DNA from: Colwellia sp.
GTDB taxonomy: Bacteria; Pseudomonadota; Gammaproteobacteria; Enterobacterales; Alteromonadaceae
Assembly: GCA_022969175.1 (NCBI GenBank)
Contig: JALJPB010000017.1
Location: forward strand, 1-64,000
DNA length: 64,000 nucleotides
Reading direction: 5' to 3'
Numbering within the stretch: the stretch's first letter is position 1; each line of letters opens with the position of its first letter. Made by a program: the position numbers and the translations under genes. Under the pieces are notes generated by a model that had not been told where the DNA came from, ran no database searches, and saw only the letters and a list, made by a program, of their open reading frames with translations. Positions 1 through 64,000 of the stretch are shown here, one piece after another.

Positions 1-250
1 AGATAGCGCATTACATATGTTCTTACCTTTCCTAAGAAAGATAAAAGTATTTGTTTTGCATGGACATCATTTATTAAGCTGTTTTTTTGTTTCCGAAGAA
101 ACTATGTAAAATCAACATTAATGTGAGTGTCCACACAAATTGCATGATAACTAATTGTTAAAGAACGTTAACTCAACTTTTAATAAGAGGGTTAACCGAA
201 ACAAAATCTCATTCGCTTTGCTTCGTTGCTGCAGGCCTTGCCTGAAGCGA
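1..250 (-). other. rRNA operon leader (16S lies off the left edge)
   Basis: Read on the minus strand this stretch looks like the 5' leader of a ribosomal RNA operon. The complement of 155-166 reads GTTCTTTAACAA, a boxA antitermination element, and the complement of 121-140 reads ATTTGTGTGGACACTCACAT, close to the TGTGTGGGCACTC leader block known from enterobacterial and Vibrio rrn operons. Two rRNA-type promoters lie just upstream. In E. coli the 16S gene begins somewhat under 200 bases after boxA, so the 16S start is expected just left of position 1. No mature rRNA is visible inside the window. Confidence 0.8.
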
Positions 251-285
251 GATGCGCATTCTACGCGTCTCAGTTTTGATGTCAA
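251..285 (-). promoter_or_regulatory. rRNA promoter, proximal (P2-like)
   Basis: On the minus strand a -35 TTGACA (complement of 280-285) and a -10 TAGAAT (complement of 258-263) are separated by 16 bases, followed by a G+C-rich discriminator GCGCATC (251-257). Short spacing and a GC-rich discriminator are hallmarks of stringently controlled rRNA promoters. An A+T-rich UP-like stretch precedes it at about 286-330. Confidence 0.8.
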
Positions 286-421
286 CGTTTTATTTAATTT
301 AATTTGAAGTTTCTTTCGAAGCTTCTTACTACATTAAAAGTAAACGTTAAGTTAAGCTTTTTAGACAGTATCTGAAGAGTTAACTTATCAAAACAGCTCT
401 TTGGGTTACCCCTTGGAACTG

Positions 422-456
422 GATGCGCATTCTAGACACTTTATAAAAAGGATCAA
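422..456 (-). promoter_or_regulatory. rRNA promoter, distal (P1-like)
   Basis: A second promoter of the same design: -35 TTGATC (complement of 451-456), 16-base spacer, -10 TAGAAT (complement of 429-434) and the identical discriminator GCGCATC (422-428). It lies 171 bases upstream of the proximal copy. An A+T-rich stretch at 457-500 may act as an UP element. Positions 500-640 show nothing else I can name apart from possible promoter elements for the gene at 664. Confidence 0.75.
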
Positions 457-663
457 GTAATATTTTCATTATTTATTTTGTTTGAATGAATATTGAACTA
501 AACGAGCGCTTATCGTACTAATAAGGTAGGATCATCTAGGATCCTCTGTATATTTTTACAGGAGATTTATCTTATTCAATAGTATATGTTAACTCTCCAC
601 TAGAAATAAAATACGTAAAGTTAAATATTGCCGTTGCAATAATTGATAATATCGAGAGCGAAA

Positions 664-1401
664 ATGAAACTATTTTTTATTTACTTGCTGCTTGGTTGTA
701 TAAGCTTAGGTGCATTTGCGAAGGATATTGCAGTAGATAAACAGGAAGTATTAATCACCCAGTTACTAAAACAGCAAGTAAGGCAGAACATTTCAATTCA
801 GCATAGTGTTAGTGCTATTTTAAAGCGTTACCCTGAAAAAGTTCAGTCGGTATTAAACGCTGCACTGCATTTGTACCCAAACAGATACAAACAAATAATG
901 TTGGGGGCAATCAGAGCTGAACCAGCTTTGACATGTGATGTTGTGGAATTAGTGATTAAAGCTGATGTTGCACCGAGCGATAAAATTGTTGCAATAGCTG
1001 TTGGTGCTGAGCCTGCCTATGCTAGAGAAATTGTCACTATTGCAGCAGATCAAAATCCTGATCAAATTGCTGACATTGTAAGAATTGCCATTGTGACTGA
1101 ACCTTTCGTTGCTGATAGCATTATGGACAACTCCATGCTTAGTTACCCAGAAAGAATGTTAGATATATTAACAGCTGCAATTAGTGCAATCCCCGATCAA
1201 GTATCAACTTTAGTTTCAGATACCTTAGCTTTATTCCCTGAAGATGCCAAAGAAGTTGTTACTACTGCAGTTAGTCAAAGTGCATCTCATCATTCTCATA
1301 GTATCGTCAATGCAGCTGTACAATCTGGACTTAGTAAAGAATCAGCAATAGCTGCAGCTATTGAAGGTGGTGCTGACAAAGCTGAATTCGCCAAACAATA
1401 A
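664..1401 (+). CDS. secreted protein of ten 15-residue proline-headed repeats
   Basis: A 245-residue protein with a signal peptide (MKLFF..., cleavage near GAFA-KD). The ATG at 664 is preferred over an upstream TTG because it starts directly at the signal peptide and follows GAGAG at 654-658. Residues about 57-206 consist of ten tandem units of mostly 15 residues, each opening with proline followed by an amphipathic helix: PEKVQSVLNAALHLY, PNRYKQIMLGAIRAE, PAYAREIVTIAADQN, PDQIADIVRIAIVTE, PERMLDILTAAISAI and so on; units three and four are 17 and 13 long. This suggests a periplasmic alpha-helical solenoid. I recognise no family or catalytic motif. It stands alone, divergent from the rRNA promoters and convergent with the iron cluster. 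Confidence 0.8.
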   Translation: MKLFFIYLLLGCISLGAFAKDIAVDKQEVLITQLLKQQVRQNISIQHSVSAILKRYPEKVQSVLNAALHLYPNRYKQIMLGAIRAEPALTCDVVELVIKADVAPSDKIVAIAVGAEPAYAREIVTIAADQNPDQIADIVRIAIVTEPFVADSIMDNSMLSYPERMLDILTAAISAIPDQVSTLVSDTLALFPEDAKEVVTTAVSQSASHHSHSIVNAAVQSGLSKESAIAAAIEGGADKAEFAKQ

Positions 1402-1413
1402 TATCATCCTCAA

Positions 1414-2544
1414 TTAGACTGAGGCTATACTTGTCATATGGTTATCCCAACGTAGTGTTGGGAAATAGCTATCTTCAGTAATATCTGTGTATGAGGAAAT
1501 ACCTTTAAGCACCACACCTTTGCCACTTGAGGCAAACATTCCTTCAGTGGTTAACGCTAAACCTGCGCCATCTTTCAATACTTTTTTTCCTATATAACTA
1601 TTGGTATTTAAATCCCAAAATGAAATCAGGTTTGCCCGTGGGCAACTGATGGCGACCGTTTGGTTTAAGTCATCAATGCAAACACTCGCAGTATATTGAT
1701 TAAAACTACGCCAAAGTTCTGGTTTTGCTAACAAATATTGCAAAGAATTTTCACCTTGGTGTGAAATTATCAGCGGGTTAATATCTGTAGACGCTCCCTG
1801 ATATTGTAGACCCGCAATAACCTTACCTTTTTTACTAACATCTAAATGCCTGATGCTTAGATGACGATTATCTAGCCTAAAACTATCAAGCACCTTGCCA
1901 CTAGCTAGTTCCAAATAAGTCAAATTAGGCTTCATTGTTGCTAAATTGAGTCTCTTTCGATGATGGTCAGGGTGTGTTTGAATTCCGCCATTGGCAATCA
2001 CTAAAATTTCTCGCCCCGTCGCAGTGCTAGGCATTATCTTACATTGATGAGGGCCTATACCACCTGAATCAAACTTATCAAGTATTTGGTAAGTATCGCT
2101 ATCGCGGACAACTATTACCCCCTGGCCTGTTTGGTAATCATTTTCTGTTGTTAATAAAACATTATTCTTTTGTGAGAAAACACCATGGCCATAAAAATGC
2201 CTGCCCGATTGTGTTGTAATATGTTCAATAATTTTACCCGTAGAAAAGTCAACGACTAATGCAAACATTCCGGGACGACGAGCAAAGATAATAGCTTGCC
2301 CTGGCTTGTTTGGTATAGCAATAGCATCATGGCCACGAGCGGGTAGCGTTACTTTGCTAATAAGTCTCCCGTCAGTGGAAAAAGCCGCGGCATAATAATT
2401 ACTGTTATTATCGCTGCAAGCACTTACCAACCATTGACCTGTTTCATTTTCTGTATTGCTAGAAAATAAGTTTTGAGCAAAAGGCAATGTTACGCCAGCG
2501 CTAACAGCGGCACTGGCAATTAAAAACTGACGTCGATTATACAT
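1414..2544 (-). CDS. Tat-exported DUF1513 protein
   Basis: A 376-residue protein. The N-terminus carries a twin-arginine signal (NRRQFLIAS, then a hydrophobic stretch), so it should be exported folded to the periplasm. The body has the repeated beta-strand pattern of the DUF1513 family, predicted as a beta-propeller; the biochemical role is unknown. DUF1513 genes commonly close clusters of imelysin and DUF1111 di-haem genes, as here, where it is the last gene of the minus-strand run, 17 bases after the TonB receptor. The start is supported by GAGATC a few bases upstream. Participation in periplasmic iron handling is inferred from context only. Confidence 0.8.
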   Translation of the reverse strand: MYNRRQFLIASAAVSAGVTLPFAQNLFSSNTENETGQWLVSACSDNNSNYYAAAFSTDGRLISKVTLPARGHDAIAIPNKPGQAIIFARRPGMFALVVDFSTGKIIEHITTQSGRHFYGHGVFSQKNNVLLTTENDYQTGQGVIVVRDSDTYQILDKFDSGGIGPHQCKIMPSTATGREILVIANGGIQTHPDHHRKRLNLATMKPNLTYLELASGKVLDSFRLDNRHLSIRHLDVSKKGKVIAGLQYQGASTDINPLIISHQGENSLQYLLAKPELWRSFNQYTASVCIDDLNQTVAISCPRANLISFWDLNTNSYIGKKVLKDGAGLALTTEGMFASSGKGVVLKGISSYTDITEDSYFPTLRWDNHMTSIASV

Positions 2545-2561
2545 CGGTTAAGATCTCGTCA

Positions 2562-4820
2562 CTAAAAGTTATATTTAATGCCAAACATTAATTGTTGTGG
2601 TTTTCCTGGCCGAGCACCAAAGGGTCTCCTGGAAACAATAACCGCTTCGTCGGTAACATTATCTAAACGACTATATATACGAACAGCGTCGTTTAATTGA
2701 TACCATGCAGACAAATCAACTTGAGTAATTTTATCAGTATAAACACCTTCTAATTCGGTACCGGTACCAGAAGCTTCTCGCATTTCTTTGACATATTTAA
2801 ACAAAGCCGCAATTTGCCAATTGTCACCTTTGAGCCCAACATCTAGGCTTAATTGATGTTCAGGTAAATAAGGTAGCTCATCGCCGGCACTAACATTACC
2901 CCATTGAGAAAAAGTTGAATTAAAGCTATTTTGAAATTCAGTATGGGTATAGGTGTACGCTACGGATACCGGCACCTCAATTCTTTTAGTTAACATTAAA
3001 CTAGTTCGTAAGCTACTTTCTAACCCATAGATGTTAACTTCACCACCGTTAAAATCAGTATCTAATTCATCTTCACAACCATTAGCAAAAGTACAAAAGC
3101 CTTTTAAGTTACTATAGTCATTAAAGAAACCAATCATTTCAGCTTGAATATCATCATTACTATAACGCATGCCTAATTCATAATTCCAGCTTTCTTCTGG
3201 ATTAATATTATTTGCTTGACCAGGACTATTTGGTACAAATCCTTTATTGATGCCAAACAAAAACCCCGCTTGTTCTGTCAAACTATAAAACAGTCCTATG
3301 CCAGGTAAAACTATGGTATCTGCAGAGTGATTTGAATTACCTTTTTCTGTCTCATCAAGGTAGTCACTCGCCTCGCCTTCAATGTATTCAACCCTGACGC
3401 CAAAAGTTGTTGTTAATTTTTCATGCACCAATTTAAGGTTTGCGTAACTAGCAAGGGCAGTGGCCGTATCTTTATTTAATGTTGTATCTTCAACAGGTTG
3501 ACCTGAAAGTACCATCTTTTGGTTTTGCATAATATAATATGTTACCCGATGGTGCCGCTCTACTTGATCTTGATGTAGACGCAGACCAATATCTAAAGTA
3601 GTTTCAGTTACACCCCATTGGCTTTCCCAGCTAAGTTTTGACTCTATACCTTGAGAGAAATATCGACGGTCATTTAAAGTGAATAACAAAGTCTCAGCAT
3701 CAGTTAACGAGTCGCGATCCCCAGTTAAAACTTCCATAAACCTAGCATTCAACCCGGTTTCTGGTGATGATAGAATAGTTTGCATGCTACGGTTACTGTT
3801 AAAACTGTTGAACCTATCCCAGTCACGGTCAAACTCTCGATGATAAACTTGCGTATACAAACTTACAGTAGGGTCTATTTCAATGTAATGTGATAACTGT
3901 ACTTGGTAATGCTCCCAATCCATTTTATCTTTTTGGCTAGCAAGGTAACGCTGATTGGAATTTTGATAAAAATCAGCATCGGTTAAGCCTAGATAAGTTT
4001 CGTTGGACTCTTCTTCTGAATAGCCTATTTTTAACTGCCAAAACTGATACTTTTCATCTTTGTCATCTGAATAGCTAGGTGTATAGTTTGCTTTAAAGAT
4101 AAATTCATTTTTTTCAAAACCAGTATTATCACCATTTGGCAGTTCTTTAAAACCATCAGAGCTTAGCCGAATCCCCTCAAAAGAGATGCCGATGTCATCT
4201 TTGTTCGATAATTCAATATGATCAGCAAAGACAGCGTGAATCTTTTGATAATTGTCTTCTCCGTAAGCTAAATCAATTTCACCCTCGCGTTTCTCAGCAA
4301 TAGGACGAGACACCATGTTAATAGCACCACCGACGGTGTTAGGGCCATATAAAATAGCAGCAGGTCCTTTAAAGACTTCTACTTGAGTCATACGAGAAAC
4401 ACTAGGAAAATAATAAGCCGCAGGTGCCGCATAAGGAGCAGGAGCAATTAAAACGCCATCTTCCATAATAGCAATTTTACTACTACGCTCTGTAGTTGCT
4501 CCACGTAAACCTATATTTGGCCGTAAGCCATAACCATCTTCTTCGCGTATGTAAACACCAGGCACTGATTGTAAAACCCGATGAATATCATCAAATTCAA
4601 ATTGATCTAGTTGCGCTTTATCAATCAAGAATGCAGAACCTGTTGCAGTAGCAAGTTGATTCTTTTGGCCAAAAATACTCACCACTTCAATTTTTTTATC
4701 GGCGCTATTTTGCTCTACAGCATCAACTTTAGTGGTTGAATTATCAGCTGCTTGCACCACACCAACCATAGCAAGAAAGATGCAACTACATACCAGTTGC
4801 GTTAATTTAAAATGCTTCAT
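2562..4820 (-). CDS. TonB-dependent receptor, FecA-like
   Basis: A 752-residue outer-membrane receptor with signal peptide (MKHFKLTQL..., cleavage near VQA-AD). The plug domain (about residues 50-175) contains GYGLRPNIGLRG, MEDGVLIAPAPYAAPAAYYF and the FKGPAAILYGPNTVGGAIN block, closest in my recollection to the ferric-citrate receptor FecA. The rest is the 22-strand barrel ending in aromatic phenylalanine (KYNF). There is no FecA-type N-terminal signalling domain and no fecIR pair nearby, so it is probably a plain transporter. It lies two bases after the downstream-type imelysin gene and is likely translated from the same mRNA. Substrate (ferric chelate) is inferred. Confidence 0.85.
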   Translation of the reverse strand: MKHFKLTQLVCSCIFLAMVGVVQAADNSTTKVDAVEQNSADKKIEVVSIFGQKNQLATATGSAFLIDKAQLDQFEFDDIHRVLQSVPGVYIREEDGYGLRPNIGLRGATTERSSKIAIMEDGVLIAPAPYAAPAAYYFPSVSRMTQVEVFKGPAAILYGPNTVGGAINMVSRPIAEKREGEIDLAYGEDNYQKIHAVFADHIELSNKDDIGISFEGIRLSSDGFKELPNGDNTGFEKNEFIFKANYTPSYSDDKDEKYQFWQLKIGYSEEESNETYLGLTDADFYQNSNQRYLASQKDKMDWEHYQVQLSHYIEIDPTVSLYTQVYHREFDRDWDRFNSFNSNRSMQTILSSPETGLNARFMEVLTGDRDSLTDAETLLFTLNDRRYFSQGIESKLSWESQWGVTETTLDIGLRLHQDQVERHHRVTYYIMQNQKMVLSGQPVEDTTLNKDTATALASYANLKLVHEKLTTTFGVRVEYIEGEASDYLDETEKGNSNHSADTIVLPGIGLFYSLTEQAGFLFGINKGFVPNSPGQANNINPEESWNYELGMRYSNDDIQAEMIGFFNDYSNLKGFCTFANGCEDELDTDFNGGEVNIYGLESSLRTSLMLTKRIEVPVSVAYTYTHTEFQNSFNSTFSQWGNVSAGDELPYLPEHQLSLDVGLKGDNWQIAALFKYVKEMREASGTGTELEGVYTDKITQVDLSAWYQLNDAVRIYSRLDNVTDEAVIVSRRPFGARPGKPQQLMFGIKYNF

Positions 4821-4822
4821 CG

Positions 4823-6010
4823 TTAATCGCCATCATTCGAGTTAAAGCCAATGTTAATATCAGCTGCTTGGACAAACTCTATAGATACAATATCGCGAAG
4901 TTCACGCATTTTTTGGATGGCATTTTCTATCGCTACTCTTCCTTCAGCATCATTAAGCAAATGAGTATAAGAGCCTGATAAGGATTCAATGGTAGTGATA
5001 GCAATCAAGACAGCATCAATTTTATTGATCATCTGTGTTGCTATGGTATCTTGTGCTAAAAAATCAATTAAGATTTCATCGAAACCATGTCCTTCACCAT
5101 TGGTATATATTTCCTTAAAAATAGTAACATTGGCTTTAATACTCACTAAAGCTGCATCACTTAAATAAAATTCGATTAAGCTAGCGTCGTCAGCAGTATC
5201 AAGTGGAATCAGCATTTTATCGTCTTTAACTCGCTCTATTTGCTCTAACCAATTGGTAATAAGCTCTTCAACAGAATCTTTTACGCTGGTGAACTCTCCC
5301 GTACCTGAAATCACGCTATTGACATAATTACCACTATCAGCATGCCACTCTTGATAAACATCAGTACTGATATTTTTAACATTCTCACTAATGGCCTTTA
5401 AGACTTCACAACGTTTCGCCTGATTATTACTCGCACTGGTATTTGTCAGGCTGTTTTGAGTTGAAGTTGGAAATAATAATAACTCAAGAGCGGGAAGCCC
5501 TTGTCCACCAACACTTCTACTAGCGATATAAGCAACATCAACAACCGCAGGCTCAGCTAATAAAGTTTCAAGATCTCTTGTGACTATATTTTTACTGTCA
5601 GGCCAGAATTGTATTCTTAGATTACGATTATGATCGAGTATCGGACCAATTCTTACCCATTGAGCTTGTTGCCAGGCTAAATTAAGCTCACGCCACGCCG
5701 AACGTAAGCTTGTTAAACCGTTTTGTGTCGGGTTATTTAAGTCACAAAAAGTTTGACTCGCTACCGCCATAACTTCGCTGCTCAGTTGAAGCGTTAAATA
5801 ATTAGGTAAGATAACCTGGTGACTTAAATCGGTAAGCCAAGAGGTAAACTCATCATCAATAGTTCCTATAGGAGGTGTGGGCGTCGTTGGAACTTTAGGA
5901 GTTACCGTTGAAGCTGAATCGCTGCCACCACATGCACTAATAGTCAAACTTAAGGCGGCACAAAGCACAAATCGGCTAGAGATTGCTGTCAATATCTTTA
6001 CATCTACCAT
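4823..6010 (-). CDS. imelysin-family lipoprotein (divergent motif)
   Basis: A 395-residue protein. The ATG at 6010 is chosen over a TTG at 6034 because AGGAAA lies just upstream. It has a lipoprotein signal with lipobox ISAC followed by GG, so it should be anchored in the periplasm. The body matches the imelysin (M75-like) fold: an N-terminal half with the conserved arginine/tryptophan helices (WRELNLAWQQAQ) and the signature region reading GLPALELLLF. The usual GxHxxE signature keeps G and E but the histidine is replaced by proline. Imelysins (IrpA, EfeO) are iron-regulated periplasmic proteins; a peptidase activity was never firmly shown. Likely a partner of the TonB receptor. Confidence 0.85.
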   Translation of the reverse strand: MVDVKILTAISSRFVLCAALSLTISACGGSDSASTVTPKVPTTPTPPIGTIDDEFTSWLTDLSHQVILPNYLTLQLSSEVMAVASQTFCDLNNPTQNGLTSLRSAWRELNLAWQQAQWVRIGPILDHNRNLRIQFWPDSKNIVTRDLETLLAEPAVVDVAYIASRSVGGQGLPALELLLFPTSTQNSLTNTSASNNQAKRCEVLKAISENVKNISTDVYQEWHADSGNYVNSVISGTGEFTSVKDSVEELITNWLEQIERVKDDKMLIPLDTADDASLIEFYLSDAALVSIKANVTIFKEIYTNGEGHGFDEILIDFLAQDTIATQMINKIDAVLIAITTIESLSGSYTHLLNDAEGRVAIENAIQKMRELRDIVSIEFVQAADINIGFNSNDGD

Positions 6011-6070
6011 TTTATTTCCTAAATTATTTTTCAACTTAACTAAACAATTATTCGTTGAGTTAAGTTATGA

Positions 6071-7558
6071 TTAAATTGAAGACAAAAATTTTACTAACGC
6101 TTGTCTTTCAAACTGATCTAATTCAACAAAGCGCTGTTTTATATTTTCAGCCTCACCACCGTGCCATAAAATAGCTTCGGTGATATTACGTGCACGGCCG
6201 TCATGTAAAAAGCGCTGTTGTCCAACAACTTTCTTCTGCAAACCTATACCCCATAACGGTGGCGTGCGCCACTCTTGCCCAGTAGCATTTACTTCATTAA
6301 CATTATCACTAAGTAAACGGCCCATATCATGTAACGCTAAATCGGTATAAGGCCAAATTCTTTGATTAGCTAATACCGCAACCTTATAATTTATATCGGT
6401 TTGATAACTTGGGGTATGGCATTGCTGACAGCCTAATTGATAAAATAAAGCACGTCCTTGCATAGTATCTTTGGCTATTAGATTTCGTGCAGGTGGCACA
6501 GCTAATAGCTGATTAAAACTAACCACTAACGCCAGTAATTTATCTGAAATTTCGACTTTATCGGTATCACTACGAACACTTGTACCCAATACAGCTGCCT
6601 GCTGGCAATTTAGCTGCTTTGCAGTACAGTTTTCTTCGGGGAATAATGTGCTGGTAATACCGATATCATTACGAAATGCAGCTGCAACTTGCTGTTGTAA
6701 ATTGGGGTGCCTTGCTTTAAAAGCAAAGCGTCCCAAGGCTAATTCGCCGGTTTCATAATTCATTACTCGATTATATTTGGCTGAAATTCCATTGTTATCA
6801 CTGTCATTGATATCTTCTTGGCTCAACAAGTCTTCATCTCGAATAGCATCAAGCAATCCGGCACCAAATATATTAGGGGCAAGGCGTGGTGATAATCCTA
6901 TGTTTTCTGCTAATTCGCCATAAGCTAAATCGGTTAACTGATAACTTGGTTTTAACAGCTCATATTCTGTACCATCGAGAAACTCACCGGTTATTTTTTC
7001 ATAATTTATTTCAAGAGAAGCCTCTGCAAAGGGCATTACACTCAATTGTGCATGCTTAAATGGAATACCTTTTGTTTGTATTTGATCGCCATATACAGGG
7101 TCTTCAATTAAACTATTTGCTGTTAACTTTTTTTCTACCAAGCCTAATTTAATGACTAAGGCTAACGATGAACCACTGTTTATTGATTTAATAAAGCCGC
7201 GACTGCCATCAATATGGCAGCTCACACAAGAGCGAGTATTAAAGAGTGGACCAAGGCCATCTCTATCTGCAGTGGAACTTGGCGCAATTACCCAGGGATC
7301 TTTGAACAAAGAAAAACCTGTCCAAAAATTAAGTTTTTCAGTTGAACTTGCAGCTTTCCCAGGGTTAACAAACGTTAGTGTTGAAAGCCGCTTAGCGGTC
7401 ATAGTGCCACCAGGAGTGGCTTCACTTTTATGCCAAGCAGGGATATTCGACTCTGAACAACCAACGACCAACAAAACAATGCTAGTTGTTAATAATTTCG
7501 TTAAAAATTTTTTTTTGTTAATTCGTTTTATTTGACTTACCAAAACTACCTCGAACAC
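6071..7558 (-). CDS. di-haem DUF1111 (DHOR) lipoprotein 1
   Basis: A 495-residue lipoprotein (lipobox VVGC after a hydrophobic segment) of the DUF1111 / putative di-haem oxidoreductase family, often called thiol oxidoreductase. Two c-type haem sites are visible: CVSCH (about residue 115) and CQQCH (about residue 379). The family signature FLHDGRARNITEAILWHGGE is near the C-terminus. Its start lies four bases after the stop of the second DUF1111 gene, consistent with one operon. The physiological electron donor or acceptor is unknown; membership in iron-regulated clusters with imelysins is recurrent. The two copies here are clearly paralogous but well diverged. Confidence 0.88.
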   Translation of the reverse strand: MFEVVLVSQIKRINKKKFLTKLLTTSIVLLVVGCSESNIPAWHKSEATPGGTMTAKRLSTLTFVNPGKAASSTEKLNFWTGFSLFKDPWVIAPSSTADRDGLGPLFNTRSCVSCHIDGSRGFIKSINSGSSLALVIKLGLVEKKLTANSLIEDPVYGDQIQTKGIPFKHAQLSVMPFAEASLEINYEKITGEFLDGTEYELLKPSYQLTDLAYGELAENIGLSPRLAPNIFGAGLLDAIRDEDLLSQEDINDSDNNGISAKYNRVMNYETGELALGRFAFKARHPNLQQQVAAAFRNDIGITSTLFPEENCTAKQLNCQQAAVLGTSVRSDTDKVEISDKLLALVVSFNQLLAVPPARNLIAKDTMQGRALFYQLGCQQCHTPSYQTDINYKVAVLANQRIWPYTDLALHDMGRLLSDNVNEVNATGQEWRTPPLWGIGLQKKVVGQQRFLHDGRARNITEAILWHGGEAENIKQRFVELDQFERQALVKFLSSI

Positions 7559-7562
7559 ATGT

Positions 7563-9227
7563 TTAAAGCGATTGCAAAAATAACAGCACTTTTTGGCGTT
7601 CAGCTTGGCCTAAATTCATAAAGGCGTCTTTACTTGTTGCCGCTTCGCCGCTGTGCCACAAGATAGCTTCTTCAATCGTTCGAGCTCGACCATCATGTAA
7701 AAATGTTGCCCTTGGATTAACAGTTTTTACTAGGCCTAGCCCCCACAGTGGTGGTGTTTTCCATTCACTTCCTGAGGCATCCCCTTGAATCAAGCCATCA
7801 GCCAGGCCTTGGCATCGCTGGACATATAAACATTCTTGACCATCACTACAACTCAGTTTATCAATAGTTTCTTTGGTCACCGTACAAGAGCCACCCATGT
7901 CATGTAACAATAAATCGGTATAGGGGAATATAGTTTGATCTGACAACATAACAATTGGCTTTGCATTTGGCTCTAAAGACAACAAGGTTAGTTCGCCGAG
8001 AATACTACCGGCAGCTTCACCAGTAACATGCCTAGGGGTATGACAACCATTGCAGTTTACTTCAAAAAACAATTGTCGACCTTTAACAATTTCATCATCC
8101 CACTGTTGCGTATTTTCATCATAACCACGGCGAACAGGTGCGCCTAATACTCGATTATAAAACTCAACTAAAGCCAATTCTTTGTCTGAGATATCAGTTT
8201 CTAGGTCTACTTTATCTTCTTGGCTGGCAACAAACTGACAAGATAGCTGTAACTCAGAACAAGGCTCATTGGTAAATACACTGGTGGTCATGCCCATATC
8301 ACCATTATATGCACCAGCGACCTGTTGCAATACCGAAGGGTTTTGAGCTTTATAAGCAAACCGTCCTAATTTTTTTTCTCCGCTAATCGCATCAATAACC
8401 ATTGAGGCGCGTCCTGAAATACCATCGTTGTTGTTATCGTTTTCATCAACTAAAGCAATAATATTTTCTTGAGGAATAGCTTCTAACAAACCAACACCAA
8501 AGGCATTTGGCGCCACTCGAGGAGAGAAATGAATATCTTCAACAAAAGGACCAAAACTCATATCTCGAATTTTATAAATAGGATTGCGTAATTGGTAACT
8601 AATGCCATCAGGGTATAAGCCATCAATTAATTCATATTCAATATAAGGATATGCTTCACCATATAATTGGTCGCCATTTAAAGAGGCGTCATAGACAGCA
8701 AGCCCTGAAGCAAGATCAATTGAAAAGCTTTGATGTGAAAAAGGCTGAAGTTGATCACCATACATAGGATCCGCCGCGCCAGTACTGTCGCCTAGTTTAA
8801 TCAGCATAGTGAGCATGGCTTGGTCAGGGGATGCTGGTAGATGCCCTCGACCATCACTGACATGACAGTTTTGGCATACTGGATTATTTAACAATGGGCC
8901 AAAACCTGAATGTTGAACACGGAATAAATGGTCTCCGGAATTAAAAAAACCCGCCATTTTAGTATCATCATCGATCATATCCGGCGCCGTACCAAAAGCT
9001 TTATTATTGGCTAGAAAAACCGTGGCATCGCCGGCTGACAAATATTCTAAAATATTAATTTTGTCAGCAAATAAAGGCTCTAATCCGCTATGATCGACTG
9101 TTGGTTCTGTTGGTATAGGTAAAGGAGCGGGGATTGATTCTTCGCTGCTAGTGCTGCCGCCACAACTTGTTAATAAAACGCTGGCTATTATCAGGTATAC
9201 AATGGTAGTTTTTTCAATGTTGATCAT
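7563..9227 (-). CDS. di-haem DUF1111 (DHOR) lipoprotein 2
   Basis: A 554-residue paralogue of the next gene, also a lipoprotein (lipobox LTSC followed by GGS). Two CxxCH haem motifs (CQNCH about residue 118 and CNGCH about residue 396) and the C-terminal signature FLHDGRARTIEEAILWHSGE are present. It is longer than its neighbour, with an extra cysteine-containing stretch (SCTVTKETIDKLSC, CLYVQRC) between the second haem site and the signature; the four extra cysteines could form disulfides. The 160-base gap upstream holds the irpA terminator and a Fur-like box, so this gene may begin a second transcript. Confidence 0.88.
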   Translation of the reverse strand: MINIEKTTIVYLIIASVLLTSCGGSTSSEESIPAPLPIPTEPTVDHSGLEPLFADKINILEYLSAGDATVFLANNKAFGTAPDMIDDDTKMAGFFNSGDHLFRVQHSGFGPLLNNPVCQNCHVSDGRGHLPASPDQAMLTMLIKLGDSTGAADPMYGDQLQPFSHQSFSIDLASGLAVYDASLNGDQLYGEAYPYIEYELIDGLYPDGISYQLRNPIYKIRDMSFGPFVEDIHFSPRVAPNAFGVGLLEAIPQENIIALVDENDNNNDGISGRASMVIDAISGEKKLGRFAYKAQNPSVLQQVAGAYNGDMGMTTSVFTNEPCSELQLSCQFVASQEDKVDLETDISDKELALVEFYNRVLGAPVRRGYDENTQQWDDEIVKGRQLFFEVNCNGCHTPRHVTGEAAGSILGELTLLSLEPNAKPIVMLSDQTIFPYTDLLLHDMGGSCTVTKETIDKLSCSDGQECLYVQRCQGLADGLIQGDASGSEWKTPPLWGLGLVKTVNPRATFLHDGRARTIEEAILWHSGEAATSKDAFMNLGQAERQKVLLFLQSL

Positions 9228-9255
9228 AGTAGGACTTTCATTATTATTTATTTTA

Positions 9256-9269
9256 ATACAGATCTGTAT
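9256..9269. promoter_or_regulatory. 14-bp perfect palindrome upstream of DUF1111 gene
   Basis: ATACAGATCTGTAT is a perfect palindrome 29 bases upstream of the 9227 start codon. Its position suits an operator, but it does not match the Fur consensus and I cannot name a binding protein. Confidence 0.3.
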
Positions 9270-9318
9270 GGCTAATATGTAGGGCTGATATTGTTTTAAT
9301 CCTGTTTAAAACCAACAA

Positions 9319-9338
9319 ATGGGCTCCTAAGAGCCCAT
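9319..9338 (-). terminator. hairpin terminator after irpA-like gene
   Basis: ATGGGCTC and GAGCCCAT form a perfect 8-bp stem around a CTAA loop. On the minus strand it is followed by a T-rich stretch (TTTGTTGGTTTT). It lies about 50 bases after the imelysin stop and probably ends or attenuates the transcript. Confidence 0.6.
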
Positions 9339-9342
9339 CATA

Positions 9343-9361
9343 CTAAATAGTAATCATTATT
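9343..9361. promoter_or_regulatory. possible Fur box
   Basis: The 19 bases match the Fur consensus GATAATGATAATCATTATC at 13 positions, including the run TAATCATTAT. It lies about 115 bases upstream of the 9227 start and would allow iron control of the downstream genes independently of the first imelysin gene. By-eye match only. Confidence 0.4.
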
Positions 9362-9387
9362 AATACGATTTGTATTAAATGGTTTTT

Positions 9388-10743
9388 TTAACCGCCAATA
9401 TTTTCGTCTGTATCTTGCTTTAAATCACCAGCGGTTAAACTCAATGCGTCAATTACTTGCTCAATATCGTCTGTTTGAGCAACTAATGCAGCAATAACAG
9501 CTACCACATTTGGCTGCTCAATATTTGTACTAGTTAATACATCAAATGGCGTGCCAGTTTTTGCTTTAGTATCAATAACCGCAGCAGCTGACATAGTCGC
9601 TTCAAGTGATGCTCGTAGTTGGTTAGCCAGTTCATGTTCACCTGCAACAACTAACAGATCATAAATTGACGCACCACTAATCACTTCACCATCAATGCGA
9701 GTATATTGTGCGTTATAAGAGTTTTGCACACCTTTAGCGTTTAAGAAAATATCGCGATGAGTATTGTCACTAAAACAAGAATGCTCATCTTCTTGTGAAT
9801 TGGTCGTTAAGGCAATATTAATACGCTCACCAGCTAATTCTCCAAAACTCAAGCGACCCATACCTTCTAGTACTAATGCCAAGGAAGCGTCACCACCGTT
9901 AACAAAGTCATCATAATGATTGCCCACAACTGCTGGCTCCCAAGCTTCAACAACTGAAGTTAGATCTTTCACCAAAACATCTGAAACTACTGTTAAGTAT
10001 TGTCCACGACGTATACATGTATTAACAACTACGGTATTACCAACACCTGATGTACATGCCCCATCAAGAGCATAATCGGTCACTGGACGTTGACCTGGTG
10101 AATTATCACGTATACCAGCGCCAGATAAGTCTTCGTTTAAATCTTGACCCCAAAGTAAAAATTCAATGGCATGGTAGCCAGTAGTTACATCAGCATCACC
10201 ATTGGCTTCAAATAAACTTTCTAATAGTGCAACATCAATAGTGTCAGTCCCTGAAATAACATTCGTGCCAACTAAAGTAGCGGCGCCACTATCACCATCA
10301 ACTGGAGCAACATAATCAATTACCGCTTCGCCTAAAGGCCATGCATTAATCGCACCTTCTACAGCTTCGATAGGTCCATCACGAAAGCGATATACTTCCG
10401 TTTGGCCATAAGGTTCACGTGAGTTAAGCCATGCACTTTTTGCATCATCAAAGTTACTTTGGCTTGGAGTAGCCACAAATGTTGCGATTGCATTTTGTAA
10501 AGAAATGGCTGAAATGAGTGAGTCAGAGTATGCCGCATAGGCAATATTAGCATTACTTTTAAGCACATCATTTGTAGTGACAAATGTACTAACACCATTA
10601 GTTCCATTAGTGCCATCAGCACCATCTGAACCGGCAATACCCGTAGAGCCATCTTCACCGTCATCAACACAAGCTGTTATAGTTAATGCAATTAGAGCCA
10701 CTATTGAAATAGATTTTATCTTACTAAATTTCATGTCTTCCAT
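9388..10743 (-). CDS. imelysin-family iron-regulated lipoprotein (IrpA-like)
   Basis: A 451-residue lipoprotein (lipobox TITAC). Directly after the lipidated cysteine comes a short collagen-like linker of glycine triplets (GEDGSTGIAGSDGADGTNG) that probably holds the domain away from the membrane. The imelysin domain carries the full signature GYHAIEFLLWGQD (about residue 195), unlike the second imelysin in this cluster. The family is iron-regulated and periplasmic; direct iron binding by the GxHxxE motif has been proposed. First gene of the cluster, with a Fur-like site upstream. ATG at 10743 is used; a second ATG at 10734 is possible, since GGAAG lies between them. Confidence 0.9.
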   Translation of the reverse strand: MEDMKFSKIKSISIVALIALTITACVDDGEDGSTGIAGSDGADGTNGTNGVSTFVTTNDVLKSNANIAYAAYSDSLISAISLQNAIATFVATPSQSNFDDAKSAWLNSREPYGQTEVYRFRDGPIEAVEGAINAWPLGEAVIDYVAPVDGDSGAATLVGTNVISGTDTIDVALLESLFEANGDADVTTGYHAIEFLLWGQDLNEDLSGAGIRDNSPGQRPVTDYALDGACTSGVGNTVVVNTCIRRGQYLTVVSDVLVKDLTSVVEAWEPAVVGNHYDDFVNGGDASLALVLEGMGRLSFGELAGERINIALTTNSQEDEHSCFSDNTHRDIFLNAKGVQNSYNAQYTRIDGEVISGASIYDLLVVAGEHELANQLRASLEATMSAAAVIDTKAKTGTPFDVLTSTNIEQPNVVAVIAALVAQTDDIEQVIDALSLTAGDLKQDTDENIGG

Positions 10744-10751
10744 CTTATTCT

Positions 10752-10786
10752 AAATGATAATTGTTCGTATTGTAATTGTCATTACC
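10752..10786. promoter_or_regulatory. Fur-like operator upstream of the iron cluster
   Basis: Read on the minus strand, 10768-10786 matches the 19-bp Fur consensus at 13 positions (GGTAATGACAATTACAATA), and an adjoining ATGATAAT on the plus strand (10754-10761) gives an overlapping half-site. It lies 25-45 bases upstream of the IrpA-like start, a typical operator position. The cluster content makes Fur control likely. Confidence 0.5.
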
Positions 10787-11018
10787 CTTTGTGTCTAGAT
10801 AAAAAATGCTTGTCAACAATATATTTGTTAACAAAAGTACTCGTTCATGTGTATAATTCGAGCAAATCTAAAAAGCTTGTATTCATAAAAATGGTATAAG
10901 TAATACTTAGAACCTAAGTGCACTGCATAAGGTTTTCAGTTAAATAAAAATTAATATTTCCAAAAGCTGTAGCTCTATGGATCTATGCTGTTTTAATAAA
11001 TCTTACAGGGTTAAGTAA

Positions 11019-12269
11019 ATGAAAATTATGTATATTGTGCTAGCCGCTTGTCTAGGCATTTTTATTTTGTATTTCTTATTTAATGTTTACTTTCTCAAAG
11101 AAAATAAGCTCAACGGTGCACTCAATATTAGATCGAGAAAAGATGCAGTAAAATTTTTACTACTGGGTTTCTTACTTGTGCCTTTGTTGGGATTTTCAAT
11201 TAATAACCACATGGATCAGATGGTTGCTGAGTCAAAAGGCTACAAAACTTTTGAACAAATGGCTGAAGTAACAAAAAAAGCACAAAGCTTTGGCTTAACT
11301 TTAGAAGCATTTGAAACAGTCATGGTAAAAGCTAAAAGGTCGGGCTTCCATGATTACACTAAATACACTAATCATTTATTAGCTAAAGAGAATGGTTATG
11401 ATAACTACCAGCTCTATAATAGTGATTTACAATTTTCAAAGAGCTATGGTTTTCCATTAGCCGTTTATAAAGTAGCAAAAGCAGAGTCTGATTCATTAAA
11501 CTATGAATATTTTGATGATTACTTAATTTACAAAGAAAAATCTGGCTTAGAACAAAAGATTAAGATTATTGGTGCTTTATCTGGAAATTATACCATCGAA
11601 AATGTTCCTCTTGGCATCAAAAAAGATCAACTTCTGAGTTTAGTGAACGACTGTAAAATTAATAAAATTCCAAGTTATAGTTTTCCGGTTACTAAAACAC
11701 TAGCACCGAGAAACCAAGCATATGTTAATCACTTTTTCCCCGCAACTAAAGATAGTTCAAGTGGTTTTGGCTTAACAGCTTACAGTTTAAACTTTTCTAT
11801 CATGCCAGGATTAGATTTACAGGCTATTTCTAAATATGAAATGAAATGTGAAACAAACCGCTACGACTTATGGTTTTTAAACTCTGATGACTCTTTAGTA
11901 ATGTATGAGAAATCTATTAAATTACCTCAACGAGGCTATGCCGCCACCTTAACGCAAATTGAAGGAATATTAGCGGATAAATGTGATTCAGAAGTTACTA
12001 TTGGTTTAGAGATGACATTTGATGAGAATGGTCAAAGAGATATCAAAAACTTTTACTGTAAAAACTTTCAAGATTATATTTTAGCCACGGTAGTGGATGG
12101 TCCAACAATTACTGGAGTTAGACAAGATCCAGCGATTAACATTGGTTATTTAAACAATCGTTTATGGAAGAAATACATCAATAATCTGCACGCGATTAAA
12201 AATGAAAAAAGAAAATCTCAAATGTCTAAAGTTAAAGATGAACAAAGTATTATGGAAGACCGCATTTAA
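11019..12269 (+). CDS. membrane-anchored protein of unknown function
   Basis: A 416-residue protein with two hydrophobic segments near the N-terminus (about residues 4-25 and 47-63), followed by a soluble domain. Residues about 75-175 show an irregular repeat of roughly 22 residues in which a helix ends in G-[YF]-x-x-[YF] (SKGYKTF, RSGFHDY, ENGYDNY, KSYGFPLAVY). The remaining part (about 185-400) has scattered cysteines and resembles no family I can name. ACAGGG eight bases upstream supports the ATG. It stands alone and is followed by a strong terminator. Confidence 0.75.
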   Translation: MKIMYIVLAACLGIFILYFLFNVYFLKENKLNGALNIRSRKDAVKFLLLGFLLVPLLGFSINNHMDQMVAESKGYKTFEQMAEVTKKAQSFGLTLEAFETVMVKAKRSGFHDYTKYTNHLLAKENGYDNYQLYNSDLQFSKSYGFPLAVYKVAKAESDSLNYEYFDDYLIYKEKSGLEQKIKIIGALSGNYTIENVPLGIKKDQLLSLVNDCKINKIPSYSFPVTKTLAPRNQAYVNHFFPATKDSSSGFGLTAYSLNFSIMPGLDLQAISKYEMKCETNRYDLWFLNSDDSLVMYEKSIKLPQRGYAATLTQIEGILADKCDSEVTIGLEMTFDENGQRDIKNFYCKNFQDYILATVVDGPTITGVRQDPAINIGYLNNRLWKKYINNLHAIKNEKRKSQMSKVKDEQSIMEDRI

Positions 12270-12271
12270 CT

Positions 12272-12296
12272 AATTCAATACTGACAGTATTGAATT
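12272..12296. repeat. 10-bp perfect hairpin after 11019 gene
   Basis: AATTCAATAC and GTATTGAATT form a perfect stem around TGACA, three bases after the stop codon and six bases before the intrinsic terminator. It could stabilise the mRNA 3' end or act as an operator; it lacks its own T-tract. Confidence 0.5.
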
Positions 12297-12301
12297 ACCT
12301 T

Positions 12302-12325
12302 GGGCAGATATTTCTGCCCTTTTTT
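12302..12325 (+). terminator. intrinsic terminator
   Basis: GGGCAGA-TATT-TCTGCCC followed by six T residues; a textbook rho-independent terminator for the gene ending at 12269. Confidence 0.9.
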
Positions 12326-12368
12326 ATTCCTTACTAAAATTCAGATTACCATATCCCCTACTCCTTAA

Positions 12369-12430
12369 TAATAACTACATAATAGTTTTTATTTGACAAA
12401 TGGCACATAAAAACTATTATGTAGTTATTA
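12369..12430 (+). promoter_or_regulatory. 24-bp perfect inverted repeat enclosing the padR promoter
   Basis: Bases 12369-12392 and 12407-12430 are perfect 24-bp reverse complements around a 14-base spacer. The spacer supplies a -35 TTGACA (12393-12398) and the right arm a -10 TATTAT (12415-12420), 16 bases apart, so the promoter is embedded in the palindrome. The arms contain ACTACATAATAGT-like half-sites; PadR-family repressors bind ATGT/ACAT-type dyads. Likely the autoregulatory operator of the PadR gene that begins 22 bases later. Confidence 0.65.
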
Positions 12431-12452
12431 ATTAATTCTTAATGGGCTATAA

Positions 12453-12782
12453 ATGGCGAACAAACAAACTTACTTAGGTGAATTCGAACATTGTGTTTTA
12501 CTCAGCATTATTCAATTATCCGAAAATGCATATGGTGTAACCATTAGACAATACCTAAAAAATTCGATAAAACGAGATGTAACCTTAGGCGCGCTATACA
12601 CGACTATTGAACGCCTAGAAAATAAGGGGTTAATTAACTCTTGGAAAGGGGCAAGCAAGCCTGAGCGTGGTGGTAAAGCCAAGCGAATGGTCAAAGTAAC
12701 GGCACAAGGTCTGCAATCTGTAAAGGAAGCTAAGCAGCAACTTGAGTTAATGTGGAAAAATATTCAACTGCTTGAGGTTTAA
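12453..12782 (+). CDS. PadR-family transcriptional regulator
   Basis: A 109-residue winged-helix protein typical of short PadR regulators: the N-terminal helix-turn-helix (ISIIQLSENAYGVTIRQYL region), the family motif LGALYTTIERLENKGLI (about residues 46-62), then the wing with RGGKAKR and a C-terminal dimerisation helix. It probably represses its own promoter through the inverted repeat just upstream. The stop is followed one base later by the start of the next gene, so the two are translationally coupled. PadR genes of this type are often paired with ABC permeases bearing a prefix domain. Confidence 0.88.
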   Translation: MANKQTYLGEFEHCVLLSIIQLSENAYGVTIRQYLKNSIKRDVTLGALYTTIERLENKGLINSWKGASKPERGGKAKRMVKVTAQGLQSVKEAKQQLELMWKNIQLLEV

Positions 12783-12783
12783 A

Positions 12784-13476
12784 ATGAAATATACCTTAAT
12801 AACCATGTGCAAGTCTCTTATTCTTCAATGCCTGCCAAATAATATTAATGATAATGTTTGCGGCGATATTGAAGAAGAATATAACCAACTAACAGCGGGA
12901 AACAACTCTAAATTGCAAAGCAATTTATGGTTAATCAAACATACTTTTATCACTTGTGGGTACTTTATAATGACAACAAATAAATTATGGGCACTTTTAA
13001 TTTCAGCATTTAGTATGAGTTTATTCATGATGATGGCATTAGCTATTATTTGGCTGTCTAACTATTCAGACATCTCAGAATTTAGCGAGCAGTTCTGGCA
13101 ACAGTTTTCTTCCGGGGGTTTACACCTAGTTTTTTTTGAAGCAAATTTTTGGCAATATAGCTTACAATCTTTATCAAAAGGGTTCGAGTTACATTTATGG
13201 TTTGATGCAACAGCCTTTATCTACAGTGCAATTGCTCTTTTGATCATAGTCAAACTTCATCATAAAAATAATCAATCAATTAAGCAGTTTCTAAGTATAT
13301 CTATATCTTTAATGCTACTACCTTACTTACTTGGCAGTATTGTACTTGCAACTAAAAACATACCAATGATAGAAACGGGACCGATAATTGCCACCATGTG
13401 GCTCACTATCTTTTATCTGATCATTCCCATTAGTTTTCAGTTAATACAAAAGATTAATCACAAAAAAAAAGGATAG
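12784..13476 (+). CDS. membrane protein with permease-prefix-like N-terminus
   Basis: A 230-residue protein; the ATG at 12784 is preceded by GAGG at 12774-12777, so the upstream TTG is rejected. The N-terminus (LILQCLPNNINDNVCGDIEEEYNQL) has been split here as LILQCLP and CGDIEEEY: this resembles the prefix domain found before MacB/FtsX-type permeases that follow PadR genes. Instead of a permease, the rest has about four transmembrane segments (about residues 65-90, 130-150, 165-190, 200-222). It may be a PadR target whose permease part is lost or replaced. Function unknown. Confidence 0.75.
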   Translation: MKYTLITMCKSLILQCLPNNINDNVCGDIEEEYNQLTAGNNSKLQSNLWLIKHTFITCGYFIMTTNKLWALLISAFSMSLFMMMALAIIWLSNYSDISEFSEQFWQQFSSGGLHLVFFEANFWQYSLQSLSKGFELHLWFDATAFIYSAIALLIIVKLHHKNNQSIKQFLSISISLMLLPYLLGSIVLATKNIPMIETGPIIATMWLTIFYLIIPISFQLIQKINHKKKG

Positions 13477-13507
13477 GATTTCGATAGAAATATATAATAT
13501 TTTTTTC

Positions 13508-13564
13508 CGTATCGTTCACTGAACTTCACTCAATTTTGTTGAATGAAGTTCAGTGAACGATACG
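13508..13564. repeat. 26-bp near-perfect palindrome between convergent genes
   Basis: Arms 13508-13533 and 13539-13564 are reverse complements at 25 of 26 positions around a TTTTG loop. It sits between two convergent genes and could end transcription from both, but it has no clean flanking T-tract in either direction, so it may instead be a dispersed palindromic element. No second copy was noticed in this window. Confidence 0.75.
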
Positions 13565-13581
13565 ATGGCATAAATTATACT

Positions 13582-15792
13582 TTATTTAATAAAACTATTG
13601 TCTGGAGTACCTGAAAAACACGCCAATATATAGGGGTAGTCATGGGTAATATAATAGCCATAAACCCCATTTACCAACATACCATTGCACTCATCTAAAT
13701 CACCTAACCCTTCAACATATTCATAGTCATCACGATAAGTTCCGTCGTAAATTCCACCAGGATCACCGACTCCAGCTGAGCGATCACCAAATTTTAAACG
13801 ATAACTCGATTGCGCTTTGCGAACAGCCCCTTGATCGTCAAAATTAGAGCCAAATATAGGAAAGCCATCAGCGGCAAAACCTACAACAGGGGATTCTTGG
13901 TTATCGTTATCATCAAATAATGCCAAAGGGGAACCATGATAATGATATGTACCATCGGGTTGTGCATGAGCATTATGAGAATCAACGGCAAAGCCATTAG
14001 CTTCAAACATAGGATCATAACGCCAAGGTTGGCTCATTTCATTACAACCAACTTTTCCATTACCTATGCCATAACAACCAGCCGCTAGTAGGTCTACTTT
14101 TACGCCATTAAGCATAATAGCGTTATCTACTTGCAACGAAATGCTGGTTGACTGTATTGCGATAGTCGGAGAAGTTGTAATTTCAAAAAGATCATTTTGC
14201 ACACTGACGTTATTTGGAAAAGCATTGCCACCATCATTAAAATCATGGTTAGGGATAGCATTGGTTTGGAAGATACATTTATCCCCTACTTGAGAGATTT
14301 TTAAATCACCATAAAAGACAAGACCATTGTTTACATCATTCACTGTAGAGGTAAATTGTTCAATGTAATCAATGCAGTTTTGGCTTTTACTATTCAAAAT
14401 CGTGTTGGTGATATCGATAGGACTAATTGATTCACCGCCATGAATGAGTTCTGCAAAATGTTCTAAATTAGTTAACTGTTCGAGCAACTCGGTATCAATA
14501 GTAGGTAACAAATTAATTGTTTCAGCAAAACTATCTACTAATGAAAATAGCTCTTGAGTGCCATTATCAAATTCGATCAGTTTGAAATTGTCAGAACGAG
14601 TTGTCCACCCCGTTACACCTTCTGACTTGTACGCTGTATAGACATAATTTCTGTCATAACTTCCCTCATCTGATAAAAGTGCTTTAAAGCTTTGGCTATC
14701 ATGTATTTTAGTTTCAGTTATCCCTGCGATATTAGCAATTGTTGCAAACAAATCTGTCGCAGTAACTAAAGCATTTTCTCGCTGATTAATTCGTGAAACC
14801 CCTTTACCAGAAACAATAAATGGGGTGGCAATGCCACCTTGATACAAACTACCTTTAGCATGTGAGGCACTGTAAGTTGTAGCATCAATGACACCTTTGG
14901 GTGTTCCATTATCACCGATAAAAATAATAATGGTGTTTGCGCGGGTTTCCTCATCAAGAGAATTGAGTAAACGTCCAATCTCAGTGTCCATTGCCTCAAT
15001 TGCAGCTAAATAATATGCACGCTTATTGTTATTTATGTCTGAATCCGTACCTGGTAAGTCTCGCTCATGAAGTGACTCTGGTGGTAAATGAAACGGAGAA
15101 TGAGGTGCTGAATAGGCAAGCCATACAAACCAAGGCGATTGTTGTTCACTTATCCAGTTAGCCGCTAAATCGGTAATTTTGGAAGAGTGATATTCTGTTA
15201 CTGCTTCTGTGACCCCATTGATGGTTAATGGCCAATCGTAATAATCTGATAAATTCTCTAAATTACCCGCATAGTGATCAACACCTACATCATTGGGATG
15301 GGTATCACTGCCACTGCCTGTACCTAAATGCCACTTACCAAAGACGGCAGATTGGTATTGCTCTGTGACTTCGTTATGCTTTAAGTACTGTTGCAGTATT
15401 TCGTGATCCGCTGATAAATTCGCCGGCAGAGATTCTATGCCGCTATTCACACCAAATTTTCCAGTGATAATAGTTCCCCTAGTTGTAGAACAAGCAGGTG
15501 TTACCCACATATTTTCAAAGGTAAGACCTTGCTGCGCCAATTCATTTAAAGTAGGAGTGAAAGGTAGATCTTCACTTAGACTATATTGAGCTGATGCATC
15601 AAGCCCTTGATCATCCGAGATGATAAATAACACATTGGGTGCTTTATTTTCATTAATTGGTATTTCTGTTTCTGGAGTTTCAACTACTTGAGGTACTGTT
15701 TGAACACTAGTCGGTTCATCATTACTACTACCACCACAACTTACTACTAGACCAATAATAATGAATAAATAGAACATTCTGCTTTTGTACAT
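13582..15792 (-). CDS. sulfatase-YHYH fusion lipoprotein
   Basis: A 736-residue lipoprotein (lipobox VVSC followed by GGSS). ATG at 15792 is preferred to the upstream TTG; AGGTAG lies upstream. Residues about 50-430 are an alkaline-phosphatase-superfamily sulfatase: metal-binding SDDQG, the nucleophile region PACSTTRG, GKWHLG and GDNGTPKG. The active-site motif reads C-S-T-T-R where the formylglycine consensus is C-x-P-x-R, so the proline is missing. Residues about 520-735 form a YHYH domain (GTYHYHGSP, GFPIFG, DECNGM, YPYILACFSG). Substrate unknown. It faces the PadR pair convergently across the long palindrome. Confidence 0.88.
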   Translation of the reverse strand: MYKSRMFYLFIIIGLVVSCGGSSNDEPTSVQTVPQVVETPETEIPINENKAPNVLFIISDDQGLDASAQYSLSEDLPFTPTLNELAQQGLTFENMWVTPACSTTRGTIITGKFGVNSGIESLPANLSADHEILQQYLKHNEVTEQYQSAVFGKWHLGTGSGSDTHPNDVGVDHYAGNLENLSDYYDWPLTINGVTEAVTEYHSSKITDLAANWISEQQSPWFVWLAYSAPHSPFHLPPESLHERDLPGTDSDINNNKRAYYLAAIEAMDTEIGRLLNSLDEETRANTIIIFIGDNGTPKGVIDATTYSASHAKGSLYQGGIATPFIVSGKGVSRINQRENALVTATDLFATIANIAGITETKIHDSQSFKALLSDEGSYDRNYVYTAYKSEGVTGWTTRSDNFKLIEFDNGTQELFSLVDSFAETINLLPTIDTELLEQLTNLEHFAELIHGGESISPIDITNTILNSKSQNCIDYIEQFTSTVNDVNNGLVFYGDLKISQVGDKCIFQTNAIPNHDFNDGGNAFPNNVSVQNDLFEITTSPTIAIQSTSISLQVDNAIMLNGVKVDLLAAGCYGIGNGKVGCNEMSQPWRYDPMFEANGFAVDSHNAHAQPDGTYHYHGSPLALFDDNDNQESPVVGFAADGFPIFGSNFDDQGAVRKAQSSYRLKFGDRSAGVGDPGGIYDGTYRDDYEYVEGLGDLDECNGMLVNGVYGYYITHDYPYILACFSGTPDNSFIK

Positions 15793-16181
15793 CACCAACT
15801 ACCTATTAATGAATTGCAAATACCATTTACTCTCTGTCAACTGAAGTATTTGGTACTTATGAGATATAAAAATTGTAGCAGAAAAAGGTGTAAAGTTAAG
15901 GGAACTGAAGCTTTAAGCGAGTAAAGTTATGTAAATTAAGTAATAAACAAATACCAAGTTCTATTGCTAATCTTGAACCATTTTACTCATCAATAATTCA
16001 AATTCAGTTTTAGTTTAATCTGCTAAATTGAAGGTTTATTGACAGAGAAATAGATTTAGATTTATTTTAACTTTTAACCAATTGATATCAGAAAAATTCA
16101 ATAAGGTAAAAAGATGATGATATCCATCAATTATTGAAATTTGCGTTATACTTATTGAAAAGTGAGCAATTGTATCGAGTT
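15793..16181. other. intergenic stretch, no gene seen
   Basis: About 390 A+T-rich bases between the sulfatase start and the next plus-strand gene. It must contain the sulfatase promoter on the minus strand and a promoter for the 16182 gene (a TTGACA occurs at about 16039). No RNA gene, repeat or conserved reading frame was recognised. Confidence 0.5.
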
Positions 16182-16613
16182 ATGAAAAACCTACTGCCTT
16201 TCAAAAAAATTAAATATAGATTTGATCAGGACAACAATTTATTTTCAGTCCGCTCTAGCTCTGAAATATCGTACACAGATATACTTGTTCATGTAGGAAA
16301 TTTAATGGAAGAAGACGAATTTCATGTGGGTATGAACGGACTCTATGATTTTAGCCAATTAGAACGACTCACCGGCGATGTTGATATTTTTCACTCCACT
16401 GCGGACGCAATGAATAATAAGAACATCATATTTACCGCCGCTAAAACTGCTATTCTTGTTAAAGAAAAGCGAGGTGATATATTTAATGCTTTCTACAATT
16501 ATACCTTAATGACAAAACCTTCATTGATCGAATACCGTGTATTCTCTCTTGACGAATTAGACAAGTTATATGAGTTTTTGACCATAACTGAAGAATTCCA
16601 TCTGAACAATTAA
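16182..16613 (+). CDS. small soluble protein, STAS/SpoIIAA-like guess
   Basis: A 143-residue protein from the ATG at 16182; a 16-codon longer form would use a TTG at 16134 and has no better ribosome site. The pattern, an N-terminal strand pair (YRFDQDNNLFSVRSSSEI), a helix, and GLYDFSQLE followed by a TAAKTAILVK strand, resembles small alpha/beta proteins of marine gammaproteobacteria related to SpoIIAA/STAS-like folds. That is a weak structural guess. No catalytic motif is visible. It is a single gene flanked by sizeable intergenic gaps. Confidence 0.65.
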   Translation: MKNLLPFKKIKYRFDQDNNLFSVRSSSEISYTDILVHVGNLMEEDEFHVGMNGLYDFSQLERLTGDVDIFHSTADAMNNKNIIFTAAKTAILVKEKRGDIFNAFYNYTLMTKPSLIEYRVFSLDELDKLYEFLTITEEFHLNN

Positions 16614-16780
16614 TTCAGTTTTAATTTCAATAAGAGATACGGTTGATCTTGTTACTAACAGGTAATAAATTCAAATATCAACCACCCCCATCTTTATCTG
16701 TGAAATTGAGCAATAGACACTTTTATTTGTTTAGAACCCTAAACACTCTTCTAAGCTAACTTGAATTTTTTATAAATAAT

Positions 16781-17374
16781 TTAAGTTAATTGTGAATAAA
16801 GTAAAAGGCACGAGGTCACCATCAAAAGCCCTCCCATCATTTGATTAAACCGCTTTAACTTAAACTCACTATCTAAGAATATTGCTGCTTTATTACCTAA
16901 TACAGACCAAGAGAAAAGCGATAAATAACAGACTAAAAAATAAACCATCGAAAAAGTTAAAAACTGTTGATGACTATTCGGTGAAGAAAACAAAGAAACG
17001 CCAGCCATACAAGCTATCCATGCCTTAGGATTTAACCATTGTAATAAAAAACCTTGTAGAAAAGTTGGTTGTTTAAGATCTTTAATAGCTAACTTGGATC
17101 TTGATGTCGCTATTAAATAGCCCAGATAAACAATAAATAGCGAACCAAAAACTGCCAAATATTTAAGGAAATAAGGATATAAATCAATAATTTCAGTAAA
17201 GCCTAACCCAATGAATAACAACAAAAATGTGAAACCAATGGTGCCACCCGAAACGAACGAAAATGTTTTACGCACGCCATAATTTACTCCTGATGACAAA
17301 ATGACCATATTCACTGGCCCTGGTGTAATTGACATAACCAATGAGAATGAAAACATTGCAATGAATACCGACAT
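16781..17374 (-). CDS. LysE/RhtB-family amino-acid exporter
   Basis: A 197-residue inner-membrane protein with about six hydrophobic segments. The N-terminus carries the family motif TPGPVN (residues about 17-22) and the central WLNPKAWIA block typical of RhtB/LysE exporters. It is divergent from a LysR-type regulator across a 102-base gap, the usual arrangement for LysE-type exporters and their activators. Likely exports an amino acid or derivative; the neighbouring PLP decarboxylase may be metabolically linked, but that is inference. Confidence 0.9.
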   Translation of the reverse strand: MSVFIAMFSFSLVMSITPGPVNMVILSSGVNYGVRKTFSFVSGGTIGFTFLLLFIGLGFTEIIDLYPYFLKYLAVFGSLFIVYLGYLIATSRSKLAIKDLKQPTFLQGFLLQWLNPKAWIACMAGVSLFSSPNSHQQFLTFSMVYFLVCYLSLFSWSVLGNKAAIFLDSEFKLKRFNQMMGGLLMVTSCLLLYSQLT

Positions 17375-17476
17375 AACTATTCCTCTGAATTTTTGTACAC
17401 TATAGCGCCACTTTATTCATCAGATAAGGTGCTACAATTAAACTTCACTGTTCTAAATGATTAAACAATCAAAATA

Positions 17477-18346
17477 ATGATAGATGAATTACGATCAATG
17501 GCAATTTTTGCTGAAACGATAAAACAAGGCTCTTTCAGAGGTGCGGCAAAAGAGCTAAAGCTTTCGCCTTCAGTTGTTAGCTACCAAATTACACAATTAG
17601 AAAAGTCTGTTGGTGCGACTTTGATATACCGGTCGACAAGAAATTTATCGTTATCTTCAGAAGGAAAGGTACTTTATCAATATGCGTTAAGTATGATAAC
17701 AGCGGCTCAACAAGGCTTAAGCCAACTAACATCAGAACAACATGAACTAAGAGGTACTTTAACCCTCACACTTCCTTCAGCCTTAATCAAATCAGATATA
17801 AATATAAAAATAGCTAAGTTTTGTAGATTGCACCCTTATTTGAATTTAAAATTAATTTATACCGACAATAGGCAAAATCTAATTCACAAAGGCATTGATC
17901 TAGCTTTTAGAGCCGGAAAAATGGATGACAGTAACCTGATGTGTAAGCGGATCGGTGACATTAATAGAAAGTTAGTTTGCTCTTTGGATTATTTCAAAGA
18001 AAATAATCAGCCAACTTCTGCTTCCGATTTAACAAAATTGAATTGGATAAAGCTGGATATGCTGCCGAATCACAGAAAGCTGATAAACTCTGATGGTGAA
18101 AAAAGTGAGATTAGCTTTGAAAGCAATGTAAGTGTAAATAGTGTTGAAGCTATGACTCAGCTTTGTATTAATGGTGTAGGGGTAGCCACCCCACCCGACT
18201 TTTTAATCAACAGTGAACTTAAAAGTAACCATTTAGTTGAGTTGTTACCCGAATGGCAAGTTGAATCGATTCCTCTATATGCGGTTTGGCCGAATAATAT
18301 TTTTCAAAGTAGTAGCGCAAAACGTTTATTAGACTTTTTATTATAA
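17477..18346 (+). CDS. LysR-family transcriptional regulator
   Basis: A 289-residue regulator with the LysR N-terminal helix-turn-helix (FAETIKQGSFRGAAKELKLS, residues about 10-30; SVVSYQITQLEKSVGATL next) and a C-terminal periplasmic-binding-protein-like effector domain. It belongs to the CrgA-like subgroup by general layout. Divergence from the LysE-type exporter suggests it controls that gene. Downstream it ends 20 bases before a decayed mmcQ fragment. Confidence 0.9.
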   Translation: MIDELRSMAIFAETIKQGSFRGAAKELKLSPSVVSYQITQLEKSVGATLIYRSTRNLSLSSEGKVLYQYALSMITAAQQGLSQLTSEQHELRGTLTLTLPSALIKSDINIKIAKFCRLHPYLNLKLIYTDNRQNLIHKGIDLAFRAGKMDDSNLMCKRIGDINRKLVCSLDYFKENNQPTSASDLTKLNWIKLDMLPNHRKLINSDGEKSEISFESNVSVNSVEAMTQLCINGVGVATPPDFLINSELKSNHLVELLPEWQVESIPLYAVWPNNIFQSSSAKRLLDFLL

Positions 18347-18365
18347 ATAATGCATTCCTAAGGAG

Positions 18366-18465
18366 TTAGTCCATTTTACTTACCACCAGCCTATACGAAT
18401 ATCCATCATGCGTTCAATTTCACCTTGAGTAATTGAACCATAGATGACCCATTTTGATTTATTCA
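18366..18465 (-). pseudogene. decayed 3' fragment of an mmcQ/yjbR gene (copy 1)
   Basis: On the minus strand this encodes NKSKWVIYGSITQGEIERMM-D, matching NKSSW...GSIPKGEIERMMD of the intact gene at 23830-24240, before a frameshift and early stop. The DNA aligns from TTAGTC to TTTATTCAT at roughly 70-75 percent identity with a short gap. It lies between convergent genes and has no start of its own. Only the C-terminal third of the gene is represented. Confidence 0.8.
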
Positions 18466-18486
18466 TCTAATCATTTGTGCGACGGC

Positions 18487-19851
18487 TTATAGGTTATTTA
18501 GCGCATTAATCACTATTTGAACATCGTCATCAGTAGTTGACCAGTTACTCAGTGCCGCTCTAATAATTGGCTGCCCTTGCCAGCTTCCAGGCGTTAAAAA
18601 TACTTGCCCAGATTCATTCAGTTTAGCAATGCATTCATCGCTAGACAGATTTAACATTGCTAAATTGGGTTTGAACAAGACGACATTTAATTCGCAGGGT
18701 TTAATCAAGACAAATTTATCTGACTCGTTTAACCAAGTTGCTAAGATTCCTGCCTGATGGATATTAGCTTTTATATTTTCTCTCACGCCATTACGGCCAT
18801 ACGCCATTAAAGTAGCCCAAACCGGAAAAGCACGAAAACGACGTGAATTCTCAATGCCAAGCGACATAAAGGGAATATCACTTTCAGAGCCAGCTAAATA
18901 AGGCGCAGTAACTTCACAACAGGCTTGCAGTAATGGAAGGTGTTTCGTTAAAAACACACCACAATCATAAGGCACGTTCAGCCACTTATGACAATCTAAG
19001 GTAATGCTATCAGCATGTTCTATGCCTTTAGTTTTCCCCTCTGTTCCTGAAATTAACCTTTCAAAAATGCCGAATGCAGCGTCAACATGAAGCCAAGCAT
19101 TATACTTTTTACACAGTGCTGAGATAGCGATAAGATCATCATAATCGGTACCTGTTACCGTGGCTGCACTGGCAATGACAATTTTGCTGTGAGCGCTGCA
19201 CTTCATCAATGCTTTTTCCAATGCCACTACATTCATTGATTCTTCATCGGTATTACATGAGATAGCCTGCCAATTATCTTGGCCAAATCCAGCTAAGCCT
19301 AAACTTTTAACCATGCTTGCATGTGGTGTAGCGCTAAAGATACTCACTTCTAAGTACTTCATGCCTGACTTTGCTACGTCAATTCCTTGTTGCTGCCCGG
19401 CATATTGGCGCGCAGTAAACGCAGCTAACAAATTTGCAGCAGTTGCCCCTGTGGTAAAGATACCTTTGAACTTTTGTGGCAACTGAAATAGTTCGCATAA
19501 CCAAGTTAAAGTTTGTTGCTCTATAGCGGAGGCAACTGAGTCACCTCCTTTGGAAACATTTTGATTAAATGTAGTAACAAGCCAGTCGGCATAAGTAGCA
19601 ACAGGGTTAGCACCACCGGTAACAAAGCCCCAATATCTGCCACCATTGCTTGCTGATAGGCTAGGTTGCACGCTAGTTTCAATAAACTGATCGAGCTTTT
19701 TAAAGCTCATCCCCTGTTCAGGAAACTCAATAGCCAAGGGCTCTAACTGCTTACTGGCCACATCTCGTTGGTTAAGTGTTTGATGAAAAACAGAAAACTG
19801 ACGTGATAGTGCGTCCAATATTGTTTGGTTCATTTGGGGAGAATAGTGCAT
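18487..19851 (-). CDS. PLP-dependent group II decarboxylase
   Basis: A 454-residue enzyme; ATG at 19851 chosen because the 52 codons upstream are not family-like. Fold-type I PLP domain: TGGANPVATYADWL and SKGGDSVASAIEQQTL near the N-terminus, substrate/cofactor histidine region ATPHASMVKSLG, DAAFG (aspartate binding the pyridine nitrogen), and the Schiff-base lysine in DCHKWLNVPYDCG. It resembles pyridoxal-dependent decarboxylases of the glutamate/aromatic amino-acid group; the substrate is not evident. It is divergent from a MocR-type regulator 90 bases away, which probably controls it. Confidence 0.88.
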   Translation of the reverse strand: MHYSPQMNQTILDALSRQFSVFHQTLNQRDVASKQLEPLAIEFPEQGMSFKKLDQFIETSVQPSLSASNGGRYWGFVTGGANPVATYADWLVTTFNQNVSKGGDSVASAIEQQTLTWLCELFQLPQKFKGIFTTGATAANLLAAFTARQYAGQQQGIDVAKSGMKYLEVSIFSATPHASMVKSLGLAGFGQDNWQAISCNTDEESMNVVALEKALMKCSAHSKIVIASAATVTGTDYDDLIAISALCKKYNAWLHVDAAFGIFERLISGTEGKTKGIEHADSITLDCHKWLNVPYDCGVFLTKHLPLLQACCEVTAPYLAGSESDIPFMSLGIENSRRFRAFPVWATLMAYGRNGVRENIKANIHQAGILATWLNESDKFVLIKPCELNVVLFKPNLAMLNLSSDECIAKLNESGQVFLTPGSWQGQPIIRAALSNWSTTDDDVQIVINALNNL

Positions 19852-19902
19852 GCTGAGTTTCACTTTATTGAAAGATGTTATTAGTTTATGCTTAACAGAA
19901 TA

Positions 19903-19943
19903 AGATAACAGATACAGATTCCAACAAAAATTAGATAACAGAT
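19903..19943. promoter_or_regulatory. 11-bp direct repeat, possible MocR operator
   Basis: AGATAACAGAT occurs at 19903-19913 and again at 19933-19943, start to start exactly 30 bp (about three helical turns). MocR/GabR-type regulators are known to bind direct repeats in divergent promoters, so this is a plausible operator. The second copy overlaps the regulator's ATG. A related TTAACAGAAT lies at 19892-19901. Confidence 0.45.
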
Positions 19944-21342
19944 GCGTGTAACAGTAAAATACATAACACTTGCTAGACAGGTTATTGCTAGTATTGAAAA
20001 AGGGCATATTGAGGCAAACTCAAAATTACCTTCACTTAGAGTTTTTTGTCAACTGCATTATATAAGTATGACAACTGCACTTGCTTGTTATCGCTATTTG
20101 GAGCAGCACGATTACATTATTGCCGAATATAAAAAAGGCTACTATGTTCAGCCAAAAAAAACTGAAAAAAGGATCGTAAATTTCCCAACATTTCAAAGCT
20201 CTGTTAGGACAAAAGTTATAAGGCCTGAATTACAAGCTGATGTGATTGGCAGACCTTCTTTAGCTACCGCACAACTTGATGCAAAGTTAATTGATGATGC
20301 TATGTTAAAACGCAGTTTTAGAGCGATAACTAAACAGGCTGATTTCACCTTGAAATATGATGAATCTCAGGGTAACCAAAGACTTAGAGAGCAGCTATCA
20401 AAACATTTTAACAGCCAAGGGTTTTCATGTCCCCATGAAGACCTTGTTATCACTCACGGCTGCCTTGACGCAGTTTTAATGGCCTTGGAATGTGTTAGTA
20501 AACCCGGTGACGTTATTGCTATTACCTCGCCTTGTTACTCAGGATTATTAGACTTGTTATCCGTTTTGGACAGAGCAATATTAGAAATACCCAGTACCGC
20601 TGAAGGTATTGAGTTAAAACAGTTAGAGCAAGCAATGAAAGGGAAAAAAATCACCGCTTGTTTATTAACTGCTAATCATCAAAACCCGACGGGCCACAGC
20701 TTGAGTAATCAACAAAAACAACAGTTAGTTGAACTTGCCACTCAGTATAAAATCCCAATAATTGAAGATGACGTTTTTAGAGAAATAAGTCATCAACGAA
20801 CAATACCGCTACCTTTGAAATACTTTGATCAACATGGCTGGGTAATGTGGTGCAGCAGTGTTTCAAAAACCTTAGCCCCTGGCCTGCGAATTGGTTGGTG
20901 TTTGCCTGGACGCTTTAAAAATAAATATATTCAGCAACGCATGATACGAACACTTGGTCACAATCAGCCAATACAACTAGCCTTGGCCGATTATATTGCC
21001 AATGAGTATTACGCAGCTCATATAAAAAAGGTTAACCGAGCACTAGCCGTTCATTGCTCTGATTATATCGAATTTTTACAGCTTCATTTACCTAAGGAGT
21101 CAGAGATATTTATACCTAATGGCGGTTTGGTACTTTGGATAAAAATTTCGAAGGTAAATACGGAAAAGCTAACAACAATATTATTACAACAGGGCATTGA
21201 TATTAAATCTGGAAACCTATTCTCGACAACTAAGTTATATCAAGATTGTCTGCGATTAAATATAGGTCAAATCCCTACTGAACAAATATATTCGCAGCTA
21301 GCGTTATTATGTAAATTGGTTCAATGTGAAACCAACAGATAG
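19942..21342 (+). CDS. MocR-family regulator (GntR HTH + aminotransferase domain)
   Basis: A 466-residue chimeric regulator. Residues about 8-70 form a GntR winged helix (QVIASIEKGHIEANSKLPS, then YRYLEQHDYI). Residues about 95-460 are a fold-type I aminotransferase-like domain with the ANHQNPTGHS block, EDDVFRE, and the PLP lysine in SSVSKTLAPGLRIGW. Such proteins sense amino compounds through PLP. It is divergent from the PLP decarboxylase, its likely target. No clear Shine-Dalgarno precedes the ATG, but the HTH begins at the expected distance. Its last codons run into mmcQ fragment 2. Confidence 0.9.
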   Translation: MRVTVKYITLARQVIASIEKGHIEANSKLPSLRVFCQLHYISMTTALACYRYLEQHDYIIAEYKKGYYVQPKKTEKRIVNFPTFQSSVRTKVIRPELQADVIGRPSLATAQLDAKLIDDAMLKRSFRAITKQADFTLKYDESQGNQRLREQLSKHFNSQGFSCPHEDLVITHGCLDAVLMALECVSKPGDVIAITSPCYSGLLDLLSVLDRAILEIPSTAEGIELKQLEQAMKGKKITACLLTANHQNPTGHSLSNQQKQQLVELATQYKIPIIEDDVFREISHQRTIPLPLKYFDQHGWVMWCSSVSKTLAPGLRIGWCLPGRFKNKYIQQRMIRTLGHNQPIQLALADYIANEYYAAHIKKVNRALAVHCSDYIEFLQLHLPKESEIFIPNGGLVLWIKISKVNTEKLTTILLQQGIDIKSGNLFSTTKLYQDCLRLNIGQIPTEQIYSQLALLCKLVQCETNR

Positions 21343-21392
21343 GAATATCCATCATTTGTTCAATTTTACTATGGAATTGAGCCACTGAGGAC
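21337..21392 (-). pseudogene. decayed 3' fragment of an mmcQ/yjbR gene (copy 2)
   Basis: The minus strand encodes broken pieces of the same segment: GSIP, then after a two-base deletion IEQMMD, corresponding to GSIPKGEIERMMD of the intact gene. The plus-strand text GATAGGAATATCCATCATTT aligns with GATACGAATTATCCATCATC of the intact copy. It begins in the last codons of the MocR gene and is the shortest of the fragments. Confidence 0.65.
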
Positions 21393-21734
21393 TAACGAGT
21401 TACATTGTGATTTAATTTTAGGTGTCGATTAGCCATAGTTAAATTAGTAATCATTAATATTCAGCCACATAAAATCACCATTAACGAGTCAATAAAGCTA
21501 TGAACGGACGACTGAAGTTTTGCACGCTATTTCAATAAAAAGTATAAAATCACCATTTTCAAAATTATAAACTGCTAGGTTGACTTAAAATAAAATTGGC
21601 TTTAGAATCGGTTTCAGGTTGCAGAGACGCCTTTTCCGCCAAAGATGAATTCACTCTGATATCCAATATTAAACGGTTCAATACGAACTAAGTAGGCTTT
21701 GCGGAATGCCATTTATACTTAGAGGAATTGAATT
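21393..21734. other. intergenic stretch with one 32-codon frame
   Basis: About 340 bases with no confident gene. On the minus strand 21614-21712 reads as a 32-residue frame (MAFRKAYLVRIEPFNIGYQS, then EFIFGGKGVSAT and a stop). Its composition looks protein-like, but it has no clear ribosome site and may be a relic or part of a dispersed element. The rest shows nothing recognisable. Confidence 0.35.
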
Positions 21735-21965
21735 GTGACTTCACAAAAAAAATCTCAGATAAGATCCAAACTCGATACTAATAACCCAATTATTTTACCT
21801 ATTAATAAATTAAACCGACTCTGGTTTTGTCAAATAACTCTGTTGTTAATTTGTTTTTCTGTCTTCAGTAAATACAGTCTATTGCCATCATCTACTTTTG
21901 TCACAAGCTGTGATTTTTCGCTGGCTGATAGTCTTTCCTTCCATGTAACAGTTCAACTGAAATAG
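21735..21965 (+). CDS. doubtful small membrane protein
   Basis: A 76-codon frame from a GTG preceded by AGAGGAATT. It contains one hydrophobic segment (about residues 29-44) and no recognisable motif. It ends nine bases before the next gene. Codon use is unremarkable and the frame could be fortuitous, so it is listed only as a possibility. Confidence 0.3.
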   Translation: MTSQKKSQIRSKLDTNNPIILPINKLNRLWFCQITLLLICFSVFSKYSLLPSSTFVTSCDFSLADSLSFHVTVQLK

Positions 21966-21974
21966 GATGACATA

Positions 21975-22505
21975 ATGGAATTTGCATTAAATGAAGTTAA
22001 GACACAAGCTAAAAAGTTGTTAAAAGCAATCAGAGTAGATAGCGAATTACTGCCAAAGATGGAGCTAGCTTTAAAAAAATTAGGTTTATCATTATTAGAT
22101 GAAATAAAGCTAAAACACTGCTTAACTATTGTCTCTCAACAACTAGGTTTTGATAATTGGCACCATGCTCGGGATGTTTTATCTGGCAGTAAAAACCCCG
22201 TTGAGGCTTTAGATATGGGAACATTATTCTACCCCAAAGGTGCTGACAGCTTTATCAATGAGTGGTTTGCAAATTATCAACAAGCTAAAAACACCTTGTC
22301 AGAGCAACCAGCAGGAAAGTGGCTACTTCCTTATAAAAACCAGTTTATAGTGGTAAAAAAAGACTATATTTCAACATTCAGGCTTGATGCAAATTTGACG
22401 CTATTATGGCCTGATATCGACCATAATATGGTTGAAGGTTACAAAAGTATCGCATGGGATAAATTAACTTGTGAGATTATAAAAAACAGATCAAGAAACT
22501 ATTAA
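21975..22505 (+). CDS. unknown protein with glyoxalase-related N-terminal motif
   Basis: A 176-residue protein with ATG after AGGATGACATA. Residues about 5-70 (AKKLLKAI...LKHCLTIVSQQLGFDNWHHA) resemble the small helical module found at the N-terminus of some glyoxalase-superfamily and plasmid-borne proteins, where a helix ends in QLGFxxWHxA. The C-terminal half has alternating strands with several tryptophans and no motif I know. Soluble, no signal peptide. It sits in the remodelled zone between mmcQ fragments 2 and 3, so it may have arrived with them. Confidence 0.7.
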   Translation: MEFALNEVKTQAKKLLKAIRVDSELLPKMELALKKLGLSLLDEIKLKHCLTIVSQQLGFDNWHHARDVLSGSKNPVEALDMGTLFYPKGADSFINEWFANYQQAKNTLSEQPAGKWLLPYKNQFIVVKKDYISTFRLDANLTLLWPDIDHNMVEGYKSIAWDKLTCEIIKNRSRNY

Positions 22506-22519
22506 TTCTAGCTAACTAT

Positions 22520-22560
22520 AAAATGACCAAGATCGACGGCTGATCTTTCTTGGTCATTTT
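22520..22560. terminator. hairpin at the edge of mmcQ fragment 3
   Basis: AAAATGACCAAGA (22520-22532) and TCTTGGTCATTTT (22548-22560) form a perfect 13-bp stem around a 15-base loop. The right arm belongs to the mmcQ-like fragment; the left arm lies outside it. A/T ends on both sides make it a plausible bidirectional terminator for the convergent genes. Confidence 0.65.
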
Positions 22561-22645
22561 ACTTACCACCAAGCTCTTTATACAAAATAAGTAATGGTCC
22601 ATCATCCGCTCAATTTATCCTTTCGCGATGGAGTCATCTAAAATA
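22537..22645 (-). pseudogene. decayed 3' fragment of an mmcQ/yjbR gene (copy 3)
   Basis: The best preserved fragment. 22537-22571 matches 23851-23885 of the intact gene at 31 of 35 bases, and 22598-22645 matches 23900-23947 at 45 of 48; between them 26 bases replace 14. Similarity ends abruptly at CTAAAATA, where the stop codon of the peptidase gene lies (22638-22640), so that gene's last codons are made from mmcQ-derived sequence. This points to a recent rearrangement junction. Confidence 0.9.
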
Positions 22646-23624
22646 CGCCTAAATATTCTTTAGCTAGTTTATGAGCTGCGTCTAAGCTCAAATTGGCCGT
22701 GGTATGTAAATCAGGTATCACACCAATTTCCGCCCAATTTGTATTTGTGGTTGGGTGCAATGGAATAGCTATTGGAATATTTAAACTGATGTAATCGTTT
22801 ATTTTTTGCTTTTGCATGACATAAGCAATACCCATTGTTTCCTCACCGACGATAACTGCTTTTCCTAGATGCTTAAGGGTGTAGCTAAAAAATTCCCCCG
22901 AACTTGAAAGAAACGACGATGTGAGTATATAAATGGGGAAGTTATGCTTAAACTTATCATTGCCATGATTTTCGAGCGCTCTTAGTATTTTTCTCTTATT
23001 TTGTTTGTCATACAGTATTTCGCTTAATATTGTGTCTTCTTTGGCAAAAAAACTCATTAAATATTGAGCTAGAGATATCGATTCCCCCTCTGCATCACGT
23101 AAATCGATGATCAATGCGTCCACCTTAGACAGTTTTCTTAATGTGCGAAAAACCTCTTTTTCTGCCTCAGGGTGTTGATAAAAGTGATTCAGCTTCATAT
23201 AGCCAACATTCCCTGAAAGGATGTCTACATTATGAATTCCAAAATTTTCCTTGTGATCTAATTCACTTTTGTCTTGTGCTTTTTCAATAATAAAGAAAGG
23301 TTTAGTTTCAACAATATCGAGGTACATATCACCACTAACATTTCGCATAATTGCATTAATGCTTATTATAAAAGAATACCAATCACTAATTCCGTCAAAC
23401 TCATTTCTGGTTAATTTCTGTTTCAATTCCTTTTCTATTAACAATGCTTTTTCTGGATAAATATAATTTTTGTCTAAAGCATTTATTACACCGACTATTC
23501 CCAGCTTTATTTGATGTTTAGTTAATTGTTCATTTAAATTTTCAACTTCTAATGCCGATGCTTGCAAAACAACCATGCTTAACAAAAACAAGTTTAGGAA
23601 TAAGAATTGTTTCACTTTTTTCAT
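22638..23624 (-). CDS. secreted S41-family (TSPc-like) peptidase
   Basis: A 328-residue protein from the ATG at 23624, which starts a signal peptide (MKKVKQFLFLNLFLLS..., cleavage near ASA-LE); GAGATT lies upstream. Residues about 25-120 resemble the S41 N-terminal helical domain (LDKNYIYPEKA). The tail-specific protease core shows IDLRDAEGES (about residue 180) and TSSFLSSSGEFFSYTLKHLG (about 235-255), where S41 enzymes place the nucleophilic serine, then VGEETMG. There is no PDZ domain. Related proteins act on unknown periplasmic substrates. Its final codons lie in mmcQ fragment 3. Confidence 0.85.
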   Translation of the reverse strand: MKKVKQFLFLNLFLLSMVVLQASALEVENLNEQLTKHQIKLGIVGVINALDKNYIYPEKALLIEKELKQKLTRNEFDGISDWYSFIISINAIMRNVSGDMYLDIVETKPFFIIEKAQDKSELDHKENFGIHNVDILSGNVGYMKLNHFYQHPEAEKEVFRTLRKLSKVDALIIDLRDAEGESISLAQYLMSFFAKEDTILSEILYDKQNKRKILRALENHGNDKFKHNFPIYILTSSFLSSSGEFFSYTLKHLGKAVIVGEETMGIAYVMQKQKINDYISLNIPIAIPLHPTTNTNWAEIGVIPDLHTTANLSLDAAHKLAKEYLGVF

Positions 23625-23829
23625 TTTATCTAATCTCATATATAAAGAAATTTTCTCAACAAACGTCATTTAGCGAGTTTGAATAAAATAAGTGCCAGCT
23701 TTACTTGGAGTCATGGCTAAAGCTAGCAATATACCAAGGACTATTAAAGCTTAAGAATGAAGGGGTTTATTGAAAAAAATCAAGGTTTATTATCATTTCG
23801 TAAGGCTAAATATAGCAGTGTAGCATTAG

Positions 23830-24240
23830 CTACATATGCATAAGAAGTGACTGCTGATCTTTCTTAGTCATATTACTCACCACCATCAGATACGAATTAT
23901 CCATCATCCGCTCAATTTCTCCTTTCGGGATGGAGCCATCTAAAATAATCGAGTTCCAAGAAGATTTATTCATATGATAGCCGGGGATCACCGACGGAAA
24001 AATATCACGAAGCATCACAGCTTCATCAGGATCACATTTCAAATTCATCCAAAAATGTGTTTTCGCCTCATCGCTAGTTTTAGCACTTTTTGCCGTTGAA
24101 CCGTGAGCAATGGTGGCAAACATTTTATTTTTAACTTTGAATACTTTGACATCATCACCGAAGGGGTAATAAAGACTGGTTTCAGGCTTTGCCAGTAAAT
24201 AGGCTTGTACTTGAGTATCATCCATAGGAGGGTTCGCCAT
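23830..24240 (-). CDS. MmcQ/YjbR-family protein, intact copy
   Basis: A 136-residue small soluble protein of the MmcQ/YjbR (CyaY-like fold) family: MDDTQVQAYLLAKPET at the start, then FKVKNKMFATIA, LKCDPDEAVMLRD, GYHMNKSSWNSIILDG and the C-terminal GEIERMMDNSY. Family members are putative DNA-binding or general stress proteins with no settled function. Its 3' third is the source-like sequence of three decayed fragments within the preceding 6 kb. It is followed upstream by a TonB receptor remnant on the same strand. Confidence 0.9.
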   Translation of the reverse strand: MANPPMDDTQVQAYLLAKPETSLYYPFGDDVKVFKVKNKMFATIAHGSTAKSAKTSDEAKTHFWMNLKCDPDEAVMLRDIFPSVIPGYHMNKSSWNSIILDGSIPKGEIERMMDNSYLMVVSNMTKKDQQSLLMHM

Positions 24241-24347
24241 TAAAGTTAATAATGTAAATATTTAGTTTATTGTAAACAACATAAACCTTGAATAACAATA
24301 ATAATTCGATTCAGGTTACTTTATAAATACCCCATGTAGCAAATAGG

Positions 24348-24700
24348 TTAAAAGCTATGAGTTATTTCAGCCCATGCACTTAAACCTTCAATGGGCAGAC
24401 GAGCCAACACAGGTGACTCGGCTATACCCCTTAAATGGTTTTGGTATGCACGGTTAAGTAAGTTGTCAATACCCGCACGGAAAGTGAAATTTGAGTTAAC
24501 AAAATATTCCATATCTAAATTGAGTAAAGCATTGCCTGCTGTGGTTTGTTCTTGATTTGTAGCAGAGACATCAACTTGTGATGAAACTACAATAGCGGTT
24601 TAGTTGGTGATCAAATTGGCAACAAGCGTAACGTCTACTTCTAATGATGTGTAACAACCTTTAACATAAAACTCACCGTTATATTGGGGATAATAGATGA
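24348..24700 (-). pseudogene. TonB-dependent receptor C-terminal remnant
   Basis: On the minus strand an uninterrupted frame ends in THSF-stop and includes NALLNLDMEYFVNSNFTFRA followed by GIDNLLNRAYQNHL, a classical C-terminal end of a TonB-dependent receptor barrel with final phenylalanine. An in-frame stop interrupts it upstream at about 24600, and weaker similarity (YYPQYNGEFYVKG) continues to about 24700. About 100 residues of a roughly 700-residue protein remain, so it is a pseudogene. The rest of 24241-24823 shows no gene. Confidence 0.75.
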
Positions 24701-24823
24701 CAAATACGCAGAAAATGGCACTATAGACTGATAACCATTCAAACTGCATGTTTTACCAAGTTAAAACTCTCACATAATGAATTGTCTCAAGCATAGCTTG
24801 GCAAAAAATAATAAGGATTTTCA

Positions 24824-26080
24824 ATGAAAGGTTTTATTACCTTAATATTACTAGTATCAACTAGTATCAGCAGTTTTGCTGTCGAGCAAGCAGAAGAAAT
24901 ATTTAAGCAACTTGCCCCTTCTTTATATCAAATTCGATTAATTGATAAAGCCAGTGGTGAAAAGTCTTCAATCGGCTCGGGCTTTCAAATTAGCAGTGAT
25001 GGCATAATCGCCACCAATTACCATGTGATTTCTGGTTTTGCTCGCCACCCTAACAAATACCGTATTGAATACCTTGACCATCAAGGTAATAAAGATGAAT
25101 TAATATTACAGAGTGTTGATGTTATCAACGACCTTGCTTTGGTAAAGCGTAAAACTGACGTTGACATGCCGTTTTTCAAACTTGCACAACAAGTACCAAT
25201 GAAAGGCCAAGAGTTATTCTCCCTTGGAAACCCTCACGACTTAGGCATGATTGTTGTTCCCGGTACTTATAACGGTTTAAAAAAAGAATCTTTTAATGAC
25301 CGAATTCATTTTACCGGTTCTGTTAATTCAGGTATGAGTGGCGGCCCAGTGGTTAACGTTCAAAGTGAAGTGGTGGGTGTAAACGTCGCAACTTCTGGTA
25401 ATCAAATTGGTTTTTTAGTACCCCATGACAAATTAGTGACTTTGTTTAAAGCTTTTAATGCAGACAAACCTACCAGTATTGAACAACAAATAAGTGAACA
25501 GCTTTCTCAAAACCAAGAAAAATTAATTACCACCTTACTTAATAGCCCATGGAAAAATAAAAGACTTGAAAATGCTATTATTCCAACAATAGATGTGCCT
25601 TTTATTCGTTGTTGGGGCGACTCAAATGCAGATAAAAGTGATGCATTATTTTTTGCCGCCGTTGCCAGCTGTTCATTAGACGAGAATACTTATTTATCTT
25701 CAAATTTTTTCACCGGCAGTATTCAAATGGAATTTCGTTACTTACAGGCAAAGGAGTTAAGTGCAAACAAATTCTATCATTTATACGAACAGCAAATTCA
25801 ACGTGCAGTCCCTGGTAATAAAGCAAGTAAAGAAGATGTATCAGAGTTCCAATGTCATCATGATATCGTTAAACCCAATAATCAAACCATCAACAGTAAA
25901 AGCATCTTTTGTACCCGAGCTTATAAAAAATTCCCTCAACTTTTTGATGTTTTATATTTAAGTGCTTCCATTGATAAAGATAAACAAGCCTTAGTGAGTC
26001 ATTTTACTATCGCGGGTGTTGAGAAATCGAATGCTTTAGCATTTACCCGTAAATTTATGGAGTCTATTTCATGGAAATAA
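24824..26080 (+). CDS. secreted trypsin-like serine protease
   Basis: A 418-residue protein with signal peptide (MKGFITLILLVSTSIS..., cleavage near SFA-VE). Residues about 25-215 are a DegP/S1-type protease domain with a complete triad: His67 in TNYHVISG, Asp103 in NDLALVK and Ser172 in NSGMSGGPVVN. No PDZ domain follows; the C-terminal 200 residues form an unrecognised domain with several cysteines. It overlaps the next gene, an FHA membrane protein, by ten bases, so the two are co-translated. A role in signal-dependent proteolysis at the membrane is inferred. Confidence 0.88.
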   Translation: MKGFITLILLVSTSISSFAVEQAEEIFKQLAPSLYQIRLIDKASGEKSSIGSGFQISSDGIIATNYHVISGFARHPNKYRIEYLDHQGNKDELILQSVDVINDLALVKRKTDVDMPFFKLAQQVPMKGQELFSLGNPHDLGMIVVPGTYNGLKKESFNDRIHFTGSVNSGMSGGPVVNVQSEVVGVNVATSGNQIGFLVPHDKLVTLFKAFNADKPTSIEQQISEQLSQNQEKLITTLLNSPWKNKRLENAIIPTIDVPFIRCWGDSNADKSDALFFAAVASCSLDENTYLSSNFFTGSIQMEFRYLQAKELSANKFYHLYEQQIQRAVPGNKASKEDVSEFQCHHDIVKPNNQTINSKSIFCTRAYKKFPQLFDVLYLSASIDKDKQALVSHFTIAGVEKSNALAFTRKFMESISWK

Positions 26081-27039
26081 TCATTGAAGAAATAAGTCGT
26101 GGCCATAAATTAATTAGCCAGCATAAGTTGTCAAAGGATGCCATATTAATTGGTAGGGGCTATCAAAACGATATTATTTTATCTGACCCACACATTTGCC
26201 CAGACCATTTACAATTAACATTTGATGGCGAACATTGGCTGATTGAAGATCAAGGGACTATCAATGGCAGTTATCTTGAAGATGGCAAAACTGGCCTTAA
26301 TAACCATATAATTAATTCAGGTGATATTTTTAGCATTGGTAAAAGTTTACTGCGTATTGTTTTTGTTAATCACCCCGTTGCCGAAACTGTTCATTTTAGT
26401 GCCTTCGAAAATTTCATTAATATTATGCGCCACCCGGTAATGCTAGCATTAAGTATGTCTGTATTCGCCTTTGTAACAGGCTATATTTTCTATTTAAATA
26501 GAGCTACAGAAGCTAATTTTAGTCAATTTTTAGCGCCCGTAATTGGCATGAGTTTACTGTTCTCTGCTTGGCCTATTGGTGTAGCCCTGATGTCTCATCT
26601 CACTAAGCACGAAGCACGGATAATGACTCAATTAGGCATTAGTTTTGCGTTTTTCAACCTGCTTTGGGTAAGCGATATTATACAAAATATCGTAAAATTT
26701 AATTTTTCGAGTAATTGGCCACTCAGTAACCTTTTTTCTTTAATCCCGATAGCTTTAGCCTTTTGCCTTTTCTGGCTTAATAGCTACATTGGCTTTCATA
26801 TGACAGCGCGTCGTAGAATAGTTGTTTCAGTTGGCCTGACATTATTATTTTTTGGTGGCAGTTACTTAGTTCAACTCAGTAATAAACCCGAATTTAGTGC
26901 CCGTCCACATTATGATGCTACGATAATGACACCAGGCTTTATGTTTATGCCCAGTAGTGATGTTGATAAGTTTATTCTTGATAGTGAAAAATTATTCACT
27001 AAAGCACAAAAAGCAGCAGCAAAAAAGAAAGGTGAATAA
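26071..27039 (+). CDS. FHA-domain integral membrane protein
   Basis: A 322-residue protein. Residues about 1-100 form a forkhead-associated domain: LIGRGYQNDIIL, PDHLQLTFD and TINGSYLEDG. The phosphothreonine-contacting serine of the usual SxxH motif is cysteine here (CPDH), so peptide binding may be altered. About five transmembrane segments follow (near residues 118-140, 150-172, 183-205, 217-240, 247-266), with a lysine-rich cytoplasmic tail. It overlaps the trypsin-like gene, suggesting that it tethers or regulates the protease pathway. No kinase gene is adjacent. Confidence 0.85.
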   Translation: MEIIIEEISRGHKLISQHKLSKDAILIGRGYQNDIILSDPHICPDHLQLTFDGEHWLIEDQGTINGSYLEDGKTGLNNHIINSGDIFSIGKSLLRIVFVNHPVAETVHFSAFENFINIMRHPVMLALSMSVFAFVTGYIFYLNRATEANFSQFLAPVIGMSLLFSAWPIGVALMSHLTKHEARIMTQLGISFAFFNLLWVSDIIQNIVKFNFSSNWPLSNLFSLIPIALAFCLFWLNSYIGFHMTARRRIVVSVGLTLLFFGGSYLVQLSNKPEFSARPHYDATIMTPGFMFMPSSDVDKFILDSEKLFTKAQKAAAKKKGE

Positions 27040-27096
27040 AGTAAAGCAACAATTAGCCATCAGGCTAGTGTTGTTAGCTAAATTTAGGAAAAAAAA

Positions 27097-27120
27097 CTGG
27101 GGAGTTTTTCAACTTCCCAG
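27097..27120. terminator. bidirectional terminator
   Basis: CTGGGGAGTT and AACTTCCCAG form a 10-bp stem with one mismatch around a TTTC loop, preceded by A residues and followed by CTTTTA. It lies between the convergent FHA gene and trpS. A tandem TTAAGACGA repeat follows at 27131-27149. Confidence 0.7.
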
Positions 27121-27165
27121 CTTTTAAAATTTAAGACGACTTAAGACGAACTTAGGTTACTTACA

Positions 27166-28170
27166 CTATGGACGTGGAATTAAACCCACAGCATCATAAA
27201 CATTAGCTAAGACCTTACTTGCTCTTAAAGATGCTTTTTCAGCACCATTGCGCATTACTTGTTCTAAAAATGCCTGATCTTCACGGTATTGATGATATTT
27301 GGTTTGAATTGGCGCCAACAAGGCAACCACAGCCTCAGCTACATCCCCCTTTAAATGGCCATACATTTTATCTTCGTATTGTGGCACCAACTGCTCAATA
27401 CTTTGATCTGTGGCACATGACAATAAAGATAAAAGGTTTGATACCCCTGGTTTTTCAGCCAAGTCATAATAAATATTTGCTTGTTCATCAGAGTCAGTTA
27501 CTGCACGTTTTATTTTTTTGGCAATTTTTTTAGGATCTTCTAATAAACCAATAAAATTTCCAGGATTAGTATCTGATTTAGACATTTTCTTGGTTGGCTC
27601 TAACAAGCTCATTACTCGAGCGCCGTGCTCAGGAATGTAAGGATCTGGAACGGTAAATACTTCACCATGAAGATTATTAAAGCGAGTAGAAATATCTCGA
27701 GCAAGTTCTAAATGCTGCTTTTGGTCTTCACCAACCGGCACAGTATCTGCTTGGTATAATAATATATCGGCTGCCATTAATACCGGATAAGTAAACAACC
27801 CTGAATTCATATTAGCTTCAGACTTTTGTGACTTATCTTTGTATTGAGTCATGCGGTTAAGCTCACCCATTTGGGTATAACAATTTAGTATCCAATTTAA
27901 CTGACTGTGCTCAGGCACATGAGACTGAATAAAAATAGTGCTTTTTTCAGGATCAACACCACAGGCCAAATATAGCGCTAAACCATCTAGGGTCGCTTTT
28001 CGTAAATCTTCAGGGTTAGGCCGTACAGTAATAGCATGTTGATTAACCAACATGTAATAACATTCGTGATCATCTTGCATGTTAACCCATTGCTTAATGG
28101 CACCTAAATAATTGCCTATGGTTAACTCACCAGATGGCTGACAGCCACTTAATACAATTGGTTTACTCAT
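27166..28170 (-). CDS. trpS: tryptophanyl-tRNA synthetase
   Basis: A 334-residue class I aminoacyl-tRNA synthetase charging tRNA-Trp. The ATP-binding HIGH-like motif is [11 protein letters not shown] (about residues 14-24) and the KMSKS loop is KKMSKSD (about residue 195). Length equals the E. coli enzyme. AAGGGATAATC precedes the ATG. It lies 26 bases downstream of rpe, probably in the same operon. In E. coli gph sits between rpe and trpS; here it is absent. Confidence 0.97.
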
Positions 28171-28196
28171 GATTATCCCTTATTTTATTTTTTAAT

Positions 28197-28871
28197 TTAG
28201 CTAGCAACTGATGCAAGTTCTGCACGCATCTGCTCAATGACTTTTTTATAATCGGGTTGTGAAAAAATAGCAGAGCCCGCAACAAACATATCTGCACCCG
28301 CTAAAGCAATTTCTGCAATATTATCAACTTTCACACCGCCATCAACCTGTAATCTAATGTCAAAGCCACTGGCATCAATTTTCTGGCGAACTAAACGAAG
28401 TTTATCAAGTGTTGATGGAATAAAAGATTGCCCACCAAAACCTGGGTTGACGGACATTAATAAAATAACGTCGATTTTTTCCATAACAAAATCTAAATAA
28501 TGAAGTGGTGTTGCTGGATTAAAAACTAAACCGGCCTTACATCCATGTTCTTTAATAAGCTGTATAGTGCGATCTAAATGAACACTCGCCTCTGGATGAA
28601 AGGTAATAATATCAGCCCCAGCTTTTGCAAATCCTGGAATGAGACTGTCAACAGGTTCAACCATTAAGTGCACATCTATCGGAGCAGTAATACCATAATC
28701 TCTTAATGACTGACAAACCATTGGGCCGAAAGTCAAATTGGGGACAAAGTGATTATCCATAACGTCGAAATGAACAACATCGGCACCCGCGGACAAAACA
28801 TTTGCAACATCATCCCCTAATCGAGCAAAGTCTGCCGAAAGAATCGAAGGAGCAATTAAAAATGAAGACAT
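28197..28871 (-). CDS. rpe: ribulose-phosphate 3-epimerase
   Basis: A 224-residue TIM-barrel enzyme interconverting ribulose 5-phosphate and xylulose 5-phosphate in the pentose phosphate pathway. Family signatures are visible: [14 protein letters not shown] at the N-terminus, [19 protein letters not shown] with the metal-binding His/Asp, [19 protein letters not shown] and VDGGV near the end. First gene of a short rpe-trpS unit; its promoter must lie in the divergent region shared with the TorF-type porin gene. Confidence 0.97.
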
Positions 28872-29012
28872 AAGCTGAACCTAATAAGTTATCGTTTATA
28901 AAATCTGCGCGGCATTATAAACCATAAGCAGACAATTTTAATTTTTTATCCTTAATTTATAATTATTTCATCATTATTTTGTTGCACTTTTTTTGCTCAT
29001 CCCCTGATAGAA

Positions 29013-29029
29013 CGCACCACTTTGATGCA
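29013..29029. promoter_or_regulatory. NtrC-type enhancer site
   Basis: CGCACCA-CTT-TGATGCA matches the NtrC consensus TGCACCA-N3-TGGTGCA at 12 of 14 informative positions. It is centred about 107 bases upstream of the GG of the sigma-54 promoter, a normal enhancer distance. A weaker half-matching site lies at 28983-28999. Confidence 0.65.
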
Positions 29030-29126
29030 CTTTTCAGAAACATCAAAATTACTGTATGTAAAAACCATAATCATAACCACCTGATATTACTACACAAACA
29101 CAAAGCATAACTTATAAAACAAAGCT

Positions 29127-29142
29127 CGGCACTATCTTTGCT
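29127..29142 (+). promoter_or_regulatory. sigma-54 promoter for the TorF-type porin
   Basis: CGGCACTATCTTTGCT matches the RpoN consensus TGGCACN5TTGCT, with GG (29128-29129) and GC (29140-29141) separated by the required ten bases. Together with the NtrC site it predicts induction under nitrogen limitation. Expected transcription start is about 29153, 37 bases before the ATG. Confidence 0.75.
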
Positions 29143-29189
29143 TTTTCACTATCAGACGAAAATATAATAATTAACTTAAAGAGATAACC

Positions 29190-29840
29190 ATGAAAAAAAA
29201 ACTATTAAGCATCGCACTTACTTCATTATTAGCAACAACCTTCATTTCAACGTCTGCAGTTGCTGTTGAAGGTCTCAGTACCAATGTTGGTTTAGTGTCA
29301 CAATACTTTTTCCGTGGTATCGCCCAAACCACTACTGCATCAGCAAGTGCCGGTGTAGATTATGAGACAGGAAACTTTTCTGTTGGTGCATGGACAGCTG
29401 ATGTACAAGATGGTTTAGAAATTGATTTATACGGTAGTTATAGCTTAGAACTTGATAGCGGCCTTGGCCTTAGTGCCGGTTTTACTACCTATCAATATAC
29501 CGGTGATTTTGACTCCGCTTATAACGAAGTAAACCTAGGTTTATCTTATAGCTTTTTCTCTGTTTCATATAATGTCGGCCAACACGAAGAAGATAAAGGG
29601 TTAACTATTGAAGAAGCCGATTACGATTTTCTATCAGTAACTGCCGAATACGAAGGATTTTATGCCAGTTACGGTACTTGGGGTAAAGACTTTGACGGTG
29701 ATTATGTTGAACTTGGTTATGGTACCGAGGTTGCTGGATTTGATATCGGTGTTGCAGTAATCGCTAATTCAAAAGAGCTTGACTTAGAAACGGGTAAGGG
29801 TGACGAGTCTATCGTTTTTAGCATTGGTAAGTCTTTCTAG
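29190..29840 (+). CDS. TorF-family putative porin (Gcw_chp)
   Basis: A 216-residue outer-membrane protein with signal peptide (MKKKLLSIALTSLLATTFIS..., cleavage near AVA-VE). After it comes LSTNVGLVSQYFFRGIAQT, the start signature of the TIGR02001/TorF putative porin family, then about 12 amphipathic beta-strands, ending in SIGKSF with terminal phenylalanine. In many gammaproteobacteria this gene precedes glnK-amtB and serves nitrogen uptake; here those genes do not follow. AAAGAGATAACC precedes the ATG. NtrC and sigma-54 sites upstream fit nitrogen-stress regulation. Confidence 0.88.
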   Translation: MKKKLLSIALTSLLATTFISTSAVAVEGLSTNVGLVSQYFFRGIAQTTTASASAGVDYETGNFSVGAWTADVQDGLEIDLYGSYSLELDSGLGLSAGFTTYQYTGDFDSAYNEVNLGLSYSFFSVSYNVGQHEEDKGLTIEEADYDFLSVTAEYEGFYASYGTWGKDFDGDYVELGYGTEVAGFDIGVAVIANSKELDLETGKGDESIVFSIGKSF

Positions 29841-29921
29841 ATGGTAAAAAAAGCTGCTACTGACATTAAGTTGCTAATTGGTTATACTTCAACCGAATAG
29901 CAACTTACTCTCGGAAAATTC

Positions 29922-30215
29922 ATGTCAAAACGGATAATGACAAAACTCAATGTTTTTACTTTTGCTGTCTTTTTGATTTTTGGCCTAAATAAACTTCACG
30001 CTGACAAACAAGTTCACTTAGCTCAATTAAGTAAATCTTGTATGGCAATTGAATCTAATTTGCCAATGAATCATGCCGCTCATCCTTGCAGCAGAGTATA
30101 CTCTCCAAATGAAAGTCTATGGTCATGGTTATCTGGCGATAGCCAATCAGCCCACCTGCATTTTTTAGATTTAACCGAACTTATTCAAGCTAACCTACAT
30201 TCATTGAGCAAGTAA
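29922..30215 (+). CDS. small exported protein of unknown function
   Basis: A 97-residue protein with a hydrophobic N-terminal segment (about residues 9-24, MTKLNVFTFAVFLIFGL) ending near LHA-DK, likely a signal peptide. Two cysteines (SCMAIES and HPCSRVY) might pair in the periplasm. No family recognised. Its stop is directly followed by the ATG of the DUF2970 gene, so the two form an operon. A second in-frame ATG six codons in is an alternative start. Confidence 0.65.
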   Translation: MSKRIMTKLNVFTFAVFLIFGLNKLHADKQVHLAQLSKSCMAIESNLPMNHAAHPCSRVYSPNESLWSWLSGDSQSAHLHFLDLTELIQANLHSLSK

Positions 30216-30413
30216 ATGACAGAGAAAAAGAAAACATCTCACCTTGATACGGTAAAAAGTGTTGCTGCTGCCTTTTTTGGTGTACAAAGCGATAAAAACA
30301 GACAACAGGACTTCAGCCAAGGAAAGTTAAGTCACTTTATTATTATTGGTATTTTAGGCGTTATTGTTTTTATCGGTATACTTATCGCCATTGTCTCTTT
30401 GGTACTTCCTTAA
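30216..30413 (+). CDS. DUF2970 small membrane protein
   Basis: A 65-residue protein. The N-terminal half has the DUF2970 signature (TVKSVAAAFFGVQSDKNRQQDF) broken here as VKSVAAAFFGVQSDKNRQQ; the C-terminal half is one transmembrane helix (about residues 41-63). Its ATG abuts the preceding stop codon, implying coupled translation. The family is widespread in proteobacteria with unknown function. Confidence 0.85.
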   Translation: MTEKKKTSHLDTVKSVAAAFFGVQSDKNRQQDFSQGKLSHFIIIGILGVIVFIGILIAIVSLVLP

Positions 30414-30446
30414 GTTAGCTTCCTTAGCTTTGTAATGTCGATTGAA

Positions 30447-30923
30447 CTACGGACTCACTTTCCAAATTTTGTCAGACGCCTCAAGATAAGTTGCTAAAGC
30501 CGCTGAACCATACCACTCAATAACCTCTGCCGCTAAATAGTTAGCTTTAATTGCCGGATCAGAAAGTAAAATTTCATTTGCCTGATCAATACTTGATACA
30601 TCTAAAATAAAAATGCCTCGATAAGTTTTGTCATTTTTCCCTAAAGGTCCAGCGACAATTAATTTTTTCTCATCAACTAAACGACTAATATTATCTATGT
30701 GCCCTTTAAAAGCTGCATTTTTTAGTGTTTTATCGGTAGAAGTATTACTGCCGGTTTTGAGAATAACTAAAACAAACTTTTTCATACCATAATCATCTGC
30801 ACCTAAATCAGCCGCTAATTTAGCATCATAATTTGGGTTGGTATTTAGCTGAGCATTATCGGTATTAGCCAAAGCTGATATTGAGACAAATATTAACGTT
30901 AGTATTAACAGATTGTTTTTCAT
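30447..30923 (-). CDS. exported YciI-like protein
   Basis: A 158-residue protein from the ATG at 30923, preceded by AGAGGATTTAAA; the upstream extension is rejected. A signal peptide (MKNNLLILTLIFVSISALA) leads into a YCII domain: MKKFVLVILKTG, HIDNISRLVDEKKLIVAGPL, GIFILDVSSIDQANEILLSD and DPAIKANYLAAEVIEWYG. YciI domains have a ferredoxin-like fold with an unproven catalytic role; an exported version with a C-terminal tail is less usual than the cytoplasmic form. It lies downstream of ssb on the same strand but beyond a strong terminator. Confidence 0.85.
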   Translation of the reverse strand: MKNNLLILTLIFVSISALANTDNAQLNTNPNYDAKLAADLGADDYGMKKFVLVILKTGSNTSTDKTLKNAAFKGHIDNISRLVDEKKLIVAGPLGKNDKTYRGIFILDVSSIDQANEILLSDPAIKANYLAAEVIEWYGSAALATYLEASDKIWKVSP

Positions 30924-31023
30924 TTTAAATCCTCTTATCCATAATTTCATTCAACAAATTAGTAAATGTAGAATATCCTTAAGACATTAAACATATAGAG
31001 ATTTATTGGTATATACAAACAAA

Positions 31024-31049
31024 AAAAGGTGAGCATATGCTCACCTTTT
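31024..31049. terminator. ssb terminator, perfect 26-bp palindrome
   Basis: AAAAGGTGAGCAT and ATGCTCACCTTTT are perfect reverse complements with terminal A/T runs on both sides. It lies 27 bases after the ssb stop and works as an intrinsic terminator in either direction. Confidence 0.85.
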
Positions 31050-31075
31050 CTTTACACTTATGAGTTATATATTTC

Positions 31076-31756
31076 CTAGAAAGGGATATCATCATCAAAA
31101 TCAATTGATGGTTCTTGTGGGTTTACTTTAGCTTGCTGGTTTTGTTGTGGTTGTTGATAACCACCCTGCTGCTGTTGCCCTTGTTGAGAATAGCCACCAG
31201 CTTGTTTTTGTGGTGCTTGCTGGCTTTGCTGTGATTGATAGCCGCCTGACTGTTGTGAAGCTTGCTGCTGCCCTTGTTGAGAGAAGCCACCTTGTTGCTG
31301 TGGTGCTGCTTTATTATAAGCTGGCTGCTGTGGTGCTTGTTGCTGCCCTTGTTGAGAAGAGAAGCCACCTTGTTGTTGCTGTCCTTGGAAACCACCTGAT
31401 TGACCAGAAGGTTTGCCGTCAAGCATTTGCATTACGCCATTAAAACCTTGAACAACTACTTCTGTAGTGTATTGATCTTGGCCTTGTTGGTTTTGCCATT
31501 TACGTGTTTGCAATGAACCTTCTAAATAAACTTTTGAACCTTTTTTCAAGTATTCGCCGGCAATTTCAGCTAACTTGCCAAAAATAGCAACACGATGCCA
31601 TTCTGTTTTTTCTTTTTGTTCGCCCGTTTGCTTGTCTTTCCAACTATCAGAAGTTGCAACGGTAAGGTTGGCTACTGCGCCACCACTTGGCATAAAACGA
31701 ACTTCAGGATCTTTACCTAAATTGCCTAAAATAATTACTTTGTTAACACCTGCCAT
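31076..31756 (-). CDS. ssb: single-stranded DNA-binding protein
   Basis: A 226-residue SSB. Residues 1-112 are the OB fold ([47 protein letters not shown]). A long low-complexity linker of glutamine, glycine, serine and proline (about 115-205) with repeats of the form [12 protein letters not shown] follows, and the acidic tip DFDDDIPF recruits repair and replication partners. The linker is longer than in E. coli SSB (178 residues total). AGGAATCTTTC precedes the ATG. A short CGGTAA/TTACCG dyad lies upstream at 31777-31793. Confidence 0.97.
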
Positions 31757-31894
31757 GAAAGATTCCTATTCGTTTGCGGTAAATACATTACCGTCTATGC
31801 CTTAATTTTTAGTAGATCGATTCTATACCAATCTTGCCAAATAATCCTTATTTTTGTCTTTTTTTACGGTAAAAAATGATTAATTTTTTTATAA

Positions 31895-32296
31895 TTATTT
31901 AAGGTGTTGTTGCATCACAATTTTAATATCATCTGGAATTTTCTTTGATGTTTGCTCTCGGTAACAAAAATGCACCATAACAGCCGTGCCTGACCCACAT
32001 TTTTTATCATTTTGCCAAAGCTCCTGATAAACATCAAAAGAAGCACCGCCAATTCGACTGATATAAGTTCGCACCTCAATAAGGGAACCATAAAAAATCT
32101 GGCCATGATACTCAACGGTGATTTTGGCTAAAATCAGTTGCCAGTCTTTGATATCTAATTTTGGCATAAAAAGTTTAAAGACTGGATCTCGTGCCCCCTC
32201 AAACCAAATAGGAACCATAGTATTATTAACATGCCCTAATGCATCAGTATCACTAAAGCGAGGTGTTATTTGTTCTTTAAACATGGTGTTATCCAT
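31895..32296 (-). CDS. hot-dog acyl-CoA thioesterase (4HBT family)
   Basis: A 133-residue thioesterase of the YbgC/4-hydroxybenzoyl-CoA type. The signature RFSDTDALGHVNNTMVPIWF places the catalytic aspartate near residue 15-17; WQLILAKITVEYHGQIFYG and RISRIGGASFDVYQEL follow the family layout. The ATG at 32296 gives a normal N-terminus; the longest frame would add 20 unrelated residues, and an ATG at 32284 is also possible. No Shine-Dalgarno decides between them. Likely hydrolyses short or medium acyl-CoA. Confidence 0.85.
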   Translation of the reverse strand: MDNTMFKEQITPRFSDTDALGHVNNTMVPIWFEGARDPVFKLFMPKLDIKDWQLILAKITVEYHGQIFYGSLIEVRTYISRIGGASFDVYQELWQNDKKCGSGTAVMVHFCYREQTSKKIPDDIKIVMQQHLK

Positions 32297-33007
32297 TAAA
32301 ATTTTAGTGTAATTATTGTAACATGCACTTAAGATTGATTTAAATCCTTGCGACAAAAATGATAGGACTGACTTAATAGAAGTATAGCCAAATACAATTC
32401 ATGAAGATTTTTCAACTAACTTTATCAAGCAGTTTGAGCAAAGCCAACATCAGCAATGCAAGTTATTTCACCCGCTTGTACTGAAAAACCATCATGTTGT
32501 ATACAGAGTTATTTTTCCAGCTTAATCAGCTGTATATCAATTACTTTTCAACACCTTGATACAAAAATTCCGACAGTTATAACCGCAGATAATGTTGATA
32601 AAATTGGCAAGCCCAACGCGATAAATATTATGCGTTATATATTTCGTTTAGGCTCTTTTACCGTCCAAAAATATATTGGCAATAAGGGTTACTGGCATTC
32701 TGAGATTTTTCCACAGACCGGCACGAATGATTCATGACACAGATTATTGCTGGCTATTATTTATCTAAATGACGTTGAAGAATGTAGTAAAACCGACTTT
32801 TATTATTAAGATAAATCAATAAAACCTCATGCCGATACTATGATCGGTGGCACATTGCAGCTTTACCCATACCCGTAGAGGCAATATTACTGTTTCTTCT
32901 AATAAATAGGTAAATTTCTTGGTTATTATTTAATCCAGCTGACAAAGTTTATACCACACCAAGATAAGGTGTTTTGGAGGAAAAACTATCCACCAGCAGA
33001 TACGTAG
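32297..33007. other. long intergenic stretch, no confident gene
   Basis: About 700 bases without a convincing gene. A 93-codon frame at 32456-32737 has no family likeness. GGAGG at 32976-32980 is too far from the next ATG to serve it. A short stretch at 32988-33003 (CCACCAGCAGATACG) nearly repeats part of the mmcQ tail seen at 23879-23894. The composition suggests decayed material. Confidence 0.4.
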
Positions 33008-34711
33008 ATGAAAGTTAAACACGCCCTTAGCATTTGGACTATAGTTATAGATAAGGATAGGATTTATAATAGGATTGTAGTTATTATTAAAGTTGTTTTT
33101 TCAGTTAAGCTTATCATTTTATTATTGTTATTTCTCGGTGTAGAGCAATTTGCAAACGCGAAAGAAGACACCGAACTTTGCTTGAATAATAATCCTACCA
33201 TAAACTTCAAGCCACAACCTATATTTGATGAAAGCGACAAAGATACTCTTTTTTTTCACCGATGGGCGAATGCCCTACACATTACCACCAAAGAAATTGC
33301 GTTAAAAAATGAAGCCGCTTTTTTTATAGTTCAATGTAAAAAAGGTCCTGCTGAATTAGCCGAATTAGAACGCCATTTACGTAGTAAAAAATACATTAGA
33401 GATGCTTCTGTCAGCTATATTCAAAATGAAGAAAATGGCAAAGATATTGAGATAAAAACTTGGGATACTTGGTCATTAATGCCAACAATCAGTTTTGGCC
33501 GAAAAGGCGGTGTAAACACCTACAGTTTTGGTATCAAAGATCGAAATTTATTAGGGTTAGGCATTGACGCAGAAATTGAATCTTATACTAATGTTCAGCG
33601 CTCAGGCTATAAGTTCATAAGCACGATTCCACTTTATCAAAAAATGAATACCAACCTCACGATCAAATTTGCCGACAATGACGATGGCAAACAGCATGCA
33701 TTACGCTTACAAAAATCTTTTGCCAGCTTTAGTACGCAATACGCATACAATGTTGCATTTAACGATGAGTCGCGAGTTGACACTATATTTCAAAATGCTT
33801 CGGAGCAATCAACCTTTGGCCATGATCTTAACTACAAAACACTCAATTATGCATGGCTAGCAGAAAATAGTGACGATAGCGTATTTAGAATTAACCTGGG
33901 TTTCACTCAAGATGAGCATGTATTCTCCACACCAATTAATGACAATTTAGCAGACCTTCCTGTAAGTCAATTACCTAGAGATAGAGAGTTTATTTATCCT
34001 TGGGTAGGTCTTGAATATATAGAAAAAAACTTTCAACAAATGACAAATATCCACTTAATTACTCAAATAGAAGACTTTAATCATGGCTGGCAAATTAACA
34101 CTTCATTTGGTATTGGCGATGGCAACAATGCCAACAGTGCGTGGGTCTTTTGGCGGGCAAATATCAAAAAAGGCTTTGTGCTAAATGAAGATGCCTTATT
34201 GTTAATGAGTTTATCAATGAGTGGTGATATTTATGATCAAGGAAACAGCCGAATTATTTCAAGACTCAATACGGAATACTTTCATAAACTTTCTAAAAAT
34301 TGGGGGTTTTACTTTAATAACGTCAATGTACTCAGTAAAAACCAATATCAGGATCGTCCAGTAACTATGGGAGGTAATGTAGGCTTAAGAGGCTTTCCTT
34401 TACAATATCAACATGGTGAAGACAGTGTAAAACTAACCTCTGAGATCAGATATTATCCGCGACTAAATATATGGAAAATTTTTGATGTCGCTGGTGCGAT
34501 ATTTTTTGATGCTGGTAAAGCTTTTGGTGATGTCATTCAAGAGAATATAGAGCAAGACTGGTTATATTCATCAGGTATTGGTTTACGATTTTATTCACCC
34601 CACACGGGAGGGAATAATAATATTATTCATTTAGATCTAGCCTTCCCACAATCTAACAACCCAGATATTGATAGTGTCGAAATAAGAATTCAAGCTAAAA
34701 AGTCTTTTTAG
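33008..34711 (+). CDS. BamA/TamA-like outer-membrane protein with POTRA
   Basis: A 567-residue protein. A hydrophobic segment (about residues 34-48) ending near ANA-KE is the signal peptide; the 30 residues before it are unusual and the true start is uncertain, although no alternative ATG or GTG exists. Residues about 75-155 resemble one POTRA domain (AELERHLRSKKYIRDASVSY). The remainder is a beta-barrel of the bacterial surface antigen type, with the conserved GLRGFPLQYQ motif (about residue 465) and SEIRYYPRL before the end, closing in KKSF. Too small for BamA; it may export or insert a particular substrate. Confidence 0.82.
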   Translation: MKVKHALSIWTIVIDKDRIYNRIVVIIKVVFSVKLIILLLLFLGVEQFANAKEDTELCLNNNPTINFKPQPIFDESDKDTLFFHRWANALHITTKEIALKNEAAFFIVQCKKGPAELAELERHLRSKKYIRDASVSYIQNEENGKDIEIKTWDTWSLMPTISFGRKGGVNTYSFGIKDRNLLGLGIDAEIESYTNVQRSGYKFISTIPLYQKMNTNLTIKFADNDDGKQHALRLQKSFASFSTQYAYNVAFNDESRVDTIFQNASEQSTFGHDLNYKTLNYAWLAENSDDSVFRINLGFTQDEHVFSTPINDNLADLPVSQLPRDREFIYPWVGLEYIEKNFQQMTNIHLITQIEDFNHGWQINTSFGIGDGNNANSAWVFWRANIKKGFVLNEDALLLMSLSMSGDIYDQGNSRIISRLNTEYFHKLSKNWGFYFNNVNVLSKNQYQDRPVTMGGNVGLRGFPLQYQHGEDSVKLTSEIRYYPRLNIWKIFDVAGAIFFDAGKAFGDVIQENIEQDWLYSSGIGLRFYSPHTGGNNNIIHLDLAFPQSNNPDIDSVEIRIQAKKSF

Positions 34712-34723
34712 TCGTTAAAGCTA

Positions 34724-36067
34724 CTATAAAAAGCGTTTCAGTAAGCGATCAATTTGCACTATACGCAATTTCTTTAATAAGTTACGTGGTTTTTCAGGGT
34801 AATCTTTAATTTGGTCAATTTCATTGAAATGACTAATCAATTGGGTGTTTTTCAATAACTCAGCCCATTCTTGTTCAAACGCAGGCATTAACTGACCTTG
34901 CTCGTCATCTAGCAACAAGCCATTTTCAAGATCTAGTGCCCAAGCCCTCGGGTTTAAATTACTCCCAGTAATAAAGTGATATCGGCTATCAGAAACTAAG
35001 CCTTTTAAATGAAAACTATTATCTGAGTCTTTCCATAATCTAATATTTAACAAACCTTTATCAATATTACGTTTTTGCTTTTTAACATAACGTACCAGTA
35101 AAACCTCATAAAGGTATGGAACAATACCAATGGTAGTAAAAGGTTTTTCTGGCGGAATATAAAAATCATTTGCCGTTTTATCACCGATAATTAGAGTTAC
35201 TTTCACACCTCGCTTGAGCGCTTTATTAACGTCTTTAGCCAGTGATTTAGGTAAATTAAAATACGGCGTTAATATCAATAATTCTGTTTGTGTTTTTTGT
35301 ACCACCTTTCGAATAGCTTTATTTAGTTGGTTGCCACGCGCACCACAACCTACCAGTGGAGTAATGGTAATATTACCTTGCAAAGTGGTTTTTTTATCGG
35401 CTAATAGATTACGTCGACTGAATGAATAATTCGCTTTTTTGACCAACACCTTAAGCTGTTGAATAATACTTTTTTGTTGAGCTTTATCTGGCAATTCGCC
35501 GCCATTTAAGCGTGGGGCTAAATTAGTTTCTAGAAAGTTCGATGTCAGGTATTTGCATAAAGTATCAGCGAGCGTTGCTGACTTTATTAGATAGTATCGG
35601 TCTAATCGATAACGACCATGTTGATTGAAGTAAATATCATTAATACTTGCACCCGTATAAAAGACCTGATCATCAAAAAACATGCCTTTTAAATGTAGTA
35701 CGCCAAAAACTTCCTTAGATTTAACGGCAACACCATAAATATCAATACTGACATCATATTGGCTTTCTAATGCTAGGTAGAGAGCTCGGTTACCTAAGCT
35801 ATTTTTTTCACCTATTAGGCCGCGTTGTGCGCGGTGAAAATCGACAAAAACTTTGACATCAAGAGCGGGGTAATTAGTTTTCGCTTGATAAAGAGCATGA
35901 AGGATCTCTTTTCCTGCATCATCATCTTGTAAATACAAAGCGGTAATATAAATACGGGTACGTGCATTAGCAATAAGCAGTAACAATTGTTGCTTATATT
36001 GATCAGGGGAACAAAAAACTTGAATATCATTGATGCTAACGAGGGTGTTGTTCACTACTTCTGCCAA
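34724..36067 (-). CDS. pssA: phosphatidylserine synthase (PLD superfamily)
   Basis: A 447-residue enzyme matching the E. coli PssA layout and length (451). It makes phosphatidylserine from CDP-diacylglycerol and serine, the committed step to phosphatidylethanolamine. Both HKD motifs are present: HLKGMFFD (about residue 124) and HLKGLVSD (about residue 352). Other shared blocks are FVDFHRAQRG, VGDKTANDFYIP and GSNLNPRAWALDLEN. The frame opens at a TTG; a GTG four codons later is also possible. It converges closely with the BamA-like gene, only 12 bases apart. Confidence 0.95.
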   Translation of the reverse strand: MAEVVNNTLVSINDIQVFCSPDQYKQQLLLLIANARTRIYITALYLQDDDAGKEILHALYQAKTNYPALDVKVFVDFHRAQRGLIGEKNSLGNRALYLALESQYDVSIDIYGVAVKSKEVFGVLHLKGMFFDDQVFYTGASINDIYFNQHGRYRLDRYYLIKSATLADTLCKYLTSNFLETNLAPRLNGGELPDKAQQKSIIQQLKVLVKKANYSFSRRNLLADKKTTLQGNITITPLVGCGARGNQLNKAIRKVVQKTQTELLILTPYFNLPKSLAKDVNKALKRGVKVTLIIGDKTANDFYIPPEKPFTTIGIVPYLYEVLLVRYVKKQKRNIDKGLLNIRLWKDSDNSFHLKGLVSDSRYHFITGSNLNPRAWALDLENGLLLDDEQGQLMPAFEQEWAELLKNTQLISHFNEIDQIKDYPEKPRNLLKKLRIVQIDRLLKRFL

Positions 36068-36149
36068 AATATCTTATCTATAATTATTGTAATAACGCGC
36101 AGTATAGCGCGTTTTTAATCAATTTGGTATACGCCGAGAACAGGGCAGC

Positions 36150-38093
36150 TTAGAGTTTAAATTGCCCCAATTGTTTTGATAAATTTTCAGCTAATACTGC
36201 TAGATTTTCTCCAGCATCGGCAGCATCAATAGCCGCTTTCATCACATTGTCAGCACCATCGGCAATCTTATCTGTATGGCTTTCAATATCACTTACCATC
36301 TGGCTTTGTTGTTCAACAGCCGATGAAATTTGTACCGAGCCATCAACGATTTGTTCTACATTTTGTGTCACTTCTAAAAATGTTGCCGCCACTAAAGTTG
36401 TTTTCTCGACACCATTATCTGCTTTAACTACCCCTCGGTTCATCGCCTCTACTGATTTTGTCGCGCCAAGTTGTAACTGCTCAATTATCCGCTGAATTTC
36501 GGCTGTAGATTCTTGTGTTCTACTAGCAAGGGTTCTAACTTCATCAGCCACTACGGCAAAACCTCGGCCTTGTTCACCGGCTCTAGCAGCCTCAATGGCC
36601 GCATTTAATGCTAACAAGTTAGTTTGATCGGCTATTTTTCTTATGACATTAACAAATTGACCAATTTCACTGCTATAGCCTGCTAATTCATTGATAACCA
36701 CGGCAGACTCATTAACTTCTTTAGCAATATCGTTTATCACTAACGTTGTTTCATTGATCACACTTTGCCCTTGTATTACATGTGAACTTGCTAGCTCTGT
36801 AATTTCTCTAGCACTAAGTGCATTGTCGCTAATGACGGTCACAGAACTGCTCATTTGCTTAATTGAACTGACGACATTATGAGTATTCTCTTGTTGGCTC
36901 GCTAAACTTTTCGCCATATCATTCGACAATTGATTAATGTTCCCTGCTGAGTTTTTTAATTCGACAACATCACTATTAAACAAAGACAGCAGCTGATGAA
37001 TTTTTTCCTGCATTTGATTAAAGTTAGCGGCAATGTCACCTAATTCATCCCTAGAGTTTACCTTTAGTTCATGAGTGAAATCACCACTTTCCAACTTCGC
37101 TGAAGCCTCATTAATAGCTATAGCACTTTGTTTTATCGACATATAAATAACCATCAACATAAAACCAGTCAGTACAGCAGCCCCTGTTAAAACACCGCCC
37201 AATAAGATTAAATACCATAAACTCAGTTCTCGACTATTTGTGAGCTGCTTTACCAGCATTTGATGACTTTGAGTTAACAACTGCTGGCTTAATTCATAAC
37301 TTGGGGCAGCGGCTTGGTTTGCTGCATTTAATGACCAGAGTATTTCATCCGGATTGATCACATTGTCTCTTAATCCCTGTTGATAAAGGTCAAGTGCCGC
37401 TAAGAAATCATTAATTTTTTGATGATAATTTTTTGTTTGTCCTTCATCAACTCGACGTAACTGCTCATTGGTTTTAAACAGTTGCATTTGCAATTCATCA
37501 AGCCTTTGATCAAGAGCCACTAACAAAGTGTAACTTTGCGAAGTAAAACCATCATTTTCAAGAATACTAGCGGCTAAACTTTGTATTCTACCTAAATATT
37601 CCACCAATGCGGGAAATCGTTGTACCACCATTTCAGCTAAATAAAAGGCACTTGCCTTACTTTCTCGACTTAAACCACTAAAAGCAGCAGTATTCTCTCG
37701 AAGTGATAAGCTTTGCTCGTATATTAAAGCAAGCTGTTGAAAATCTGCTCCCTTATCATCTGTTTCTAGCCACTTAGTTACTATGGCTCTGCTTAAAGAA
37801 TTTAGCTCCTTTGCTAAAGAGGAGTGGTTAACAAGTTTATTTAACTTTGCTATTTTGCTTTCGGCCTGTGAAGGATGCAGCTTGACTGTTTGTTCTATCA
37901 ATGCAGTTTGATGCACCAAATCTAAACCTTCTAGCTCTAAATCATATTGATTAATGCGCTGCCACTGCTCACCAACTATCCACCAAGTACTAGCGATAAT
38001 AGGGATAAAAAATATAATGGCTAGAATGGAGAACTTTGCTTTAAAACGTAGGGTATTTGATAAAGAAACTGCCCAAGAAAAGAGTAAATTCAT
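36150..38093 (-). CDS. methyl-accepting chemotaxis protein
   Basis: A 647-residue chemoreceptor. Transmembrane helix 1 (about residues 22-43), a helical periplasmic ligand domain of about 245 residues (four-helix-bundle type, leucine and glutamine-rich), transmembrane helix 2 (about 293-317), HAMP (about 318-370) and the cytoplasmic signalling coiled coil. The conserved hairpin tip reads [20 protein letters not shown] and [16 protein letters not shown]. No C-terminal CheR-tethering pentapeptide. Ligand unknown. It stands alone without che genes nearby; cheX is 11 kb away. Confidence 0.93.
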
Positions 38094-38186
38094 AATTATT
38101 ATTATTTCCGTGCAAGTAAAAATAGTTGGTGAACAAAGTATAGACCGTTAATTCATTGGTTAACTTTCAACGAGCAGAAATGAAAA

Positions 38187-38210
38187 AGGCTGAAGAATAA
38201 TCTTCAGCCT
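38187..38210 (-). terminator. fadH terminator
   Basis: AGGCTGAAGA-ATAA-TCTTCAGCCT forms a perfect 10-bp stem followed on the minus strand by TTTTTCA. It lies 29 bases after the fadH stop. Confidence 0.8.
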
Positions 38211-38239
38211 AATATTATGTTTTTTGTCATGCGTTAAGT

Positions 38240-40294
<2,055 letters not shown>

Positions 40295-40445
40295 TTAAGA
40301 ATATAGCTCCTAAATTTCATCAGGAGGTCAAACCAGTGATGATAAAATACGCTGACTTGAGTAAAATTTCAAGCTATTTTGACAGTGACAAGATTGATAC
40401 GCTAAAGTTAGTAGAATGATGTTTATCAAATTCTGGTAATATTGG

Positions 40446-40943
40446 ATGATGAATAAAAGCCCTTTAATAACAAATATCCTTCAATACTTAACCAATGAGC
40501 TCGCCAATTGTAAATTGGCAGCAAACAATGCTCATCTGGCAGCGATAGATGATCAGTCAGTTGCAGAAACTCAGTATGATACTTTAGCCATTGAGTCTGC
40601 TTATTTAGCAGAGGGACAGTCTAGAAGAATTGCTGATTTTGAGCTAGCTATTCAACAGTTTGAGCAGTTAAAAATTCAACTGGATGTAGATAAAACAGAG
40701 GTCATTAAAGTAGTAAGGCTAGGCTCACTAGTGCAATTATCTAATGACGCTAAAGATAAAAACTGGTTTTATCTTGCCCCAGCAGCTGCAGGTTATAAGT
40801 TCACTGTCCTAGAAAATAATTATACTGTTATTACACCAAAATCCCCCATGGGTATTGCATTAATAAATAAAAGCACTGATGAGGAGGTTGAAGTATTAAT
40901 TGGCAATAATAAACTTGTCGATGATATTATTGCCATTTACTGA
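40446..40943 (+). CDS. GreA/GreB-like C-terminal domain protein
   Basis: A 165-residue protein. The N-terminal half is helical and alanine-rich (NCKLAANNAHLAAIDDQSVA), like a shortened coiled coil; the C-terminal half (about 90-165) resembles the FKBP-like GreA/GreB domain (VVRLGSLVQL, ITPKSPMGIALINKSTDEEVEV). Proteins of this type bind RNA polymerase as secondary-channel or Rnk-like factors, but the acidic tip residues of GreA are not obvious, so cleavage activity is doubtful. Two adjacent ATG codons open the frame. Confidence 0.75.
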   Translation: MMNKSPLITNILQYLTNELANCKLAANNAHLAAIDDQSVAETQYDTLAIESAYLAEGQSRRIADFELAIQQFEQLKIQLDVDKTEVIKVVRLGSLVQLSNDAKDKNWFYLAPAAAGYKFTVLENNYTVITPKSPMGIALINKSTDEEVEVLIGNNKLVDDIIAIY

Positions 40944-40999
40944 TAGCTGAACTGAAGGTGAAATTAAGAGACTAATAAAGTTAAAAATTAAGAGAAAAA

Positions 41000-42367
41000 T
41001 CACACCGGATTTAATAAGCTCCTCACAGCTTGTAAGTCGACAAGTTTTTCATCTACCTTCATATAAGCGACGGCTTCTGAATGCATTAACGTGGCCTCTA
41101 AGACACCGGGCATATTAATAAGTTGTTCGGCAATATCATCAGCTTGCTCTTCGGTATTAATATTGGTCGCAAAACTGTAACTTTTCGATTTTTTCAACGG
41201 CTTCATACTCGCTGCAGCTAATACCCATAACAAGCTAAATAGCGCCATCACTAAAAAGATGCTCTTTTCACCAAAATTACTGGCAAGCACACCACCCAAT
41301 AAACCGCCAGTAAAAGCACCTAAGAATTGACTGCTTGAATAAATCCCCATCACACTACCCTTTACACCAGCAGGTGCAATACGAGATAAAATTGAAGGCA
41401 TAGTTGCTTCTAGATAATTAAACGCCGTGAAAAATAAACCAAGAGAAAGTACCAGAAACCAAAAACCCGAAGGCAAAAGCCACATTAACAGTAATGATAA
41501 GGTTAACAAGGCGACAGCAAAGGTGAACATTTGTTTTTCACGCTGCTTCTTAATCGCAAATATCATAAAGGGTACCATGATAAAAAATGAGCCCAATAAT
41601 ACAGGTAAATAAAGTTGCCAATGCTGCTCTAACGCTAAGCCGTTATCAACAAATTGCTTTGGTAAAGTGATAAAACAGGCGGTAAGCGCCATGTGTAATA
41701 TAAATACGCCCCAGTTTAAACGGGTTAATTCTGGGTGTTTTATCAGTCTGCTAATTTGTGCCGGCAATGCAACATTATCGCCACGTGGCGCTTTATGCAC
41801 TGAATCTGGCACCATAAACTGGATCATTACCATAGCCAAAATGGTTAACACCGCAGTAAACCAGAACAAGCCACTTAAACCAAATATTTCAGCAACAATA
41901 GGTCCGACAACCATGGCAACAGTAAATGATAATCCAATGAACATGCCTATGGTAGCCATAACTTTCGGTCGTTGTTCTTCCCTACTCAAATCTGCTGCCA
42001 ATGCCAATACTGCACTAGCAATCGCCCCCATGCCTTGAATGCAGCGACCAATTACTACCCCGTAGATAGTCTCAGACATCGCAGCGACAATACTGCCAAT
42101 ACAAAAAATTACTAAGCCAATTAAAATTATCGGTTTGCGGCCATATTTATCAGACAAAATCCCCATTGGAATTTGCAACATTGCTTGTGTTAAGCCATAA
42201 GCACCAATAGCTAATCCTAGCCAAATAGGGCTATAACCAATTAACTGTTCTCCATAAATAGCAAAAACAGGCAAGATCATAAAAAGACCTAACATGCGTA
42301 AACCAAAAACAGTCGCTAAGGAAAACGCTGCTCTTTTTTCAATGTTATTTAAACCTGTGGTGCTCAT
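41000..42367 (-). CDS. yajR: YajR-type MFS transporter
   Basis: A 455-residue major facilitator with 12 transmembrane segments (motif A GILSDKYGRKPI after helix 2; YGLTQAMLQIP before it). The C-terminal 60 residues form a ferredoxin-like domain (EEQADDIAEQLINMPGVLEA, MKVDEK), the YAM domain that distinguishes E. coli YajR, to which sequence and length (454) correspond. Substrate is unknown; a proton-coupled drug or metabolite exporter is assumed. Divergent from uvrA across a 286-base gap. In Shewanella, as I recall, a similar MFS gene lies between uvrA and ssb. Confidence 0.9.
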   Translation of the reverse strand: MSTTGLNNIEKRAAFSLATVFGLRMLGLFMILPVFAIYGEQLIGYSPIWLGLAIGAYGLTQAMLQIPMGILSDKYGRKPIILIGLVIFCIGSIVAAMSETIYGVVIGRCIQGMGAIASAVLALAADLSREEQRPKVMATIGMFIGLSFTVAMVVGPIVAEIFGLSGLFWFTAVLTILAMVMIQFMVPDSVHKAPRGDNVALPAQISRLIKHPELTRLNWGVFILHMALTACFITLPKQFVDNGLALEQHWQLYLPVLLGSFFIMVPFMIFAIKKQREKQMFTFAVALLTLSLLLMWLLPSGFWFLVLSLGLFFTAFNYLEATMPSILSRIAPAGVKGSVMGIYSSSQFLGAFTGGLLGGVLASNFGEKSIFLVMALFSLLWVLAAASMKPLKKSKSYSFATNINTEEQADDIAEQLINMPGVLEATLMHSEAVAYMKVDEKLVDLQAVRSLLNPV

Positions 42368-42653
42368 ATAAAACCGTTATCTATTGTCAATAAAGGGTAC
42401 TTTTCTACTTAGACATATCACTTGCACTAAAAAATGCAGTAACTGATTTGTAGCTGGTACTTTAAAATTAAGAAAAAACGGGGCTATCTTAGCACAGTGC
42501 AAGTAACTATTTCATTAATCCTAATCAAGATAAGTTAAGCCAATAACTCTTTGTTCAAAAATAAACAATTAGGGTGAAATATCAACAATATTTGTGCGAT
42601 AATACGCGGTCAAAACTTTGGTGAATAGTTTAAATAAGCGATCAATAAGCATA

Positions 42654-45491
42654 ATGAGAAACATAGAAGTTAGAGGGGCTCGTACCCACAATCTTAAAAA
42701 CATAGATATAGATATTCCTCGCGACAAACTAGTAGTAATTACTGGACTTTCTGGCTCAGGAAAATCATCACTAGCTTTTGATACCTTGTATGCTGAAGGT
42801 CAACGTCGCTATGTTGAGTCGCTTTCTGCTTATGCTCGTCAATTTTTATCACTGATGGAAAAGCCTGACGTTGATCACATTGAAGGTTTATCACCTGCTA
42901 TCTCCATCGAGCAAAAATCAACTTCCCATAACCCTCGTTCAACTGTTGGCACCATTACTGAAATATACGATTATTTACGGCTACTTTACGCTCGTGTTGG
43001 TGAGCCTCGCTGTCCAACACATCAAGAACCTCTTGCGGCACAAACTGTTTCTCAAATGGTTGATAAAGTACTTTCGCTAGAAGAAGGCACTAAAGTGATG
43101 TTACTTGCACCTATTGTGCAAGACAGAAAAGGTGAACATGTCAAACTACTTGATAACCTAGCCGCTCAAGGATATATCCGAGCACGTATTGATGGTGAGG
43201 TTTGTGATCTATCAGATCCGCCAACACTTGAGCTACAAAAAAAACACACTATTGAAGTGGTTGTTGATCGTTTAAGAGTCCGTGACGATATTCAATTACG
43301 TTTGTCGGAGTCTTTTGAAACGACGCTAGGATTAACATCTGGCACGGCAACCGTTGCCTTTATGGATGAACCAACTCGAGAAGAGTTATTATTTTCAGCT
43401 AACTTTGCTTGTCCACTTTGTGGTTACAGCATGCAAGAGCTTGAGCCAAGACTATTCTCATTCAACAACCCTGCAGGTGCTTGTAAAACCTGTGATGGTT
43501 TAGGTATTAAGCAATTTTTTGATGCTACCCGTGTTATTGCCAACGGAGAGTTAAGTTTAGCCGGTGGTGCGGTTCGCGGCTGGGATAAACGTAACTTCTA
43601 CTATTTCCAAATGTTGCAATCCCTCGCGAAGCATTTTGAGTTTGCTTTAGACGTGCCATTTAATGAGCTTAGTGCAGAGTCACAGAAGTTAGTTTTATAT
43701 GGCAGTGGTAAAGAAGAGATCGAATTTAAATACATGAATGATCGTGGTGATGTTGTCCTTAGACGACACCCATTTGAAGGCATCATTAATAACATGGACA
43801 GACGTTTTAAAGAAACCGAGTCGAATGCAGTGCGTGATGAGTTATCAAAATATTTAAATTCACAACACTGCCCTGATTGTAATGGTAGTCGATTACGCTT
43901 AGAAGCGCGTAATGTTTTTATCAATGATACCCCACTACCTCAAGTTGCTGAATTAGCGATAGCAGATGCCCTAGCATTTTTTGAAGGCTTACATTTAACC
44001 GGTCAAAAAGGTGAAGTAGCGGATAAAATTCTCAAAGAAATTAAAGACCGATTAGGTTTTTTAGTCAATGTTGGTTTGAATTATTTAAATTTGTCACGTG
44101 GTGCAAATACCCTATCAGGTGGTGAAGCTCAACGTATACGTTTAGCCAGCCAAATAGGTGCTGGTTTAGTTGGCGTGATGTATGTGCTTGATGAACCTTC
44201 TATTGGTTTACATCAACGTGATAATGAACGATTACTGAAAACTTTGGTCCATTTACGTGATTTAGGTAATACCGTTATTGTTGTTGAACATGATGAAGAT
44301 GCCATTCGTGCAGCTGACCATGTTATTGATATTGGCCCGGGTGCTGGGGTACATGGTGGTGAAATTATCGCCGAAGGCACTATTGATGACATCCTAAATT
44401 GTGAACACTCACTAACCGGAAAGTACCTTTCCGGAAGGGAGCGAATTGAAATACCGACAAAAAGAACGCCTTTTGATAAAAAGAATGTGGTTGAGCTAAA
44501 AGGCGCTAGTGGTAACAATTTAAAAAATGTTAATTTAGTTATTCCAAATGGCTTAATGACTTGTATTACCGGAGTTTCAGGTTCAGGTAAATCGACCTTA
44601 ATAAACGATACCTTGTACAAACTTGCCCATATCGAGTTAAACGGTGCCACCACCCAAGAGCCCGCCCCTTATAAAAGTATTACTGGCTTAGAGTTGCTTG
44701 ATAAAGTTATTGATATTGATCAAAGTCCAATTGGTAGAACCCCCAGGTCAAACCCTGCCACCTATACCGGAATATTTACCGCTATTCGTGATATTTTTGC
44801 TGCCACCCAAGAGTCGCGTTCTCGTGGTTATAAACCTGGCCGCTTTAGTTTTAATGTTAAAGGGGGTCGTTGTGAAGCATGCCAGGGTGACGGCTTAATT
44901 AAAGTTGAAATGCATTTTTTACCTGATGTTTATGTCCCTTGTGATGTTTGTAAAACTAAACGATATAACCGTGAAACCTTAGAAGTAAAATACAAAGGAA
45001 AAAGCATTCATGAAGTATTAGATATGACGATTGAAGATGCTTTAGAGTTTTTCAAACCTATTCCTGCGATTAATCGTAAATTGCAAACCTTGGTGGATGT
45101 TGGTTTAAGTTATATTAAGCTCGGTCAGTCTGCGACAACACTTTCTGGTGGTGAAGCTCAACGAGTAAAATTATCAAAAGAGTTATCAAAACGCGATACT
45201 GGTAAAACATTATATATATTAGACGAACCGACTACAGGCCTACATTTCCATGATATTAAGCAATTATTAGAAGTTATTCATCGCCTACGCGATCATGGTA
45301 ATACCATAGTGGTTATTGAGCATAATCTCGACGTAGTCAAAACAGCAGATTGGGTCATAGATTTAGGCCCAGAAGGTGGTGATGGCGGTGGAGAAATACT
45401 CGTTACTGGTACGCCAGAGCAAGTTATGACACATAAAACATCGCATACCGCACGCTTTTTAAAGACATTATTAACTAACGCTAAAACATAA
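42654..45491 (+). CDS. uvrA: UvrABC system protein A
   Basis: A 945-residue damage-recognition ATPase of nucleotide excision repair. The ATG at 42654 gives [14 protein letters not shown], the family start; the upstream TTG is rejected. Two ABC modules: Walker A GLSGSGKS (residues 31-38) and GVSGSGKS (about 640), with LSGGEAQR signatures in each. Zinc sites CPLCG...CKTC (about 250-290) and CEACQG...CDVC (about 740-770) are intact. No LexA box of CTGT-N8-ACAG type is seen upstream, so SOS control as in E. coli is not supported here. Confidence 0.97.
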
Positions 45492-45513
45492 CTAAAACAT
45501 AACTAAAACATTT
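45481..45513 (+). repeat. three 11-bp tandem repeats across the uvrA stop
   Basis: CTAAAACATAA, CTAAAACATAA and CTAAAACATTT follow each other at 45481, 45492 and 45503. The uvrA stop TAA is the end of the first unit. The 11-bp unit is not a multiple of three, so copy-number change could alter the end of the protein only if the first unit mutated. Confidence 0.85.
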
Positions 45514-45533
45514 AAAAATGAGGCAGATAATTA

Positions 45534-45752
45534 ATGATTGAAGTAAACTTAGAGTCAACAATAACCTGCCCTGTTTGTGCTCACCAAAAGCAAGAAATAA
45601 TGCCAACTAACTATTGCCAGTGGTATTACCAATGTTTAGGTTGTAAAACTTTATTAAAACCACTTAAAGGTGATTGTTGTGTTTATTGCTCATACGGCAC
45701 AGTGCCATGTCCGCCAATTCAAGAGGACAAGCATTGTTGTTCAAATGATTAG
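45534..45752 (+). CDS. GDCCVxC-domain small cysteine protein
   Basis: A 72-residue protein with ten cysteines: CPVC near residue 12, CLGC (about 34-37), the signature GDCCVYCSYGTVPCPP (about 46-61) and a C-terminal CC. This is the GDCCVxC family; some members carry selenocysteine in the signature, hence the name (seleno)protein, while this one has only cysteine (TGT codons). A metal- or mercury-handling role is suspected in the family but not shown. GAGG precedes the ATG. It lies between uvrA and zur, all on the same strand. Confidence 0.85.
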   Translation: MIEVNLESTITCPVCAHQKQEIMPTNYCQWYYQCLGCKTLLKPLKGDCCVYCSYGTVPCPPIQEDKHCCSND

Positions 45753-45791
45753 ATATGGTAAACTGGACAAAAATAAGGACAATGGCATTTT

Positions 45792-46226
45792 ATGAACAAC
45801 ACTAAATTACTTGAACAAGCAAAACTAGTTTGCCAAAAACGCGGGGCACGTTTTACTCCTGCTCGTGAACAAGTATTTTTATTACTTTGCCAACACGAAG
45901 GCGCTATTGGCGCTTATGACTTACTTGATGAGTTAAAAACAACAGATCCTTCGGCAAAACCAGCAACAATTTATCGCGCTTTAGATTTTTTATCTAAACA
46001 AGGCTTTGTCCATAAAATTGAATCAATTAACGCTTTTGTTATGTGCCATCATTTTAGTGAATGTAACCACCCTGTTCAGCTCTTTATTTGTGATCAATGT
46101 GATAATGTAGAAGAAATTCAATCCAATAATCTTGACTTAGCATTACGTGCTATGGCTGATGCTAATGGCTTTACTATTAGTCACCAAATTGTTGAAGCAC
46201 ATGGTACCTGCAAAACTTGCCAGTAA
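45792..46226 (+). CDS. zur: zinc uptake regulator Zur (Fur family)
   Basis: A 144-residue Fur-family repressor. The winged helix includes LCQHEGAIGAYDLLDEL and PATIYRALDFLSKQGFVHK. The structural zinc site is formed by CDQC (about 102-105) and the C-terminal CKTC; the regulatory site includes HHFSECNHP. The short C-terminal arm and HHFSECN motif favour Zur over Fur. It should repress zinc uptake genes when zinc is present; none lie in this window. The preceding GDCCVxC gene may be cotranscribed. Confidence 0.88.
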   Translation: MNNTKLLEQAKLVCQKRGARFTPAREQVFLLLCQHEGAIGAYDLLDELKTTDPSAKPATIYRALDFLSKQGFVHKIESINAFVMCHHFSECNHPVQLFICDQCDNVEEIQSNNLDLALRAMADANGFTISHQIVEAHGTCKTCQ

Positions 46227-46406
46227 ACGCTCCTAACTATCCAATAAATCCAACACTTCATCTCGAAAAGTAGGCTATTGACCGCTAACACATCAGCCAA
46301 AGTAAACTTCAAAGCAGAACTATGTTATAAAAGCTTGCTGTATAAAGAATTATACAAAATATATTTCATCATATTTTATTGAGAAAAATTAATTATCAGG
46401 GTACCT

Positions 46407-48770
46407 ATGAAACAGTCAATCCAGTCTGCGATTCTTGGCTTATGTGTAATAGCATCAAGTTCGGCATTTGCAAAAAACACTATTGCTGACGATACTTTTC
46501 GTCAGTTAGATGAGTTATTACCTACTCCAAATACTTACCGTGTAGCATCTGGTGCTCCGGGCCATGAATATTGGCAACAACAAGTAGATTATGACATTGA
46601 GATTAAACTTGATGATAAAACTCAACGTTTAACGGGTTCAGAAACGCTTAATTATACCAACAACTCTCCTGATGCGTTACGTTATATTTGGATGCAGTTA
46701 GATCAAAATAAATTAAAGCGTGACTCTGATACCAATTTAACTCGCACCTCTAAAAAATTGAAGAAAGTCTCTTTTACTGGTGTTCGTAACATGATTGAAG
46801 CGCCAAAGTTTGATGGCGGTTACAACATCACTAAAGTTACTGGTAGCAACGGTAAGCCTTTAAAATATGTGATTAACAACACCATGATGCGCATTGATTT
46901 ACCAAAAACATTAAAGTCGGGTGATGATGTAGAAATCAACATTAACTGGAACTACCAATTACATGAGCAAAAAGTATTAGGTGGTCGCTCAGGTTACGAA
47001 TACTTTAAAGAAGATGACAACTATCTTTATGAAGTGGCTAGCTGGTTCCCTCGTGCTGCTGCTTATTACGATGTTATGGGCTGGCAGAACAAACAATTTT
47101 TAGGTAATGGTGAATTCACCCTAGAATTTGGCGATTATGATGTAAAGATTACCGTACCAAGCGATCATATCGTCGCTGCAACCGGTGTTTTACAAAACCC
47201 TAAAAAAGTATTAACTAAAACTCAACGTAAACGTTTAGAAAAAGCTGAAACAGCTAAAAGACCCGTGCTTATTGTTACCGTTGAAGAAGCGCTAGAAAAC
47301 GAAAAATCGCGTTCAACTAAAACTAAAACTTGGCACTTTAAAGCAAAAAACATCCGTGACTTTGCTTTTGCTTCTAGCCGTAAGTTTATTTGGGATGCTC
47401 AAGGTTATAAACATAACCGCACTAATACCATGGCAATGTCTTATTACCCTAACGAAGGTAACCCTCTTTGGGAAAAGTATTCTACAGAAGCAATTATCCA
47501 TACCATGGAGCAATACAGCAAATATACTTTCGACTACCCGTACCCCGTTTCAATTTCGGTAAACGGCCCTGTTGGCGGCATGGAATATCCAATGATTACT
47601 TTCAATGGTCCACGTCCAACACTTGATAAAAAAACAGGTGTAAAAACTTATTCACAACGTACTAAATATGGTTTAATTGGCGTAATTATTCACGAAGTAG
47701 GTCATAACTACTTCCCGATGATAGTTAACTCAGATGAACGTCAATGGACTTGGATGGATGAAGGATTAAACACCTTTTTACAATTCTTAGCTGAACAAGC
47801 ATGGGAAGAAGATTATCCGTCACGTCGTGGTAATGCAGCACATATTACTAGCTACATGAAAAGTTCTAACCAAGTGCCTATCATGACTAACTCTGAGTCT
47901 ATCTTACAGTTTGGTCCAAATGCATACGGCAAACCAGCAACCGCATTAAATATTTTACGTGAAACGGTAATGGGTCGTGAATTATTCGACTTTGCTTTTA
48001 AAGAGTATTCACAGCGTTGGAAATTTAAACGTCCTACCCCATCTGATTTTTTCCGTACCATGGAAGATGCCTCTGGTGTTGATTTAGATTGGTTCTTCCG
48101 CGGTTGGTTCTATACCACAGATCATGTTGATATCGCCTTAGGGAATATTCACTTATATACACCAGATAGCCAAAATCCTGATACTGAAGAAGCTTGGTTA
48201 CGTGCCCTTGATAATGAAAAACCAACGTTTATTACTGAAATCCTTAATGAAGGTATAAAAGTTCGTACCCACGACAAACCAGAGTTATTAGATTTTTATA
48301 ATGAGCATGATAAATTTACCGCAACCAATGCTAAACGTAATAGTTATAACTCTAGCCAGAAAAAATTAGACCAATGGGAAAAAGATTTACTGCTTAATTC
48401 CAGCAATTTCTATTTAATTGATTTTGAAAATATAGGTGGCTTAGTTATGCCTATTATTTTAGATATCACTTATGCAGACGGCACAGTTGAGCACATGAAA
48501 ATACCTGCTGAAATTTGGCGTAAAAACAGTAAAAAAGTATCTAAATTATTAATTCGTGATAAAGAAATCACCGCAATTGCTTTAGATCCCAAATGGGAAA
48601 CTGCTGATGTAGATGTCAACAACAACTACTGGCCAGCTCGTCCTATCAAGTCTCGTTTTGAACTTTACAAACGTAAGAAAAACAAAAAAGACATGATGCG
48701 AGATTATAACAAAAAGTTAAAATCGGCCGATGAAGTAGATGAAGACGAAGAAGAAGGTGATGACGCTTAA
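46407..48770 (+). CDS. M1-family zinc aminopeptidase-like protein, secreted
   Basis: A 787-residue protein with signal peptide (cleavage near AFA-KN). N-terminal beta-saddle domain (about 45-300), then a thermolysin-like catalytic domain: GGMEYP replaces the usual GAMEN exopeptidase motif, and the zinc site is HEVGHN with H429, E430, H433 and the third ligand E452 in DEGLNTF, exactly 18 residues later. The C-terminus is acidic (DEDEEEGDDA). The changed GAMEN suggests altered aminopeptidase behaviour. The stop overlaps the next ATG (TAATG), coupling translation with the DUF6702 protein. AGGGTACCT precedes the ATG. Confidence 0.92.
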   Translation: MKQSIQSAILGLCVIASSSAFAKNTIADDTFRQLDELLPTPNTYRVASGAPGHEYWQQQVDYDIEIKLDDKTQRLTGSETLNYTNNSPDALRYIWMQLDQNKLKRDSDTNLTRTSKKLKKVSFTGVRNMIEAPKFDGGYNITKVTGSNGKPLKYVINNTMMRIDLPKTLKSGDDVEININWNYQLHEQKVLGGRSGYEYFKEDDNYLYEVASWFPRAAAYYDVMGWQNKQFLGNGEFTLEFGDYDVKITVPSDHIVAATGVLQNPKKVLTKTQRKRLEKAETAKRPVLIVTVEEALENEKSRSTKTKTWHFKAKNIRDFAFASSRKFIWDAQGYKHNRTNTMAMSYYPNEGNPLWEKYSTEAIIHTMEQYSKYTFDYPYPVSISVNGPVGGMEYPMITFNGPRPTLDKKTGVKTYSQRTKYGLIGVIIHEVGHNYFPMIVNSDERQWTWMDEGLNTFLQFLAEQAWEEDYPSRRGNAAHITSYMKSSNQVPIMTNSESILQFGPNAYGKPATALNILRETVMGRELFDFAFKEYSQRWKFKRPTPSDFFRTMEDASGVDLDWFFRGWFYTTDHVDIALGNIHLYTPDSQNPDTEEAWLRALDNEKPTFITEILNEGIKVRTHDKPELLDFYNEHDKFTATNAKRNSYNSSQKKLDQWEKDLLLNSSNFYLIDFENIGGLVMPIILDITYADGTVEHMKIPAEIWRKNSKKVSKLLIRDKEITAIALDPKWETADVDVNNNYWPARPIKSRFELYKRKKNKKDMMRDYNKKLKSADEVDEDEEEGDDA

Positions 48771-49282
48771 TGCGCTTACCTAAAGTATTATGGTTGTTAA
48801 CAACCATAATACTCCTTGGATGGGCAAGCTCAGTGCTTGCCCATACTTTTTTCTTTGGTTTAACCGAGATTTCAGTCAATAGCCAAAGTAAAAAAATTGA
48901 GATCATTCATCAATTTACCGCTCATGATGTTGAAAATTTAATTGCTGAGCAACAACAAATCAGTTTTTCACCAGAACACCCAAAATACGAACAACTCATT
49001 AAAGTATATTTCGAACAACACTTTACTATACAAAGAGATAAAGAATTAATAAAACTTAATTGGATAGGGCTGGAGGTACAACTTGGTAAAATTTATCTCT
49101 ATCAAGAGTCAGACTCAGAAAGTTTTTTATCTGGATTAGTGGTAAAAAACGGTTTACTCGTCGATACTTACCCTAAACAGGTAAATACTGTGAATTATCA
49201 AGATACTGTCATAAAAGGCAGTTTAACTTTCTCTCAATCGCAGCAAAGTGTAAAAATTGAGAGTATAACTAGTGTAGAGTGA
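48770..49282 (+). CDS. DUF6702-like exported protein
   Basis: A 170-residue protein with signal peptide (MRLPKVLWLLTTIILLGWAS..., cleavage near VLA-HT). The mature start HTFFFGLTEISVNSQSKKIE followed by IIHQFTAHDVENLI matches the DUF6702 pattern of HPxxxSxTEIxxN followed by EIxxxxFxDDxE. It overlaps the M1 peptidase stop by one base. DUF6702 proteins are frequent partners of M1 peptidases in marine bacteria as I recall; the function is unknown, possibly a periplasmic accessory of the peptidase. Confidence 0.8.
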   Translation: MRLPKVLWLLTTIILLGWASSVLAHTFFFGLTEISVNSQSKKIEIIHQFTAHDVENLIAEQQQISFSPEHPKYEQLIKVYFEQHFTIQRDKELIKLNWIGLEVQLGKIYLYQESDSESFLSGLVVKNGLLVDTYPKQVNTVNYQDTVIKGSLTFSQSQQSVKIESITSVE

Positions 49283-49346
49283 TTTACATTTACCGCATAA
49301 GCATGCAGTATAAAGACACTAACTACAATAAGGCTCGGTACACTTC

Positions 49347-49814
49347 ATGAATGTAGAGTTTATTAACCCATTTCTATCCTCAATGTTAAATGTGATGTCA
49401 ACAATGGCAAAAATGGATTTGGTAGCAGAGAAACCTCGACTCAAAAAAGATGATATCGCTATGGGCGATGTTTCAGGTTTAATTGGCATGGTCAGTGATC
49501 AAGCCAAAGGCTCGCTATCAATCACCTTTGATGCCCCACTTGCACTAGCGACAATGAAAGGCATGGTAGGTGAAGCTCCTGATGAGGTTAATGAGGAAAT
49601 CACTGATTTAGTTGGTGAAATAACCAACATGGTTACCGGCGGTGCTAAACGCCTATTAAGTGAAAAGGGTATTGAGTTTGATATGGCAACACCCATGGTG
49701 GTATCAGGAAAAAATCATACTATTCACCATAAAGCCAAAGGGCCTATCGTTATCATTCCATTAAGATCACCAGATGGGAACAGAGCTTATATCGAGTTTA
49801 GCTTCGATGAATAG
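49347..49814 (+). CDS. cheX: CheX/CheC-family chemotaxis protein
   Basis: A 155-residue CheX protein. The phosphatase motif E-x3-N lies in DLVGEITNMVTGGAKRLL (about residues 88-105), and the start MNVEFINPFLSSMLNVMSTM is typical. CheX dephosphorylates CheY-P or acts in related two-component pathways. It is a stand-alone gene here, away from any che cluster. AAGG lies upstream of the ATG at an acceptable distance. Confidence 0.9.
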   Translation: MNVEFINPFLSSMLNVMSTMAKMDLVAEKPRLKKDDIAMGDVSGLIGMVSDQAKGSLSITFDAPLALATMKGMVGEAPDEVNEEITDLVGEITNMVTGGAKRLLSEKGIEFDMATPMVVSGKNHTIHHKAKGPIVIIPLRSPDGNRAYIEFSFDE

Positions 49815-49842
49815 CTAATCACTTAGCGTTATTTTCAAATAT

Positions 49843-49879
49843 AAAATCCCCGATTAATTCGTTATTGATCGGGGATTTT
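49843..49879. terminator. bidirectional terminator between cheX and metE
   Basis: AAAATCCCCGAT (49843-49854) and ATCGGGGATTTT (49868-49879) are perfect 12-bp arms around a 13-base loop, with A and T runs on the outer sides. It serves both convergent genes. Confidence 0.88.
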
Positions 49880-49899
49880 ACTTTATGACGGTTTAAACG

Positions 49900-52191
49900 T
49901 TAAGCCACTTTGGCTTTCAGCTGTTCGCGAATTTCTTTTGCTGCAATCACCATATTCTCTAAAGCTAATTTAGTTTCAGGCCATGTACGAGTTTTCAAGC
50001 CGCAGTCAGGGTTGACCCATAATCGTTCAATTGGAATATATTTCTCAGCTTTGGCGAGTAAATTCACCATCTCTGAAACACTTGGTACATTAGGTGAGTG
50101 AATATCATAAACACCCGGCCCTAAATCATTTGGGTAATCTTGCTCTTCAAAAGCATCAAGTAACGCCATATTAGAACGTGATGTTTCAACCGTTAAGACA
50201 TCGGCATCTAGATCTATGATTGCTGCCAATATTTCATTAAACTCCGAATAACACATATGGGTATGAATTTGTGTACTAGCAGGGGCTTTGGCAGCCGATA
50301 AACAAAATGCCGATGTGGCCCATGATAAGTACTCTGACCATAAACTTTGTTTAACAGGCATACCTTCACGTATCGCAGGCTCATCTATTTGGATGATTTG
50401 AGTTCCACTGGCAATTAGATCTTCAACTTCATCGCTAATGGCCAAGGCAATCTGATTCGCTACTTGCGCACGGCTGATATCATCTCGCACGAATGACCAT
50501 GATAAAATGGTTATCGGCCCTGTTAACATCGCTTTTACCGGTTTGTTAGTAAGCGATTGCGCGTAATTAATCCATTCAAGGGTCATAGCTTGCTTACGGC
50601 TAATATCACCAAAGATAATAGGCGGTTTAACACAGCGAGAGCCATAACTCTGTACCCAAGCAAATTGAGTAAAGGCAACACCGTCAAGTAGCTCACCAAA
50701 GTACTCAACCATATCATTACGTTCAGCTTCTCCATGTACTAATACATCCAAGCCTATTTCTTCTTGTCGTTCAATTGCTCCTTTAATTTCAGCTTTTATT
50801 AACTGAGTATACTCTTCCTGGTTTAGTTCACCTCTGCGCCATTTCGCACGAACCTGCCTAATGTCACCCGTTTGAGGGAAAGAGCCAATAGTTGTTGTTG
50901 GCAAAAGGGGAAGGTTTAATACCGCTTGCTGTGCGGCTTTACGCTGTGCAAAACCCTCTTTACGATGAAAATCCTTTTTAGTTAATTGACCAACTCGCTC
51001 AAGAACTTCAGTATTATTAATCCGCTTAGATGTAGCTCGACCTAACGCAGGTATTGAGTAAACAGTAATATCATCACTGTTTTCGTTAATTAACGCGGCT
51101 TTAAGCAAGGTTAATTCTTGGCACTTTTGTTTAGCAAATGCTAACCAAGACTTAAATTCATCATCGAGTTTTTCTTCTTGGACTAAATCAACCGGGGAAT
51201 GCAATAAAGAACATGATGGTGCAAGCCAAAGCCTCTCACCTAACTCTCGGTAAAATGGTAGAACTTTTTGATAAACAGACACTAAATCTGTTTTCCAAAT
51301 ATTACGTCCGTTGATAATACCTAAAGAAACAATCCAATGACTTGGTAACTCGCTAATAATTTTTGAGACGTTACTATTCTCTGCCACAGTATCAATATGT
51401 AAACCATCAAAAGGTAGTGATTGAATTAACGAAATATGATGGTCAATACTGGCAAAATAACTGGTAAGTAGCAGCTTTAGTTGACCTTTTTCTAATGTTT
51501 TATATGCTTGGGTAAATGCTTGTTGCCACCGTTGGTCTAACTCTAAACCAAGTACCGGCTCATCCAACTGCAACCAAGTAATACCCGCCTGATTTAACTG
51601 ATTAAAAATTTCTTGATAGCCTTTAAGTAACTCAGGCAGCAAGGATATACTGTCCTCTTCACAAGTACTTAGATATAAATAACTAATAGGGCCAAGTAAA
51701 ACAGGCTTCACTTTATCACTGAACTGCTTCGCTTCATTAAATTGCTCAATTAATGTTTTAGCATTTACTTTGCTGGCTAGATCAATCACAGCCGACGTTG
51801 AAAGTTCTGGAACAATATAGTGATAGTTGGTATTAAACCACTTAGTCATATCACTTGCCGCACATTCGCACCCACTTGGCGCTTGGCCACGAGCAATCCT
51901 AAATTCAACATCTAGGCTATTGTTGTCACTGTCGTGGTTATGAGAAAAGCGTTCAGGAATTATGCCTAACAACAAGGTAGTATTAAGCACATGATCATAA
52001 TGAGCAAAATCACCAACAGGTAACCATTCTATACCTGCTTGTTGTTGTATTTTCCAGTTATCAGCACGTCGTTGTTGGCACTGTTTATAAAATTCATCTT
52101 GGTTAATTTCACCACGCCAATATTTTTCTAACGTAAATTTTAATTCTCGTTTAGCACCAATGCGTGGGAAGCCTAAATTATGTATTTGCAT
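49900..52191 (-). CDS. metE: cobalamin-independent methionine synthase
   Basis: A 763-residue enzyme transferring a methyl group from methyltetrahydropteroyl-triglutamate to homocysteine. N-terminal barrel starts NLGFPRIGAKRELK; the catalytic barrel starts TTIGSFPQT (about residue 430). Zinc ligands appear in HTHMCYSEF (His and Cys near 643-645) and PDCGLKTR (Cys near 727); VHGEAERNDMVEYFGE is intact. Length fits E. coli MetE (753). Divergent from metR, with MetJ and MetR sites between them. Confidence 0.97.
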   Translation of the reverse strand: MQIHNLGFPRIGAKRELKFTLEKYWRGEINQDEFYKQCQQRRADNWKIQQQAGIEWLPVGDFAHYDHVLNTTLLLGIIPERFSHNHDSDNNSLDVEFRIARGQAPSGCECAASDMTKWFNTNYHYIVPELSTSAVIDLASKVNAKTLIEQFNEAKQFSDKVKPVLLGPISYLYLSTCEEDSISLLPELLKGYQEIFNQLNQAGITWLQLDEPVLGLELDQRWQQAFTQAYKTLEKGQLKLLLTSYFASIDHHISLIQSLPFDGLHIDTVAENSNVSKIISELPSHWIVSLGIINGRNIWKTDLVSVYQKVLPFYRELGERLWLAPSCSLLHSPVDLVQEEKLDDEFKSWLAFAKQKCQELTLLKAALINENSDDITVYSIPALGRATSKRINNTEVLERVGQLTKKDFHRKEGFAQRKAAQQAVLNLPLLPTTTIGSFPQTGDIRQVRAKWRRGELNQEEYTQLIKAEIKGAIERQEEIGLDVLVHGEAERNDMVEYFGELLDGVAFTQFAWVQSYGSRCVKPPIIFGDISRKQAMTLEWINYAQSLTNKPVKAMLTGPITILSWSFVRDDISRAQVANQIALAISDEVEDLIASGTQIIQIDEPAIREGMPVKQSLWSEYLSWATSAFCLSAAKAPASTQIHTHMCYSEFNEILAAIIDLDADVLTVETSRSNMALLDAFEEQDYPNDLGPGVYDIHSPNVPSVSEMVNLLAKAEKYIPIERLWVNPDCGLKTRTWPETKLALENMVIAAKEIREQLKAKVA

Positions 52192-52290
52192 GTAATATTT
52201 CCATCTCTGTTATTAATAATCGCTACAAAATCGATATAAATACGTCGTCGACTAAAATACTTACAAGAAAACATTTTCAGTAAAATAAAT

Positions 52291-52306
52291 AGACGTCTAG
52301 ACGTTT
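52291..52306. promoter_or_regulatory. tandem met boxes (MetJ operator)
   Basis: AGACGTCT (52291-52298), a perfect met box, is followed directly by AGACGTTT (52299-52306), one base off. MetJ binds tandem 8-bp boxes with S-adenosylmethionine as corepressor. Location about 100 bases upstream of metE fits repression of metE, metR or both. Confidence 0.8.
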
Positions 52307-52366
52307 GAATGGTTATAATCATTTATCAGTGGCCAATTAACAAGCGCATAAAATTCAACAGGGAGT

Positions 52367-52379
52367 TGAAATAAATTCA
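52367..52379. promoter_or_regulatory. MetR-type site next to metR start
   Basis: TGAAATAAATTCA is a perfect match to the MetR consensus TGAA-N5-TTCA. It lies two bases before the metR ATG, suggesting autoregulation. No second consensus site was found nearer metE by eye. Confidence 0.55.
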
Positions 52380-52381
52380 TT

Positions 52382-53290
52382 ATGTTCGAACTAAAACACT
52401 TAAAAACCCTTGCAGCCTTAGAAACTACAGGTAATGTAAAAAAAACAGCTGAGATTTTATTTACCAGCCAATCAGCTTTATCACATCAATTAAAAGAGTT
52501 AGAGCACAGGTTGAACGCTACACTTTTTATACGAAACTCAAATCCGATAATATTTACCGAACAAGGAAAATTGCTTTTAGATTTAGCAAAAAATATTTTA
52601 CCTCTAATTGATAAGACTTATAGTGAATTAGTAGAACCATCAAAAACTAGCACAATTTTGAAAGTTTCTATCGCTTGTCATGCATGTTTCCAATGGTTAA
52701 TTCCATTATCAGAACAACTTAAAAAGTCAAAAGAGGCGTTAGAACTTGAGTTTGTTGATCAGGTTTTTTCAAATAACCATCAGGTACAAGCTGATATTTT
52801 GTTCACTGATGAGTATGATCATGAAGACGGATATAGCTACCAAAAGATTGGAAATTTTGAGCTAGTTGCTGTTGTTGCAAAGAAACATATTAGCGCAAAA
52901 AAACCGTATTTAATCGCTAAAGACTTCAATACAGAAATATTACTAACCTATCCAATAAAGCCACAACAGTTGGATATTTTTAAGCTACTGTTAGATAGAC
53001 CCAGTTATCAACCCAAAAGTATTAAGCAGGTAAATAACTCTCATATCATATTGCAAATGGTAGCAGCAGGTATGGGAATTACCACCATGCCTGATTGGTT
53101 AGTTAACAGCCTAACCCAGCAAGCTTTAGTACAAAGTATTCCTTTAACAAAAACAGGTATATTCAAAACCTTGTATGCACGTTATCACCGAGAATCGACA
53201 CTTAAAAATGAGATAGAAACTATTTTACCTCAAATAATTTCTGCCTTTGGTCGTTTATACTTAACGAACAAACAAGTAATAGAGAGATAA
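52382..53290 (+). CDS. metR: LysR-family activator MetR
   Basis: A 302-residue LysR regulator whose N-terminus (MFELKHLKTLAALETTGNVK, then TSQSALSHQLKELEHRL) matches MetR. It senses homocysteine and activates metE, which lies divergently. The effector domain shows GMGITTMPDWLV near residue 240. The next gene, yjbQ, starts two bases after its stop, so both are on one transcript. Confidence 0.93.
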   Translation: MFELKHLKTLAALETTGNVKKTAEILFTSQSALSHQLKELEHRLNATLFIRNSNPIIFTEQGKLLLDLAKNILPLIDKTYSELVEPSKTSTILKVSIACHACFQWLIPLSEQLKKSKEALELEFVDQVFSNNHQVQADILFTDEYDHEDGYSYQKIGNFELVAVVAKKHISAKKPYLIAKDFNTEILLTYPIKPQQLDIFKLLLDRPSYQPKSIKQVNNSHIILQMVAAGMGITTMPDWLVNSLTQQALVQSIPLTKTGIFKTLYARYHRESTLKNEIETILPQIISAFGRLYLTNKQVIER

Positions 53291-53291
53291 C

Positions 53292-53714
53292 ATGTGGATA
53301 CAGCATTCTATAACGCTAAAAGCAAAACCCCGCGGCTTTCACTTAATCACTGATACTGTGATCAGACAATTACCTGAGATTAAAGATATTAATTGTGGAA
53401 TTTTACACCTTTTTATTCAACACTCTTCTGCCTCTTTGACCATCAATGAAAATGCAGATCCGACGGTAAGAACAGATATGGAGTCACATTTTAATCATTT
53501 CGTCCCTGAAAATGCCAGTTATTACCAGCATACTTATGAAGGAGATGACGACATGCCTGCACATATTAAATCAAGCATATTAGGCTCTAGTATTAGCATT
53601 CCAATCACTAATGGAAAGCTAAACTTAGGAGCTTGGCAAGGAATTTATCTTGGTGAGCACAGGAATCATGCAAGTAACCGTAACTTAATAGCAACCATAA
53701 GTGGCCAACTTTAA
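53292..53714 (+). CDS. yjbQ: YjbQ/UPF0047 family protein
   Basis: A 140-residue protein of the UPF0047/YjbQ family: LHLFIQHSSASLTINENADP, the conserved histidine segment YEGDDDMPAHIKSSILG, and LGAWQGIYLGEHR. Members have a weak thiamine-phosphate synthase activity in E. coli and a trimeric fold. Placement two bases after metR suggests cotranscription with a methionine-pathway regulator, which could be incidental. The family length is normal. Confidence 0.93.
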   Translation: MWIQHSITLKAKPRGFHLITDTVIRQLPEIKDINCGILHLFIQHSSASLTINENADPTVRTDMESHFNHFVPENASYYQHTYEGDDDMPAHIKSSILGSSISIPITNGKLNLGAWQGIYLGEHRNHASNRNLIATISGQL

Positions 53715-53754
53715 ACTACAGTTAATACTGAAGTTACGCCTTTTAGGTGTCTAA

Positions 53755-55341
53755 TTAAGTGGGCGTAGTATAAAAGTGTACTTGATTTCGACCCAGCTCT
53801 TTGGCTTTATACATAGCTTCATCTGCTTGAATAAGTAATTGGCTACAAGAGGTATCGCCAGAGCTGAAGGAGCAGCTGCCAATACTAATTGAAATATTTA
53901 ACTCAAGATTATCTATAACAATGGGTTGAGCAACTTCATTAAGAATATCTTGAGCAATATTTTTGAGATTATAACTTTCATTTACATTCTCTAGTAATAT
54001 TGCAAATTCATCACCACCTAAGCGGCATAAAGTATCTGACTCTCTTAAACAATTACGAATTCGTGTTGAAACTTCAATCAACAATTTATCGCCAACATGA
54101 TGGCCATGATGATCATTAATGAGTTTAAATTTATCTAAATCAAGAAAAAATATTGCCAAACTCGCTTGTTTATTTCGTTTGGTATGAGCAATTGCATGGC
54201 TAACGCGGTCAATAAATAACAATCTATTAGGCAGTCTAGTTAATGGATCATGTAACGCCAGGAACTCTAATTTCTCTCTATCTTTCATACTTTCTAGTGC
54301 ATTACGGATATGTTTCGCAACAAAGGATAGTAGTCTCTTATCTTTTTGAGTAAACAAATAGCCACCAAAATAACTTTGCACCACCACAATACCTCTAAAG
54401 CTTTCATTACCAAAAGGTACCCCTAACCATGCTATTGGAGTAGCACCGATAATGTGAAAATTTTTATCTTTTATCATTTGTTTGATTTCTTGTTCATAAA
54501 TCAACAAAGGTTGGTCTAAAATTAAGGTGTAGCCGGTAATACTTGGGATATTTTGTCCTTTAAAAGGAATCTTAATATCCAAAGTTTCATTAATATCATC
54601 CATTTCATCAACTCGATATTGGATAACAAACGACTGCTCATCGTCCGATAATAGAGCGACATAAAAGTTATTAGCGAAGGTTATGCGAGAAATAAAATGA
54701 TGTAAATGAGTATAGAATTCTTTTATTGATTTGGATTCAAATATGATTTCAGTAATACCGAAGAGACTATTTTGTACTTTTCTGCTGTACTCAAGATTTT
54801 CAATGGTATCTTCAAGCTGAGTCACCATACGAATCTTACTAATTTGCACTGCTATAATAGAAGCTATAGCAACAATAACTCTTTGTTTATGCCTGTTATA
54901 AAATCCTTTGTCGGGATGCTCTGAGTCAATAACACCAAGTAGCTGCCCATCAATTACCATAGGTACAGCTATCTCTGACAACCTTGAATGGTCATCGACA
55001 ATATAAGATGGGTGTAAACGTGTATCATCAACTACAATGGGGATTTGTGCAACTGCAGCCTCACCGACAACCCCGCAACCGAGTTTGATTTCAATGGGAT
55101 TAATTATTTCATCTTCAAAAGGGCTTTTAGCACCAAACGCTGCTTTTTGAATGAGTAACTTTCTATTTTTATCAAAGAGGTAAATAACAACATCTTCAAA
55201 GTCGAGTTTCGATACAACATTTTTTGCTGTATGCCATAAAACTTGATCAATGGAGTCAATAGATAACATGTCTATTGCAAACTCACTAATAATAGCTAAG
55301 TATTGTTGTTCAGTTTTTAATTGATTTAACTCTGTTTTCAT
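53755..55341 (-). CDS. GAF-domain diguanylate cyclase
   Basis: A 528-residue soluble signalling protein. Two GAF-like regions (about 20-160 and 195-350) precede a GGDEF domain (about 365-525). The active site is LGGDEFAIL near residue 440, and the inhibitory I-site RESD lies five residues before it, so the cyclase should be active and product-inhibited. The segment LALHDPLTRLPNRLLFIDRV opens the GGDEF domain. No transmembrane segments or EAL domain. The GAF ligand is unknown. Confidence 0.93.
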   Translation of the reverse strand: MKTELNQLKTEQQYLAIISEFAIDMLSIDSIDQVLWHTAKNVVSKLDFEDVVIYLFDKNRKLLIQKAAFGAKSPFEDEIINPIEIKLGCGVVGEAAVAQIPIVVDDTRLHPSYIVDDHSRLSEIAVPMVIDGQLLGVIDSEHPDKGFYNRHKQRVIVAIASIIAVQISKIRMVTQLEDTIENLEYSRKVQNSLFGITEIIFESKSIKEFYTHLHHFISRITFANNFYVALLSDDEQSFVIQYRVDEMDDINETLDIKIPFKGQNIPSITGYTLILDQPLLIYEQEIKQMIKDKNFHIIGATPIAWLGVPFGNESFRGIVVVQSYFGGYLFTQKDKRLLSFVAKHIRNALESMKDREKLEFLALHDPLTRLPNRLLFIDRVSHAIAHTKRNKQASLAIFFLDLDKFKLINDHHGHHVGDKLLIEVSTRIRNCLRESDTLCRLGGDEFAILLENVNESYNLKNIAQDILNEVAQPIVIDNLELNISISIGSCSFSSGDTSCSQLLIQADEAMYKAKELGRNQVHFYTTPT

Positions 55342-55438
55342 TTAGACAACCAACAAAATTCAATAACATCAGACTTCGATAAAAAATTGAAGCATTATTA
55401 AGAATAGCTGATTGAGAGAAAAAATTTAACTTTTTTAT

Positions 55439-56542
55439 TCAGTTATTAATCACTTCAATTTGAACTCTTCGTGTTATGTTGCATAACAATTCATAGGGAA
55501 TGGTCGTTGCCCATTGAGCAATTTCTTCTACGGGTAAGCCCTTTCCCCATAAAGTAGCTAAATCGCCAACACTATCTTGTGAGGAACATCCTAAATCAAC
55601 GGTGATCATATCCATAGAAACACGACCAACAATAGGAACACGTCTGCCATTAATTAATACCGGCGTACCATTAGTAGCATGGCGTGGATAGCCATCACCA
55701 TAACCAATGGCCACCACACCAATGTTAGTATCTTTTTTAGCTGTCCAAGCACTACCATAGCCGACAGTTTCGCCAGCGGTAATTTTTCTCACGGCAATTA
55801 AACTTGATTGTAGTGTCATTACCGGCGTAATTTTCACTAAGGCATCATCACCACTAATTTTATCTGAAGATAACGTCATGGGTGATACACCGTATAACAT
55901 TAGACCCGGCCTAATCCAATCAAAACGAGCCGTAGGCCAAGCATAAATGGCCGCCGAATTAGCAAGACTTTTTTCTTCATTAAACTCTGAAGTTAGCTGT
56001 TCAAACAACGCTATTTGATGGGTTGTAGTATCAGTTTCAACGTCATCTGCACAGCCCAAATGACTCATTAAAATTAATGGCTGCTGAACATTTTCACTTT
56101 GAGATAACAGTTTATAAAAATGCGAAAATTCATCAGGATTTATTCCTAATCTATGCATACCCGTATCGATTTTTAGCCACACCTTTAGTGGTCTATCAAG
56201 CTGGGCTTGGCTAATAGCGGTTAGTTGCTCTTGGTTATGCACTATGGTTTGTAAATCATTAACCGCTAAGATAGCTAATTCGTCTGGCGAAAAAAAACCT
56301 TCTAATAACACAATCGGTTGTATAATACCTGCAGCGCGTAGTGCCAAAGCTTCATCAATCCGAGCAACACCAAAAGCATCAGCATGTGGTAATACTTTGG
56401 CAATTCTTTCAAGACCATGACCATAACCATTCGCTTTTAAAACCGCTAGCATTTTGGTTTTAGGGGCTAAGCCTTTAATGATATTAAAATTATCAACTAA
56501 GGCTTGGCAATCAATAACGGCAGTAGCGGTTCTAAATGTCAT
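55439..56542 (-). CDS. alr: alanine racemase
   Basis: A 367-residue PLP enzyme making D-alanine for peptidoglycan. The ATG at 56542 is preferred because it gives the family start MTFRTATAVID; the longer frame runs into dnaB. The Schiff-base lysine is K36 in AVLKANGYGHG; the second catalytic tyrosine is in GETVGYGSAW (about residue 260). It starts 14 bases after the dnaB stop, a conserved dnaB-alr arrangement. Confidence 0.96.
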   Translation of the reverse strand: MTFRTATAVIDCQALVDNFNIIKGLAPKTKMLAVLKANGYGHGLERIAKVLPHADAFGVARIDEALALRAAGIIQPIVLLEGFFSPDELAILAVNDLQTIVHNQEQLTAISQAQLDRPLKVWLKIDTGMHRLGINPDEFSHFYKLLSQSENVQQPLILMSHLGCADDVETDTTTHQIALFEQLTSEFNEEKSLANSAAIYAWPTARFDWIRPGLMLYGVSPMTLSSDKISGDDALVKITPVMTLQSSLIAVRKITAGETVGYGSAWTAKKDTNIGVVAIGYGDGYPRHATNGTPVLINGRRVPIVGRVSMDMITVDLGCSSQDSVGDLATLWGKGLPVEEIAQWATTIPYELLCNITRRVQIEVINN

Positions 56543-56555
56543 AGGTTGTAATCCA

Positions 56556-57974
56556 TTAGTCTTCTTGGAGAACGTGTGGACCAGCGTAGTTATCAAAACG
56601 AGAATATTGCCCTTGGAAGGTTAGTGCTATTCTACCTATGGGCCCATTACGCTGTTTACCTATAATAATCTCAGACATACCTTTCCACTCTGAATCGTCG
56701 TTGTAGACTTCATCACGATAGATGAACATGATTAAATCGGCATCTTGCTCAATGGCACCTGACTCACGAAGATCTGAGTTAATTGGCCGTTTATCTGAGC
56801 GTTGCTCCAAACTACGGTTAAGCTGAGAAAGTGCAACTACCGGTACTTTTAGTTCCTTCGCTAAAGCTTTGAGTGAACGAGAAATTTCTGAAATCTCTAA
56901 AGTTCGGTTATCTGATAACGCGGGCACCCGCATTAATTGTAAATAGTCGATCATTATCATGCTTAAACCACCATGATCTCGTGCAACTCTACGGGCTCGA
57001 GAACGAATGTCGGTTGGCGTTAAACCGGCAGCATCATCAATAAACATCTTACCATTTTCCAACAATAAGCCCATGGTGGAAGACAAGCGAGCCCAATCTT
57101 CATCATCCAACTGACCTGTTCGTATTTTAGTTTGATCAATACGACCTAATGACGCCAGCATTCTCATCATTAATTGATCTGAAGGCATTTCTAAGCTAAA
57201 GACTAGTGCGGGTTTATCTTGAGTCATAGCGGCATTTTCAGCCAAGTTCATCGCAAAAGTAGTTTTACCCATGGATGGGCGGGCGGCAATAATGATGAGA
57301 TCGGAAGGCTGTAACCCTGCAGTCATCTTATCCAGATCAGTAAATCCTGTTGATACGCCAGTCACGCCATCGTTAGGTTCATTACAAAGCTTTTCAATTC
57401 GATCAACAGTTTTTTCTAATACCGAAGCAATGCTTTCTGGACCTTCCGATTTATTTGCTCGTTGCTCAGCAATGGCAAAAACTTTTGTTTCAGCAAAATC
57501 AAGTAGTTCAGCACTGCTGCGTCCTTGGGTATCGTACCCTGCCTCAGCAATTTCATTAGCAACAGCAATAAGCTCACGGGTAACCGCTCGTTCTCGTACA
57601 ATGTCAGCATAGGCGGTAATATTGGCCGCACTGGGGGTATTTCTCATCATCTCAGCGAGATAAACGAAACCACCGGCATCATCTAATTTTTGATCGTTTT
57701 CCAAGCCTTCTGATAAGGTAATTAAATCGACAGGTTCCCCTAATTCGATCAAAGCACCAATCACTTCAAACACAATGCGATGAGATCGACTGTAAAAATC
57801 TTGAGCAACTACTTTTTCACTTACCCGATCCCAAGTTTCATTATCTAATAATAAGCCACCTAACACTGATTGCTCAGCTTCTAAGGAGTGGGGCGGAGTT
57901 TTTAATTCATCGATTTGTCTATCACGAATGAACTGCTTTTCTTTTGCAAACTTGGCAGGCTTACGATCGGCCAT
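56556..57974 (-). CDS. dnaB: replicative DNA helicase
   Basis: A 472-residue hexameric helicase. The ATG at 57974 follows AAAGGTG six bases upstream, so the GTG at 57983 is rejected. N-terminal domain opens TPPHSLEAEQSVLGGLLLDN; the RecA-like domain has Walker A ARPSMGKTTFAMN (about residue 230), FSLEMP, and MIDYLQLM. No intein is present at these usual insertion points. Followed closely by alr. Confidence 0.97.
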   Translation of the reverse strand: MADRKPAKFAKEKQFIRDRQIDELKTPPHSLEAEQSVLGGLLLDNETWDRVSEKVVAQDFYSRSHRIVFEVIGALIELGEPVDLITLSEGLENDQKLDDAGGFVYLAEMMRNTPSAANITAYADIVRERAVTRELIAVANEIAEAGYDTQGRSSAELLDFAETKVFAIAEQRANKSEGPESIASVLEKTVDRIEKLCNEPNDGVTGVSTGFTDLDKMTAGLQPSDLIIIAARPSMGKTTFAMNLAENAAMTQDKPALVFSLEMPSDQLMMRMLASLGRIDQTKIRTGQLDDEDWARLSSTMGLLLENGKMFIDDAAGLTPTDIRSRARRVARDHGGLSMIMIDYLQLMRVPALSDNRTLEISEISRSLKALAKELKVPVVALSQLNRSLEQRSDKRPINSDLRESGAIEQDADLIMFIYRDEVYNDDSEWKGMSEIIIGKQRNGPIGRIALTFQGQYSRFDNYAGPHVLQED

Positions 57975-58123
57975 CAAAAACACCTTTAATCACGAACAAT
58001 ATGAGTTAATTTTATGAGGTACCAGAATAGCAGATTTTCTCTATTTTTTCACATATAAAAACAAAGGATTAATGCTGTGGAATTGATGATTATAATAAGT
58101 GTGTGAGTCATTAAAAAATGAGA

Positions 58124-58155
58124 AAACCTAGGAAAATCAAGCTCTGCCTAGGTTT
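58124..58155 (-). terminator. terminator after the sigma/DUF4097 operon
   Basis: AAACCTAGG (58124-58132) and CCTAGGTTT (58147-58155) form a perfect 9-bp stem around a 14-base loop. On the minus strand it is followed by a T-rich TTCTCATTTTTT. It lies 15 bases after the DUF4097 stop. Confidence 0.75.
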
Positions 58156-58169
58156 AAGTTTTTAAGAAA

Positions 58170-59117
58170 TTACTTACTTGAAAGATTAATAGTGCCACTT
58201 ACCGTATTTGCTTTAAATGATGCTGAACCGTCGCCTGTTTGAAAATAAAGTTTTGAACTAGGGCCATATTTAGCACGCTTAGCTTTGTCATTGGTTAACT
58301 CATTCTCTAAGTCACCACCCGCACTAGCATTTAAACGAAAGTTAGCTTGAACCTTAGACTGAAAGCGAATATTTATATCGCCACTTATACTGGATAGTTT
58401 AACAACACCACTGTCATTTAATGTTAATCTACTGTCGACATCACCACTCACGGTAGAAACCTCTAATTCATCGATTTTATCTAAAGCCAGCTCAATACCA
58501 CCTGAAACATTGTTAACAAAAACTTCACTGGCATGGGATCTTGACTCAATATCTCCGCTAACGACTCTAAGTATTAGACGACCTCGAGAATTACGGTCTT
58601 TAATATCGCCACTAACACTTGATAACCGTATTTTACCTGACAAATTTTGACTTTTAACACTACCACTGACCGTGCTCAACTCAACGTGTTTTTTCAAATC
58701 TGTAGCTTTGATATCACCACTCACTGTATGAACTTCACTACTTGAGATTAAATTACTTAAGATGACATCGGTTGAAACTCCAGAAAAATTCATTCGACTA
58801 TCTTTAGGCATTTTAATCGTCAGCGTTGAACCGCCACTATGCCAACCATGGTTATTGCTATGTGGCATCACCACTTTAATTTTAATAGTCGACCCATGTT
58901 TTTCGAAAATAAAACGTTCAGCTTTATCATCTAACTCACCTTTAACAGAAACTTCTTTTTTATCCCAACCAATAATGGTGACATCACCTCGCAAACTTTC
59001 AATACTGACGTTATTAACATTTTCTGCCGACATACTTTTATCAACCATTTCACCAGCATATGCTTGCAAAGTAATACTTGCTAAAATCACTATTGTTATT
59101 TTTTTTATAATATTCAT
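58170..59117 (-). CDS. DUF4097 beta-strand repeat protein, exported
   Basis: A 315-residue protein; ATG at 59117 is preceded by AAGGTGG. Signal peptide (cleavage near AYA-GE) and then a right-handed parallel-beta repeat of the DUF4097 type, seen as the recurring phrase VSGDI/VSGDV/VSGSV at about 20-residue intervals (SGDIKATDL, SGSVKSQNL, SGDIKDRNS, SGDIESRSH, SGDVDSRLT, SGDINIRFQ). Function unknown; probably a periplasmic or surface adhesin-like solenoid. It is the third gene of an operon headed by an ECF sigma factor. Confidence 0.9.
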   Translation of the reverse strand: MNIIKKITIVILASITLQAYAGEMVDKSMSAENVNNVSIESLRGDVTIIGWDKKEVSVKGELDDKAERFIFEKHGSTIKIKVVMPHSNNHGWHSGGSTLTIKMPKDSRMNFSGVSTDVILSNLISSSEVHTVSGDIKATDLKKHVELSTVSGSVKSQNLSGKIRLSSVSGDIKDRNSRGRLILRVVSGDIESRSHASEVFVNNVSGGIELALDKIDELEVSTVSGDVDSRLTLNDSGVVKLSSISGDINIRFQSKVQANFRLNASAGGDLENELTNDKAKRAKYGPSSKLYFQTGDGSASFKANTVSGTINLSSK

Positions 59118-59167
59118 TTTTACCACCTTGATTGCTTAAATGACTTCCATTTTATTCGAGGAAACCG

Positions 59168-59725
59168 TTAAATTGATTGCCATTGAGGGCTATAAAGTTG
59201 TTTAAGTAAGTCTAATTCTTGTTGCTGCGTCCAACGAAGTAAGTTTAATAAATCGGCACTATTGGGCTCACTCTCTAACGCTTTTTTAATGGTTACTTGA
59301 GCAGAGCTTAGTTGCTTAAATTGGTCTTGCATTTCTGCTGTTAAATCTTGTAAGTTAGGTTGGCCATAACTTACTAACATACCTTGTTTTTGTTGCTCAA
59401 ATGTTTGCTGCATTGCTGCAACTAGATTGATATTCCCTTGAAATTTACCATTAAACGAATCATTGAGTGTATCTTGTGGGCTAATAACCCCCCAGGTTAA
59501 CAAAACAGCAGCAACTACTGATGCAGCCCAAGCTATTGGAGCTTTGTGCCATTGTTTTTGGCTATCATCATACTTATCTTGTCTTTTATCACTTATCGCT
59601 TTTTCAATGCCTGACCATAATTCTCGCTCTGGCGATAACTCTGTTGGCAGCTGTAAAATTTGCGCTTGCAACTCTTGTTCTGATAACTGCTTTGTTGATT
59701 GTGGTAATACTATTTTAGACACCAT
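59168..59725 (-). CDS. single-pass membrane protein, candidate anti-sigma factor
   Basis: A 185-residue protein starting at the ATG at 59725, overlapping the sigma-factor stop by 11 bases. The cytoplasmic N-terminus (about 1-60) has LPTELSPERELWSGIEKAI, a pattern seen in many uncharacterised anti-sigma-like proteins. One transmembrane helix (about 66-84) and a periplasmic glutamine-rich helical domain follow. There is no HxxxCxxC zinc anti-sigma motif. Operon position and topology make it the likely anti-sigma partner; this is inference. Confidence 0.75.
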   Translation of the reverse strand: MVSKIVLPQSTKQLSEQELQAQILQLPTELSPERELWSGIEKAISDKRQDKYDDSQKQWHKAPIAWAASVVAAVLLTWGVISPQDTLNDSFNGKFQGNINLVAAMQQTFEQQKQGMLVSYGQPNLQDLTAEMQDQFKQLSSAQVTIKKALESEPNSADLLNLLRWTQQQELDLLKQLYSPQWQSI

Positions 59726-60320
59726 CACAAACCCCTTCGTTAGTTAGCCACTGTCTTAATAATGATTTTGCTCTGTGATACTGAGATTTACTTGAACCAA
59801 CTGCCATGCCAAGCATTTTAGCAATTTCTTCATGGCGATACCCTTCTACGGCAAATAACACAAAAACCAATCGCGCTCTTTCAGGTAATTTAGCAATGTT
59901 TTTATCAAGTTCTGTCGGTCTTGACGAATCAATAAGTTCAGGCATTGTCGTTGCTTCTTCTAGTGGTTTATCTTCAATACTAAAAACACGTTGCAACCAA
60001 TTTTTGTGTTTACGTAAATGCCCAAGCACCACATTCGTTGCAACGCTATATAACCAAGTACTGAATTTACTTTCACCTCGAAAGTTATTAATTTTTTGCC
60101 ATAGCTGTACAAAAACTTCTTGGCAAACATCTTCAGCACTGTCTTTATCCGCTAACATTCGCCAACATAAAGCATAGATTCGACGATGGTACGCTTGATA
60201 CAAAGAATAAAAAGCCTGTTGATCACCTTGTTTTGCAAGACTTATCCACTGTAACTCTTCCTGGTTTTCAACCGTTGTGGTAAAACGTTTTTGGGCATCA
60301 ATGACTTTTGAATTATCCAA
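59715..60320 (-). CDS. ECF-family RNA polymerase sigma factor
   Basis: A 201-residue sigma-70 family factor. Region 2: FYSLYQAYHRRIYALCWRML, SAEDVCQEVFVQLWQ and FSTWLYSVATNVVLGHLRK. Region 4: LPERARLVFVLFAVEGYRHE and IAKMLGMAVGSSKSQYHRAK. It opens at a TTG with GAGAG eight bases upstream; no ATG alternative exists. It heads the operon with the membrane protein and DUF4097 protein, which are probably its regulator and a target. Confidence 0.92.
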   Translation of the reverse strand: MDNSKVIDAQKRFTTTVENQEELQWISLAKQGDQQAFYSLYQAYHRRIYALCWRMLADKDSAEDVCQEVFVQLWQKINNFRGESKFSTWLYSVATNVVLGHLRKHKNWLQRVFSIEDKPLEEATTMPELIDSSRPTELDKNIAKLPERARLVFVLFAVEGYRHEEIAKMLGMAVGSSKSQYHRAKSLLRQWLTNEGVCDGV

Positions 60321-60407
60321 AAATGTACTCTCAAATGATGTCAGTTATTAAGTTAGATGCAGTATGACTGAAAAGGGTTTAAAGGAAAATCAAAAAAATT
60401 GACAAAA

Positions 60408-60433
60408 AAAAAGCTGATTTTCATCAGCTTTTT
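60408..60433 (-). terminator. terminator after OmpW-like gene
   Basis: AAAAAGCTGAT and ATCAGCTTTTT are perfect 11-bp arms around TTTC, followed by a T-run on the minus strand. It lies 20 bases after the stop of the OmpW-like gene. Confidence 0.85.
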
Positions 60434-60453
60434 CTAATATAAAAATTATTCAA

Positions 60454-61122
60454 TTAAAAGTATGAACCAATTTCTAAATGGAAGATGCCCATGCTAGCAT
60501 CTTTCGAGTTACTTAAATCCATCCATAACTGTTTATAACTGGCTTTAATTGTTAATCCGGTATCAATTTCATAACGAAAACCTGCGGCAACATTATACGA
60601 AAAGCGAGTATCGTCATAAGTACTTTGGTAAGAGTCACAAATATAGCCCCACCAAGGGTCATACCAACAACCGCCAACCGGAGGACCATTAGCTATATTA
60701 CTATCGATATAGCTCCAACCTAAACCTGCTTGAATAAATGGGGTAAATTGATCACGAGTAAAATGATAAATGCCATTAACTTGGGTAGTGTAGATGTCCA
60801 TTTTGTGTTTAATTGATGTAGATTGTCCATCATCATTAACAAACGTTGCTGTATATTTTGGTGAAGATGCCATCCACTCAAAATTAACAAGAATATGCTC
60901 ATTCACATTGTAGCCAAACGTGAAACCCCAGCCTAAATCATTATCAACATCAACTCCTGAACCTTCAGCTCCATTTATGTCAAATGATTGTGTATTAGAG
61001 AACTGAAAAGTAGATTCCCACTTGCCCGCTCTTTTTGTTTGATTAGCTGCAGCATCACTTGCATAGCCTGCTAATAAGCTTGCCAATAGTAAGCTTAGTA
61101 TAATTGCTTTTTTTCCTAACAT
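60454..61122 (-). CDS. OmpW-like outer-membrane beta-barrel
   Basis: A 222-residue protein; the ATG at 61122 follows AAGGGATGTAAA, and the longer frame running into efp is rejected. Signal peptide (cleavage near DAAA-NQ), then an eight-stranded barrel of the OmpW type: NDLGWGFTFGYNVNEHILVN, HFTRDQFTPFIQAGLGWSYI and ASMGIFHLEIGSYF with terminal phenylalanine. A cysteine-containing loop (GGCWYDPWWGYICDS) is unusual and may form a disulfide. Small hydrophobic solute passage is assumed from the family. Confidence 0.85.
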   Translation of the reverse strand: MLGKKAIILSLLLASLLAGYASDAAANQTKRAGKWESTFQFSNTQSFDINGAEGSGVDVDNDLGWGFTFGYNVNEHILVNFEWMASSPKYTATFVNDDGQSTSIKHKMDIYTTQVNGIYHFTRDQFTPFIQAGLGWSYIDSNIANGPPVGGCWYDPWWGYICDSYQSTYDDTRFSYNVAAGFRYEIDTGLTIKASYKQLWMDLSNSKDASMGIFHLEIGSYF

Positions 61123-61150
61123 TTTACATCCCTTTTTATTAATAATAATT

Positions 61151-61726
61151 TTATTGCGCTTTAGAGGCACGAGATACATATTCGCCACTACGAGTATCTA
61201 TTCTCACTTTTTCTCCAATTTGTACAAACAAAGGTACACGAACTACTGCACCGGTGGCTAATGTTGCTGGCTTACCACCTGTACCCGCGGTATCACCTTT
61301 AAGACCAGGGTCTGTTTCAGTAACATCAATTTCAACAAAGTTTGGTGGTGTTACTGAAATAGGTGTACCGTTCCATAAGGTAATTGTTGAAACATCGCCC
61401 TCAACCAACCATTTAATATTATCGCTAACCGCTTTTTCATCGGCACCTATTTGTTCAAAGGTCTCGTTATTCATAAAGTGCCAAAACTCACCATCGGCAT
61501 ATAAGTAAGCAAGTTCAATATCTAAAACATCGGCGCCTTCAACAGACTCACCAGACTTAAATGTTTTTTCTAAAACCTTGCCCGAAACAAGTTTACGGAT
61601 TTTAACGCGGCTAAATGCTTGCCCTTTACCAGGTTTAACAAGTTCATTTTCTAGAATGTTGCAAGGCTCGCCATCAAGCATTATTTTAAGGCCTGCTTTG
61701 AATTGATTTGTACTGAAAGTTGCCAT
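61151..61726 (-). CDS. efp: elongation factor P
   Basis: A 191-residue EF-P that relieves ribosome stalling at polyproline. Three beta domains are evident; the modified lysine is K34 in KPGKGQAF, the site of beta-lysylation in bacteria with EpmA/EpmB. The C-terminus reads [16 protein letters not shown]. Divergent from epmB, which supplies the modifying beta-lysine. Family length is 188, so this is slightly longer. Confidence 0.97.
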
Positions 61727-61812
61727 AATAGTTTATTCTCTTACCTAAGGTAGGTTTCCCTGCTAGTGAACTATCCATTTGAAATAAAGAATAGCTGAGA
61801 CAGAGAGTTAAA

Positions 61813-62841
61813 TTGAAATTAGAAATTCCGCAAATAATACCCCATATTGATAAAAAAATGCACCTTAGTTGGCAAAAAGAATTAGCAAATGTGGTTACTG
61901 ATCCTAAAATACTGCTGGAAATGCTGAACATTGAGACTAAAAATTATTTACAACACTTTAAAGCTCGGCAATTATTTCCGGTTAGAGTACCTCGACCTTT
62001 TATTAAAAAAATGCAGAAAGGTAATATTAATGATCCGCTACTGAAACAGGTAATGCCTTTATTTTCTGAATTTTTAATCACCGAAGGGTTTATTGCTGAC
62101 CCTCTTGGTGAACACGATACTGCTGTAGAGGGCTTGTTACATAAGTATAAACATAGAGTACTGTTGATCGTGAAATCTGGCTGTGCGGTTAATTGTCGTT
62201 ATTGTTTTCGTCGACACTTTCCCTATGCAGATAACAGCCCCAATAAAATACGTTGGCAGCAAGCTCTTGATTATATTCAGCAGCATGAAGAAATAACCGA
62301 AGTTATATTTAGTGGTGGCGATCCTCTTATGGCAAGTGATGAACATTTAGCTTGGTTAGTATCACAAATAGAAAATATTTCTCATGTTAAGCGTTTACGG
62401 CTACATACCCGGCTGCCTGTTGTTATTCCCCAAAGGATTACCGCTTCACTAGTAAAGTTACTGAGTAAAACTCGATTAAAGACAACCATGGTCTTGCATA
62501 TTAATCATAGTAATGAAATTGATAAGGCTCTCAGCTCATCGTTAGAACTATTACGTGAAGCGAGGATCCCCCTGTTTAACCAAAGTGTATTGTTAAAAGG
62601 AATCAATGATCAAGCGCAGGTTTTATCTCAGCTGAGCGAAAAACTTTTTGATAATGGTATTCAGCCTTATTATTTACACATGTTTGATCAAGTCCAAGGA
62701 GCTGCACATTTTGATGTACCAGAAAAACAAGCGGTGAAAATTGCAAAAGAAATGATGATGATCTTACCGGGGTTTTTAATGCCAAAATTAGTCCGAGAAA
62801 TTGCAGGAGAGGCTAACAAAACACCTATTAATTTGGCATAA
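61813..62841 (+). CDS. epmB: EF-P beta-lysylation protein EpmB (lysine 2,3-aminomutase-like)
   Basis: A 342-residue radical-SAM enzyme converting alpha-lysine to (R)-beta-lysine for EF-P. The SAM cluster is CAVNCRYCFRRHFPYA (CxxxCxxC), near residue 119. Other matches to E. coli YjeK are GLLHKYKHR, FSGGDPLMA, RLRLHTRLPVVIP and YYLHMFDQVQGAAHF. It opens at a TTG with AGAGAG upstream, which gives the same N-terminal length as the E. coli protein; an ATG 15 codons later is the alternative. Divergent from efp, the conserved arrangement. PLP lysine lies in the later barrel. Confidence 0.95.
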   Translation: MKLEIPQIIPHIDKKMHLSWQKELANVVTDPKILLEMLNIETKNYLQHFKARQLFPVRVPRPFIKKMQKGNINDPLLKQVMPLFSEFLITEGFIADPLGEHDTAVEGLLHKYKHRVLLIVKSGCAVNCRYCFRRHFPYADNSPNKIRWQQALDYIQQHEEITEVIFSGGDPLMASDEHLAWLVSQIENISHVKRLRLHTRLPVVIPQRITASLVKLLSKTRLKTTMVLHINHSNEIDKALSSSLELLREARIPLFNQSVLLKGINDQAQVLSQLSEKLFDNGIQPYYLHMFDQVQGAAHFDVPEKQAVKIAKEMMMILPGFLMPKLVREIAGEANKTPINLA

Positions 62842-62872
62842 TAGCGGCAGAGAAATTATTGAAGTATAAATT

Positions 62873-63178
62873 ATGACAGAAACAGTTAATCAACAACTCA
62901 TGGGTAACATTTCGCTTATCTTAAAAAAATCATTAAGTGCAGATGCAACATTAGCAGACTTACGAGAAAAAAATGTCGCTAGTTTTGACAACATTTTTAA
63001 AAAAGATGCCGGTTTTAATTGCTCTGCCAATACATTTCAACCTTACGTTGAAGAAGTAGCCGATGATTTAATACTTTGGCAACAAACTCAAGCACAAGCA
63101 ACTCTTATTACCCTGGTAAAAAAGATTGAAAAACTTTTTACTGTATTAGGTAACTTTGAAAAAAGTATCGTTATCTAA
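62873..63178 (+). CDS. small unknown protein downstream of epmB
   Basis: A 101-residue soluble protein, predicted almost entirely helical (SLILKKSLSADATLADLREK, DDLILWQQTQAQATLITLVK). No signal peptide and no motif recognised. It begins 31 bases after epmB and is likely on the same transcript. A link to EF-P modification is only suggested by position; it is far shorter than EpmC. Confidence 0.65.
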   Translation: MTETVNQQLMGNISLILKKSLSADATLADLREKNVASFDNIFKKDAGFNCSANTFQPYVEEVADDLILWQQTQAQATLITLVKKIEKLFTVLGNFEKSIVI

Positions 63179-63197
63179 CCTGAACTAGTGCTATTAA

Positions 63198-63223
63198 GCT
63201 AAGTATTACTAATAATACTTAGC
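63198..63223. terminator. bidirectional terminator
   Basis: GCTAAGTATTA and TAATACTTAGC form a perfect 11-bp stem around CTAA, followed by TTATTTT. It separates the convergent genes ending at 63178 and 63235. Confidence 0.8.
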
Positions 63224-63234
63224 TTATTTTAGAC

Positions 63235-63882
63235 TTAAAACTTAAAAGTTAAACCCGCGTTCACTTCTGATTGAATCCAAAGGTTACCTGATATGTAAAC
63301 CTTACAAGCATCCGTACCACAAAAAATAGCACTGTCAGAATTAAAAAATGTACCATATACCCTACCACCTAACCTCAAACTTATAGTTTCGGATAAGGAA
63401 AACTGAGTATTTAAACCAATATTCATCGAAAATCTAGTTTCATTAGTTAGCTCTTTATCATCAGGCGAAAGGTGTGTTAAACCTAATCCACCGGTAACCC
63501 ACAATGGTAAAGCCCCACCACTAACTGGAACATTTCCACCTAGATGATAATAAGTAATACCTAGACCATTATCACTCAACAGCTCATTATCATTTGAATA
63601 ACTGTTAAAGTTAGTATTGTAATGACTGATCAGAAATTCACCATTTTGCTTGCGATTAAATGGCCAGCCGATAACTAAACCATAACTGGTATTGTCGACA
63701 ATTTTAATACTGGATAAACTCGATTGCCCATCTTGCTTTATGTCAAAGTCCCCACCCATTCGGTAGCCTATTAACGGTGTTATTTCAAAACTAGGCTGAG
63801 TACTTTTTGCATGAGAAACTACTGATAGTGGTAATAATAAAAAAGCTAAAAACTTGTTTATTGATGGGGTATTGGGTTTCAT
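63235..63882 (-). CDS. outer-membrane beta-barrel protein, OmpW/porin-like
   Basis: A 215-residue protein with signal peptide (cleavage near SHA-KS after FLAFLLLPLSVV). The mature part alternates polar and hydrophobic residues in about eight strands (EITPLIGYRMGGDF, SYGLVIGWPFNRK, TRFSMNIGLNTQFS, SISLRLGGRVYG) and ends in GLTFKF with terminal phenylalanine. Two cysteines (FCGTDACK) lie in a loop. It resembles small barrel proteins of the OmpW or outer-membrane-protein-beta-brl type; substrate unknown. Remaining bases 63883-64000 hold its promoter region and nothing else recognisable. Confidence 0.8.
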   Translation of the reverse strand: MKPNTPSINKFLAFLLLPLSVVSHAKSTQPSFEITPLIGYRMGGDFDIKQDGQSSLSSIKIVDNTSYGLVIGWPFNRKQNGEFLISHYNTNFNSYSNDNELLSDNGLGITYYHLGGNVPVSGGALPLWVTGGLGLTHLSPDDKELTNETRFSMNIGLNTQFSLSETISLRLGGRVYGTFFNSDSAIFCGTDACKVYISGNLWIQSEVNAGLTFKF

Positions 63883-64000
63883 TTTTATTCCTTTAGTCGT
63901 TTTTCATTCACTTATTAAATTAGGCCAATACTAGCCATAAATGATTTTTATTTAAATATTGTTTTCATAAGCTTTTAGCTAATTCTATTTAGTAACACGG

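Follow-up and report, generated by a model that had tools for sequence, protein, structure and literature searches.

The 3′ end of yjbR (mmcQ/yjbR family) is, with a probability that we put at roughly 0.8, a site-specific integration hotspot at which cassettes stack up together with copies of the gene's tail, likely served by large serine recombinases (LSRs). Many marine Colwellia-type bacteria seem, judged from sequence comparison, to carry small foreign cassettes stacked at one exact spot of this gene. In marine relatives of Colwellia and Thalassotalea this would amount to a chromosomal locus that takes up genes one at a time, for functions as diverse as toxin-antitoxin, signalling, peptidases, sugar metabolism and, in two LSR elements, anti-phage defence, with the tail copies as a record of each arrival. 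A first-pass annotation of the window, by which we mean the whole 64,000-nt stretch of Colwellia sp. DNA, had proposed repeated cassette insertion at, or recombination within, this gene end. Repeated insertion is supported by a fixed crossover, recurring half-sites, cassettes shared across genera and an empty site, all of them legible in the aligned sequences, as are LSR genes beside the crossover. To that proposal the present analysis adds a likely enzyme class, the LSRs, and known parallels in SCC and the ssrA islands.

In the window the target gene is intact: yjbR lies at 23830–24240 on the minus strand and encodes 136 aa (Pfam YjbR PF04237, E 1.1e-27). Position-by-position alignment puts the inferred crossover core YAA, here TAA, at 23966–23968 (minus strand), in the Asn-Lys codons of the motif PGYHMNK. 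Using a nucleotide profile made from 36 related yjbR genes, one of them interrupted (L044:3626) and the window gene left out, we found the gene itself at E 3.5e-111 in the 64-kb window and, on its 3′ side, three tail copies, all on the minus strand: copy 3 at 22502–22644 (E 1.3e-21), the eroded copy 2 at 21331–21414 (E 5.9e-9) and copy 1, the most distal one recognised, at 18372–18466 (E 5.7e-17). This leave-one-out profile confirms the intact gene and the three co-oriented C-terminal fragments described in the first-pass annotation; no more decayed tail rose above chance elsewhere in the 64 kb, where the next best profile match stood at 0.64. Copy 3 matches the window gene in two blocks with 91% (22593–22645) and 89% (22535–22571) identity, in agreement with the earlier figure of about 90%, and copies 1 and 2 are less similar. 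Compared with its homologue in G362, copy 3 lacks the core and the left half-site, and the stop codon of the S41 peptidase gene directly abuts the tail. Neither of the two readable left flanks in the window reaches the half-site threshold: the flank of copy 1 (18467–18494, minus strand) scores 12/17 for class A, for which the threshold is 13, and the flank of copy 2 (21415–21446, minus strand), which occupies the half-site place, scores 9/17 for class A and 8/14 for class B and belongs to neither. A protein search of the own genome gave three matches, namely the gene and copies 3 and 1, all inside the cluster, and no yjbR copy outside it; the search missed copy 2 and is therefore of limited reach for eroded copies, and the assembly is 85% complete in 198 contigs. 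Within this reach, the idea that the tail is an ordinary genome-wide repeat is unsupported in the own genome.

Different modules separate the successive copies, just as first described. Cassette 1 is a gene for an S41-family peptidase (22638–23669, minus strand), relatives of which occur at the yjbR arrays of G158 and G362 and in the distal flank of G376. Cassette 2 (21975–22505, plus strand), an unclassified 176-aa gene with no Pfam or NCBIfam match, is found again right behind yjbR in G025 (L039), with a DNA match of 86.6% over 983 nt, and is also part of the G414 array. Cassette 3 contains, by domain and family comparison, a PLP-dependent decarboxylase (18487–20007, minus strand) and a MocR-type PLP regulator (19942–21342, plus strand), a gene pair that is seen again in G135, as its first cassette, and in G192, within the distal flank. 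The LysR regulator and LysE-type exporter of the distal flank (16781–18346) could be a further cassette or the ancestral flank. The neighbours of the tail-less G008 locus, which we take to be prmA, dusB, purH and a sirohaem-synthase-like gene, gave no match when sought in the window.

The loci examined, which include arrays of C. piezophila and Colwellia sp. RSH04, contain 73 tail-only copies from 35 genomes, in arrays of up to five, and all 58 tails that could be scored, on stretches with yjbR or its body, lie on the gene's strand and downstream of it. The start of the tail falls at profile positions 246–260 in 52 of the 73, before this common boundary in three and after it in 18. Nine other partial yjbR matches were seen, including six gene bodies cut at the crossover; these six are the only tail-less bodies, and all are cut at the core. 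One partial copy (L078) begins at position 196, left of the core. For the crossover mapping, 54 tails and the six interrupted bodies were matched position by position to 35 full genes. The similarity of the tails to yjbR amounts to 93–96% at core positions 7–9 against 43% at position 6, is about 80% at positions 0–5 and approaches background further left; that of the interrupted bodies is 100% at positions 3–9 and drops thereafter. Most tails start, and the six bodies stop, at the same YAA in the Asn-Lys codons, and on this alignment evidence the crossover is fixed to three bases near the end of yjbR. A second copy of the last 150 nt was present within the locus for 22 of 26 yjbR ORFs, compared to 7 of 532 other ORFs that served as control. 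The genes between the yjbR copies are unrelated, 44 of the 66 intervals hold just 1–2 ORFs, the median interval is 2.1 kb, and many tails are eroded.

Two half-sites turn up repeatedly left of the crossover and hardly ever in flanking controls. Half-site A (at least 13/17) was found at 27 of 54 tails and 1 of 270 controls, half-site B (at least 11/14) at 9 of 54 tails and 0 of 270 controls, both classes having been read from the same tails in which they were counted; 16 of the 54 tails have neither. G053 carries a half-site that resembles A. Searched for exact class A sites, an 84,980-species collection gave 17 matches, every one in a Colwellia or Thalassotalea record. Fifteen of these adjoin a yjbR tail and two are followed by non-yjbR sequence. 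Most of the contigs concerned had already been used in defining the class; on the four independent ones, 4 of 6 sites lie at a tail. When three mismatches were allowed in ten whole genomes, eight of nine matches lay at yjbR arrays by their coordinates, the ninth (G000:C178, three mismatches) lay elsewhere, and a reversed control pattern gave no match in the same scan. Viral contigs contained no exact class A match.

The cassettes themselves are common to different genera, where they sit at differing array positions. Protein families present in at least two genomes number 47 if distal flanks are counted and 19 if they are not, and several cassettes match nearly end to end: G418_c0 1–612 of 612 with G328_c0 16–610 of 610, G135_c0 49–2822 of 2875 with G000_c2 53–2824 of 2863, and G000_c1 5–985 of 1084 with the stretch right behind yjbR in G025. 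In shared cassettes the 5′ tail is more alike than the 3′ tail in 12 of 13 scorable pairs (28 tried), these pairs being hand-picked and not independent. The first-pass annotation had proposed searching related genomes for the same tail beside different genes and for empty sites. Both exist: the same yjbR tail flanks different genes, the same cassettes stand at yjbR in other genera, and the distal flanks of G101 and G094 match the tail-less G062, starting 82 nt past yjbR.

Full LSR elements of 7.0, 13.2, 14.2 and 22.6 kb are present at the site. All four elements with both ends recovered (G282, G330, G110 and G053) have an LSR ORF that starts 48–72 nt from the crossover and encodes Resolvase, Recombinase and Zn-ribbon domains. 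The dyad of the putative attP is significant in three of them (G053 23/28, G282 20/28, G110 16/28) and not in G330 (11/28). With a full attP as their site, these elements disrupt yjbR; the small cassettes have a hybrid site made of half-site and tail. A tblastn search of all loci with the G053 LSR detected LSRs in the four elements and in no other cassette, and the window genome gave no PF07508 LSR match, its own array being one in which no LSR was found. The four LSRs do not form one clade, as supported branches force three label changes in a tree that carries long-branch warnings. Elsewhere, 23 LSR places in 394 genomes across the order have yjbR within flanks of about 1.5 kb only in the case of G053. 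As to a phage or plasmid origin, the G282 LSR had partial matches in 19 phage and 19 plasmid records, each of them below 60% identity and none reaching 80% query coverage, and the yjbR matches in such records likewise stayed below 60% identity; this origin was rejected.

Taken together, the array points to a gene-collecting site, probably with LSR service; the enzyme reaction, its action in trans and the choice of the LSR that serves the window are what we infer here. A circle would arrive with a half-site and a yjbR tail of its own. By recombination at YAA this tail would be joined to the body of the resident gene, which thereby stays intact, and the older tail would come to lie at the distal end of the insert. 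Repeated rounds would create the order gene, cassette, tail, cassette, tail, and the 3′ part of yjbR in the window would have been brought by the cassette that arrived last. Full LSR elements appear to insert at this very base, which makes LSRs the likely enzymes. The small cassettes that have no LSR would be mobile only in trans, or they may be remnants of larger elements, and homologous recombination between tails may help them to spread. Points that weigh against the model are the window genome's lack of a PF07508 match, the two window flanks below threshold, the confinement of LSRs to four elements, the tyrosine recombinase gene in G053, the G330 attP with its non-significant dyad, the 16 tails with neither half-site, the two class A sites and the few tail starts that depart from the pattern, and the contrast between full attP and hybrid site.

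Two other histories deserve weight. The junctions between half-site and tail could have been made long ago by recombinases, with the present spread due to RecA-dependent homologous recombination between the roughly 150-bp tails, as might follow natural transformation. The long homology among tails, the small cassettes in which no LSR was detected and the rarity at yjbR of LSRs belonging to this group (by listed coordinates, in 3 of 395 family genomes) fit such a spread, which we nevertheless consider rather unlikely: half-sites recur at the distal ends of cassettes with different genes, suggesting that selection or recent recombination keeps them, and the 5′ tail travels with its cassette, an effect that might in part also arise from homologous exchange within the tail. 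It also appears doubtful that the cassettes are remnants of decayed larger LSR islands, of the CIME or pseudo-SCC type, that no longer move. The large elements at the site and the erosion of many tails, including window copies 1–3 with the core missing in copy 3, speak for this; against it, whole small cassettes match across genera at differing array positions.

That an integron integrase moves cassettes into yjbR as a secondary site is very unlikely. Thirteen of the 17 array genomes searched do contain an integrase over the TIGR02249 cut-off, but these either sit on a contig without the yjbR array or are separated from it by at least 250 kb; four genomes have none, there is none over the cut-off in the window genome, and none adjoins the yjbR platform. 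The attC core follows the rule GTTRRRY, which YAA and the half-sites do not fit when compared by eye, and the crossover is adjoined by LSR genes instead of integron integrases. Tandem paralogues decaying in place, or unequal crossing-over, can hardly account for the arrays at all. A second full yjbR does exist within three LSR elements (G282, G330 and G053), and L078 starts left of the core. Nonetheless, the common start shared by 52 tails, the six bodies cut at the core and the unrelated genes between copies argue against it, and the common boundary, with 73 tail-only copies against nine other partial matches, rules out decaying full paralogues for most copies.

The reading as an LSR-served hotspot invites comparison with known systems. 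In integrons, cassettes with few genes, each closed by a recombination site, line up at a platform site, the newest nearest to it. The yjbR arrays resemble them in topology, with a newest-first order that is probable here, but their site is another one, the locus has no integron integrase, the platform is within a chromosomal protein gene, and the likely enzyme is a serine instead of a tyrosine recombinase. We suggest only tentatively that they form a serine-recombinase counterpart of integrons, in which yjbR is the platform, cassettes cross genera and unrelated LSR lineages converging on YAA act in trans, and in which some LSR elements import a whole replacement yjbR.

Insertion of SCC restores rlmH. 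The yjbR arrays may work like SCC at rlmH and like the Dehalococcoides ssrA islands (PMC3146451), though the target gene is new and the cassettes are smaller. The ssrA islands lie in tandem downstream of one gene end and are bounded by a 20-bp direct repeat of the 3′ end of the tmRNA gene; a conserved 15-bp motif, which cannot be aligned with the gene, sits directly upstream of the repeats, a CcrB-like serine recombinase is used, and 15 islands lack an integration module (PMC3146451). The yjbR arrays share the tandem order, the gene-end repeats, a recurring motif beside the repeat, a serine recombinase and recombinase-less units; they differ in their protein-coding target, in a repeat of about 150 bp that re-creates 45–50 codons, in intervals that mostly hold 1–2 ORFs with no LSR detected in the small ones, and in at least two half-site classes at one site. 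SCC likewise combines an LSR, insertion at the 3′ end of the conserved gene rlmH, direct repeats at the bounds and pseudo-SCC without recombinase (PMC10581047), all of which have their likeness in the yjbR arrays; the latter differ in their Gram-negative hosts, their target, their short median interval and the absence of a ccrA-, ccrB- or ccrC-type recombinase by the cut-offs applied. The LSRs found here match the CcrA, CcrB and XisF models far below cut-off, the best NCBIfam scores of the G053 LSR being 46 bits for CcrA (cut-off 700) and 33.7 for CcrB (cut-off 900). Traits of LSR-type gene-end islands are present, namely an LSR beside the att site in the four elements and tandem direct repeats of a gene's 3′ end.

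The first-pass annotation had called the hotspot unrecognised, and this stands within the literature searched (yjbR or MmcQ with recombinase or island): we found no report combining yjbR with "serine recombinase" or MmcQ with recombinase, and none relevant for yjbR with island, as judged from title and start of the abstract. The arrays offer natural candidates for LSR site pairs whose core is mapped, a test case for serine recombinases as possible drivers of a cassette system, the role that integron integrases fill, and an annotation signature for similar arrays at other gene ends.

Since the array loci (40 regions from 34 of 37 genomes) were mostly chosen for giving several matches, prevalence is not readable from them. 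A less biased sample took one genome per genus, 35 from the family with the own one among them. Of these, 22 gave a yjbR match (E 4e-20 or better), and in six of the 22 (G000, G003, G023, G027, G030 and G034) it is followed downstream, on its strand, by a tail-only match, the one in G023 being weak in that search (E 0.03) and confirmed by the DNA profile. A tail-only match was also obtained outside the family, in G053, whose element additionally encodes a tyrosine recombinase (PF00589, E 2e-27).

The intact yjbR gene (23830-24240, minus strand, Pfam YjbR match) is accompanied by three extra stretches on its own strand that match only its 3' part. All were recovered by a nucleotide profile of 36 related yjbR genes (1 interrupted), from which the window's own gene was excluded: tail copy 3 at 22502-22644 (1.3e-21), tail copy 2 at 21331-21414 (5.9e-9) and tail copy 1 at 18372-18466 (5.7e-17), all minus strand; the best match elsewhere in the 64 kb stood at 0.64. 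This confirms the one gene and three same-strand 3' fragments described in the first-pass annotation, and the modules between them indeed differ: one holds an S41 peptidase, another a decarboxylase paired with a MocR-type regulator, all assigned by Pfam/NCBIfam search, and the remaining one a 176-aa gene for which neither Pfam nor NCBIfam gave a match. The tail is not seen scattered genome-wide, the counter-reading offered there; a protein search of the own genome (assembly 85% complete), which recovered the gene and two of the three window copies, found no yjbR copy outside the cluster.

Such tails are common in relatives. We sought yjbR protein matches in 59 genomes (own included), 395 family genomes and 37 chosen genomes. 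Tail-only matches very often begin at residue 88 or 89 and are mostly found on the gene's strand, at most several kb downstream; in the less biased sample, from the 59-genome search, 22 family genomes have a yjbR match, and 6 of these also have such a tail. From 8 and then 40 more fetched regions, mostly of multi-match genomes, and the window, the profile search returned 117 yjbR features, namely 35 full, 73 tail-only and 9 other partial. The tails begin at profile positions 246-260 in 52 cases, earlier in 3 and later in 18, while the other partial features comprise six bodies (the 5' part of the gene) ending at 257-271, two pieces of one broken gene (locus L040) and one feature beginning at position 196 (L078). 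Wherever a stretch also holds the gene or its body, the tails are co-oriented and downstream (58/58). As a control, the other ORFs of these loci that reach 130 aa were examined: 7 of 532 have a second copy of their last 150 nt, compared with 22 of 26 yjbR ORFs. Two tails, G197:C7:6190-6333 (L071) and G362:C27:1753-1884 (L072), lie on contigs other than that of the main array, and the stretches fetched around them gave no match to the yjbR gene itself; a rearrangement, an assembly break or a second site would explain them.

To locate the crossover, 54 tails and 6 interrupted bodies were aligned column by column against the 35 full genes. At core positions 7-9, agreement of the tails with yjbR is 96, 93 and 94%, and it is still high rightward of them; it is 43% at position 6, about 80% at positions 0-5, which we take to be a foreign half-site resembling ATATG, and near background further left. 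For the interrupted bodies, agreement is complete across positions 3-9 and drops thereafter. The common bases, YAA, lie in PGYHMNK, where Y closes the Asn codon and AA opens the Lys codon that follows. Decay or random duplication as the origin of the tails was rejected because the boundary is too sharp across genera; the same observation refutes, for most copies, decaying paralogues, which the first-pass annotation had named as the alternative to cassette insertion.

Between successive features lie 70 intervals, of which 66 end at a tail without starting at a broken body (median 2.1 kb; 3 of the 66 belong to large serine recombinase, LSR, elements). ORFs of at least 60 aa number one or two in 44 of these 66, none in 3 and more than two in 19, and both orientations relative to yjbR are seen among ORFs reaching 100 aa (84 minus, 74 plus). 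Protein families present in at least two genomes number 19 in tail-bounded intervals alone, and 47 including the distal flanks beyond the last tail, which can include ancestral neighbours. As anticipated, the same tail (73 copies in 35 genomes) stands beside different genes, and the window's cassettes recur elsewhere. The S41 cassette turns up in the fifth interval of G158, in G362 and in the distal flank of G376; G414 has the 176-aa gene, as does G025, where it immediately follows yjbR; and the decarboxylase-MocR pair is present in G135 and in the distal flank of G192. The window's own distal flank holds a Sulfatase-YHYH fusion gene (Pfam; 13582-15798), perhaps an older cassette, with homologues in the distal flanks of the G027, G079, G158 and G346 arrays.

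Cassette DNA matches often span nearly from tail to half-site, both between genera (window interval G000_c1, 5-985 of 1084, vs L039, 1-983, 86.6%; G418_c0, 1-612 of 612, vs G328_c0, 16-610 of 610, 79.8%) and within a genus (G230_c1, 11-1109 of 1109, vs G397_c0, 15-1110 of 1110, 87.7%). Measured against a small yardstick, 160 nt of yjbR body, cassette identity was higher in 11 of 13 picked pairs, equal in 1 and lower in 1. Additionally, where two genomes share a cassette, its 5'-side tails resemble each other more than its 3'-side tails do in 12 of the 13 pairs scorable on both sides (28 tried; the 12 are not independent); mean identities over all scorable tails are 72.6% and 65.6%, respectively, with 65.7% for all inter-genome tail pairs. 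This pattern fits the idea that tail, gene and half-site travel as one unit. The site on small cassettes would be a hybrid, a foreign half-site joined to a yjbR tail, and homologous recombination between tails could contribute. An empty site, which the annotation had proposed to look for, is found in G062: yjbR lacks tails in the 18 kb fetched, and, starting 82 nt beyond the gene, the G062 DNA matches two distal flanks, that of G101 from 5 nt past the last tail (77.8%) and that of G094 from 2 nt past the last tail (72.3%).

To the left of the core are two recurring sequence classes, with consensus close to TAGTAGYGYTAAYGWTT (class A) and GGGTTDATTGTTGC (class B). With a threshold of 13 matching positions out of 17, class A is present in 27/54 tails vs 1/270 controls, which were drawn from 60-300 nt further out; class B, with a threshold of 11 out of 14, is present in 9/54 vs 0/270, and 16/54 tails have neither (B counted from 10). 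The classes derive from the same tails, and these counts thus describe the classes and do not test them. Among the window's copies, copy 1 has a flank that scores 12/17 for class A, and copy 2 one that fits neither class. The place is lost in copy 3, which lacks the core and half-site of its G362 homologue, and its junction is therefore probably no longer a working site. An exact class A scan over 84,980 species gave 17 sites in 14 stretches, all Colwellia or Thalassotalea records. Fifteen of them lie directly at a yjbR tail, mostly on contigs already used in defining the class; on the only new contigs (L082, L087, L090, L092) 4 of 6 sites do so. The two sites off tails (L082:6147-6814 and L090:199-866), followed by other, non-yjbR DNA, belong to a ParE/Phd-YefM toxin-antitoxin cassette (Pfam on L082; L090 ORFs near-identical), which in Colwellia sp. 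12G3 sits on a contig other than that of the yjbR array and possibly marks a secondary integration site.

In six genomes the yjbR body is cut at the crossover. A co-oriented LSR gene directly follows it in G282 (681 aa), G330 (718 aa) and G110 (538 aa). In G053, from another family, an LSR of 501 aa lies at the element's far end beside the tail; this enzyme is less certain because a tyrosine recombinase gene is present in the element as well. No LSR was found in the short stretches available for G355 and G270, whose bodies lie 0.4 and 1.3 kb, respectively, from a contig end. By mapped positions, the crossover lies 48 to 72 nt from the LSR ORF start in all four elements. Unlike the hybrid site proposed for small cassettes, these elements have a full inferred attP, whose halves are inverted repeats in G053 (23/28; 0/5000 random pairs as good), G282 (20/28, p 0.0002) and G110 (16/28, p 0.005), and not in G330 (11/28). 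By eye, the G053 half-site resembles the class A consensus. The four elements break the resident gene, and three contain a second full, diverged yjbR (L044:12588-12950, L052:2205-2618, L038:16224-16583; none found in the G110 element), as if replacing it. Cargo includes PtuA/PtuB (Septu type) with a methylase in G282 (L044:7011-9358) and a type III restriction-modification system in G330 (L051:12170-16982).

In a tree with long-branch warnings the four LSRs are not monophyletic, and thus several lineages may have converged on the same site. Their joint profile (E 1e-30) has matches in 31/395 family genomes; among the yjbR positions listed, an LSR is at yjbR only in G282, G110 and G330, all three built into the profile. 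None was found in the window genome (85% complete). The closest match in kind is the set of tandem islands at ssrA in Dehalococcoides, where 20-bp gene ends are repeated with a 15-bp motif lying upstream of them, the recombinase is CcrB-like and 15 islands lack an integration module (PMC3146451). SCC at rlmH, with pseudo-SCC, is another parallel (PMC10581047). Literature on yjbR or MmcQ with a recombinase or island, within a scope excluding most subscription papers and all supplements, held nothing on the site.

Finally, two cysteine-rich proteins, alike by eye (L122:3406-4356 and L053:6463-7518), lie near two related LSRs, one in G437 away from yjbR and one in G110 at yjbR, and are perhaps a conserved LSR partner. 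Away from yjbR, an integron integrase over the TIGR02249 cut-off is present in 13 of 17 array genomes searched (G027, G110, G230 and others).
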